Positions 1-39,555 of a stretch of 39,555 nt of DNA are shown one piece after another (within the stretch, counting starts at the first letter, position 1; every line of letters starts with the position of its first letter). Source of the DNA: an uncultured Bacteroidota bacterium. Its GTDB lineage: Bacteria > Bacteroidota > Bacteroidia > Bacteroidales > P3. The translations under genes were made by a program, and so were the position numbers. The stretch spans positions 1 to 39,555 of the forward strand of contig CACXXO010000020.1 in NCBI GenBank assembly GCA_902771735.1, given 5' to 3'. The notes below the pieces were generated by a model. The model searched no databases, was not told where the DNA came from, and saw only the letters and a list, made by a program, of their open reading frames with translations.

Positions 1-138
1 TTTGGCCTGTTTGCTCTTCATCACGTATTCGGTAATCTGGGTCGACGGGGTGCCCGGATAGCTGTTGATGGCGCTACCGCCGGCATCGATAAATGCCTGT
101 GCTATAGCCTCGTCGCCTAAAAGAAGGAGTTTTGACAT
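1..138 (-). CDS. iorA: Indolepyruvate:ferredoxin oxidoreductase alpha subunit, N-terminal fragment
   Basis: This is the first 46 codons of a gene that runs off the left edge. The ATG is at 138-136. The protein opens with LLLGDEAIAQ and then YPGTPSTQI, the entry of the pyrimidine-binding domain of IorA, where the related VorB in this window has KGNEAIARA and YPITPQSEV. The enzyme oxidatively decarboxylates aryl-pyruvates from aromatic amino-acid transamination to aryl-acetyl-CoA and reduces ferredoxin. The TPP and 4Fe-4S domains lie outside the window and cannot be checked. A good promoter lies 43 bases upstream of the start. The choice of IorA over another 2-oxoacid oxidoreductase alpha chain rests on the PGTPST signature. 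Confidence 0.85.
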   Translation of the reverse strand, partial: MSKLLLLGDEAIAQAFIDAGGSAINSYPGTPSTQITEYVMKSKQAK

Positions 139-180
139 AATTGTTATTTTTAATTAATAGATTATTACAAATTGATTTTG

Positions 181-213
181 CAAAGATATGAAAAAAAATT
201 GATATGGCGAAAC
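181..213 (-). promoter_or_regulatory. Promoter of iorA
   Basis: On the minus strand TATCTTTG (188-181) matches the Bacteroidetes -7 box TAnnTTTG. GTTTCGCC (213-206) sits about 20 bases upstream as the -33 element. The expected transcript start is near 175, giving a leader of roughly 37 bases. Confidence 0.7.
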
Positions 214-287
214 ATTTTTTTAAATCACTGTTTACCTGATTGTTATAATCTTTTTAATGCATCTTCTGACACATGGTTGGAGGGTGG

Positions 288-408
288 TTTCTAACTGCTT
301 GATTCTTAATACCAAGTCCGTATCAAGTCCGACTCAAGTCCGACTCAAGTCCGACCGATGTCCGACCGCAGTCGGAGATGATCCGGAGTTGGGTCGGAGA
401 TGGGCCGG
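288..408. repeat. 11-bp phased palindromic array, copy A1 (iorA/GT2 divergent junction)
   Basis: From 310 the sequence divides exactly into 11-base units: TACCAAGTCCG, TATCAAGTCCG, ACTCAAGTCCG twice, ACCGATGTCCG, ACCGCAGTCGG, then reverse-sense units such as AGTTGGGTCGG (387-397) and AGATGGGCCGG (398-408). The last forward and first reverse units meet in CCGAC-CGCA-GTCGG (362-375). Two AT-richer head units, TTTCTAACTGC and TTGATTCTTAA (288-309), precede the core in the same phase and recur in copy A2. The array lies upstream of both divergent promoters, so neither should transcribe it. The rest of the 139-510 gap holds the two promoters and the 429-448 motif; I see no small gene. Confidence 0.9.
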
Positions 409-428
409 GAGTGACACTTGGAGGGTGG

Positions 429-448
429 CTTCCCGAGGGGTGGAAAAG
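429..448 (+). repeat. 20-bp flank motif shared with 11061-11080 (opposite strand)
   Basis: CTTCCCGAGGGGTGGAAAAG lies between array A1 and the GT2 promoter. It occurs again with 19 of 20 bases identical on the minus strand at 11080-11061 beside array B1. It is part of the conserved surroundings of these arrays. Confidence 0.75.
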
Positions 449-452
449 ATTT

Positions 453-486
453 TTTTGCCGACGAAAGAAAATTTTTCGTATCTTTG
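453..486 (+). promoter_or_regulatory. Promoter of the 511 glycosyltransferase operon
   Basis: TTTG (453-456, followed by CCG) and TATCTTTG (479-486) form a Bacteroidetes -33/-7 pair with 22 bases between them. Transcription should start near 492, about 19 bases before the ATG at 511. No promoter is visible between the following genes up to 4913. Confidence 0.7.
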
Positions 487-510
487 CATTTTGATATAAT
501 TATTAAAGAT

Positions 511-1236
511 ATGTCAGATACACTGGTTATCACGCCTACTTACAACGAAAAGGAGAATATCGAGGCCATCATCCGCAAGGTGTTTTCGCTCGAAAAAGAG
601 TTTGATATGCTTATCATCGAGGACAATTCGCCCGACGGTACGGCCGATATCGTGAAGCGATTGATGAACGAGTTCCCCGGACGCCTGTTCATCGTGGAGC
701 GCAAGGGCAAGTTGGGCCTCGGCACGGCCTACCTTGAAGGTATGCGCTGGGGCAACGAGAATGGCTACGATTATATGATAGAGATGGATGCTGATTTCTC
801 GCACAATCCCGACGACCTCATCCGCCTCTACGAGGCCTGCGCCTCGGGCAAGGGCGACGTGGTGGTGGGAAGCCGCTATGTGGGTGGCAAGATTTCGGTA
901 GTCAATTGGCCCATGGGCCGTTTGATGATGAGCTACTACGCCTCGAAGTATGTCCGCATCGTGACGGGCATGAAGGTGGCCGACTCGACGGCGGGCTTCG
1001 TGTGTTGGAGCCGCCGCGTGTTGGAGAAGATGAAATTCGACAAGGTGAAGTTTGTAGGCTACGCTTTCCAGATTGAGATGAAATACACGGCCACGCGCCT
1101 GGGATTCAAGGTCTACGAGGTGCCCATCATCTTCACCGACCGGGTGCTCGGTGTGAGCAAGATGAGTATGAAAATCTTCAAGGAAGCATTCTTCGGCGTT
1201 TTCAACCTGAGGCTGCGCAATTGGAGAAATTACTGA
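511..1236 (+). CDS. Polyprenol-phosphate sugar (mannosyl)transferase, DPM1-like GT2
   Basis: This is a 241-residue single-domain family 2 glycosyltransferase of the DPM1 type. It should move a hexose from a nucleotide sugar to polyprenyl phosphate at the inner membrane face, making a lipid-linked donor for periplasmic GT-C enzymes. Visible motifs are the N-terminal TPTYNEKENI, IIEDNSPDGT, the metal-binding MDADFSHNP, and VVGSRYVGG. It ends with a basic, aromatic stretch and has no C-terminal membrane helices, unlike the second DPM1-like protein at 32472. I chose ATG 511 because the frame upstream reads through the promoter. It is followed 28 bases later by glmS, probably in one transcript. 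The sugar cannot be read from sequence. Confidence 0.9.
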   Translation: MSDTLVITPTYNEKENIEAIIRKVFSLEKEFDMLIIEDNSPDGTADIVKRLMNEFPGRLFIVERKGKLGLGTAYLEGMRWGNENGYDYMIEMDADFSHNPDDLIRLYEACASGKGDVVVGSRYVGGKISVVNWPMGRLMMSYYASKYVRIVTGMKVADSTAGFVCWSRRVLEKMKFDKVKFVGYAFQIEMKYTATRLGFKVYEVPIIFTDRVLGVSKMSMKIFKEAFFGVFNLRLRNWRNY

Positions 1237-1264
1237 TTGGATTATTAACTTCAAAAAAATAGTT

Positions 1265-3124
1265 ATGTGTGGAATAGTAGGATACATCGGTGAGCAGGAA
1301 GCTTACCCCATTCTGATAAAGGGTCTTCATCGATTGGAATACCGCGGCTACGACTCGGCCGGCGTCAGTATGATCAACGCCAAGGGCGACCTCAACATCT
1401 ACAAAGCCACCGGCAAAGTGTCGGCTCTTGAGGAGAAATGTGCCGCCGAGGATACCACGGGCAGCATCGGCATCGCCCACACCCGCTGGGCCACCCACGG
1501 CGAGCCCAACACCGTCAACGCCCATCCCCACCTGAGTCAGAGCGGCAACCTCTCGCTGGTGCACAACGGCATCATCGAGAACTACAAGACCCTGCGCGCC
1601 ATGCTCGAGAAGGAAGGCTACGAGTTCTGCAGCGAAACCGACACCGAGGTGCTGGTGCAGCTGATTGAATACACCCAGAAGAAAGGCAAATGCAGCTTGT
1701 TCACCGCCGTACAGCGTGCGCTGAAGAACGTCATCGGCGCCTATGCCATCGCCATTCTGGAGAAGAAGCATCCCGACCAGCTGGTGTGTGCCCGCAAGGG
1801 CAGCCCCCTGGTTATTGGAGTGGGTACCGACGCACGCGGACAGAAAGAGTTCTACCTCGGCTCCGACGCCACCCCCATCGTGGAATACACCAAGCAGGTC
1901 ATCTACCTCAAGGACGAAGAGATTGCCTACATGGACCGCAGCGGCAAGATTGATATCGTCAACCTGGCCAACGTCCACCAGACCCCCGAGATGCACACCC
2001 TGAGCCTCTCGCTCGACGAGTTGGAGAAAGGTGGTTTCCCCCACTTCATGCTCAAGGAAATCTGGGAGCAGCCCAACGCCCTGCGCACCTGCATCAAAGG
2101 CCGTCTGCACAAGAAGAACAAGGACGTGGTGCTGAGCGGCATCATCGACCACAAGGACAAATTCATCAACGCCCGCCGCATCATCATCTGCGCCTGCGGC
2201 ACCAGCTGGCACTCGGCACTCATCGGCAAATACTTCATCGAGGAGGCCGCCCAGATTCCTGTCGAGGTGGAGTACGCCTCGGAGTTCCGCTACCGCAACC
2301 CCGTCATCTATCCCGACGATGTGGTCATCGCCGTGAGCCAGAGCGGCGAGACGGCCGACACGCTGGCCGCCATCCAGCTGGCCGAGCAGAAGGGTGCCTT
2401 CCTCTATGGCATCTGCAATGTCATCGGCTCCAGCATCGCCCGCGCCACCCACAGCGGCACCTACCTGCATGTGGGTCCCGAAATCGGTGTGGCCTCCACC
2501 AAGGCCTTCACCGGCCAGGTCATCACCCTCTGCCTGCTGGGTCTGGCCATCGCCAAAGAAAAGCACACCCTCAGCGACGAGATGTTCCACATGCTGGTGG
2601 ACGAGCTCTACCAGATTCCCGACAAGATGCAGTGGACCCTGGAGAACAACAAGGACATCGACCAGTTTGCCCAGATGTTCACCTACTGCCGCAACTTCAT
2701 CTTCCTCGGCCGAGGCTACAACTACCCTGTGGCCCTCGAAGGTGCCCTGAAGCTGAAGGAGATCTCCTACCTCCATGCCGAGGGCTATCCCGCCGCCGAG
2801 ATGAAGCACGGCCCCATCGCCCTCGTCGACGAAGAGATGCCCGTGGTATTCATCGCCCCCAAACGCGGTATGTACGACAAGATTGTTTCCAATATTCAGG
2901 AAATCAAGTCCCGCAAGGGCAAGATTATCAGTGTGGTCACCGAAGGCGACACCACGGTGAAGAACATGAGCGACTATTGCTTCGTTATTCCCGACACTCG
3001 CGACTGCTTCGTGCCCATGCTGTCGGTCATCCCGTTGCAGCTGTTGGCCTACTACATCGCCACCGCCAAGGGGCGCAATGTGGACCAGCCTCGCAACCTC
3101 GCCAAATCAGTCACGGTTGAATAA
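1265..3124 (+). CDS. glmS: Glutamine--fructose-6-phosphate aminotransferase (isomerizing)
   Basis: A full-length GlmS of 619 residues, making glucosamine-6-phosphate for peptidoglycan and lipid A. Cys2 after the initiator Met is the glutaminase nucleophile (MCGIVGYIG). The N-terminal class II amidotransferase domain includes HTRWATHG and HNGIIENY. Two SIS domains follow, with CGTSWHSA near residue 310, SQSGETADT near 358 and GRGYNYPVALEGALKLKE. The protein ends in NLAKSVTVE, the conserved GlmS tail carrying the catalytic lysine loop. Only 28 bases separate it from the gene before and 9 from ribE after, so it looks like part of an operon. There is no room upstream for a glmS ribozyme. Confidence 0.98.
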   Translation: MCGIVGYIGEQEAYPILIKGLHRLEYRGYDSAGVSMINAKGDLNIYKATGKVSALEEKCAAEDTTGSIGIAHTRWATHGEPNTVNAHPHLSQSGNLSLVHNGIIENYKTLRAMLEKEGYEFCSETDTEVLVQLIEYTQKKGKCSLFTAVQRALKNVIGAYAIAILEKKHPDQLVCARKGSPLVIGVGTDARGQKEFYLGSDATPIVEYTKQVIYLKDEEIAYMDRSGKIDIVNLANVHQTPEMHTLSLSLDELEKGGFPHFMLKEIWEQPNALRTCIKGRLHKKNKDVVLSGIIDHKDKFINARRIIICACGTSWHSALIGKYFIEEAAQIPVEVEYASEFRYRNPVIYPDDVVIAVSQSGETADTLAAIQLAEQKGAFLYGICNVIGSSIARATHSGTYLHVGPEIGVASTKAFTGQVITLCLLGLAIAKEKHTLSDEMFHMLVDELYQIPDKMQWTLENNKDIDQFAQMFTYCRNFIFLGRGYNYPVALEGALKLKEISYLHAEGYPAAEMKHGPIALVDEEMPVVFIAPKRGMYDKIVSNIQEIKSRKGKIISVVTEGDTTVKNMSDYCFVIPDTRDCFVPMLSVIPLQLLAYYIATAKGRNVDQPRNLAKSVTVE

Positions 3125-3133
3125 TTGCACACT

Positions 3134-3745
3134 ATGTTTACAGGAATCATTGAGACGACCGCCCGTGTGGTCAAAATAGAGAAAGAGAATACCAACTATC
3201 ACTTCACCCTTGAGGTGCCGTTCGGCGATGAATTGGCCATCGACCAAAGCATGGCTCACGACGGCTGTTGCCTGACAGTGGTGAAGGTCGACAAGGAAAA
3301 GAAACAATATGTTGTCACCGCCATGGACGAGACGATGCTCAAGACCAACCTGGGCACATGGCAGGTGGGCACCGAGGTCAACGTGGAGCGCTCCATGCGT
3401 ATGGACGGCCGTTTCGACGGCCATATTGTCCAAGGCCATGTCGATCAGACGGCTACCTGTACCAATGTGGTGGATGACAACGGCTCGTGGCGTTTCTATT
3501 TCGAGTACGATGCCAAGAACGCCCCCTCCATCACGGTGCCCAAGGGCTCCATCTCCATCAATGGCGTGAGTCTGACGGTGGTGGATTCCGAGCCCGGCAT
3601 GTTCTCGGTGGCTATAATACCTTATACTTATAAGGTGACCAATTTCCACAATTTCCGTCCCGGTACGGTGGTCAACATTGAGTTCGACGTCTTTGGCAAG
3701 TACGTCCAGCGCCTGCTGGAACAATACATGGCCGCGCAGAAATGA
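3134..3745 (+). CDS. ribE: Riboflavin synthase, alpha subunit
   Basis: 203 residues, the normal length. It dismutates two 6,7-dimethyl-8-ribityllumazine molecules to riboflavin. It starts with the family hallmark MFTGIIE at ATG 3134; an in-frame TTG at 3125 is not needed. Two lumazine-binding repeats are visible: the first has AHDGCCLTV and later GHVDQTA, the second has SISINGVSLTV. The gene follows glmS by 9 bases and overlaps the HAD phosphatase by four (ATGA), so the two are translationally coupled. No FMN riboswitch could fit upstream. Confidence 0.96.
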   Translation: MFTGIIETTARVVKIEKENTNYHFTLEVPFGDELAIDQSMAHDGCCLTVVKVDKEKKQYVVTAMDETMLKTNLGTWQVGTEVNVERSMRMDGRFDGHIVQGHVDQTATCTNVVDDNGSWRFYFEYDAKNAPSITVPKGSISINGVSLTVVDSEPGMFSVAIIPYTYKVTNFHNFRPGTVVNIEFDVFGKYVQRLLEQYMAAQK

Positions 3746-4383
3746 CGCGCCTGGTGATTTTGGATTTCGACGGTACTTTGGCCGACACCCAGCCTCTTAT
3801 CGTCAGCAGTTTGCAGCGCACTATCAGTGCGCTGCATCTCCCTTCGCGCACCGACGACGAGTGCAAGGCCATTATCGGACTCCCGTTGGAGGACTGTTTC
3901 ATCAAGTTGCTTGATGTTGATGCCGCCATGGCCGGGCGTTGCGCTGAGGTCTATCGCCGTATTTTCGACGAGGACAACCATCCCGGGGTGGTTGTTCTTT
4001 TCCCCCATGTGATGGAGACTCTTGCTGCGCTCCATGAGCGAGGCTTGCAATTGGCTATATGCAGCAGCCGTGCACGCCCCACACTCGACGGTTTTATTCA
4101 CACTTTCCATTTGGAGGATTGTGTCGGCATGGTTGTCGGCGCCAACGACGTGCAGCACCACAAGCCGCATCCCGAGCCTGTGCAGGTCATCCTGAAGCAA
4201 TTGGATATTCCGTCCAACGAAACCATTGTCGTCGGTGATGCCAATTATGACATTCTCATGGGCCTCGCCGCCGGCTGTCGCACCTGTGGTGTCACCTATG
4301 GCAACCAGTCAGCCGTCGACCTTCTTCATGCCGGTGCCGACTACCTTATCGACGACTTCGCCGACCTTCTCCGCATTCTTTAG
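3742..4383 (+). CDS. HAD-superfamily phosphatase, phosphoglycolate phosphatase-like
   Basis: 213 residues with all four HAD motifs: LDFDGTLADT (nucleophile Asp8, acid/base Asp10), CSSRARP (motif II Ser), HHKPHPEP (motif III Lys) and VGDANYDILMG (motif IV acids). An inserted helical cap follows motif I (subfamily IA). The start overlaps the ribE stop as ATGA. The neighbour suggests the family that dephosphorylates the riboflavin precursor 5-amino-6-ribitylamino-uracil phosphate, but generic phosphoglycolate or sugar-phosphate phosphatases look the same. The operon-based guess is inference; the fold is certain. Confidence 0.85.
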   Translation: MTRLVILDFDGTLADTQPLIVSSLQRTISALHLPSRTDDECKAIIGLPLEDCFIKLLDVDAAMAGRCAEVYRRIFDEDNHPGVVVLFPHVMETLAALHERGLQLAICSSRARPTLDGFIHTFHLEDCVGMVVGANDVQHHKPHPEPVQVILKQLDIPSNETIVVGDANYDILMGLAAGCRTCGVTYGNQSAVDLLHAGADYLIDDFADLLRIL

Positions 4384-4400
4384 AAAAAAAGAATACTTAT

Positions 4401-4913
4401 ATGATACAGTATATCGCGGACATGGAGCACTACACAAAGGTGCTTTCGCTTTGTGAGAAGGTTAATCACGACCTATGGATTGGGACTGCCGACCTGAAGG
4501 ATTTGTATGTGGGGGACGGCACGAAAGTGATTCCGTTCCTCTCAGTGTTGGACAAATTGCTGAAACGGGGAGTCGATGTACGTCTGCTCCATGCTAAAGA
4601 GCCCGGAGAAAATTTCCGTGAGGATTTCGACAAGTATCCGGGATTGTGGAGCAGGTTGGAACGTCGGCTATGTCCGCGGGTGCATTTCAAGATTATGGTT
4701 CTCGACTGCACCACTGCCTATATCGGCTCCGCCAACCTCACCGGTGCCGGCATGGGGATGAAAGGTGAAAATAATCGTAACTTCGAGGCTGGTATCCTCA
4801 CCGACGAACCGTTGCTGGTGGATGCCGCCGCCGACCACCTCGACAGCGTATGGCAAGGTCGACGATGTACCGGTTGCAAGCGTAAAGCTTTCTGTGGAGA
4901 CAGAATTTCCTGA
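4401..4913 (+). CDS. Small phospholipase D-like protein with single HKD motif and C-terminal Cys cluster
   Basis: 170 residues carrying one complete HKD motif, VHFKIMVLD...GSANLTGAG (His95, Lys97, Asp102, then GSxN). That is half of a classical PLD, so the active enzyme would be a dimer, as in the Nuc-type nuclease family. Before it lies a beta-strand core with HDLWIGTADLKD and a second strand DVRLLHAKEP. The C-terminus has CTGCKRKAFC, three cysteines in CxxC-x5-C spacing that could bind a metal. There is no signal peptide, so it should be cytoplasmic. It starts 17 bases after the HAD gene and is followed by a hairpin terminator. Substrate unknown: nucleic acid or lipid. Confidence 0.75.
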   Translation: MIQYIADMEHYTKVLSLCEKVNHDLWIGTADLKDLYVGDGTKVIPFLSVLDKLLKRGVDVRLLHAKEPGENFREDFDKYPGLWSRLERRLCPRVHFKIMVLDCTTAYIGSANLTGAGMGMKGENNRNFEAGILTDEPLLVDAAADHLDSVWQGRRCTGCKRKAFCGDRIS

Positions 4914-4917
4914 TAAA

Positions 4918-4949
4918 AACAAAGGTGTGCCACATGGCACGCCTTTGTT
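4918..4949. terminator. Bidirectional hairpin between convergent genes
   Basis: AACAAAGGTGTGCC and GGCACGCCTTTGTT form a 14-bp stem with one G-T pair and a four-base loop. It lies between the stop of the PLD-like gene (4913) and that of yidD (4976), and can serve both strands. Confidence 0.75.
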
Positions 4950-4975
4950 GTATTTTTGCGGTTGGAAAACATTTT

Positions 4976-5200
4976 TTATGGCACAGGGTCGTATCCCGAG
5001 CCACCCCAAGGATTGCATCGCAGGATGCGTTTCAGCGCCAACCAGCCACCTTTAAAAGGTCCATGTTTTTTGATGGCTTCCTGTGCATATTGCGAACAAG
5101 TGGGTGTATAGCGGCAGGCAGGCGGAGTGAGGGGCGAGATGCAGGTGCGGTAGAAAGCTATCAATGCCAGCATCAGCCATGAAAGGGGTTTGAATTTCAT
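4976..5200 (-). CDS. yidD: Membrane protein insertion efficiency factor YidD
   Basis: 74 residues. It has an N-terminal amphipathic or membrane-associating helix ([19 protein letters not shown]) and the family signature [11 protein letters not shown], then [24 protein letters not shown]-like residues split over the C-terminal third. The family helps YidC insert inner-membrane proteins. Its start overlaps the end of rnpA by four bases, the usual rnpA-yidD coupling. Confidence 0.95.
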
Positions 5201-5592
5201 AGCGCGGACAGTATTTCCTTTTCCAGAGACTCCAGCAGTTTGTCCATCTTGTGGCCCAGTTGCTCGTATGTCATGATTTCATTGTGGATGTATACCATCG
5301 AGAAGACGATACTGACATGGTGATCTTCGAGAAGCTGGTAGAGCGTGTGTTTGCGCAGGCGGTAGCATTCACGTGTCAGCCGTCGCACTCGGTTGCGGTC
5401 CACGGCATGGTGGAGTTTCCGTTTTGGTGCCACAATCATCACTTGACACTTCCCGCCTTCCTCTGACCTTTCATCTACAATCATCCATTGTACACTGAAA
5501 GGGAAAGCCATCAACCGGTGACCTTCTGCGTAGAGTTGGTCCATCCGCTGACGGCTGCACAATCGTTCTTCTTTCGAAAAGGTGAAAGCCAT
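5197..5592 (-). CDS. rnpA: Ribonuclease P protein component
   Basis: 131 residues; the protein subunit that binds the 5' leader of precursor tRNAs together with the RNase P RNA. The diagnostic basic helix is visible as [14 protein letters not shown], preceded by [11 protein letters not shown]. The N-terminus [19 protein letters not shown] is typical. It follows hemD by three bases and overlaps yidD, in the order DUF4271-hemD-rnpA-yidD that is common in Bacteroidales. rpmH is not adjacent. Confidence 0.96.
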
Positions 5593-5595
5593 TGC

Positions 5596-6741
5596 TTATT
5601 TCTTGGCGCTTTTCTTCACGACTTTCGTTTTGGTTGCCGTGCTCTTCCCTGTCGTGGCTTTCTCGGTTTTGGTCTTTGTTACTTTCGTTTTCTCAACCTT
5701 TACTTTTGTTGCCTTGGCTTTCTCAGTTTTGGTTTTCTCAACTTTTGGCTTTTCAACCTTTGGTTTGTCCACCTTTATTTTTTCAACTTTTGTTGCTTCG
5801 GCTTTGGCTTTTTCGGCTTTGGCTTTTTCAGCGGCACGGGCGGCGCGGCGGGCGGCAGCCTGGGCTTTCTTCTCTTCCATGCGCTGTTTGTAAATCTCCT
5901 TGTTGGCGATGACGGGCTTGGCTTTCTTTGTCGCCGAGCCGATGGTGTTCTTCACGCTGTGTTTCACCAACTCGCCTTTCGAGGCGATAACCGAGTCTTG
6001 TTCTTTGCCCATGATGTAGTTCTCAATGGCCATAGCCATCGAGGGCGCCGACTGGGTGGGGGCGGCAATGGTGAGTTTGATGCCCTGTTCCTTGAGGGCG
6101 GCGTGGGTTGAGGTGCCGAAGGCCGCAATGAGAATGTTGCGGTCTTTCACGTCGGGGAAACTCTTTACCAGACTCCTCACTCCAATAGGCGAGAAGAGGG
6201 CGATGGCGTCGAAATCCTCAAGGTTGAATTTTGTGAGATCCTTCGGGGCCGAGGTGTACATCGGTGCCTTGGTGTATTTGAATTTGGCCTTGTCGAGGGC
6301 CTTGGTGTATTCGGTCTGTTTCTCGTCGCTGCACGGGAAGAGGAACTTCTCGTCGCGGTGCTTGCCCATCACTTCCAGCAAGTCGGAAAAATACTGGTTG
6401 CCGAAGAACACTTTGCGTTTGCGATACTGGATGTAGTTTTGCAGATAGAGGGCGATGGCCTCGGTCGAGCAGAAATATTTCATGTCCTCGCTGACGGTCT
6501 CGCGCAACTCTTTGAGCATACGGAAAAAGTGGTCTATCGAGTTCTTGCTGTTGAAGATGATGGCACTGTATTCACTGATGTGGATGCGGGTCTTACGGAA
6601 CTCTGAAACGGGGATGCCGACGACTTCAAAAAATTTGTAGAAAGTGATGTCTACATTGTGCTTGTTGATGAGGTTTCTGTAGGGCGATTTCTCCAAATCG
6701 GCGGGTGCCGGCTGCGAAATTAGAATCTTTTTAATCTTCAT
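5596..6741 (-). CDS. hemD: Uroporphyrinogen-III synthase with lysine-rich pentapeptide tail
   Basis: 381 residues. Residues 1 to about 246 form a HemD domain (KKILISQPAP at the start, FNSKNSIDHFF, ALFSPIGVRSLV, AAFGTSTHAAL), which closes hydroxymethylbilane to uroporphyrinogen III. The catalytic domain has its normal length. Residues from about 290 are a tail almost entirely of Lys, Ala, Val, Thr and Glu. First comes an Ala/Arg helix (QAAARRAARAAEKAKAEK), then about eleven tandem five-residue units of the type KVEKx (KVEKI, KVDKP, KVEKP, KVEKT, KTEKA). It resembles histone-H1-like or Hc1-type DNA-binding tails. No other haem gene is nearby. The tail's function is inference only. Confidence 0.88.
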   Translation of the reverse strand: MKIKKILISQPAPADLEKSPYRNLINKHNVDITFYKFFEVVGIPVSEFRKTRIHISEYSAIIFNSKNSIDHFFRMLKELRETVSEDMKYFCSTEAIALYLQNYIQYRKRKVFFGNQYFSDLLEVMGKHRDEKFLFPCSDEKQTEYTKALDKAKFKYTKAPMYTSAPKDLTKFNLEDFDAIALFSPIGVRSLVKSFPDVKDRNILIAAFGTSTHAALKEQGIKLTIAAPTQSAPSMAMAIENYIMGKEQDSVIASKGELVKHSVKNTIGSATKKAKPVIANKEIYKQRMEEKKAQAAARRAARAAEKAKAEKAKAEATKVEKIKVDKPKVEKPKVEKTKTEKAKATKVKVEKTKVTKTKTEKATTGKSTATKTKVVKKSAKK

Positions 6742-6761
6742 TCTCTAATTAAATATTCGGC

Positions 6762-7616
6762 TCAACTTGCTGAGCCATTGTATATAATCCACTTTACGAG
6801 TGCCAAAATAGGTATCAATTCGACGATGCAAAGATAGTAAAAAAGATAGAAACTGGAGCTATTTGGAAGTGTTAAAAAAACTTTTATTCCTCGTCCAAAC
6901 CGTATGATGAAGGCCAGGGCAATGAATCCTCCAATGATGTAGAGCATCGCTGTTTGACCTCCTGGCAGGTAGAAGAAGGGAAACAGCAACACGGTCACCA
7001 CGGTAGCCTCCACCAAATGGAAGAAATAGTTGTTGATGATGTAGAGCGTCACTCCTGTTTTGTTTTCGAATGTGTTGCCCAGCAGGCGTAGTATGCTGTT
7101 GCGCAGGATGTAAAGCAATGCGGCTCCGATGGCAATCATCAGGTATCCTCTCAGTCCTGTCTGGGGCATGGCTATGTGGTGAACGGGCAGGCATACTGTC
7201 GCTACCACCAGCAGCCCCATGGGCAGCATCATCACGGTACGGTTCAGGTTGCAGTCGCGCACTAATCGTTCCATGGCTCTGCGGTCGACCAGTGCTTTCA
7301 TCAATGCCGGAAGTTTGATGGTGCGCAGATGGAAGTAGAGGCATATCAAACCTGTAAGTAGCAGCAGGCTGATGAATATCCAGGCGGGTTCGTGTGTGTC
7401 GGGTCTTTCGATGAAGTTTTGGTGTTGCACCTGCAGTGTATGGCGTTGGAAGAGCGACTTGCGGAATACCGTGTCCACCTTCTCGCGTGGACGGTGAATG
7501 GAGTCAAAGGGAATACCTGTGTCGACTTCTGCCGTGGACCACTCGATGGTGGTGTCCCATTGCCAGAATGGCAGTGTTTCCTGAAGGAGTAGGGTGTCGC
7601 TAAGGGTTTCTGGCAT
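6762..7616 (-). CDS. DUF4271 membrane protein
   Basis: 284 residues. The first 75 are polar, followed by roughly six to seven hydrophobic helices (ISLLLLTGLICLYF, MLPMGLLVVATVCL, YLMIAIGAALLYIL, then three more towards the C-terminus). Length, helix layout and position directly upstream of hemD match the Bacteroidetes DUF4271 family. Function unknown. It lies 20 bases before hemD and four bases after the C25 peptidase stop codon, so it is probably transcribed with both. Confidence 0.8.
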   Translation of the reverse strand: MPETLSDTLLLQETLPFWQWDTTIEWSTAEVDTGIPFDSIHRPREKVDTVFRKSLFQRHTLQVQHQNFIERPDTHEPAWIFISLLLLTGLICLYFHLRTIKLPALMKALVDRRAMERLVRDCNLNRTVMMLPMGLLVVATVCLPVHHIAMPQTGLRGYLMIAIGAALLYILRNSILRLLGNTFENKTGVTLYIINNYFFHLVEATVVTVLLFPFFYLPGGQTAMLYIIGGFIALAFIIRFGRGIKVFLTLPNSSSFYLFYYLCIVELIPILALVKWIIYNGSAS

Positions 7617-7620
7617 GGCT

Positions 7621-10600
7621 TTAAGGCTTTATGAGGATTATTTTCTGAGTGCTTCGCTGTCCGTCGAGGGTGCCGGTGGCGTAATAGATGCCTGCCTGCA
7701 ACGCCGAGGCATCCCAGTGGTGGGCCCCTTCGCTGGTCAGAGAGAATGAGGCTATGGTGCGCCCCATGACATCGCCGATGCTCACCGCTGTCCCCGGCCG
7801 ACCTTCTATCCACACCCCTTCGTTTGTCGGGTTGGGATAGAGTTTGATCTGGATTGCTCTGTCGGTTTGCGTAATGCGCAGGGGAGAAGGTTCGGCGCAA
7901 TCCCAGGCGTAGACACTGTCCCATAGCGCAAGCGGAATCTGTATGTCGTCAAGCCACACACAGTCGTCGCCTTGGCGGCCCGAGCCGTCTTTGGCATAGC
8001 GCCAGCAGAGGGTGTGCCGTCCCGCAGCTATCACGTGTGTGCGTTGGCGCCAGTCGCCGATGCCCCATGCTTCGGGTGTGAAAGCGCGTCCGTCGACCAA
8101 AAAGGTCATTTTGTCGTGGCGCTCCTCGGTCGAGGTTTTCACCCAGTAGCTCACGCTGTCTCTCATCGGCATTATCACCTCAAGGCATAGCTGCGTCAGT
8201 TGCCCGTCTTCGATGGCTCCCGAGCGGACACTGAAGTGGCCCGAATGGCTCTCCGTGCTGTCGAGAGTCCATGCCACACGGCCGTTGTTCTGCCAGGGGT
8301 GGCTGTCGAATCCCTGCTCGAAGCTGTCGATGCGCTCGCCGGGCTCCAGCCAATAGCGTTGTTCGTTGCGCCAACCGTCCAGATGAAGGGTGGTACCGAT
8401 GCCAAGGGCGCAGATGCTGTCAGGGGTGGAGAAGTCCAATATATTGGCGGTGTCGCTCCATTGCCCGAAGGGCAGTGTCTCGGCGTTGAGTCTCAGCGAA
8501 TCGGCAGTGCCGTCAACAGTGGCTTCCAGTCGGTAGCTGCGCTCCGGCAGCACACGCCGGGCCTCGCGACCGCTGGCATCCACCAGCCGAAGGGTGAGGG
8601 TGGGGTAGGTTACCTCCATGGTGTGGCGCAGCGTAAGGTCGCACAGCGTGCCCGAGCCCCACTCCCAAGCCATGAGGGTGGCTTGCCAATAGGGCTGGCT
8701 GCCGAGGGCTTCGACTGCCACCGGTATAACGACGGACCGGCGGGCACCTGCCGGCAGCGAGTCGATAATGGCTATCTGCTCTCGCAGCAGGGCACCATTC
8801 AGGGTGTCTTCGCCTGTCTGTGTCAATACAATTTTCAGTGTGTCGATGCTGCAGCGCCCGATATTCTCCACTATGCAACTCACGGTTGTGTCGCTGGCTT
8901 CCACCTCGCGCAATGCTACGCCGTACCCGATGTCGGCGTTTACCCTCAAGGTGTCGATGCGGGGCTGTAATCCTTGGCCGGTGGCAGTAAGGATGAGCGG
9001 CAGGGTGTCGAGAGTCTGGCTCAGACGGAGGGTGGCTTGTCCATGGCTGTCGATAGCGGCCACGCCCAGCAGCTGGCCGTCTTGCATGGCTGTCACGCGG
9101 GCTCCGGGAGTACCGCCCACATTTATTTCGCTACTGCCGTTGAATATGCTGTCGGCTATGGTGAGTTCGATATGCTGCGGCACCCCAATCCAGGGCCGCA
9201 GCGTCGGGTCGCCCAGCAGGCAGTAGATTTCCCAATAGAATTTTGCATATCCCGTGCCGAAGGCTGTGACGGCCAGATTGCCGGCCGCCAGCAGTTCACC
9301 CAAGGTGGCGATGGAGGGGTGGCTCCCTGTCAGGGCGTCAAAAGCCCCGCGTGCCGCGCTGTCGTAGGCAACATTCAGGGTTACTGGCCATTTGGGCCCT
9401 ACGGCCCAGTAGAAGTCCTCATACCAAAGTGTAGAGTTGGTGGCGCCTATCACACCCACGCCACCACCCACGGGCAGCCGCAGCAGTTGCTCGCCAAAGC
9501 CTGTGCCGCTGAATGTGTTGCTTTTGCAGCAGTTGTTCACATATACCATGGGCTGTGTTGCTGAGGCCTCCTCGACACGCCCGATGGTCAACGCCGGTGA
9601 GGTCCAGCCTCCTACGGTGCAGTGCGCCGTGTAGTTCAACAGGCTGGCTCCGTAGCCGATGGAGGATACGATGGTGTCAACCTGGGAACCCGACTGCGGG
9701 TTGTGGAACGTGAGTGTATCAATCTCGGGATGAGCCATTTTCGTCTCGCGACCCACGTAGTTGACCTGTGCGTTGGTGGTCAGTGGTGCAGGCGAATACT
9801 GCTCGTTGCCAGCCACCAGCAGCAGGCGCTTCAGCTGGGTGGTGTCGATGCTGTTAAACTGCTCGTAGCGAAGCGTCTTCTCCACTACGATGCGCAGCTC
9901 GGCCGTGTCGTTCACGGGCCAGCGTCCCAGCAGCGCTTCGGGAAGGTAGTCTCCCGTGAAGTCGGCATAGTAGAGGTCGGTGGTGTGCCCCTCGCCGTCA
10001 AGCGAGGTTTCGCCTATAAACGACTGTATCTGTGCCGCGTCGCCAACAAGCAGGATATAGTCGGGCGCTGCATGCAAAGGGTTCTCACTCAGGAAATAGG
10101 GCTGCATCATCTCTTTGATGCTGTCGCGCTTATAGGTTTCAACATAGAGCTCTTCCACATGGTAGCCCTCCTGCCGCTTCCATTGTACAAAATCCTGTAA
10201 ACCAGCTTCAAATTCGGGTCGCGACACAATTAGCAACACCTCTTCGCTTTTGGGGACGGGGGTAGAAACCTTGCTTACAAGTAGCGTTCCCTCAATGCTT
10301 TCCCATATCTTTACTCCACCGCTCACTGGATTGTAGGCCACCGGCCGCACAGTCAGGCGGTAGATCTCTTCGCGGCCCATGCGTCCGAGGTGTTCAACCT
10401 CCATCAGGTCGCCGCTGCGGTAGTATCCGTCTGTCTCATAAATCTTTGTATCGGGCTCGTAGCCAGGCCACGACTGGTCTTTGGCCCACCCTCTGACAAC
10501 CGGAGCCAGGGGGTACTCTCTCAATTCGGGCCAGAGGGTCTCTGTTATCTTCTTTTCTGCAATGTCGCTCACTTTCAATGTGCTGCCCGTCGGCAGTCGC

Positions 10601-10851
10601 AACAGCATGCTTGCCGTAGGCAGGTCGGGGGCATTCTCACGTCCTGTGCCGAAGGACATGCCGTTGCTTGTCATCCGCGAAAAATTCCATCCAACAAGCT
10701 CCAACCCCACTCCTTGCAGTTGGAAATCGACCTTCAACACCCCGTTCCCGGTGTCGTTGATGCGCAAATGGGGCGTTTTTGCCTCCTGGGCAAAACCCAC
10801 CGCGCATGCCAACAGGCACACCAGCAACACGATATGGCGTTTGACGTGCAT
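7621..10851 (-). CDS. Gingipain-like C25 cysteine peptidase with T9SS sorting domain
   Basis: 1076 residues from ATG 10851, chosen because it opens a signal peptide (MHVKRHIVLLVCLLACAVGFAQ). A pro-region runs to about residue 215. The C25 domain follows, with PDYILLVGDAAQI, DLYYADFTGDYLPEALLGRWP, catalytic His410 in NYTAHC, and Cys441 or Cys442 in VNNCC; the His-Cys spacing of about 31 matches gingipains. Beta-rich domains follow, then a C-terminal T9SS sorting domain (LYPNPTNEGVWI to the end). The protein should be exported by Sec and T9SS and anchored at the surface. PorU, the T9SS sortase, is also C25 and of similar size, but no porV neighbour is present, so cargo peptidase is the better guess. 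Confidence 0.88.
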   Translation of the reverse strand: MHVKRHIVLLVCLLACAVGFAQEAKTPHLRINDTGNGVLKVDFQLQGVGLELVGWNFSRMTSNGMSFGTGRENAPDLPTASMLLRLPTGSTLKVSDIAEKKITETLWPELREYPLAPVVRGWAKDQSWPGYEPDTKIYETDGYYRSGDLMEVEHLGRMGREEIYRLTVRPVAYNPVSGGVKIWESIEGTLLVSKVSTPVPKSEEVLLIVSRPEFEAGLQDFVQWKRQEGYHVEELYVETYKRDSIKEMMQPYFLSENPLHAAPDYILLVGDAAQIQSFIGETSLDGEGHTTDLYYADFTGDYLPEALLGRWPVNDTAELRIVVEKTLRYEQFNSIDTTQLKRLLLVAGNEQYSPAPLTTNAQVNYVGRETKMAHPEIDTLTFHNPQSGSQVDTIVSSIGYGASLLNYTAHCTVGGWTSPALTIGRVEEASATQPMVYVNNCCKSNTFSGTGFGEQLLRLPVGGGVGVIGATNSTLWYEDFYWAVGPKWPVTLNVAYDSAARGAFDALTGSHPSIATLGELLAAGNLAVTAFGTGYAKFYWEIYCLLGDPTLRPWIGVPQHIELTIADSIFNGSSEINVGGTPGARVTAMQDGQLLGVAAIDSHGQATLRLSQTLDTLPLILTATGQGLQPRIDTLRVNADIGYGVALREVEASDTTVSCIVENIGRCSIDTLKIVLTQTGEDTLNGALLREQIAIIDSLPAGARRSVVIPVAVEALGSQPYWQATLMAWEWGSGTLCDLTLRHTMEVTYPTLTLRLVDASGREARRVLPERSYRLEATVDGTADSLRLNAETLPFGQWSDTANILDFSTPDSICALGIGTTLHLDGWRNEQRYWLEPGERIDSFEQGFDSHPWQNNGRVAWTLDSTESHSGHFSVRSGAIEDGQLTQLCLEVIMPMRDSVSYWVKTSTEERHDKMTFLVDGRAFTPEAWGIGDWRQRTHVIAAGRHTLCWRYAKDGSGRQGDDCVWLDDIQIPLALWDSVYAWDCAEPSPLRITQTDRAIQIKLYPNPTNEGVWIEGRPGTAVSIGDVMGRTIASFSLTSEGAHHWDASALQAGIYYATGTLDGQRSTQKIILIKP

Positions 10852-10874
10852 TTTCACATTGTCTGTTTCCGATG

Positions 10875-10909
10875 CAAAAATACAAAAAAAATCCTTTCCG
10901 TCGGAAAGA
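10875..10909 (-). promoter_or_regulatory. Promoter of the C25 peptidase operon
   Basis: TATTTTTG at 10882-10875 on the minus strand is the -7 box, with CTTTCC near 10909 as -33 element. The leader to ATG 10851 is short, roughly 18 bases. The stretch CTTTCCGACGGAAAG (10910-10896) is a small dyad that resembles the -33 region of the promoter at 453-486. Confidence 0.6.
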
Positions 10910-10936
10910 AAAAGTGTCCGCTTGCCACCCCCTTGG

Positions 10937-11024
10937 TACCATCTACCTACCAACCCCCTACCAACTCCCTACCAACTCCTACCATCGTAGGTGTTGATAC
11001 CTGATTGACAGGTAGTTGAAATGT
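10937..11024. repeat. 11-bp phased palindromic array, copy B1 (C25/hisS divergent junction)
   Basis: Four forward units TACCATCTACC, TACCAACCCCC, TACCAACTCCC, TACCAACTCCT (10937-10980) meet the dyad CCTAC-CATC-GTAGG (10978-10991). Reverse-sense units GGTGTTGATAC, CTGATTGACAG and GTAGTTGAAAT follow in phase, and degenerate copies may continue to about 11046. The reverse complement of 10992-11024 aligns with the head of copies A1 and A2. TCCGCTTGCC (10917-10926) on its left also precedes copy B2. The remainder of the 10852-11161 gap holds two promoters and the shared 11061-11080 motif. Confidence 0.88.
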
Positions 11025-11060
11025 TTGTTAAATTTAGTTAAATGTACCCGTTTTTTACCC

Positions 11061-11080
11061 CTTTTCAACCCCTCGGGAAG
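11061..11080 (-). repeat. 20-bp flank motif, second copy
   Basis: The reverse complement reads CTTCCCGAGGGGTTGAAAAG, one base different from 429-448. It lies between array B1 and the hisS promoter. Confidence 0.75.
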
Positions 11081-11109
11081 GCGCCGTCCGGAGGCGGCAA
11101 AAAATAAAT

Positions 11110-11140
11110 TTTGCCATTTCGGCCTTTATTCGTAATTTTG
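11110..11140 (+). promoter_or_regulatory. Promoter of hisS
   Basis: TTTG (11110-11113, in a TTTTGCC context) and TAATTTTG (11133-11140) are 19 bases apart, a good Bacteroidetes promoter. The transcript should start near 11146. Confidence 0.72.
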
Positions 11141-11161
11141 CAGTTTCAAAAAATGAATGCT

Positions 11162-12514
11162 ATGGCTACTGTTAAATGCTCAATCCCCAAGGGTACGCGC
11201 GATTTCCTCCCGATAGAGATGGCTCGCCGCAACTATATTTTCGACACTATCCGCTCGGTCTTCCGCGCTTTCGCCTTTGAACCTATCGAAACTCCGTCGC
11301 TCGAGAACCTTTCGACGCTCATGGGCAAATATGGCGAAGAGGGCGACAAACTGTTGTTCAAGGTGCTCAATTCGGGCAACTTCATGGAGAATGTTGATTT
11401 CCAACAGGATTATCACAAGGTGGCACCGCAGATTTGTGACCGTGGCCTGCGCTATGACCTCACCGTTCCCTTCGCCCGTTTCGTTGTCCAGCATCGCGAC
11501 CAGATCACCTTCCCCTTCCGCCGCTACCAACTGCAGCCTGTGTGGCGTGCCGACCGGCCGCAGAAGGGTCGCTACAGAGAATTCTATCAGTGCGACGCCG
11601 ACATGATTGGCTCCACCTCGCAACTCAACGAGCTCGAGCTGGTGCAGATGATCGACATGGTTTTCGGCAAGTTGGGCGTCAATGTGGTGGTGAAAATCAA
11701 CAACCGCAAGGTGCTTGCCGGTATCGCCGAGATGATTGGTGCACCCGACAAAATTGTCGACATCACCGTGGCCATCGACAAGTTGGACAAGATAGGTCTC
11801 GACAATGTGCGTGCCGAGTTGGCCGAACGAGGCCTTACGACAGAACAGATCTCCGCCCTCGACCCTGTGTTTTCGCTCACGGGAAGCACCGAGCAAAAAA
11901 TCAGTGCTTTGGAGCAGATGTTCGCCAACGTGGAAGTGGGCGCCAAGGGCGCCGCCGAACTGAAAGAATTGTTCGGCCTCATCACGGCGTCACAGATGCA
12001 TTGTGACATTGAACTTGACCTCACCCTCGCCCGAGGGCTGAACTATTATACCGGCGCCATCTTCGAGGTGAAAGCCAAGGATGTACAGATTGGAAGCATC
12101 TGTGGTGGAGGCCGTTATGATAATCTCACCGGCATCTTCGGCATGCCCGACGTCAGTGGCGTGGGCATCTCGTTCGGGGCCGACCGCATCTACGACGTGC
12201 TCACCGAACTCGACGCCTTCCCCAAGGACCTGGCACAGGCCGCCACGGTGCTTTTCATCAACTTCGGCCCTGCTGAGCAGGCCGCCTGCATCCGCGCCGC
12301 CGCGCAACTCCGCGCCGAAGGAGTGGCAACGCTGGTCTATCCCGAAGCTGCCAAGATGAAGAAACAGATGGACTACGCCAACCGCAAAGGGGTTCCCTTT
12401 GTGGCTTTCATCGGCGAAAGCGAACTTCAAAACGGTACCGTCACCCTCAAGAATATGACCGACGGCAGTCAGCAGACCATGACCGTCGACGAAATGGTTT
12501 GCCGTCTGAAATGA
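11162..12514 (+). CDS. hisS: Histidyl-tRNA synthetase
   Basis: About 450 residues of class II histidyl-tRNA synthetase. Visible are [11 protein letters not shown] at the N-terminus, motif 2 [25 protein letters not shown], the histidine-A motif [14 protein letters not shown] and CGGGRYDNL, then motif 3 [15 protein letters not shown]. The C-terminal anticodon-binding domain follows ([24 protein letters not shown]). I prefer ATG 11162 (MATVKCS); ATG 11153 would add three residues and is also possible. The last four bases overlap the next gene as ATGA. Confidence 0.97.
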
Positions 12515-13530
12515 AGCGCCTGTTGTTTATAGCATTCCTACTCCTGCCCCTGAGCCTTGCGGCACAGGTGGTGGCGGATACCGTCGCCGAGGTGGGCGTT
12601 GGCGAGTGGCTGAACAACGAGGCGTCGGCGCCCCGTGTCATGATGCCGGCACCGCCTCAGCCCGACACCGTCTACGTCCTCCGCACCGACACCCTCCGCC
12701 TCTACCGCACCGACACCCTCCATGTCTACCACACCGATACCGTCATCCGTCGCGAGGCCGACACGGCGGCTCTCCGTGCACTGCAGGACAAAGAAGTGTT
12801 CTACCGCGAAATCCTCTCTGCCAACGGCGTAGACAAGGAGAAACTCGAGGCCGAGCGCAACTACTACATCCACATGGTCGACTCGCTGCGGGCTTTGGTG
12901 CGCATCGCCGAATTGGAAAATGTGCGCAAGGAAGAGGCCAACAAATACTTGGAAGAGAGGGCTAAGGCCGCCGAAGAGCGTGTGGCCCTGGCTACCAACC
13001 GCAAGAAGAAAGTGCGCCCCATCCAGGGCGTGGCCATGCGTTTCTATCGCACCCCCGACTGGGAAATACGCCTCAAGGCCGGCGCCACCACGGGCACCTA
13101 CGACCGCTACATCTCCAACCGTAATGCCGGCGATGTGGAGTTTGACTATGTCACCGGCGCCTCGGTGATGCTGTGGGATTTGACCAAGTTTTTCAATCGT
13201 TCGCACACGTTGGGCAACGACAGCACGGGACGGCAGATTCGTCGCTTCGACCAGGATTTCGCCTACGACATCGGCTTCTATGTCGGTTTCGGAGGAAGCA
13301 ACCTGTTCAAGAATTTCTATGCCGGTTTCAGCTTCCGCTTCGTCGACTTCTTTTACCTCACTTTTGGATGTAATATCGCCGAATACCAGGTGCTGAAAGA
13401 TGGTTATGGCAACGGCGACATCATCGGCAACAGCCTTAGCATCGACGATGTCACGGCCAAAGCCTGGCTGTTGAAGCCTTTCCTTTCCTTAAGCATCGAT
13501 TTGGATTTCCTCAGCTATATCAAGAAATAA
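12511..13530 (+). CDS. Outer-membrane beta-barrel protein with octapeptide-repeat stalk
   Basis: 339 residues, unrecognised family. A signal peptide ([19 protein letters not shown]) is followed by a Pro-rich spacer. Then four consecutive eight-residue repeats run from residue 52: [33 protein letters not shown] charged coiled coil covers about residues 84-165 ([29 protein letters not shown]). The C-terminal half is rich in alternating aromatic strands ([38 protein letters not shown]) and ends in LSYIKK, as expected for a small barrel. It overlaps hisS by four bases. The coiled coil plus barrel suggests a trimeric or stalked envelope protein; this is inference. Confidence 0.75.
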
Positions 13531-13551
13531 CTCAGCTCCAGATGCTGAGTT
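13529..13551. terminator. Hairpin across the convergent stop codons
   Basis: AACTCAGC and GCTGAGTT form an 8-bp perfect stem with a seven-base loop. The stem includes part of the stop codon of the upstream gene and the last codons of lpxK, whose stop codons are one base apart. There is no strong T-run, so termination would be weak. Confidence 0.5.
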
Positions 13552-14608
13552 TGGAGAGGAATGAAATGTTTTCGCGGACTGCCGACTCGATAAGATGGTC
13601 GAAGTCTTTGTCGTTTTCTTTGTGGAAAGCTACCCGGATGGGGAGGACGCGGAATGGCAGGTCCCCAGTGAGGCCATGTAGACGCATGGCATCTTTCTCG
13701 GTGGTAATGATGATGTTGTTTGCGCCCGGGAGCGCGGCAAAGGTTTCGCGTATGCGGGCAATGTCGTGAGCTGTAAAGTCGTGGTGGTCGCCAAAGGCCA
13801 TGTGCTGCACTTTGACGCTGCGGCGCAATTCGGCGAGCAGGGGGTCGGGATGTGCTATGCCGGTGACACAAAGGACGTTGTCAACACGACGCAGGTCGAC
13901 CGGGGCGGGTTGGCCGTCAAGGGTCTGCAGCTCACCATAGGCGAAATAGGAGAAGAAGACTTTCTGGTAGTTTAGTAGTTTGAGGTCGTGGAGGATGTTG
14001 TGCTTTTCCACGGGGTTGAGGATGGCAGGACATTTGGTGACGATGACGATGTTGGCGCGGAAACGTGCTTTTTTGAACTCGCGTAGGTCGCCGTAGGGGA
14101 GGATGTGGTCGGCGAAGTAGGGGTGGCTGTACTCCGTCAGCAGTATGTTGATGCTGGGTTTGATGGCGCGGTGCTGGAAGACATCGTCGAGGATGATGAG
14201 TTGGGGCTTCTGCTCCTGCTCCATCAGTTGTTTCACACCTTCTACACGTTTCTCGCACACGGCTACCTGTACCTGAGGAAACTTGCTTGCAATCATGGCG
14301 GGTTCGTCGCCAAGGAGGGAGGCGTCGTGGTTGCCGTCGTCTATTGCGTAGCCCTTGCTCTTGCGCTTGTATCCGCGGCTGAGGACGGCGGTGGGGTATT
14401 TGTCGGCAAGGAGCCTGATGAGGTATTCCACATGCGGTGTCTTGCCGGTGCCGCCAGTAGAAAGGTTCCCCACACCAATTGTCGTGATGTGGGGAGCCTC
14501 TTGTTTCTTGATGCCCAGCGCATAGAACAAATTACGGAAACGCACCCCCACCGCATACCACATGGTCAGCGGGAAGAGTGCGTAGGAGATGTTCTTGCGG
14601 AAGGACAT
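13532..14608 (-). CDS. lpxK: Tetraacyldisaccharide (lipid A) 4'-kinase
   Basis: 358 residues. LpxK phosphorylates the 4' position of the lipid A disaccharide at the inner membrane. The glycine-rich P-loop GVGNLSTGGTGKTP is at residues 46-59, preceded by a membrane-associating N-terminus (ISYALFPLTMWYAVGVRFRNLFY). SRGYKRKSKG, LGDEPAMIA, LIILDDVFQHR and TTEKDAMRL are family motifs. It begins at the base directly after the rubrerythrin stop codon, so it is probably cotranscribed with an oxidative-stress gene, an unusual partner. Confidence 0.96.
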   Translation of the reverse strand: MSFRKNISYALFPLTMWYAVGVRFRNLFYALGIKKQEAPHITTIGVGNLSTGGTGKTPHVEYLIRLLADKYPTAVLSRGYKRKSKGYAIDDGNHDASLLGDEPAMIASKFPQVQVAVCEKRVEGVKQLMEQEQKPQLIILDDVFQHRAIKPSINILLTEYSHPYFADHILPYGDLREFKKARFRANIVIVTKCPAILNPVEKHNILHDLKLLNYQKVFFSYFAYGELQTLDGQPAPVDLRRVDNVLCVTGIAHPDPLLAELRRSVKVQHMAFGDHHDFTAHDIARIRETFAALPGANNIIITTEKDAMRLHGLTGDLPFRVLPIRVAFHKENDKDFDHLIESAVRENISFLSKLSIWS

Positions 14609-15151
14609 TTATTTGTTGAAGTAGCGGTTCAGCAGGCCTTCGAGGGCTTTGCCGTGGCGGGCCTCGTCGCGGGCCATCTCGTGGACGGTGTCGTGGATGG
14701 CGTCGAGGTTGAGGGCTTTGGCGCGCTTGGCGAGGTCGGTCTTGCCGGCGGTGGCACCGTATTCGGCGTCGACGCGCATCTTGAGGTTCTCCTTGGTGCT
14801 GTCGGTCAGCACTTCACCCAGCAGCTCGGCGAACTTGGCGGCGTGCTCGGCCTCCTCAAAGGCGGCTTTCTCCCAGTAGAGACCCACCTCAGGATAACCC
14901 TCGCGGTGAGCCACGCGGGCCATGGCCAGGTACATACCCACCTCTTTGCATTCGCCTTCGAAGTTGGCGCGGAGGTCCATTTTGATGTCTTCGGGGGCAT
15001 CTTTGGCTACTCCGACGATATGTTCGGCGGCCCAGGTCTTGATGTCCTCTTTCACTTCCTGCATGGGTTTGCCGCAGATGGGGCATTTTTCGGGCATTTC
15101 GTCTCCTTCATAGACGTAGCCGCACACGGGGCAGATAAACTTTTTGCTCAT
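14609..15151 (-). CDS. rbr: Reverse rubrerythrin (N-terminal rubredoxin, C-terminal diiron ferritin-like domain)
   Basis: 180 residues. Four cysteines in CPVC (Cys7, Cys10) and CPIC (Cys23, Cys26) form an N-terminal rubredoxin-type iron site. A ferritin-like four-helix domain follows with diiron ligands in [20 protein letters not shown] and DEARHGKAL. Having the iron-sulfur-like centre first is the reverse rubrerythrin order, known as an NADH-linked peroxidase or oxidase partner in anaerobes. It has its own promoter and leads directly into lpxK with no spacer. Confidence 0.95.
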
Positions 15152-15196
15152 AATTGTCTTGTTTTTAGGATTAATATTCTTGTTCTATTTCAAGTG

Positions 15197-15230
15197 CAAA
15201 GATACACACTTTTTGTGATATGGAGAAATA
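15197..15230 (-). promoter_or_regulatory. Promoter of rubrerythrin with possible dyad
   Basis: TATCTTTG at 15204-15197 on the minus strand is the -7 box. Between the two promoter elements lies CACACTTTTTGTG (15205-15217), an imperfect dyad that could be an operator. The -33 element is poorly defined. Confidence 0.55.
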
Positions 15231-15248
15231 TTTTTAATAAACATCAAA

Positions 15249-15274
15249 AAAGCCCCGCTGATGAGCGAGGCTTT
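15249..15274 (-). terminator. Terminator of the rubredoxin-ferritin unit
   Basis: On the minus strand AAAGCCTCGCT pairs with AGCGGGGCTTT (one G-T pair, four-base loop), followed by further Ts. It lies 20 bases after the ferritin stop codon. Confidence 0.8.
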
Positions 15275-15293
15275 AGCTGTTGATTTAAGCCCA

Positions 15294-15809
15294 TTAGTCG
15301 AGCACCAGGCTGGGGGCGCTGTAGGTGCGGGCGGCGAGCTCCTGGTTGAGCATATAGAGGCTCTTGGGGTCGCTGCCGAACAGCTCCATCTTGGTGATCA
15401 TGTCGCGGGCATTGGTCTCCTCCTCACCCTGCTCCTTGACGAACCAGTCGAGGAACTGCATGGTGCGGAAGTCCTTCACCTTGTAGGCGGCGTCATAGAT
15501 GGTGTGTATGCTAGCGGTGACATACTCCTCGTGCTCCAGGCCGGCCTTCAGCACATCCATATCTTTCTTGTACTTCTTGTCGGGCTTGGCGATGGCGTCC
15601 AGGGTGATGGGGCAGTCGTTGTTCTGCATGTACTTGTAGATGAGCATGGCGTGGTCGCGCTCCTCCATGGCCTGGATCATGTACCAGTTGGCGAAGCCGG
15701 CGAGGCCGCGTTTGTCGAAATAGTTGTTCATGTCGAGATACAGGTAGCCGCTGTAGAGCTCTTTGTTGATCTGCTCGTTGAGCAGGTCGGAAACTTTCTT
15801 GTTAAGCAT
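15294..15809 (-). CDS. ftnA: Non-haem ferritin
   Basis: 171 residues of bacterial ferritin (Ftn). Ferroxidase ligands are visible in INKELYSGYLYL (Glu17), EERDHA (Glu50, His53) and KEQGEEETNA. There is no haem-binding bacterioferritin signature. It oxidises and stores iron in a 24-mer shell, limiting Fenton chemistry. It starts 18 bases after the rubredoxin gene and ends at a hairpin terminator, so the two form a unit. Confidence 0.96.
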   Translation of the reverse strand: MLNKKVSDLLNEQINKELYSGYLYLDMNNYFDKRGLAGFANWYMIQAMEERDHAMLIYKYMQNNDCPITLDAIAKPDKKYKKDMDVLKAGLEHEEYVTASIHTIYDAAYKVKDFRTMQFLDWFVKEQGEEETNARDMITKMELFGSDPKSLYMLNQELAARTYSAPSLVLD

Positions 15810-15827
15810 AATTATTGATTTTATTGA

Positions 15828-15986
15828 TTATTGTTTTTCAAAATGAGTCTTATCTACCGAGCAGAGGGGGCACACCCAGTCGGCGGGCAGGTCCTCGAAC
15901 TTGGTGCCGGGAGCGATGCCGTTGTCAGGGTCACCTTTTGCGGGGTCATACTCATACCCACAGACGTTGCAAACATACTTTTCCAT
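15828..15986 (-). CDS. Rubredoxin
   Basis: A 52-residue protein. It begins [19 protein letters not shown] and has the second pair WVCPLC, giving the Cys-x2-Cys ... Cys-x2-Cys site for one iron, together with FEDLPADW typical of the family. It should carry electrons to the flavodiiron protein or to rubrerythrin. The start at 15986 is set by this N-terminus, and the stop is TAA at 15830-15828. A good promoter lies 37 bases upstream. Confidence 0.97.
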
Positions 15987-16022
15987 ATTATATTCGTATT
16001 AAAGGGTTAATATTTCAAAATG

Positions 16023-16054
16023 CAAAGATACGAAATTATTTCCGAAGCGGCAAA
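16023..16054 (-). promoter_or_regulatory. Promoter of rubredoxin-ferritin
   Basis: On the minus strand TTTTGCC (TTTG at 16054-16051) and TATCTTTG (16030-16023) are 20 bases apart. It lies between the stop of the Hrb gene (16063) and rubredoxin, so this pair can be expressed apart from the flavodiiron unit. Confidence 0.75.
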
Positions 16055-16062
16055 ATTTTTTT

Positions 16063-16695
16063 TTATTCCACCAACTTGAAGTCGCTGGCGGGGTGCTTGC
16101 ACCAGGGGCAGATGAAGTCGGCGGGCAAAGAATCGCCTTCATAGACGTAGCCGCAGACCTCGCAGACCCATTTCTTCTTGCCGTTCGATGACGGCTGGGT
16201 GGTGGCTGCAGGTTTGGGTTTGATATGCTGCTGGTAGTAGGCATAGGTCAGCGAGGGGTCGTCGCTCAGGTGCACGGCTTCGGTGATGTCGGCGATGAAG
16301 AGGGTGTGTGTGCCAAGGTCCTTGGCATAGTTCATCTGGCCCGAGAGGTAGGCGTTGGTATACTTGGGCAGGTAGAGCAATCCGTTGCTGGAGCGCATCT
16401 CCACGTCGCAGCCCTCGAACTTGTTGACGTCGCGGCCGCTCTGGAAACCGAAGTGCTCGAATACTTTCATCGGCGTGTGCTCGGTGAGGCAGCAGACGTT
16501 GAAACGACCGGTGCGCAGTATCATGTCGTGCGTCAGATTCTGCTTGTTGACGGATATCATCATCTGCATGGGCGACGAGGTGAGCTGTGCCACCACATTG
16601 ACGATGCAGCCGTTGTCCTTTTCCCCTTCGCGGGCGATGAGCACGTAGAGTCCGTAGCCTATCTTGGTGATGGCGTCGTTGCTGAGTTTGTCCAT
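16063..16695 (-). CDS. hrb: High-molecular-weight rubredoxin (flavin reductase-rubredoxin fusion)
   Basis: 210 residues. Residues 1 to about 155 are an FMN-binding split-barrel flavin reductase domain (GYGLYVLIAREGEKDNGCIVN, VCCLTEHTPMKVFEHFGFQSG). After a Pro/Ser linker comes a short rubredoxin domain with [12 protein letters not shown] and FICPWC. This fusion is known from anaerobes as the NAD(P)H:flavodiiron-protein electron donor. That fits its place one base after the flavodiiron gene. ATG 16695 opens the MDKLSND start; the frame extends upstream into the neighbour. Confidence 0.92.
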   Translation of the reverse strand: MDKLSNDAITKIGYGLYVLIAREGEKDNGCIVNVVAQLTSSPMQMMISVNKQNLTHDMILRTGRFNVCCLTEHTPMKVFEHFGFQSGRDVNKFEGCDVEMRSSNGLLYLPKYTNAYLSGQMNYAKDLGTHTLFIADITEAVHLSDDPSLTYAYYQQHIKPKPAATTQPSSNGKKKWVCEVCGYVYEGDSLPADFICPWCKHPASDFKLVE

Positions 16696-16696
16696 A

Positions 16697-17905
16697 TTAC
16701 AATTCGAATTTAAGGTTGGCAACAATGAGGTCGGCCAGCTCGGCGAGCTCTTTCTCCTGCTCGGGTTTCATGGCGCTCTTGAGGGTGAAGGTGTCGCCCA
16801 GCACCGTCATATCTTTCATCTCCTCCACCATGGCGCGCATCAGCTTGCCGCTCTGCGGGGCCCAGGTGCCGTTCTCTATCAGTGCCCAGGTGCGGTTCTG
16901 GAAGGCGTGGGCCTTGAGGTCGTGGAGCAACTCCTCCACCGGGGTGTAGATGCCGTTGTTGTAGGTGCTTGCCGCAAGGACGATATGGCTGGCGCGCCAG
17001 CATTCGGCCACCAGCTTGCTGGTGTGCGTGCGGCTGGCGTCGTAGGCCTTGATGTTCTTCACGCCACGCTGGGCCAGCAGGGTACCCATGCGCAGGGCGG
17101 CGGCCTCGGTGTGGCCGTAGATGCTGCCGTAGATAATCACCACGCCTTTCTCCTCGGGCTCGTAGCGGCTCCACACATCGTGCTTGCCGATGAAGAATTC
17201 CAAGTTGCTGCGCCACACGGGACCGTGGAGCGGGCATATCATATTGATGTCCAATGCGGAAGCCTTCTTGAGCACCGTCTGCACAGGCTGGCCGTACTTG
17301 CCCACGATGTTGACGAAATAGCGGCGGGCATCGTTAATCCATTCGCCCTCGAAGTTCACCTCGTCGGCATAGAGGTTGCCGCTCAGTGCGCCGAAAGTGC
17401 CGAAGGCGTCGGCCGAGAAGAGGGTCTTTGAGGTGCTGTCGTAGGTCATCATCACCTCGGGCCAATGCACCATGGGTGCCATGGTGAAGACGAGGTTGTG
17501 GCGTCCCAGCGAGAGGGTGTCGCCCTCTTTGACGGCCTGCAGCTGCACGGGCTTGCTGCCGAAGAACTGCTCCATCATCTGTGCCGCCTTGGCGGTACAG
17601 ACCACCGTGGCCTGCGGGTGGCGCAGCAGCAGAGGGGCTATGAGGGCGCCGTGGTCGGGCTCCATGTGATTGACAATCAGGTAGTCGAGCTGACGGCCAT
17701 GGAGCGCCGCCTCGACATTCTCGAAGAACTGCTCGCTGACGGTGAGGTCGGCGGTGTCCAAGAGCGCAGTCTTCTCGTCCAGAAGCACATAGCTGTTGTA
17801 CGAAACCCCACGGGGAATGGGGTATACGTTCTCGAACAGGGCGGTGCGGCGGTCGCTCACGCCGACATAAATGAGGTCATTGCTGATGGGGTGGATGTTA
17901 TTCAT
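16697..17905 (-). CDS. A-type flavodiiron protein (oxygen/nitric oxide reductase)
   Basis: 402 residues. The N-terminal metallo-beta-lactamase-like domain carries the diiron ligands in NHMEPDH (His80, Glu82, Asp84, His85), then MVHWPEVMM, FSADAFGTFG and CPLHGPVW. The flavodoxin domain starts near residue 255 with VVIIYGSIYGHTE. The enzyme reduces oxygen to water, or NO to nitrous oxide, with electrons from rubredoxin. It is followed one base later by Hrb. It is expressed away from cutC, with array B2 in the shared upstream region. The promoter near 17910-17960 is AT-rich but has no clear TAnnTTTG box. Confidence 0.95.
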   Translation of the reverse strand: MNNIHPISNDLIYVGVSDRRTALFENVYPIPRGVSYNSYVLLDEKTALLDTADLTVSEQFFENVEAALHGRQLDYLIVNHMEPDHGALIAPLLLRHPQATVVCTAKAAQMMEQFFGSKPVQLQAVKEGDTLSLGRHNLVFTMAPMVHWPEVMMTYDSTSKTLFSADAFGTFGALSGNLYADEVNFEGEWINDARRYFVNIVGKYGQPVQTVLKKASALDINMICPLHGPVWRSNLEFFIGKHDVWSRYEPEEKGVVIIYGSIYGHTEAAALRMGTLLAQRGVKNIKAYDASRTHTSKLVAECWRASHIVLAASTYNNGIYTPVEELLHDLKAHAFQNRTWALIENGTWAPQSGKLMRAMVEEMKDMTVLGDTFTLKSAMKPEQEKELAELADLIVANLKFEL

Positions 17906-18008
17906 AGTGTTTGTTTTTTCAATATGTTAAATAACGTGAAAAAATGTCATATAGTATGTCCTCCGGTAAAAATAAAATCCGCTTGCCGCAGGGTAAGGTA
18001 GAACCCCC

Positions 18009-18097
18009 TATGAAGACCCTACCAACACCCTACCAACTCCTACCACGGTAGGAGTTGGTAGGGTGTTGGTAGGGTGATAATAGGTTGATAGTGCCTA
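18009..18097. repeat. 11-bp phased palindromic array, copy B2 (flavodiiron/cutC divergent junction)
   Basis: Units TATGAAGACCC, TACCAACACCC and TACCAACTCC lead to the dyad CCTAC-CACG-GTAGG (18039-18052). Reverse-sense units then follow in the same phase to about 18097. Positions 18016-18044 and 18047-18075 are perfect 29-base inverted repeats separated by two bases. TCCGCTTGCC (17978-17987) to the left is identical to the sequence left of copy B1, and the distance to the first unit is 21 bases here against 10 there, a difference of exactly one unit. Confidence 0.93.
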
Positions 18098-18110
18098 CTT
18101 TATACTTATT

Positions 18111-18142
18111 TTTCGCCAATCGGGGAAAAAGTTGTATTTTTG
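18111..18142 (+). promoter_or_regulatory. Promoter of cutC, possibly giving a leaderless transcript
   Basis: TTTCG (18111-18115) and TATTTTTG (18135-18142) are 19 bases apart. The cutC ATG is at 18147, only four bases after the -7 box, so transcription would begin at or next to the start codon. Confidence 0.7.
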
Positions 18143-18146
18143 CAGC

Positions 18147-18827
18147 ATGATTGACGTTGAAATTTGTTGCAATTCGATAGCCTCGGCGGTGGCTGCCAAG
18201 GAGGGCTGCGCCGACCGCATAGAACTCTGCCGCGATCTGGAGTGCGGCGGACTGACTCCCAGCGATGAGGCCATCGCTTACTGCTCCCGCCACTTAGGCC
18301 TGCGTACCCATGTGTTGGTGCGTCCGCGTCCGGGAAACTTCTGCTACACGGAGTTTGAGCAGATGGAGATGATTGCCACCATCAAACGTTGTAAGGAACT
18401 CGGCGCCGCCGCCGTAGTGCTGGGCCTGCTGACCGAGGACGGCAAGGTGGATGTGGAGGTGACGCGTCGGCTCGTGCAGCTGGCGGCGCCCATGGAGGTG
18501 ACCTTCCATCGCGCCTTCGACGAGGCGCAGCAGGACCCTCAGGAGGCGCTGTGGGCTGTGGCTGCCGCGCGTTGCGACCGTCTGCTGACCTCCGGCCAGC
18601 GCCTTACAGCCCTCGAGGGTGCCGGTGTCATCCGCCAACTGGTGGGTGTGACGGGTGTGAAGATCCTTGCCGGTAGCGGCGTCACTCCTGGCAATGTGCG
18701 CCAACTGGTGGCCGAGACCGGCGTCCGCGAGGTGCACGGCAGCTGCAAGAAGACCCTCGACGACGGCACCCTCGTCACCGATGCCGCCACGGTGAGACAG
18801 TTGATTGACCAAACATTGACATTATGA
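18147..18827 (+). CDS. cutC: CutC family protein (copper homeostasis / TIM barrel)
   Basis: 226 residues. Family motifs are VEICCNSIASAVAA at the N-terminus, ADRIELCRDLECGGLTPS, LVRPRPGNFCYT, FHRAFDE, LLTSGQ and ILAGSGVTPGNV. CutC is a TIM-barrel protein originally linked to copper tolerance; its enzymatic role is uncertain. I chose ATG 18147 over an in-frame TTG at 18132 because the latter lies within the promoter. It overlaps the lipoprotein gene by four bases (ATGA). Confidence 0.95.
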   Translation: MIDVEICCNSIASAVAAKEGCADRIELCRDLECGGLTPSDEAIAYCSRHLGLRTHVLVRPRPGNFCYTEFEQMEMIATIKRCKELGAAAVVLGLLTEDGKVDVEVTRRLVQLAAPMEVTFHRAFDEAQQDPQEALWAVAAARCDRLLTSGQRLTALEGAGVIRQLVGVTGVKILAGSGVTPGNVRQLVAETGVREVHGSCKKTLDDGTLVTDAATVRQLIDQTLTL

Positions 18828-21475
18828 AAAAAATAATTCCTCTGTTGATGGGTCTGGTGCTGTTGGCTTCGTGCCACCGCGACCCGCATTTTATCACAGA
18901 TAAGGACTATCGTGCCGAGGTGCACGAGGATTTCGAAGGCCGCATGGCGGAGTTCCCGATGCTGGATGTGCGGTTGGATACGCTGAGCGCCATGGAGCGT
19001 GAAGCCATGGAGTTCCTCTATGCCTATATGCCCCTGAGCGACCTGGCCGACTATGAGCCGTCGTTCTACTTGCAGCAGGTGCGCTACGCCTTCAAGGTGC
19101 GCGAGGAGATGGCGTGGGGCAAGGACATCCCCGAGGATGTGTTCCGCCACTTTGTGCTGGTGTACCGTGTGAACAACGAGAACCTCGACACCGCCCGCAT
19201 GGTGTTCTACCGCGAGTTGAAGGATCGTGTGCAGGGCATGACCATTGAGGAGGCTGCCCTGGAGGTGAACCACTGGTGCCACGAGCATGTGGCCTACCGT
19301 GCCAGCGACAGCCGCACGTCGTCCCCGCTGGCAACGATGAAGACCTCGCTGGGCCGCTGCGGGGAGGAAAGCACCTTTACCGTCACGGCCATGCGCGCCG
19401 TCGGCATCCCTGCCCGCCAGTGCTACACGCCCCGCTGGGCACATTGCGACGACAACCACGCATGGGTAGAGGTCTATGTTGATGGCGAGTGGAAATTCCT
19501 GGGTGCCTGTGAGCCTGACCCACGACTGAACATGGGGTGGTTCTCCGTGCCGAGCACCCGTTGCATGATGGTACACACTAAAGCCTTCGGTAAATACAAA
19601 GGCGACGAAGAGGTGGTGAATCGCACGAGTCTCTATAGCGAACTGAACCTGCTTTCGCATTATGCGCCCACGCGCCGTGTCACCGTCACCGTGGTAGATG
19701 AGAACGACCAACCGATGGAGGGTGCGCATGTGAAGTTCAAACTTTACAACTACGCCGAATACTATACCCTCGCCGATATGACCACCGACAAGGCGGGTAA
19801 GGCTTCACTCACCACCGGCTTGGGAGACCTGATGATATGGGCGACGGATGGTGAAACTTATATTTTCAGGAAGCTTGATGTGCGGAAAGATAGTGTGGCG
19901 ACCGTGAAGCTTGAAAAGGACGTAATTAAGACGCCGCAGTACCGAGAGGATAGGATTGGCTGTTTCTGGACAGATGATTGGGTGTTCGAGATGGTTCCTC
20001 CTGCAGCAGATGAACCCAAAGTGGTGGCCACCGAGGAGGAGACCGCCGCCAACGCCAAACGCCTGGCCTATGAGGACTCACTGCGCAACGCCTACACCGC
20101 CACATTCCCAACCAAAGACAACTACAAGCAACTCCTGAAACCCAACATTAATATCACTGATGAGCAGGCTTGGGAGATAATCCATAAGAGCGAAGGAAAC
20201 TATGCTGAGATTGCTAAGTTTATCAACAACCATTGCGACAGTGTGAAAGTTTGGTACTACAGTGCAGGATTCGATTTTGGCCTTGTTTGTGAAGAGAGAT
20301 TTGAATATACTCCACATCTTTACGACTATCTTTGCACCTTTAGCGACAAAGATTTACGCGACATCACCGCAAATGTGTTGGAGTCGCACTATGCAATTAC
20401 GGGGGATGAGTACTTGCTTTATGTCCAGAAAGGCATCCTCCCTGCTCGCATCAGCAACGAGATGGTGCGACCCTACCGTGAGGAGCTGGCAAGTTTCAAG
20501 GGGATGACTGCTGAGGAAATCAAGCATTGGGTGATGGACAGCATCAACGTCGACGACAGCAGCAATTACTACAACTGTCCCATCTCGCCGGTGGGAGTCT
20601 ACAAGTTGCGTCGTGCCGACAGCCATAGTCGCGACATTTTCTTCGTGGCGGCTTGCCGTGCTGCCGGAGTACCCTCCTATCTGGACAATGCCACAAATAT
20701 AATATATGTATGGGAGAATGCCACTTGGGTCGTCAGAGACTTTAAGGACCTTAAGGACTCTAAAGGCCTTAAAGCCGCCAAACTTACCCTCACCTACCGA
20801 GGCAAAGAACCCGCCAAACCTGTATACTGGCCGCACTTCACCCTCGCCAAGCTGGAGAATGGAGACCTGCGCACCTTCGACTTCGAGGATGATGCACGCA
20901 TGGCCAAGTTCCCCGCCACCATTAAGCTGGAGCCCGGCATCTACTGCCTCTCCACCGGCAACCGCTACCCCGACGGGGCCGTGCGGTCGCGCCTGGAGTT
21001 CTTCGAAGTGAAGTCGGGCGAGAAGGTAACCAAGGAGATCGTCATCCTGCCACTGCTGGCTCATACCGACGAGTTGGGTGCCCTCGACAAGAACTTGGAA
21101 CTTTTCGACGGCATTGAACTGTGGGACTATGCTGGCAACAGCGGCATGCTTTATATCAACCTCGGCGAATACAGCGAGCCTTCGAAGCACCTCATCGTGG
21201 AGTTGCGCCAGTTGCAGAAAGAGATGATGCAGTGGGGTGGCATGACCTTTATGGTAGGCCCCGCCAAGTTGAATATGACTGAATGGCATTTGGTGAACAC
21301 CGACATTACCTACAGCAAAGGGCTGTTGGAGCAACGTATCCTCGAAGCCACCAAGAGCGGTGCCAATATACAATATCCGTTGGTTGCCTTGATTGACAAA
21401 GATGGGCAGATACGCTATCATAGCACCGGCTACAAGATAGGTGTGATAGAGCAGGTGCTGAAAGCAGCAAAATAA
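18824..21475 (+). CDS. Lipoprotein with active and degenerate transglutaminase domains and a thioredoxin-like end
   Basis: 883 residues. The lipobox LLASC puts the lipidated Cys at 17. A transglutaminase-like domain has Cys179 in LGRCGEEST, His212 in DNHAWVEV and an Asp or Glu in GACEPD (about 230-232), a complete triad. A carboxypeptidase-regulatory-like Ig domain follows (VTVTVVDENDQPMEGAHVKF). A second transglutaminase-like region near 600 has lost the Cys (LRRADSHSRDIFFVAACRAAGVPS). The last 130 residues look thioredoxin-like without CxxC (PLVALIDKDGQIRYHSTGY). It probably acts on periplasmic or surface peptides; the substrate is unknown. The stop codon lies inside a terminator stem. Part of the middle (about 20130-20420) is more AT-rich than its surroundings. 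Confidence 0.85.
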   Translation: MKKIIPLLMGLVLLASCHRDPHFITDKDYRAEVHEDFEGRMAEFPMLDVRLDTLSAMEREAMEFLYAYMPLSDLADYEPSFYLQQVRYAFKVREEMAWGKDIPEDVFRHFVLVYRVNNENLDTARMVFYRELKDRVQGMTIEEAALEVNHWCHEHVAYRASDSRTSSPLATMKTSLGRCGEESTFTVTAMRAVGIPARQCYTPRWAHCDDNHAWVEVYVDGEWKFLGACEPDPRLNMGWFSVPSTRCMMVHTKAFGKYKGDEEVVNRTSLYSELNLLSHYAPTRRVTVTVVDENDQPMEGAHVKFKLYNYAEYYTLADMTTDKAGKASLTTGLGDLMIWATDGETYIFRKLDVRKDSVATVKLEKDVIKTPQYREDRIGCFWTDDWVFEMVPPAADEPKVVATEEETAANAKRLAYEDSLRNAYTATFPTKDNYKQLLKPNINITDEQAWEIIHKSEGNYAEIAKFINNHCDSVKVWYYSAGFDFGLVCEERFEYTPHLYDYLCTFSDKDLRDITANVLESHYAITGDEYLLYVQKGILPARISNEMVRPYREELASFKGMTAEEIKHWVMDSINVDDSSNYYNCPISPVGVYKLRRADSHSRDIFFVAACRAAGVPSYLDNATNIIYVWENATWVVRDFKDLKDSKGLKAAKLTLTYRGKEPAKPVYWPHFTLAKLENGDLRTFDFEDDARMAKFPATIKLEPGIYCLSTGNRYPDGAVRSRLEFFEVKSGEKVTKEIVILPLLAHTDELGALDKNLELFDGIELWDYAGNSGMLYINLGEYSEPSKHLIVELRQLQKEMMQWGGMTFMVGPAKLNMTEWHLVNTDITYSKGLLEQRILEATKSGANIQYPLVALIDKDGQIRYHSTGYKIGVIEQVLKAAK

Positions 21476-21507
21476 GGGAGGCCGCGCGAAGCGCGGCCTC
21501 CCTTATT
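21471..21507. terminator. Strong bidirectional terminator, perfect 17-bp stem
   Basis: AATAAGGGAGGCCGCGC and GCGCGGCCTCCCTTATT pair perfectly around the loop GAA. The TAA stop codon of the upstream gene (21473-21475) is within the left arm. It serves the convergent S9 peptidase gene as well. Confidence 0.9.
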
Positions 21508-21510
21508 CTT

Positions 21511-23526
21511 TTATTTAAGATAATCCTCGTAGTATTGGAACATCTTTTGATATAAGTGCAGGCGCTCGCGCCCCAGCACGTTGTGCTCATGGTGGGGATA
21601 GACAAAGTAGTCGACCTGCTTGTAGTTGTTGATGCAGCGCTCGATGAACTCCAGCGAGTGCTGCCACACCACCGTGTTGTCTTCGGCACCGTGGATGACC
21701 AGTAGGCGGCCTTCGAGGTCCTTGGCTTTGTTGAGAAGGCAGTTGGCCTCGTAGCCTTCGGGGTTCTCCTGTGGAGTGTCCATGTAGCGCTCGCCGTACA
21801 TGATTTCATACCATTTCCAGTCGATGACAGGACCACCGGCGCAGCCCACCTTGAAGACCTCGGGGTGCGCCAGCTTCATGGTGATGGTCATAAAGCCGCC
21901 GAAGCTCCAGCCTTCGACGCCCATACGGTCTTGGTCGACATAGGGCAGACTCTTGAGAAACTTGACGCCCTCCATCTGGTCGGCCATTTCAATCTCGCCG
22001 AGGTGGCGGTGGGTGCAGCTCTCGAACTCGAAGCCTCGGTTGTCGGTGCCTCGGTTGTCGACGGTGAAGACCACATAGCCTTGTTGTGCGAGGAACATGA
22101 AGTAGAGGTTGCCGCCGCCGAGCCAGCTGTCGGTCACCAACTGCGAGTGTGGGCCGCCGTAGACGTAAACGAGGGTCGGATATTTCTTGCCCTTCTCCAT
22201 ATTGGGAGGAGTGATGAGACGGTAGTAGAGGTCGGTCTCGCCGTCGGCAGCCTTGATGGTGCCGATCTTCACCTCGGGCATGGCATAGTCCTTCAAGGGG
22301 TTCTCGGCCTCAAAGAAGGTCTTTATGGGGTTCTTGTGCTTGAGGTCGCGCAGGTCGGCACGCATGGGCACGTTTACACTGCTCCAAAGGTCGACCCACA
22401 TCGTGCCTTGCTCGTTGAGGGCTATGGTGTGGGTGCCGTGCAGGCCGTTCTCCTGCATGGTGAGGCACTCCATGGTGCCCTTCTTCAAGTTCACACGGTA
22501 GGCGTCGCGACCGGCGAGGTTGTCCTTGTTGGCATAGATGAAGATATTCTCGCCTTTCTTGTCGAACTGGATAAAGCCCTCGACCTCATATGCGCCTTCG
22601 GTCACCTGCTTTACGAGGGTACCATCTATATTATATAGGTATAGGTGCTTGTAGCCGTCGCGCATCGAGAACCAGAGGAATTGGTCGCCGCCAGGCAACC
22701 GCTTGCCGTTGCTTGGCAGGAAAATCATGGGTTCGCAGGGCTCCACGTAGCGAGGGTTGGTCTCCTCGAAGAGCACCTTCATGAAAGCACCCGACTCAGC
22801 ATCATACTGTTCAAGCCACATGTGGTTCTGCTCGCGGTTCACCTTGGCGATGAAGACATACTTCTCGTCGGGACTCCATGCGATGTTTGTCAGGTACATC
22901 TCACGCTCATGGACGGTGGTGTCGCGGGCAGTGTTCAAGTAGACGAGTTTCTGTGCAGTGGCATCCCACACACCCACTGTCACTTCATGGCTCTTCATGC
23001 CGGCCATGGGGTATTTGATGTTGCGCACCTCGGCCTCGCGGGCCTTGGTATTGACGATGGGATAGTCCACCACCATGCTTTGGTCCATACGGTAGAAGGC
23101 TAAGCGGTTGCCTTTGGGCGACCAGAACAGGCCGCCGTTGATGCCGAACTCGTTGCGGTGCACGCTCTCGCCGAGGACGATGTTGTAGCCGTCGCCACGC
23201 TCCACCAGTTTGCCGTCGACGTAGAGGTTGCCCTCTTTCAACTCCACGCGTTCCTCGAGTTTTGGGTCATGGCTCTTGGGCTTGCGCCAGTCGCGTTGTG
23301 CCTCGGTCTCAAGTTTGAACTCCTTCTTTCCGTCGAAGCCATAGAGTTCGCCTCCCTTGAAATAAGTGACAGTCTTGCCATCAGGGGCGAAGATGAAACT
23401 CATCGCCTCGCGCTTGGGGTAGAGGTCGCGGTCCATCAACTGGTCCCACTGCAACATTTTCTTTCCTTGTCCCAATGCGGTGCCCGCCATCAGTAGCGCC
23501 GCCACAAACATAATTATTTTTCTCAT
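21511..23526 (-). CDS. S9 family prolyl di/tripeptidyl peptidase
   Basis: 671 residues with a signal peptide (MRKIIMFVAALLMAGTALGQ). A beta-propeller domain covers about 40-430 and an alpha/beta-hydrolase domain carries Ser541 (GWSFGGF), Asp616 (HGAEDNTV) and His648 (HEHNV). The amine-binding motif in the propeller reads HRNEFGI with a single Glu126, not the double Glu of classical DPP-IV. That is closer to the prolyl tripeptidyl peptidase branch of oral Bacteroidales, an assignment made from memory. It should release proline-containing di- or tripeptides in the periplasm or at the surface. ATG 23526 is set by the signal peptide. Confidence 0.9.
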   Translation of the reverse strand: MRKIIMFVAALLMAGTALGQGKKMLQWDQLMDRDLYPKREAMSFIFAPDGKTVTYFKGGELYGFDGKKEFKLETEAQRDWRKPKSHDPKLEERVELKEGNLYVDGKLVERGDGYNIVLGESVHRNEFGINGGLFWSPKGNRLAFYRMDQSMVVDYPIVNTKAREAEVRNIKYPMAGMKSHEVTVGVWDATAQKLVYLNTARDTTVHEREMYLTNIAWSPDEKYVFIAKVNREQNHMWLEQYDAESGAFMKVLFEETNPRYVEPCEPMIFLPSNGKRLPGGDQFLWFSMRDGYKHLYLYNIDGTLVKQVTEGAYEVEGFIQFDKKGENIFIYANKDNLAGRDAYRVNLKKGTMECLTMQENGLHGTHTIALNEQGTMWVDLWSSVNVPMRADLRDLKHKNPIKTFFEAENPLKDYAMPEVKIGTIKAADGETDLYYRLITPPNMEKGKKYPTLVYVYGGPHSQLVTDSWLGGGNLYFMFLAQQGYVVFTVDNRGTDNRGFEFESCTHRHLGEIEMADQMEGVKFLKSLPYVDQDRMGVEGWSFGGFMTITMKLAHPEVFKVGCAGGPVIDWKWYEIMYGERYMDTPQENPEGYEANCLLNKAKDLEGRLLVIHGAEDNTVVWQHSLEFIERCINNYKQVDYFVYPHHEHNVLGRERLHLYQKMFQYYEDYLK

Positions 23527-23561
23527 AGGGTTTTCTTTTTCTTTTAACAACGTACAAAGCC

Positions 23562-23590
23562 GAAAGATATTGTGTGGCTTGAACGAAAAA
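23562..23590 (-). promoter_or_regulatory. Possible promoter of the S9 peptidase
   Basis: TATCTTTC at 23569-23562 on the minus strand is one base away from TAnnTTTG, 36 bases before ATG 23526. It lies directly after the Vor operon terminator. The -33 element is not clear. Confidence 0.4.
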
Positions 23591-23622
23591 AAAGCGTCCC
23601 GATGGGTGTCAGGACGCTTTTT
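23586..23622 (-). terminator. Terminator of the Vor operon
   Basis: On the minus strand AAAAAGCGTCC pairs with GGACGCTTTTT around a 12-base loop, and the T-run extends to eight Ts. It follows the stop codon of the gamma subunit (23641) by 18 bases. Confidence 0.88.
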
Positions 23623-23640
23623 GTGTAGTGCGGCAGATGC

Positions 23641-24192
23641 TTACAGCACCTGGACGGCTTCGATGATGCCCTTGCCGATTTCAATAGCTTCCTCGTTCTG
23701 GGGAATGAGGTTCCAGTGGCGCTGGGGCAGGGAGTGCTCCAAACCTTCGTGGATGTACTGCTTGTCGACAATGGGTTTCAGTTTGAGGAAGCCACCGAGG
23801 ACCACCATGTTGAAGACCTTGCTGATGCCAAGTTCCTGGGCTTTGGCGGTAGCTGCGATCTTGTAGATGTTGATGTCCTTGCGGGTGGGCTCGTGAGTGA
23901 TGCCGTTGGGGTCGTAGATAAGGTAACCGCCAGGCTTCACAGCGCTCTCAAACTTGTCCAGCGACTGCTGGTTGAGGATGATGGCAGTGTCGAACTGGTT
24001 GATGATGGGCGAACTGATGCGCTCGTCGCTGATGATGACGGAGACGTTGGCGGTACCGCCACGCATCTCGGGGCCGTAGCTGGGCATCCAGCTGACCTCT
24101 TTGTCCTGCATGACACCGGAATAGGCAAGAATCTTACCCATCGAGAGGACACCCTGTCCACCGAAACCGGCTATGATGATTTCTTCAGTCAT
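23641..24192 (-). CDS. 2-oxoacid:ferredoxin oxidoreductase, gamma subunit
   Basis: 183 residues of the catalytic-domain gamma chain: IIIAGFGGQGVLSMGKILA at the N-terminus, SWMPSYGPEMRGGTANVSVIIS and ILNQQSLDKFE are family landmarks. It should bind the CoA/pyrimidine side of the enzyme complex. It is the last gene of a delta-alpha-beta-gamma operon, 24 bases after the beta subunit, and ends at a strong terminator. Confidence 0.93.
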   Translation of the reverse strand: MTEEIIIAGFGGQGVLSMGKILAYSGVMQDKEVSWMPSYGPEMRGGTANVSVIISDERISSPIINQFDTAIILNQQSLDKFESAVKPGGYLIYDPNGITHEPTRKDINIYKIAATAKAQELGISKVFNMVVLGGFLKLKPIVDKQYIHEGLEHSLPQRHWNLIPQNEEAIEIGKGIIEAVQVL

Positions 24193-24216
24193 TGTTTCTT
24201 CGTTTTTAATTGTTAA

Positions 24217-25065
24217 TTATTGCTGAACGGTGAGCGGGTGATCCAGAACCAGGCGGTTGGCGTCGATACCCTCGACAATCTTGCCGTCGACTTTGATGTC
24301 GCCGATGGGGTAGTTGGGCATCATGTTGTCTTCCATCCACTTGTTGGCGGCCACGGGGGTCATCTTCCAGCCGCTGTTGCAGTTGGAGAGAATCTCGACG
24401 AAGCTGAGGCCTTTCTTCAGTTTCTGGTTCTCGAAGGCTTTGCGGATAGCGGCTTTGGCCTTGCGCACGGCGGCGGGGTTCTGCACGCTCTGGCGGGTCA
24501 CGTAGTAGGTGCCGGGCAGGGTGGAGAGGAGCTCGGTCATGCGGAGGGGATAACCGTTGAGGTCAACGCGGCGGCCATAAGGAGTGGTGGCGCTGCGCAT
24601 GCCGACCAGCGTGGTGGGAGCCATCTGGCCACCGGTCATACCGTAGATACCGTTGTTGACGAAGATCATGGTCATGTTCTCGCCACGGTTGGCGGCATGG
24701 ATGGTCTCGGCGGTGCCGATAGCGGCCAGGTCACCGTCACCCTGATAGGTGAACACGAAGGTGTCGGGGTTGAGGCGCTTGATGGCGGTAGCGACTGCGG
24801 GAGCGCGGCCGTGGGCGGCCTCCTGGAAGTCGACATCAAAGTAATTGTAGGCCAGAACGGAGCATCCGACGGGGCTCACGCCGACGACGTTGTCCTGAAT
24901 GCCCATCTCGTCGATAACCTCGGCGATGAGGCGGTGGGTGGTGCCGTGGCCGCAGCCGGGGCAGTAGTGCATCACGGCGTCGGTGAGCACCTTGGTACGG
25001 GTGTAAACCTCCTCGTAACCCTCTTTCAGCAGCTCTTGCTTGCGAGCTTCAATATCTTGATTCAT
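24217..25065 (-). CDS. 2-oxoacid:ferredoxin oxidoreductase, TPP-binding beta subunit
   Basis: 282 residues. CPGCGHG (Cys35, Cys38) and the thiamine-diphosphate motif GDGDLAAIG ... VNN are visible, followed by YGMTGGQMAPTT. The subunit binds thiamine diphosphate and, in the family, a 4Fe-4S cluster. Its partner alpha subunit is 14 bases upstream. Substrate range (branched-chain 2-oxoacids or 2-oxoglutarate) cannot be fixed from this chain alone. Confidence 0.94.
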   Translation of the reverse strand: MNQDIEARKQELLKEGYEEVYTRTKVLTDAVMHYCPGCGHGTTHRLIAEVIDEMGIQDNVVGVSPVGCSVLAYNYFDVDFQEAAHGRAPAVATAIKRLNPDTFVFTYQGDGDLAAIGTAETIHAANRGENMTMIFVNNGIYGMTGGQMAPTTLVGMRSATTPYGRRVDLNGYPLRMTELLSTLPGTYYVTRQSVQNPAAVRKAKAAIRKAFENQKLKKGLSFVEILSNCNSGWKMTPVAANKWMEDNMMPNYPIGDIKVDGKIVEGIDANRLVLDHPLTVQQ

Positions 25066-25079
25066 TGTTGTTCCTTTCT

Positions 25080-26162
25080 TTATTTGATAATCTTGTTTTC
25101 AAGAGCCTCCAGGACCTCGCCGGGAGTGGGGATGATACCGCCGAAGCGGCCGAAGTGCTCGGTCTTCACACCGCACTTGGTGGCCAGCTTCACGTCCTCG
25201 ATCATCTGACCGGCGCTCATCTCGACGCAAAGGATACCTTTGACGTGGGCGGCAACTTCGGCCAGCTGTTTGGTCGGGAAGGGGAAGAGGGTGATCAGGC
25301 GGAACAGACCCACCTTGATGCCTTTCTCGCGGGCCATCTGCATGGCCTTCATGGCGATACGGCTGCTCGAACCATAGGCGACGATGATGTAGTCGGCATC
25401 CTCGCAGTTGAGCATCTCGTAGCGGACTTCCTTCTCTTTCATTTCGGCGTATTTGGCCTGCAGCTTCAGGTTGAAGACTTCCTGGCGGGCGCTCTCAAGC
25501 TCGAGAGAGGTAATGATGTTGTGCGGACGGTTGGCAGGCTTGCCCCAGGTGCCCCAGGGGGCGTTCTTGCGGCGCTCTTCCTCGGTCCAACGGGCCACGT
25601 TGTCGCGGGTGTAGAGTTTCTCCATGCACTGTCCGATAGCACCGTCGGAGAGGATGAGGACGGGGTTGCGATACTTGAAGGCGATGTCCCAAGCGTCGAA
25701 CACGAAGTCGTACATCTCCTGCACCGAGGCGGGGGCGAGGGTGTAGAGCTGGTAGTCACCGTGACCGCCACCCTTCACGCTCTGGAAATAGTCGCTCTGC
25801 GAGGGCTGGATGGTACCCAAGCCGGGGCCGCCGCGCATGACGTTGACCACCAGGCAGGGAATCTCGGCGCCGGCGAGGTAGGTCAGACCTTCCTGCATCA
25901 GCGAGATTCCGGGGCTGGAGCTCGAGGTGGCGACTTTCTTGCCGGTGGCGGCGCCGCCGTAGACCATGTTGATCGAGGCAACCTCGCTCTCGGCCTGCAG
26001 CACGGTCATACCGGTGGTCTCCCACGGTTTCTCGGCCATCAGGGTTTCCATTACTTCCGACTGCGGAGTGATAGGATAGCCGAAGTAGCCGTCCGTACCG
26101 CTGGCAATCATTGCGCGGGCAATAGCTTCATTGCCCTTCATCAGTTGAAGTTCTCTTGCCAT
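25080..26162 (-). CDS. vorB: 2-oxoacid (3-methyl-2-oxobutanoate):ferredoxin oxidoreductase alpha subunit VorB
   Basis: 360 residues. KGNEAIARAMIASGTDGYFGYPITPQSEV opens the pyrimidine-binding domain; LQAESEVASINMVYGGAATG, SSSPGISLM, RGGPGLGTIQPSQSD and SDGAIGQ follow, with a transketolase C-terminal-like domain near the end (IIVAYGSSSRIA). This matches proteins annotated VorB. With the delta, beta and gamma chains it makes acyl-CoA, CO2 and reduced ferredoxin from valine- or other amino-acid-derived 2-oxoacids. KorA-type 2-oxoglutarate activity is the main alternative. Confidence 0.92.
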   Translation of the reverse strand: MARELQLMKGNEAIARAMIASGTDGYFGYPITPQSEVMETLMAEKPWETTGMTVLQAESEVASINMVYGGAATGKKVATSSSSPGISLMQEGLTYLAGAEIPCLVVNVMRGGPGLGTIQPSQSDYFQSVKGGGHGDYQLYTLAPASVQEMYDFVFDAWDIAFKYRNPVLILSDGAIGQCMEKLYTRDNVARWTEEERRKNAPWGTWGKPANRPHNIITSLELESARQEVFNLKLQAKYAEMKEKEVRYEMLNCEDADYIIVAYGSSSRIAMKAMQMAREKGIKVGLFRLITLFPFPTKQLAEVAAHVKGILCVEMSAGQMIEDVKLATKCGVKTEHFGRFGGIIPTPGEVLEALENKIIK

Positions 26163-26186
26163 AGTATTCCTTTCTTTCTTTTTCGT

Positions 26187-26405
26187 TTAGATTTTTTTCT
26201 TGTAAACGGAGATCACGCCGTCGGGGCACACCATGGCGCAGCTGGCGCAGCCAATGCAACTGTCATTCACGGTCTCGGTGTAGTTGTAACCTTTGCCGTT
26301 TACATTTTTCGACAACGCGATGCACTTCATCGGGCACACGGGTACACAGACTCCGCAGCCTTTGCAGCGCTCGGTATCGATGATGATTTGTCCTTTAAAT
26401 GCCAT
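26187..26405 (-). CDS. 2-oxoacid:ferredoxin oxidoreductase delta subunit (2[4Fe-4S] ferredoxin)
   Basis: 72 residues with two full Cys-x2-Cys-x2-Cys-x3-Cys-Pro motifs: Cys14, 17, 20, 24 and Cys50, 53, 56, 60. It passes electrons from the TPP centre to external ferredoxin. It is the first gene of the operon, 24 bases before the alpha subunit, about 50 bases after a clear promoter. Confidence 0.95.
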   Translation of the reverse strand: MAFKGQIIIDTERCKGCGVCVPVCPMKCIALSKNVNGKGYNYTETVNDSCIGCASCAMVCPDGVISVYKKKI

Positions 26406-26460
26406 AATTTTAATGTTATAAGATTAATATAATATTAATATTCTTTACAAGAATTTCGTG

Positions 26461-26503
26461 CAAAGATACGAAATAAATTTCATTCCATCACCAAAAATGG
26501 TGA
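26461..26503 (-). promoter_or_regulatory. Promoter of the Vor operon with overlapping dyad
   Basis: TATCTTTG at 26468-26461 on the minus strand is the -7 box, and TTTGG at 26495-26491 is the likely -33 element. A perfect dyad TCACCA-AAAA-TGGTGA (26488-26503) covers the -33 element and could be an operator. The same dyad might act as a weak terminator for the barrel gene ending at 26567. Apart from this I see nothing in the 26406-26566 gap. Confidence 0.6.
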
Positions 26504-26566
26504 AAATATTTTTTGCGTCTTTGCAATATATTGACAATGAGTCGCTGCCGATTCCTTCTTCCGGAT

Positions 26567-27118
26567 CTACAACTCGTAGCCCAGCCGCAGCGAGAGGCTT
26601 TTGACAGTGTAGCTTCGCTCGTCGCCGTAGGCGTCGGGCGTGCGGAAGCGCTGCATCTCGTACCCGAGGCTGACGGTGAAGGCTCTCCCCTCGCCGAAGC
26701 GCACACCCACCGTCGGCATGAAGTACAGGCCACGGATGTCGCCCAGCGAGTAGCCCAGACGCGCATCGGCAAAAAACGTCGCCCAGCCCGAGCCGGCTCC
26801 GAGGCGCACCATTCCGAACAGCGGCATGTTGTAGCCTTCCACCTCGGTGTAGTAGTTGGCGCCGGCACCCATCCCCAGCCCGAAGCGTGGCGAGAACTGC
26901 ACCAGGAATATTTCGTAGAACGAGATGTGGCCTGCATTGCGGAAATCGCCTGTGCCAAATGCGTAGCCGAACTCTGTGATGTCGAGAAACGAAGTCCCCT
27001 GACTTGCCTGGCCGCCCCTCTGTGCATGGCGTCCGAATTGGCTGAGCTGCGCCTCGGCCGTGGTGAGGCTGGCTGCCGTCAGGGCCGCCAGTAGGAGGAG
27101 TTTGAACGTCTGTTTCAT
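26567..27118 (-). CDS. Small outer-membrane beta-barrel protein
   Basis: 183 residues with a signal peptide (MKQTFKLLLLAALTAASLTTAEAQ). The mature part shows alternating strands with many Gly and aromatic residues (FGLGMGAGANYYTEV, YSLGDIRGLYFMPTVGVRFGEG, AFTVSLGYEMQRF) and ends LSLRLGYEL, fitting an eight-stranded barrel with C-terminal insertion signal. I do not recognise the specific family. It has its own promoter and is divergent from the DUF389 gene. Confidence 0.75.
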   Translation of the reverse strand: MKQTFKLLLLAALTAASLTTAEAQLSQFGRHAQRGGQASQGTSFLDITEFGYAFGTGDFRNAGHISFYEIFLVQFSPRFGLGMGAGANYYTEVEGYNMPLFGMVRLGAGSGWATFFADARLGYSLGDIRGLYFMPTVGVRFGEGRAFTVSLGYEMQRFRTPDAYGDERSYTVKSLSLRLGYEL

Positions 27119-27184
27119 CTTTCCGTTGCGTTACTGTTTGACAATGTGTGCATTCGCCCCATGGAAGGGCTTCCTGTCCGACTG

Positions 27185-27225
27185 CAAAAATACACAAAAA
27201 AATCCATTTTTCGACCTAAAATGGA
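27185..27225 (-). promoter_or_regulatory. Promoter of the small barrel protein
   Basis: TATTTTTG at 27192-27185 on the minus strand is the -7 box. A T-rich region with GGTCG lies where the -33 element is expected. The leader to ATG 27118 is about 60 bases. Confidence 0.6.
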
Positions 27226-27255
27226 ACCCATTGAAAACCAATCGATTATACTTTT

Positions 27256-27387
27256 AGTCGGACTTGATTCTAACTGCTTGATAATTAGTACCATGTCCGT
27301 ATCAAGTCCGACTCAACTCCGTATCAAGTCCGACCCAACTCCGACTCCCGTCGGAGATGACTCGGAGATGGTGCGGAGATGGTACGT
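27256..27387. repeat. 11-bp phased palindromic array, copy A2 (barrel/DUF389 divergent junction)
   Basis: The core 27289-27387 divides exactly into nine 11-base units: TACCATGTCCG, TATCAAGTCCG, ACTCAACTCCG, TATCAAGTCCG, ACCCAACTCCG, ACTCCCGTCGG, AGATGACTCGG, AGATGGTGCGG, AGATGGTACGT. The dyad is CCGAC-TCCC-GTCGG (27341-27354). Head units ATTCTAACTGC and TTGATAATTAG (27267-27288) match those of copy A1, and a further reverse unit AGTCGGACTTG (27256-27266) sits outside them. The rest of the 27119-27483 gap holds the barrel promoter and no visible gene. A promoter for DUF389 is not clear. Confidence 0.9.
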
Positions 27388-27483
27388 CCGTGAACCGTTC
27401 CCGGTGGCAGGTGGAGTGGGCCTGGTGCACAATAAAACCGGGCTCGCTGCGTTATATGTCGAAATGATAAACCGTTTTTCGAC

Positions 27484-28779
27484 ATGAAACTCAATTATCG
27501 GCATCTGAAAAAGATATTAGGCAAGTATTTCAACCTGTTGCACGACAAGGAGGACGAGCGTTCGGTGGTCGAGTTGGTAAAGGCCGGCAGTGTGTTCAGG
27601 GGTACCAACCTATGGATTTTGATGTTCGCCATCCTCATTGCCTCGCTGGGACTGAATGTCAATTCGACGGCGGTCATCATCGGCGCCATGCTCATATCGC
27701 CTCTCATGGGTCCGATTATCGGCATGGGGTTTGCCATTGGGGTGAGCGACATGGAGATGCTGAAACAGGCGCTGAAGAGCTATGGTGTGGCGACGCTCAT
27801 CTCGGTGGTGACGGCGACGCTCTATTTCTTCCTCTCGCCGTTGAGTGAGGCGCAGAGCGAGCTGCTGGCACGCACGTCGCCGACGCTCTACGATGTGCTG
27901 ATAGCCTTCTTCGGCGGTGCCGCCGGAGTGCTGGCGCTGACGTGCAAGAGCAAGGGGCAGGTCATCCCCGGCGTGGCTATCGCCACGGCGTTGATGCCAC
28001 CGCTGTGCACGGCGGGCTACGGTTTGGCCACGGCGCAGTGGGGCTATTTCTTCGGAGCGTTCTATCTTTTCTTTATCAATACGGTGTTTATCGCCACCGC
28101 TACTTTTCTGGGAGTGAAGTTGTTGCGTTTCCGTTCGACGAAGGCGCCCGACGGCGGGTCGTCGGCGCGCAGCCGCAAGGTGATTACCTTTGTGGTGGTT
28201 TTGACACTGATTCCGGCGGCGGTGATGACGGTGAACATCGTTCGCGAGAATGTGCTTGAAAACAAGGTGAATGAGTTTGTGCGCCAGGAGCTTGGGCAGA
28301 GCGGCACACAGATACTCTCTTCGCAGACCGTCCATGACACGCTGCGGTTGGTTGCTGTGGGCAAGGAAATCACCGAGGAACGTATCCTCGAGGCACGAGG
28401 CCGTATGAAATTCTACGGCGTGGGCGATATGCAATTGCATGTCATTCAGGCCTCCAGCGATGAAAGTTTCGCTCTGGCGGCGTCGCAGCTCAGCACGGCC
28501 GAGCAAACCAACACACTGCTCAGCGGGCAAGTGGCCGACTTGCAGCGGCAGCTGGCGGCCTACGCCGCCTACGACACCCTCTCGGCGAGTGTCACTGCCG
28601 AAGCCCTGACCCTCTTCCCCGAAGTGGAGGGTGTGGCGGTGGGACGCTTGGCGGGCAAGCCGGTGGCGCTGGTGTCGCTGTGCGAAGGCCGCAGGCTGAC
28701 GGCAGAGGCCGTTGGCAAGCTCGAGGCCTGGCTGCGCACCCGGATGCAGGAAAAAAATATAGATATTATTATAAAATAG
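27484..28779 (+). CDS. DUF389 family membrane protein
   Basis: 431 residues. After a short cytoplasmic N-terminus come about six membrane helices with the family signature NVNSTAVIIGAMLISPLMGPI and PGVAIATALMPPLCTAGYGL. A soluble C-terminal half follows with a coiled segment near 340 (LSTAEQTNTLLSGQVADLQRQL) and a small alpha/beta domain at the end. Function of the family is not established. It probably has its own transcript; the next gene has a separate promoter 88 bases after its stop. Confidence 0.9.
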   Translation: MKLNYRHLKKILGKYFNLLHDKEDERSVVELVKAGSVFRGTNLWILMFAILIASLGLNVNSTAVIIGAMLISPLMGPIIGMGFAIGVSDMEMLKQALKSYGVATLISVVTATLYFFLSPLSEAQSELLARTSPTLYDVLIAFFGGAAGVLALTCKSKGQVIPGVAIATALMPPLCTAGYGLATAQWGYFFGAFYLFFINTVFIATATFLGVKLLRFRSTKAPDGGSSARSRKVITFVVVLTLIPAAVMTVNIVRENVLENKVNEFVRQELGQSGTQILSSQTVHDTLRLVAVGKEITEERILEARGRMKFYGVGDMQLHVIQASSDESFALAASQLSTAEQTNTLLSGQVADLQRQLAAYAAYDTLSASVTAEALTLFPEVEGVAVGRLAGKPVALVSLCEGRRLTAEAVGKLEAWLRTRMQEKNIDIIIK

Positions 28780-28844
28780 GTATTTGCATGGTGTTGTAAA
28801 TTAATTTGTTGCCAAAGTTTAATATTTTTTGCAATAATTTTTTG

Positions 28845-28874
28845 TTTGCATGTACTAAAAATTTAGTAATTTTG
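28845..28874 (+). promoter_or_regulatory. Promoter of the DUF1573 gene
   Basis: TTTG (28845-28848) and TAATTTTG (28867-28874) are 18 bases apart. GCAGCCCA (28874-28881) and TGGGCTGC (28899-28906) form a dyad over the start region. A 46-base leader of almost pure A with a few T, G and C (28907-28952) then reaches the ATG, with no Shine-Dalgarno site. Confidence 0.72.
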
Positions 28875-28952
28875 CAGCCCAAATGTGAAAGAAGAATGTG
28901 GGCTGCGAAAAAAATAAAAAAAAGAAAAAAACCTATAAAAAAATAAAACAAA

Positions 28953-29525
28953 ATGAAAAAGTTTGCATTAGTCTGCCTTTTTGCCACTATGGCATTCGGC
29001 TTTGCCAACGCTCAGGACACTGAGAAAAAAGAAATCCCCGCCAACGGCGCCAAGATTAGCTTCACCGAGTTGGAGCACAACTACGGAACTATCGAGAAGG
29101 GTGGCAACGGTGAGTGTGAGTTCGTCTTCAAGAACGAGGGTAACGAGCCCCTGATCCTCTCCAATGTGAAAGCCTCGTGCGGCTGCACCACTCCCAGCTA
29201 TACCCAGAAGCCCGTCATGCCCGGCGAGACCGGTACCATCAATGTGAAGTACAACACTAACAACGTGGGCGGTTTCTCGAAAACTGTCACCGTCACCAGC
29301 AACGCTGTCGACAATCCTCGCGTGGTGCTGCGCATCAAAGGCACTGTGAAACAGGGTGCCACCAATGAAGCCGAGAAGGTTCTGAAGAAAGAAGACAAGG
29401 GTGATAAGAAAGCCCAGTTGGTCAAGCCCGAGAAGAGCCTGAAGGTGAAAGATGCCAAGCCCGTCAAGCCCAGCAAGCCCGAATCGAAAGCTGCCGAGAG
29501 CAACGCCGTCGAGTCCAACAAGTAA
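28953..29525 (+). CDS. DUF1573 secreted protein with Lys/Pro/Ser-rich tail
   Basis: 190 residues. A signal peptide (MKKFALVCLFATMAFGFANAQ) is followed by one DUF1573 Ig-like domain (about 30-130) with HNYGTIEKGG, FVFKNEGNEPLILSNVKASCGCTTPSY and KYNTNNVGGFSKTVTVTSN. From about 135 the tail is low-complexity and lysine-rich (KSLKVKDAKPVKPSKPESK). DUF1573 proteins are common periplasmic or surface proteins of Bacteroidetes with unknown role. The strong promoter and A-rich leader suggest high expression. A hairpin follows the stop codon. Confidence 0.92.
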   Translation: MKKFALVCLFATMAFGFANAQDTEKKEIPANGAKISFTELEHNYGTIEKGGNGECEFVFKNEGNEPLILSNVKASCGCTTPSYTQKPVMPGETGTINVKYNTNNVGGFSKTVTVTSNAVDNPRVVLRIKGTVKQGATNEAEKVLKKEDKGDKKAQLVKPEKSLKVKDAKPVKPSKPESKAAESNAVESNK

Positions 29526-29540
29526 ATCAATTTAAAACAC

Positions 29541-29571
29541 AATCCCTGCCGTCAGAGCGATGGCAGGGTTT
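29541..29571 (+). terminator. Terminator after the DUF1573 gene
   Basis: AATCCCTGCCGTC pairs with GATGGCAGGGTTT with one mismatch and one G-T pair, around a five-base loop, followed by TATATTATTT. It separates the DUF1573 gene from the aminotransferase operon. Confidence 0.75.
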
Positions 29572-29591
29572 ATATTATTTATTATCCACAT

Positions 29592-30809
29592 ATGCCGCAA
29601 ATATCAAACAAAGGACTTGAGCTGCCGCAGTCGGCCATCCGTAAGCTCGTCCCCTTCGCCGATGCCGCCAAAGAGCGCGGAATCCATGTCTATCACTTGA
29701 ATATCGGCCAGCCCGATATCGAGACCCCTGCCGGTGCTCTCAAGGCTCTTGCCGAGAAGGTTACCGAGATGGCCGATAACCACGGTGTGCTGGAATACAG
29801 CCATTCGGCCGGTATCCAGTCCTATCGTCGTGCCCTGTGCAACTATTATCACCGTCACGGTATCGATGTGACCCCCAACCAGGTCATCGTCACTACCGGT
29901 GGCAGCGAGGCCTTGCAGATGGCTTTCACGGTGTGTCTCAATCCCGGAGACGAAATCATCATCCCCGAGCCCTACTATACCAATTACAATACTTTCGCCA
30001 AGTTGTGCGATGCCAAGATTGTCACTATTCCCAGCGATATCAAGACAGGTTTTGCGCTGCCTCCCATCGAGGATTTCGAGAAGGCCATCACGCCGCGCAC
30101 TCGGGCCATCATGATCTGCAATCCCAACAACCCCACGGGTTACCTTTACACTCACGAGGAGTTGCTCAAGGTGGCCGGTTTGGTGAAGAAATATGACCTG
30201 TATCTCTTTGCTGATGAGGTCTATCGCGAGTTCTGCTACGACGGACACAAGCATTTCAGCGTGATGCAGCTTGAGGGTTTGGAGCGCAATGTCATTCTGT
30301 TCGACTCGGTGTCGAAGCGCTATAGCGCTTGCGGTGCCCGCGTGGGATGCATGGTGACCCGCAACAGTGAGGTCTATTCCATCGCCATGCGCCTGGCTCA
30401 GGCTCGTCTTTCCCCGCCATCGTTCGGACAGATTTTCGGCGAGGCTGCCGTTAACACTCCTCAGGAGTACTTCGACGGTGTCTACAACGAATATATCGCC
30501 CGTCGAAATGTTATCGTCGAAGGTGTCAACAAGATTCCCGGCTGCTTCTGCCCGATGCCCAAGGGTGCTTTCTATACGGTCATAGACCTGCCTATTGATG
30601 ATAGCGACAAGTTCTGCCAGTGGTTGCTGACCGACTTCAGCTATGAGGGCGCCACCGTCATGCTGGCTCCCGCTACGGGATTCTATGTCAACCCCGAGCG
30701 TGGCCGCCACCAGGCTCGCATCACCTACTGCATCTGCATCGAAGACCTCAGGAAGGCCATGAAATGCCTTGAGGAGGCTTTGAAGGTTTATCCCGGACGC
30801 ACCAGATAA
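29592..30809 (+). CDS. Class I/II pyridoxal-phosphate aminotransferase (aspartate aminotransferase-like)
   Basis: 405 residues. The PLP lysine is Lys242 in SVSKRYSACGARVG. Other fold type I marks are YHLNIGQPDIETP, GGSEALQMAF, PEPYYTNY, CNPNNPTGYLYT and FADEVYREF. The C-terminal Arg that binds the alpha-carboxylate fits GRHQARITYCI. It could transaminate aspartate, aromatic or branched-chain amino acids, supplying 2-oxoacids to the Ior and Vor enzymes; this is inference. The stop overlaps the next start by one base (TAATG). Confidence 0.9.
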   Translation: MPQISNKGLELPQSAIRKLVPFADAAKERGIHVYHLNIGQPDIETPAGALKALAEKVTEMADNHGVLEYSHSAGIQSYRRALCNYYHRHGIDVTPNQVIVTTGGSEALQMAFTVCLNPGDEIIIPEPYYTNYNTFAKLCDAKIVTIPSDIKTGFALPPIEDFEKAITPRTRAIMICNPNNPTGYLYTHEELLKVAGLVKKYDLYLFADEVYREFCYDGHKHFSVMQLEGLERNVILFDSVSKRYSACGARVGCMVTRNSEVYSIAMRLAQARLSPPSFGQIFGEAAVNTPQEYFDGVYNEYIARRNVIVEGVNKIPGCFCPMPKGAFYTVIDLPIDDSDKFCQWLLTDFSYEGATVMLAPATGFYVNPERGRHQARITYCICIEDLRKAMKCLEEALKVYPGRTR

Positions 30810-31261
30810 TGACCCGCGAGGAAAAAAGACAACAAGTGATATGCTCCTGCATCCAACAGCAGGAGCATATTGCTACTATAGCCAAACAGGAGATGGACTC
30901 GGCGCAGCAGCAGAGCAACGACTACGGGGCCAATGTGGACCGCTATGACGCCTATCGCACCAAGATGATGCGCTCGAGAGACATGTTTGCACGCCAATAT
31001 AGCAATGCACAGACGGGAGTGCGTTACCTGCAGGACCTCTTGAAACTGCCTCCTTTCGATGCTGTCGAGCATGGCGCCTGCGTGGTGACCGACAAGCAGA
31101 AATTCCTGCTCAGCATCGGGGCCGGCAAATTCAGTAATGGGAATGAGGTATGGTTTGCCATCTCGGCCCAGACTCCCATCTACTTGGCACTGAGGGGTAA
31201 GAGGGTCGGAGATTCTATTGTCTTCAACGGCCAGACCCAGACTATCAAGGAAATCTTTTGA
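30809..31261 (+). CDS. GreA/GreB C-terminal-like protein with coiled-coil N-terminus
   Basis: 150 residues. The first 70 are charged and Gln-rich with helical heptads (EEKRQQVICSCIQQQEHIATIAKQEMDSAQQQ). The C-terminal half looks like the GreA/GreB C-terminal domain that sits on RNA polymerase (GACVVTDKQKFLLSIGAG, ISAQTPIYLALRGKRVGDSIVFNG). The acidic DxxE tip of true Gre factors at the coiled-coil turn is not obvious, so it may bind polymerase without cleaving RNA. It is coupled to the aminotransferase by one base and followed three bases later by a membrane protein gene. Confidence 0.7.
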   Translation: MTREEKRQQVICSCIQQQEHIATIAKQEMDSAQQQSNDYGANVDRYDAYRTKMMRSRDMFARQYSNAQTGVRYLQDLLKLPPFDAVEHGACVVTDKQKFLLSIGAGKFSNGNEVWFAISAQTPIYLALRGKRVGDSIVFNGQTQTIKEIF

Positions 31262-31264
31262 ACC

Positions 31265-32485
31265 ATGAAGTTGTTTTTCAGATACTTCGCTGTTTTTGCG
31301 GCATTGATTGCCGCTTATCTGCTTTTCGGAGCAGGCGCCTATCTGATGCCTGACAGTGCCGTGCAGAAGCATGTGCAACGGACTTTGGCAAATGGCGACA
31401 TGAACGAGGACCAGCCCCGAGCCATCTTGCCACAGATGTTGCAGACACGCATGGACAACTACACTGATGCCATCATCCTCAACCAGGCCTATGTGATGCG
31501 TCAGGAGGGCTTCAAGTCGGGAGTCCTTTCGGTGCCCCGATGGTGGGCCCCCAAGTTGCCCTACGAGGTGCTACGTGACGGGGTCGACGGACAGGAGATG
31601 GAGATCTGGCACTATGCACGCTACTGGCACGGGAATACCTTCCTGACGCGCTATCTCCTCGTGGCCTATGACTATGTCAACATCCGTCTATTATTATATA
31701 TTGTATCGTCTTTGCTGATGATATGGTGCGGTGCGCTGTTGTGGCGTCGGCAGGGATGGCAGACGGCTATGGCTGTGGTGTTTGGACTTACGGTATGTTT
31801 TGCTTTCGTGATGCAGTTCTCCATGCAGTTCGCACCGGTGCTCATCATTGCTTTGGCGGGCATGGCGGCACTGTCGCGCGGTTGTAACCCGGCGATGACG
31901 GCCTTTGTCGTGGGTTCGTTGACCTGCTATTTCGACCTGCTCACTGCGCCGATACTCACGTTGGGTTCACTGCTGGTGGTTCAGGCTGTCACGAGCAGTG
32001 AGGAGAATGTGTGGAGAGGATGGTGGCAGAGTGGCAAGTCGGCACTGTTGTGGTTTGTAGGCTATGCCGGCACATGGATTACCAAATGGATTATTGCCAC
32101 GGTGTTTACCTCGGAGAATGTAATCGCCGATGGAATAAAGAATATGGTAGGACGTTCCTCGGGGATTGACGATTTTACCCGCTGGGATGCCTTGACGAAT
32201 AATCTCCAGATGCTTCCATGGAAATATATTGCATTGGCGGTATTGGTGTTGGCGGTGCTGATGGCGGTAAGGTTCAACGCCAAGGGCTGGCGCCGCGCGG
32301 TGCAGTTGCTGCCCATAGCGCTGCTGCCGTGTGGATGGTATCTTTTTGCCGCCAATCATTCCTATTGGCACAATTGGTTCACTTTCCGTGCCCAAGCTGC
32401 TTCGGTGACCGCTGTTTTGCTGGCTATGATGCAGATGGTGGATTGGAATAAACTTAGAAAGAAAAAAGAGGATGAAGAATTATAA
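31265..32485 (+). CDS. Polytopic membrane protein of unknown family
   Basis: 406 residues with about nine hydrophobic helices. The first (FAVFAALIAAYLLFGAGAYLM) is followed by a roughly 120-residue extracytoplasmic loop containing WWAPKLPYEVLRDG and YARYWHGNTFLTRYLL. Later helices include LLLYIVSSLLMIWCGALLW and IALAVLVLAVLMAV. A large loop after the first helix is typical of GT-C glycosyltransferases, and the downstream gene makes a likely lipid-linked donor, but no DxD or similar motif is clear. It overlaps the GT2 gene by 14 bases. The function is an inference only. Confidence 0.6.
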   Translation: MKLFFRYFAVFAALIAAYLLFGAGAYLMPDSAVQKHVQRTLANGDMNEDQPRAILPQMLQTRMDNYTDAIILNQAYVMRQEGFKSGVLSVPRWWAPKLPYEVLRDGVDGQEMEIWHYARYWHGNTFLTRYLLVAYDYVNIRLLLYIVSSLLMIWCGALLWRRQGWQTAMAVVFGLTVCFAFVMQFSMQFAPVLIIALAGMAALSRGCNPAMTAFVVGSLTCYFDLLTAPILTLGSLLVVQAVTSSEENVWRGWWQSGKSALLWFVGYAGTWITKWIIATVFTSENVIADGIKNMVGRSSGIDDFTRWDALTNNLQMLPWKYIALAVLVLAVLMAVRFNAKGWRRAVQLLPIALLPCGWYLFAANHSYWHNWFTFRAQAASVTAVLLAMMQMVDWNKLRKKKEDEEL

Positions 32486-33401
32486 GGTGGCGGTGTTGCT
32501 GCCATGCTACAACGAAGAGAAGACCATCGGCAAAGTGGTGCGCGACTTTCGCGAGGCGTTGCCGGAGGCCGATATCTATGTTTACGACAACAACTCGACC
32601 GACCGCACTGCCGAGGTGGCCACTGCTGCGGGAGCTATTGTGCGCCATGAGTATGTACAAGGTAAAGGCAACGTTATCCGCCGTATGTTTCGCGAAGTGG
32701 AGGCCGACTGCTATCTTATGGCCGATGGCGACGACACTTATCCGGCGCACCATGCCAAGTCAATGGTGGCATCGGTGCTTGAACAACAGGCTGACATGGT
32801 AATTGGCGACCGTCTGTCGTCGTCCTATTTTACAGAGAACAAGCGCCCTTTCCATAACGTGGGCAACCGTCTTGTGCGTGGTTTGATTCGTCATTTGTGG
32901 CACACTCAAGTGAAGGATATCATGACGGGTTACCGTGCCTTCAGCCGTCAGTTTGTAAAACTTTTTCCGGTGATGAGCGGCCAGTTTGAGATTGAGACCG
33001 AAATGACCATTCATGCCCTTGACAAACGTTTCCGTCTGGTGGAAATTCCCATCGACTATCGCGACCGGCCCGAAGGAAGCGAGTCGAAACTCAATACCTT
33101 CAGCGACGGGTTCAAGGTTCTGCATACCATTGCCACCCTCTACAAGGAGTATCGCCCCTTGCGTTTCTTCGGTTGGCTTGCAGTGCTGTTGGCGGTGGTG
33201 GCGGTTGCTCTGTTTGTCCCGGTGTTGGTTGATTATCTGCACACGGGGCTTGTGATGCGGTTTCCGACGCTTTTCGTTTCCCTGTTCCTTTTCCTGGCAG
33301 CATTGCAGTCGTTCTTCACTGGACTATGTCTCGACGTGATGGTAGAAAAGGATCGCAAGGCTTATGAGTTGAGAGTAATTGATTTTGAGCGGGGAAAATA
33401 G
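32472..33401 (+). CDS. Polyprenyl-phosphate sugar transferase, GT2 with two C-terminal membrane helices
   Basis: 309 residues. The GT2 domain (1 to about 225) shows LLPCYNEEKTIGKVV, YVYDNNSTDRTAE, the metal site MADGDDTYP, VIGDRLSS, and MTGYRAFSRQFVKLFP. Two hydrophobic helices follow (LAVLLAVVAVALFVPVLV and FPTLFVSLFLFLAALQSF). This is the GtrB/DPM1-like layout for enzymes that load a sugar on undecaprenyl phosphate. The start overlaps the upstream membrane gene by 14 bases, suggesting tight coupling. Its stop codon directly abuts that of the convergent GH5-like gene, with no intergenic base and no hairpin. Confidence 0.88.
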   Translation: MKNYKVAVLLPCYNEEKTIGKVVRDFREALPEADIYVYDNNSTDRTAEVATAAGAIVRHEYVQGKGNVIRRMFREVEADCYLMADGDDTYPAHHAKSMVASVLEQQADMVIGDRLSSSYFTENKRPFHNVGNRLVRGLIRHLWHTQVKDIMTGYRAFSRQFVKLFPVMSGQFEIETEMTIHALDKRFRLVEIPIDYRDRPEGSESKLNTFSDGFKVLHTIATLYKEYRPLRFFGWLAVLLAVVAVALFVPVLVDYLHTGLVMRFPTLFVSLFLFLAALQSFFTGLCLDVMVEKDRKAYELRVIDFERGK

Positions 33402-34856
33402 TTAGAGCCTTTCCAAAATGATGTCACCTATCGAGGCTTCCATAGCGTTGGGAGCCTCGAATCTTTTTGGGTTGGTGGGAAGGAGGTCATATTGTATGCT
33501 TCCGTCGGGGAGTGGAAGTGGTTCGCCCCAACCGAGAAGTGGAATCTGCTGGTATTCGCGTTGGCGGTCGGGCAATGGGAGATTGTCGGGGTAGGGGAGC
33601 AAGCGGTCGAATTTCACTTTGCTGCATCGTGGAGCGCTGATCTCGAAATGGGTGCAGATGTCGTTGCTGACGAGTCGGAAACGGCCGGAGCTGTCGCTGA
33701 AGGTGTTCATGCCGACGCTCCAATCCTCGTTCCAGCCACGAATTACGGCACCCTCGATGGGATGGCCGTCGGTATCCACAATGCGGCCGGTTACAGCCAC
33801 GTTTTGATAGGCCAACATGTTGTAGTAGTTCACTGGCGGCATCAAGTCTTCGTCGGTCATCACTCCCAAACATACCCATCCCATGTAGCTGGCCAAATCG
33901 GCAGCAGGTTTCCGTTTCCCATTGCTATCGCGCAGGCCTGTGTATTGGGCCTCGAAATTCACGCCTTCGGGGCAGTCCTGGAATTCCCACCAACCGTAGC
34001 CAATGGCGTTGTTGATTTTTGCATATCGGTAAGTCTCCCACATGAATCCTACTTGTGCGAGATAGGGCACGGAATCTCCGTCGGAGGGAAGCCCCGTCTC
34101 GCCCACCATCCACGGCTTGCCCGTGTAGTGACTGTACCACCACATCTCGGCTTGTGCTCGCAGGGGGTGATAGGTGTGCATCTCAAGGAAGTCGACGGGC
34201 AGCATGGCAGGGTCCCATTCGAAGACCTCAATGGGTTCGGCGGTGGACACGGTGAAGAGCTGGTGGGGCGCATTATCGCGCACCAACTGTCTCCATTCAC
34301 AAACGATGTTGAATGCGTCGCATTTTTCGCGCAGGGGTTCGGTGTCGAAATAAAGCGGCTCGTTCATCAGGTCGTAGGCCCAGAGTGCCGGAAGGTCGGC
34401 AAGGCAGCGCATGAGGCCGATGGCATAGTCGCGCCAATAGCCCTCAAAGGGAGACTTGATGAGTAGCATTACGCGTAGCCCGGCGCTGTCGGCCTGTTGC
34501 ACCATGCGGCGTGTGGCGCGGTACATGGTCGAGGTGTCGCCACCTTCGTTCATCACATCGAGACATACGCGCACAGCGTTGAACCCCCATGAGGCAATGG
34601 TGTCGAAATGCTCACGGACGTTGGTTCCAGTATACCAAGGTGCGGGTACGACTTGGTCATCCTTGATGAATGCCTTGTAGTTAAGCATCTTGGGGAACCA
34701 TTCTTTTCCGTCGATTTCGAACATCCATTTGTTCAAGGAGACATAGCCTGCTGCGGCGACAGGCGGCCTCTCGTCGCAGATGACACATTCCAATTTCTTC
34801 TTGCTGCATCCGACAAGTAGCAGTGTCAAGATTATAAAAAGCGTAGCTTCTCTCAT
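33402..34856 (-). CDS. GH5-like glycoside hydrolase lipoprotein
   Basis: 484 residues. The lipobox LLLVGCS places the lipidated Cys at 17. A TIM-barrel catalytic domain (about 45-340) carries the acid/base Glu166 in YDLMNEP and the nucleophile Glu253 in MVGETGLP, the two-glutamate arrangement of clan GH-A, as in family 5 mannanases and cellulases. Other landmarks are WGFNAVRVCLD and AIGYGWWEFQD. A carboxypeptidase-regulatory-like Ig domain follows (VTGRIVDTDGHPIEGAVIRGW). It has no SusC/SusD neighbours, so it is probably not a polysaccharide-utilisation locus gene. Next to membrane glycosyltransferases it might trim envelope glycans; this is inference. Confidence 0.8.
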   Translation of the reverse strand: MREATLFIILTLLLVGCSKKKLECVICDERPPVAAAGYVSLNKWMFEIDGKEWFPKMLNYKAFIKDDQVVPAPWYTGTNVREHFDTIASWGFNAVRVCLDVMNEGGDTSTMYRATRRMVQQADSAGLRVMLLIKSPFEGYWRDYAIGLMRCLADLPALWAYDLMNEPLYFDTEPLREKCDAFNIVCEWRQLVRDNAPHQLFTVSTAEPIEVFEWDPAMLPVDFLEMHTYHPLRAQAEMWWYSHYTGKPWMVGETGLPSDGDSVPYLAQVGFMWETYRYAKINNAIGYGWWEFQDCPEGVNFEAQYTGLRDSNGKRKPAADLASYMGWVCLGVMTDEDLMPPVNYYNMLAYQNVAVTGRIVDTDGHPIEGAVIRGWNEDWSVGMNTFSDSSGRFRLVSNDICTHFEISAPRCSKVKFDRLLPYPDNLPLPDRQREYQQIPLLGWGEPLPLPDGSIQYDLLPTNPKRFEAPNAMEASIGDIILERL

Positions 34857-34858
34857 GT

Positions 34859-36235
34859 CTATCTTATTCCTTGTTTGGCAGCCTCATAGTCGGGCCAGTC
34901 GAGAAGGTCCCAGAAACGCTCCGAATGGTATTTGTGTCCAAATGAATCAACATAAGCTTTGAATGTCATGGCCTCATAATGGATGGCTTCATGCTTGTAT
35001 TGCTTATAATGGAAGAAGGATAGGTAGGAGACAGCGGCAAAGAGCACCAGTAACATGATACGTGGAATCCGTTTGCGATTGAGCATCCACTCCACGAAGG
35101 CCGCCATTGGCACCGCCAACAGACCGTAGCAGTCTACCATCGAGCGCTGTCCAAAGCATCCGCCGTACCACCAGCACCACCAACACATCAGCACATACAG
35201 GTTGAGCACAAGGAAAACCAACGTGGCGTAAAAATAGTGGCGGTGACGTTTGTACAAGGGTATCAGTCCGAGGATGGCAAACACCATTACTGGGGTGTAG
35301 ATAAGCCAGCCTTTGCGGAATCCGAAGATCCCTTCCAGAAGTTTGGGCTGTGTCCAGAAGAAGTGTTCATTGTTGGTGTAAGAGTAGAATAGAAGATGGC
35401 CGGTCAAAACATGCCAATAGATCATCTGGGGAATCCATATTACCACGGCTGAAGCTGCCATCGTTAACATCATGGGAAGACGATGGATATAGAGTTGCAG
35501 CCTCTCGACGAAGTCCTTCCATGAGGTGATGCCGTAAAGCAGGAAGTAGACCACTACCAGTGCGTCCGACGGGCGAACGAGGGCGATGAGACCAATGTTC
35601 AATCCTAATGTTATGGTGCTCCACCATGAGGGCTTTCGGTACCACTGCTCCGTCTGGTAGAGGAAGATGCAGATGAGGCCAAAAAGAAAACCATGAGAGT
35701 AGGCTCCTTCGTAGGTACTGTACCAAAGAAGGTTGGTGGCCAGAACGGTCACTCCAAGCACAATGGTTGTTGTTAGTTCGGAGAACCGACGCAACAACAC
35801 TTTCCGAAGGAAGACACATCCGAGCACTACCCAGAAGATGCACGCAAAAACGAGCGCTGCAGCATAGGGTGGGCTGAAACCGTCGGCAGGATAGCCTAAG
35901 GGTTTCGCCGTCAGATGCGCCATTAGGAAAAAGGGGCAATAGAGCATGCTCAAGCCCATAGTGGTCTTGATGACGAAGGTGCTGTCAGGCGGGACTATCT
36001 CCGGCCAATAATAGTTACCACACACATAATGATTGAAGTCGTTATGGATAAACGACAATGTGAGGTCTTTCTCAACGAAAGTGGCCGGCAGATAGGAGTA
36101 GAAGTTGATTACGTCGTGATCAATTACCTTTTTCGGAGTGTTGTATATTTTTATATCAAGCGCCTTGATGACCAGTACCGATGCTATCAGTATGACCATC
36201 AAGGCGCTCAGGCTGATGTTCCTTTTCAGTTTCAT
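34859..36235 (-). CDS. GT-C-like polytopic membrane glycosyltransferase (probable)
   Basis: 458 residues from ATG 36235, chosen since the frame upstream runs into the M16 gene. There are about ten to eleven membrane helices. After the first (LSALMVILIASVLVIKAL) the extracytoplasmic loop has IDHDVINFYSYLPATFVEKDL, an acidic loop like the catalytic Asp loop of GT-C transferases that use polyprenyl-phosphate sugars. It lies 14 bases after the M16 gene and two bases before the GH5-like gene, so all three are probably cotranscribed. Specific substrate unknown. Confidence 0.7.
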   Translation of the reverse strand: MKLKRNISLSALMVILIASVLVIKALDIKIYNTPKKVIDHDVINFYSYLPATFVEKDLTLSFIHNDFNHYVCGNYYWPEIVPPDSTFVIKTTMGLSMLYCPFFLMAHLTAKPLGYPADGFSPPYAAALVFACIFWVVLGCVFLRKVLLRRFSELTTTIVLGVTVLATNLLWYSTYEGAYSHGFLFGLICIFLYQTEQWYRKPSWWSTITLGLNIGLIALVRPSDALVVVYFLLYGITSWKDFVERLQLYIHRLPMMLTMAASAVVIWIPQMIYWHVLTGHLLFYSYTNNEHFFWTQPKLLEGIFGFRKGWLIYTPVMVFAILGLIPLYKRHRHYFYATLVFLVLNLYVLMCWWCWWYGGCFGQRSMVDCYGLLAVPMAAFVEWMLNRKRIPRIMLLVLFAAVSYLSFFHYKQYKHEAIHYEAMTFKAYVDSFGHKYHSERFWDLLDWPDYEAAKQGIR

Positions 36236-36249
36236 CAACAAGAGAGGGA

Positions 36250-39159
36250 TTAGTATCCAAAAATCTGTTCGAGGGAGAGTTTCTTCACCTTGCCGAATTT
36301 CGCGAGGGCGTTGAAGTCGATCTCGCTTTCCTTGCCAAGAACGAGGTAGAACTTCTTCTGACCTTTGATGTACTGCTTCTGGAAGTTGACCAGGTCGTTC
36401 ATAGTCATTTTCTGGTAAGCCTGGAAATTCTGTTTGCGCAGAGGTTCCTTGAGACCCAAGCGCTCGCACTGGATGTAGGTGCTGATGATGCCGAACTTGG
36501 TGGTGCGTGCGGTGCGGGAGCTGGCGATGAGGGCATCCTTTGCCAATTTGAAATTGGCTTCCGACTGCGGCATATCGTTGAACAGTTCCTCATAGGCGTC
36601 GAGGGCGTCAAACAGCTTGTCTGTCTGGGTGATAACGTTGGCGCTGTTGTAGAACCAGTCATCCTTGTGGAAGGCGCTGCTGTAATAGCTGCTGGCGCTG
36701 TAGGCGAGGGAGCGTTTTTCGCGCATCTCCTGAAAGACGATGGCGTTCATCGAGCCGCCAAAGTATTCGTTGAAGAGGTTCACCTTCGGTGCGAGAGCGG
36801 GGTTGTACTCGGCGCCGCGGAAGTATTCGGTGAGGTAGACATTCTTGGCGTCATAGTTCACGAAGAGCACCACGTTCTCGTCGGTGGGCTGAGGATAGTA
36901 TATTATTTTGGCAGGAGTGTCCTTGGTGGACTTCACGGTGTGAATCTTGTTGATGGTAGCGGTTAGGTTATTGAGGCTTAGAGGCCCATAGTAAAGAACG
37001 CGATGCTTGTAAGTGAAGAGATTGTGGATGGCATCAGTAAGCTGCTTGGCGGTGTAGGCACGGAGTTCGGCGTCGCTCTCGGTGGATTCCTTGAGGGCTT
37101 TTTCGCCATAGATGCCGTAGGAGTTGAGGGCGCGGAAAGCGGCACGCTGATTGGTCTTGTTGTCGGTGCGGCTTTTGATGGCACGCTCGACGAGCATCTG
37201 CAAAGCCTCGTCGTTGGGCTGGCAGGTGGCCATAATCTCTTCAACGAGGTTCATAGCCTTCTCCATATTCTCGGCCAAGCCGCTGATGCTAATGCTGATG
37301 GTCTCACCACTCACATTGAAACTCCACGAGCAGGCCAGTTTGTAGAATTCTTTCTGCAGCTGCTCGGCGGTGTGCTTGTCGGTGTTGAGGTATTCAACCA
37401 GGTCGGCGGCGAGGTCAATAGTCTTGTCGGTTGTGCCGCCAAAATCGAAGCGGTATTGCAAGTTGAAGGTGCCGTTCTCAACGTTCTTCACATAGAGTAT
37501 CTCGCTGCCATTGGCGGACTTGCCCTTCTGCAGGTCTTTTTTGAAGTTGACGAAGACAGGCTGGATGGGTTTGGCCTTTGCAGCGTCGGCTTTCACTTGT
37601 GCCAGGAAGGGGCTCTCGTTGTCGCGGTTCACGCTGATGGGGGTGATGGCGGGTTTGACGACTTTGGCCACGGGGTCGGGGGTATCCTGGTGCTTGAAGA
37701 TGATGACGTAGTTGTTGTCTTTAAAGATGCGGTTGGCGAAGTCGACGATGTCCTTCTTGTTGATCTTGGCGAGTTCATTGATCTCGTTGCAGACATCGCC
37801 CCAGTTCTGATGCTGTACGAAAGCGTATGCCATCTGGGAAGCGCGGCTGTTGTTGCTCTCAGCTTGCTTCATAATCTGAAGTTTCAGTTGGTTGATGCTG
37901 GCCTCGAGGAGGCTCTCGTCGAACTGTCCATCCTTCAGAAGGTCGATTTGTCCGAGCAGCAGGTCGCGCAGCTGGCCGAGGCTCTGGCCCTGGGTGGGAC
38001 GGCCGCCGAGCATGAAGGCGGCATAGTCGTTGAGGGTATAGGTACCGGCGTAAGCACCGAGGCAGAGCTGCTTCTGGTTGAGGTTGAGGTCGATGAGGCC
38101 GCACGAGCCGTTGTTGAGCACATACTCCATGGCCTGAGCCAGCAGGGCATCGCGGCTGCCGTTACCCTCCTCGATGCGGAAGGCGATGGTGAGGCTCTCG
38201 GGATCCTGGCCGTTGACGAGGCGGATGACGGGGCTGGTGATGGGAGCTTCCTTCACCTTGTGGAACTCGGGCACATTGCCGGGAACCCAGCTGCCGAAGT
38301 ATTTGTCGATAATCTTGATGGCCTCGTCGGGGTTGAAGTCACCGGCCAGGGAGATGCACATGTTGTTGGGCACATAGTAGGTGGAGTGGAAGCGGTAGAT
38401 GTTGGTCATCGAGGGATTCTTCAGGTGTTCGATGGTGCCGAGGGTGGTCTGGGTGCCGTAGGGGTGGTGGGGGAAGAGGGCGCGCATCATCTCCTCGTTC
38501 ACACGGCGGTTGTCCTGTGCCAGGCTGATGTTCTTCTCCTCGTAGACGGCTTCGAGCTCGGTGTGGAAGAGACGGAGCACCAGGTTGGGGAAGCGGTCGC
38601 CTTCCACCTTGGCCCAGGTCTCCAGCTGGTTGGCGGGAATGTTCTCGACATACATCGTGTAGTCGTTGCTGGTGAAGGCGTTGGTGCCCTCGCTGCCGAT
38701 GGCCGTCATGCTCTTGTCATACTCGTTGGCAATGGCGATAGTCGAAGCCACATAGCTGATGGAGTCAATCTGGTGGTAGATTTCCGCACGGCGTTTGTCG
38801 TCGGTGGTCTTGCGGTAGACCTCGTAGAGAGCCTCAATCTTGTCGAGCTCCACTTTCTCGCGCTTCCAGTCGGTGGTGCCCAGTTGGTGGCTGCCCTTGA
38901 AGAGCATGTGCTCCAGGTAGTGGGCGAGGCCGGTGGTCTCCTTGGGGTCATTCTTCGAACCGGCACGCACGGCGATGTAGGTCTGGATGCGCGGAGCGTC
39001 CTTATACACGCTCATGAACACCTTCAGACCGTTCTTCAGCGTGTACTCGCGCACGCCCAGCGGGTCGTTGTCGTAGGTCTTGTACTCGTACTTCTGTGCG
39101 CTCACGCCCGAGAAGAGCATGGCGGCAACAAAGCACAACATTGCGGTTGCTTTCTTCAT
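36250..39159 (-). CDS. M16 family zinc metallopeptidase, two-domain, secreted
   Basis: 969 residues with a signal peptide (MKKATAMLCFVAAMLFSGVSA). The inverted zinc motif HYLEH (His80, Glu83, His84) lies in GLAHYLEHMLFKGS, and a third-ligand region is at about 201-208 (ELEAVYEE). A second M16 half without the HxxEH motif covers about 520-960 (MREKRSLAYSASSYYS is its typical substrate-binding stretch). This is the pitrilysin/PqqL layout, which degrades peptides in a closed chamber. The promoter is 55 bases upstream. Confidence 0.94.
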   Translation of the reverse strand: MKKATAMLCFVAAMLFSGVSAQKYEYKTYDNDPLGVREYTLKNGLKVFMSVYKDAPRIQTYIAVRAGSKNDPKETTGLAHYLEHMLFKGSHQLGTTDWKREKVELDKIEALYEVYRKTTDDKRRAEIYHQIDSISYVASTIAIANEYDKSMTAIGSEGTNAFTSNDYTMYVENIPANQLETWAKVEGDRFPNLVLRLFHTELEAVYEEKNISLAQDNRRVNEEMMRALFPHHPYGTQTTLGTIEHLKNPSMTNIYRFHSTYYVPNNMCISLAGDFNPDEAIKIIDKYFGSWVPGNVPEFHKVKEAPITSPVIRLVNGQDPESLTIAFRIEEGNGSRDALLAQAMEYVLNNGSCGLIDLNLNQKQLCLGAYAGTYTLNDYAAFMLGGRPTQGQSLGQLRDLLLGQIDLLKDGQFDESLLEASINQLKLQIMKQAESNNSRASQMAYAFVQHQNWGDVCNEINELAKINKKDIVDFANRIFKDNNYVIIFKHQDTPDPVAKVVKPAITPISVNRDNESPFLAQVKADAAKAKPIQPVFVNFKKDLQKGKSANGSEILYVKNVENGTFNLQYRFDFGGTTDKTIDLAADLVEYLNTDKHTAEQLQKEFYKLACSWSFNVSGETISISISGLAENMEKAMNLVEEIMATCQPNDEALQMLVERAIKSRTDNKTNQRAAFRALNSYGIYGEKALKESTESDAELRAYTAKQLTDAIHNLFTYKHRVLYYGPLSLNNLTATINKIHTVKSTKDTPAKIIYYPQPTDENVVLFVNYDAKNVYLTEYFRGAEYNPALAPKVNLFNEYFGGSMNAIVFQEMREKRSLAYSASSYYSSAFHKDDWFYNSANVITQTDKLFDALDAYEELFNDMPQSEANFKLAKDALIASSRTARTTKFGIISTYIQCERLGLKEPLRKQNFQAYQKMTMNDLVNFQKQYIKGQKKFYLVLGKESEIDFNALAKFGKVKKLSLEQIFGY

Positions 39160-39213
39160 CTTTCTTGCTGGTGTTTAAATGTTTATATTGTATAATTTTA
39201 TATTTTCTATTTG

Positions 39214-39245
39214 CAAATATACATAAAAAAATGGAATAAAATAAA
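39214..39245 (-). promoter_or_regulatory. Promoter of the M16 peptidase operon
   Basis: TATATTTG at 39221-39214 on the minus strand is the -7 box, within a very AT-rich stretch that follows a terminator. The -33 element is only a T-run. Confidence 0.6.
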
Positions 39246-39281
39246 AAAAGCCCTTTGCCAATTCGGCAAAGGGCTTTTTTT
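39243..39281 (-). terminator. Terminator of the T9SS cargo gene
   Basis: Arms of 17 bases (seven A, then GCCCTTTGCC; reverse copy ending in seven T) pair perfectly around a five-base loop. It lies 18 bases after the stop codon at 39299 and just upstream of the M16 promoter. The arms are symmetric, so it can act on both strands. Confidence 0.92.
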
Positions 39282-39298
39282 GTTAAGAATTACGCCGC

Positions 39299-39555
39299 TT
39301 AGCGGACGATGAGTTTGCGGATGGCATTGACCTGCTCGCCGACGATGCGGACGAAGTAGGCACCCTGGGCCATCTCGGTAATGTCGATGGTGAGTGTGCC
39401 GTCAACGACGGTCCACTTGCCGGTCTCGCGGCCGTTCATGTCGACCACCGTCACCATGGCAGCGCCCTCGATGCCCGTGAGGGTCACCGTGCTGCTGGCA
39501 GGGTTCGGGTAGAGGCTGATGGCGGCGGAGTTGACATCGTCGATGCCCTCGCCGT
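39299..39555 (-). CDS. T9SS cargo protein, C-terminal sorting domain only
   Basis: The last 85 codons of a gene cut by the right edge. The residues SLYPNPASSTVTL, VTVVDMNGRETGKW, ITEMAQGAYFVRI and the Arg-Lys-rich end IRKLIVR are a standard type IX secretion C-terminal domain, which directs the protein across the outer membrane and is removed during surface attachment. The nature of the cargo cannot be seen. The gene ends at a strong terminator. Confidence 0.92.
   Translation of the reverse strand, partial: GEGIDDVNSAAISLYPNPASSTVTLTGIEGAAMVTVVDMNGRETGKWTVVDGTLTIDITEMAQGAYFVRIVGEQVNAIRKLIVR

Follow-up and report, generated by a model that had tools for sequence, protein, structure and literature searches.

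Nine short DNA units that differ in sequence follow one another at exactly 11 bp near the start of the stretch studied here, and the question is what keeps such a spacing when the letters themselves vary. The stretch (hereafter, the window) is the 39,555-nt contig C20 of G000, a 2.29-Mb draft genome of a Bacteroidales bacterium in 37 contigs that is 96% complete. The initial annotation described arrays of this kind at four loci and took their spacing as a hint of a protein that binds cooperatively or bends DNA. That picture was partial, as it included neither the strand flip within the arrays nor their number (about 185 copies per genome by extrapolation), their spacing of ~11 kb along the chromosome, or the replacement of their units between species.

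Architecture of the Elements in the Window

The arrays at positions 310–408 and 27289–27387 each consist of nine 11-mers in an unbroken register, as originally described. They are not plain direct repeats: five units run in one direction, the strand flips at a dyad, and three inverted units follow (e.g., CGGAGATGGGT), and the single loose consensus first offered for all units does not fit those of the inverted right arms. The two TACC arrays, at positions 10937–11024 and 18009–18097, had also been taken as free of phase slips; in fact, each slips once, at an innermost unit, TACCAACTCC, of 10 bp (positions 10970–10979 and 18031–18040). Period 11 was nevertheless reported by TRF at all four loci. 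The arrays are real, and profile matches (nhmmer) reach 284–431, 10929–11041, 17994–18102, and 27261–27411, that is, the elements are longer than the extents originally given.

Two types of elements can be distinguished. The type A element (TCCG units) at 284–431 lies on the plus strand (144.9 bits) and begins with a leader, TTTCTAACTGCTTGATTCTTAA (288–309, plus strand), which the sequence and the profile search show to be common to type A elements; by eye, elements of related species that are built of other units have a similar leader. The 284–431 element continues with a left arm of five inward 11-bp units, TACCAAGTCCG ... ACCGATGTCCG (310–364, plus strand), a dyad, and a right arm of three inverted 11-bp units in which the register is kept (376–408, minus strand; TRF period 11 at 373–408); the DNA fold of 310–408 has z = −3.5. 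The second type A element (27261–27411, plus strand, 143.1 bits) has the leader TTCTAACTGCTTGATAATTAG (27268–27288, plus strand), a left arm of five 11-bp units (27289–27343, plus strand), and a right arm of three inverted 11-bp units (27355–27387, minus strand), both arms being seen in the sequence and by TRF, with z = −3.9 for the fold of 27289–27387.

The type B elements (TACC units) are both on the minus strand. One (10929–11041, 83.0 bits) lies upstream of hisS, in a slot common to related species, and its left arm is made of three 11-bp units and one 10-bp unit (10937–10979, plus strand; sequence and TRF). The other (17994–18102, 107.6 bits) lies upstream of cutC and contains a perfect 28-bp palindrome at 18016–18075, with the left arm at 18016–18043 (plus strand) and the right arm at 18048–18075 (minus strand); the fold of 18009–18097 reaches −35 kcal/mol (z = −10.6).

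Pfam assigned the seven window proteins that flank the arrays to GT2, C25 peptidase, hisS, ODP, CutC, and DUF389, one protein having no match, and no par operon was found among them. The C25 (gingipain-type) peptidase gene at 7621–10851 encodes a Por secretion tail and is divergent from hisS across the array. Repeats of 24 bp occur at 12662–12741, within a reading frame after hisS, and a 24-bp period is present on that side of hisS in several related genomes as well. Among the named relatives of one window gene, those ranked highest are for the most part Bacteroidales of the rumen and gut, including Candidatus Colimorpha onthohippi.

A Dispersed Intergenic Family

All four window arrays are members of one dispersed family. 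A BLAST search with the first array against its own genome gave 42 matches, some of them on both strands of one place, and the profile search found 70 elements in 839,555 bp (~37% of the genome), of which the 68 above 20 bits were used; extrapolation from these gives the copy number stated above. The elements are ~100–150 bp long and built of 11-bp units, with the leader TAACTNNCTGAT in type A. Alignment of twenty type A copies, taken with the two in the window, gives a common layout: the leader TNTAACTGNCTGATNCTTAG, some five inward units (e.g., AACTCCGTATC), the dyad, and some three inverted units. Type B is a palindrome of TACCAACNCCC units; first-look candidates for this type numbered 136 and 135, and 40 of them were scored each time. 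By eye, the outer blocks of some type B copies (AACTRCCTGAY...) resemble the type A leader, and in some copies the left and right outer blocks resemble each other. When phased units are counted strictly, 30 of 58 arrays in G000 are two-armed.

The location of the family is intergenic. Of 83 detections in the 839,555 bp, 73 lie between two called genes and two at a contig or sample edge; the remaining eight are palindrome-only detections outside intergenic gaps and were taken as chance. It should be noted that the genomes are drafts and that genes came from a simple in-house caller.

The period is specific. In 439,555 bp of G000, self-similar intergenic windows numbered 29 at lag 11 and none at lags 10, 12, or 13; coding DNA had none at lag 11, and lag 23 had none in either compartment. 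Chains of at least three units on either strand numbered 36 at a spacing of 11, two at 9, and none at 7, 8, 10, or 12–16. According to the initial annotation, the arrays would be refuted if phasing at 11 were no more common than at 10 or 12; with 29 windows and 36 chains at 11 and none at 10 or 12, this comparison does not refute them. In a second genome, G051, the intergenic windows fall at lags 11 (37 windows) and 22 (35 windows), every other lag from 6 to 24 giving 0–1.

Regular Spacing along the Chromosome

The 68 profile-defined elements of G000 form 62 within-contig gaps with a mean of 11.8 kb, a median of 11.5 kb, and a coefficient of variation (CV) of 0.41, compared with 0.92 ± 0.11 (minimum 0.60 in 5000 draws) when intergenic gaps are chosen at random; two more intergenic nulls and one uniform null agree. 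On contig C6 alone, the CV is 0.24 (10 gaps). Close pairs are certainly excluded: two gaps are under 5 kb, against about 20 expected. Long gaps are likely scarce too, because the gap lengths are better described by a gamma distribution of shape 6.2 (log-likelihood −609.3) than by an exponential offset by the shortest gap (−623.6), a difference of 14 log units. With type B fixed and type A randomized, none of 5000 draws was as regular as the observed ladder.

Spacing was compared between genomes using lag detection and core chains against an intergenic null. Among the six genomes tested, regularity was strong in three, namely G000 (68 gaps, CV 0.445, 0/4000), G111 (22 gaps, CV 0.503, 0/4000), and G051, weak in G028 (15 gaps, CV 0.557, P = 0.03), and not shown in G002 (9 gaps, CV 0.677, P = 0.19) or G036 (6 gaps, CV 0.846, P = 0.52); G084, G092, G085, G124, and G062 had too little sequence sampled to enter the test. 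The regular ladders belong to species with different units and have mean spacings of 10.7–14.4 kb. Control arrays of 7 or 7–8 bp in G002, G036, G028, and G000 were not regular (CV 0.96–1.40, P 0.59–0.99).

In G051, 391 kb contain 38 arrays, 27 with a GTTCT core and 11 with an AACNCC core; the lag threshold there was 24 (23 elsewhere), and it was set, together with the GTTCT chains, after the unit had been seen. All arrays taken together give 36 gaps with a mean of 10.65 kb and a CV of 0.393, against 0.893 ± 0.127 for the null (0/4000), and no gap is under 4 kb where 11.3 were expected. The GTTCT arrays alone are less regular (CV 0.652, P = 0.013), and with either family fixed and the other randomized, none of 5000 draws was as regular, both ways round. 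The GTTCT and AACNCC arrays thus interleave into one ladder.

Restricting the count to AACNCC-core arrays tightens the ladder (CV 0.407 in G000, 0.439 in G111, and 0.466 in G028). Five non-core 11-bp arrays in G000 keep away from other arrays (P = 0.006); in G028, non-core arrays do not tighten the ladder (CV 0.557 with all arrays, 0.466 with core arrays), and the distance of these six from other arrays gave P = 0.14. It is therefore not clear that every 11-bp array is a rung; the assumption that each one counts gained some support in G000 and did not hold in G028. G124 matches neither core pattern; two 20-kb stretches of it contain three lag-11 arrays (units such as ACGGTGCATGT), of which two lie 10.7 kb apart, and a 20-kb stretch of G062 contains none.

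Turnover of Units and Positions between Species

In a search preset to one core, AA(C/G)NCC at 11-bp spacing, 24 of the 120 genomes of the genus had more than 10 matches; the 5-bp spacers were species-specific, and the reversed control matched rarely. As units at the hisS slot differ between species, a second core, GTTCT at 11-bp spacing, was searched for; 48 of the 120 genomes match it (405 matches in G051, 359 in G095, and none in G000), and the reversed control gave none in 108 of 120. The start of hisS was located in 29 of 30 genomes, G108 being the exception. Among the genomes listed, AACNCC-type arrays occupy this slot in G000, G028, G084, G033, and G007, with a variant in G092; other units are TGTTCTTTTAC in G011, TGTTCTMCGGT in G100, and TTCTTATGTAT in G101, and several species have no array there. 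The two cores are not strict alternatives, since G050, G011, and G066 carry both. Nor are they entirely without relation: an AA/TT exchange separates C-AA-CTCCG from G-TT-CTCCG, and in one G051 element, AAGTCCGTATC and AACACCGTCTG lie beyond the GTTCT units in the same register.

Comparison of adjacent gene pairs shows the same turnover for positions. Between G000 and the closer relatives G028, G084, and G092 (84–86% mean protein identity), an array was present in both genomes at five pairs, in the relative only at two, and in G000 only at two; for the distant G002, G111, and G036, the corresponding numbers are one, one, and seven. In this comparison of the six relatives, 64 pairs were array-free in both genomes, and one was masked. 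Between G051 and G000, 18 pairs were without arrays, and one had an array in G000 only. By eye, the array seems better conserved than its flanks at cutC (G092) and hisS (G028 and G084). From one species to the next, the units are replaced in sequence and the arrays mostly change place, and the 11-bp pitch stays; that spacing is kept while sequence drifts, as the initial annotation suggested, is supported both within and between species.

In an order-wide search, the first core was rare outside the genus and little above the reversed control, with G017 (15 matches) and G349 (21 matches) as the clearest exceptions; three genomes of the nearest other genus had none. G017 and G349, from other families of the order, carry AACTCC 11-bp arrays. 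On contig C116 of G017, these lie on opposite strands ~60 bp apart, on the basis of which the layout may exist outside the genus.

Proposed Explanation

The regular placing at ~11 kb and the species-specific units suggest a protein that marks out the chromosome. Our preferred reading, which we put forward tentatively as a good possibility short of a probability, is that the elements are binding arrays for a putative oligomerizing DNA-binding protein by which the chromosome is marked at intervals of ~11 kb. Such a sequence-specific protein would assemble side by side, with a protomer (or dimer) on each unit, and in many elements it would do so from the two sides of a dyad; the 11-bp pitch would be set by the protein, and the spacing of the arrays would be under selection. 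The arrays would be the rungs of a chromosome-wide ladder, one per ~11 kb, at which the bound protein could mark or anchor the chromosome, e.g., as a boundary of a supercoiling or looping domain or as a compaction point.

An oligomerizing architectural protein would be expected to leave a pitch kept under sequence change, a short core with a free spacer, frequent dyads, and a chromosome-wide interval common to two families of one genome. A pitch kept under sequence drift plausibly fits recognition along one helix face by such a protein; to this extent, the cooperative protein of the initial annotation is retained, and the bending protein is not supported, GC and AT-step phasing being no stronger than in shuffled units. 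Slightly more doubtful is the extended form of this reading, a chromosome ruler in which a dedicated protein coats arrays spaced ~11 kb apart and the ladder is built anew in each species, from different units and at different positions, as the specificity of the protein drifts, the pitch and interval being nearly fixed. The supercoil domain of E. coli is ~10 kb, and the ladder, if functional, would be a directly visible, sequence-encoded domain ruler of the kind long sought behind domains of this size.

Alternative Explanations

The main rival of the putative-protein reading, unlikely in our estimate and to be taken seriously, is that the arrays are the ends or cargo of a MITE-like, non-autonomous transposon with target immunity, for which even spacing would arise without a cellular function. 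Units within a species are near copies of one another with common leaders, which also fits spread as a mobile element. Gain and loss at adjacent gene pairs are discrete in both close and distant relatives, close pairs are rare in G000 and G051, and replication-coupled insertion could account for the way in which the strand of the 25 G111 arrays follows GC skew (P = 0.0009). The two types of G000 elements also cluster regionally: in sampled stretches, 11/11 elements of C6 are of type A, and 11/12 of C2 and 14/15 of C7 are of type B, and of the 62 pairs of neighboring elements in G000, 48 are alike in type where 31.8 would be expected (P = 5 × 10−5). If an exclusion of 6 kb is assumed and the five shorter gaps are dropped, the remaining gaps do not clearly differ from an exponential (Kolmogorov–Smirnov P = 0.06; 0.02 at 5 kb and 0.007 at 4 kb).

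Against this stand the 14 log units by which the gamma distribution beats the shifted exponential and the recurrence of similarly spaced ladders in species with different units. Moreover, the GTTCT and AACNCC families of G051 keep their distance from each other, so target immunity would have to act across families. No target duplication could be defined in the comparison with the six relatives, none of which is close enough to show an empty site with a duplication. No transposase is linked to the arrays in a search for one family, Y1_Tnp (RAYT, PF01797), which gave no match in G000, G111, G028, G036, and G085 and was present in the other five of the 10 genomes searched (G002, G011, G001, G004, and G034), the first three of which bear arrays; mobilization by RAYT in the manner of REP elements was rejected for the genomes in which the family was not found. 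A mobile element with immunity thus explains spread and exclusion, the likely scarcity of long gaps less easily, and the cross-family spacing only with an extra assumption. If it were nevertheless true, the cross-family spacing rule would itself be new.

It is improbable that the elements are a topological device in which cruciform palindromes or strong gyrase sites set supercoil domains of ~10 kb. The spacing is indeed close to that of the E. coli domain. In G051, 26 of 26 GTTCT arrays found by chains are two-armed, and the consensus of these 26 elements is a near-perfect palindrome with ~48-bp arms. The length and symmetry of the elements also resemble the strong gyrase site, which, according to PMC6379681, is a symmetric motif of 130 bp whose flanks show a 10.75-bp periodicity. 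The latter is a periodicity of GC content, which was not found here: compared with shuffled units, 21 unit types gave P = 0.71 for GC phasing and P = 0.97 for AT-step phasing, and bending or gyrase wrapping by such phasing was rejected. None of 25 G111 arrays is two-armed, yet G111 is regular. Pairing between the arms of G000 type B elements (35 of 37, two odd-dyad ones being dropped) equals the column expectation at most positions; it clearly exceeds it at one position (0.89 vs. 0.68) and slightly at several more. On this ground, selection for RNA or hairpin structure was rejected.

Still more improbable is a polar signal for a moving machine (similar to FtsK sites, Chi, or fork barriers), in which one-armed arrays would act in one direction and palindromic arrays in both. 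In G111, all 25 arrays are one-armed, their strand follows GC skew (mean −0.016 for 9 plus-strand and 0.080 for 16 minus-strand arrays), and neighbors agree in strand in 42 of 53 pairs of the pattern arrays listed. One-armed arrays in G000 (28, P = 0.78) and G051 (6, P = 0.40) show no such bias, and orientation by replication as a general rule was rejected, being confined to G111. We also know of no regular spacing as a property of Chi or KOPS.

An origin of the arrays as ordinary minisatellites, by replication slippage, is strongly disfavored and very improbable: other tandem arrays, of period 7–10, are plentiful in the genus, but those of 7–8 bp are irregular where those of 11 bp are regular, the 11-bp arrays have inverted arms, and their cores are common to many species; a simple tandem microsatellite was likewise set aside because of the inverted arms, the exclusivity of the period, and the spacing. 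Equally remote are transcription terminators or operators of neighboring genes. The predicted folds of the four elements in the window are stronger than those of shuffled DNA (z from −3.0 to −10.6), and the profile-defined elements lie close to gene ends (median 66 bp, against 169 bp to gene starts), but every orientation of flanking genes occurs (26 divergent, 35 tandem, and 12 convergent, compared with 52, 99, and 21 among G000 intergenic gaps of at least 150 bp). Given these orientations and distances, neither a promoter element nor a terminator fits as a general role: the 26 of 73 between divergent genes have no read-through to stop, the 12 of 73 between convergent genes need no promoter, and Rfam gave no structured-RNA match in the window at the gathering score.

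Comparison with Known Systems

We know of no repeat family in which a fixed helical pitch occurs together with replaceable sequence and near-periodic positions on the chromosome. The matS, KOPS, and parS sites are, like the present elements, distributed along chromosomes for organizing proteins, but they are single short motifs rather than phased arrays. The parC site of plasmid R1 (ParR/ParM) has tandem direct repeats of 11 bp in two blocks of five, which a small repressor binds side by side. The title of a paper cited in PMC5016525 speaks of "ten direct repeats". In contrast to the present elements, often palindromic and extrapolated to ~185 sites per chromosome, parC is one site per plasmid beside its own operon.

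REP/BIME elements with RAYT are also dispersed intergenic palindromes, present in more than 100 copies per genome (PMC2817692) and consisting of a tag plus a palindrome (PMC3733652). They are described as 20–40 bp long, with a GTAG or CGTC tag, and neither an 11-bp internal period nor regular chromosomal spacing is mentioned in the descriptions consulted; the window elements are ~100–150 bp long with 11-bp units, and no member of the RAYT family was found in G000. The BrickBuilt MITE of Porphyromonas gingivalis, to which the initial annotation thought a relation possible, is similar in being an intergenic element of the Bacteroidales with an internal tandem array. The kinship appears weak: according to PMC4596501, BrickBuilt has 23-nt repeats, IS-like terminal inverted repeats, and 19 copies, compared with period 11 and no signal at lag 23 here. 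DNA uptake sequences (DUS/USS) share the many copies, and an even spacing has been claimed for them and interpreted as pointing to a function in replication, repair, or compaction (PMC1939737). We found no description of a ladder such as the present one in the open PubMed Central literature.

Further Arrays and Palindromes in the Genus

The GTTCT elements of G051 (L269–L288) are near-perfect palindromes, 27 of them in 391 kb. Long near-perfect palindromes are usually unstable in bacteria, and for this reason, SbcCD may be absent from G051 or the arrays may be protected there.

Arrays with other periods were also seen. Stretches of G002 (C1) and G036 (C34) contain abundant intergenic arrays of period 7 (TTTTCAA, TGATGAG, and CATTAAC) and period 8 (L123–L141), as well as some of periods 9 and 10 (CCTAGGNNNN; GGAGTGAAAN, the latter also in G028). 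Upstream of GT2 genes, locus L144 has a palindromic array with an 8-bp unit, GCGTTACA, two-armed like the 11-bp elements, and L149 has CCTAGG every 10 bp, that is, a 10-bp phased array. Among 17 named relatives (of 80 loci) examined upstream of the GT2 gene of the window, one (L152) has a clear 11-bp palindromic array.
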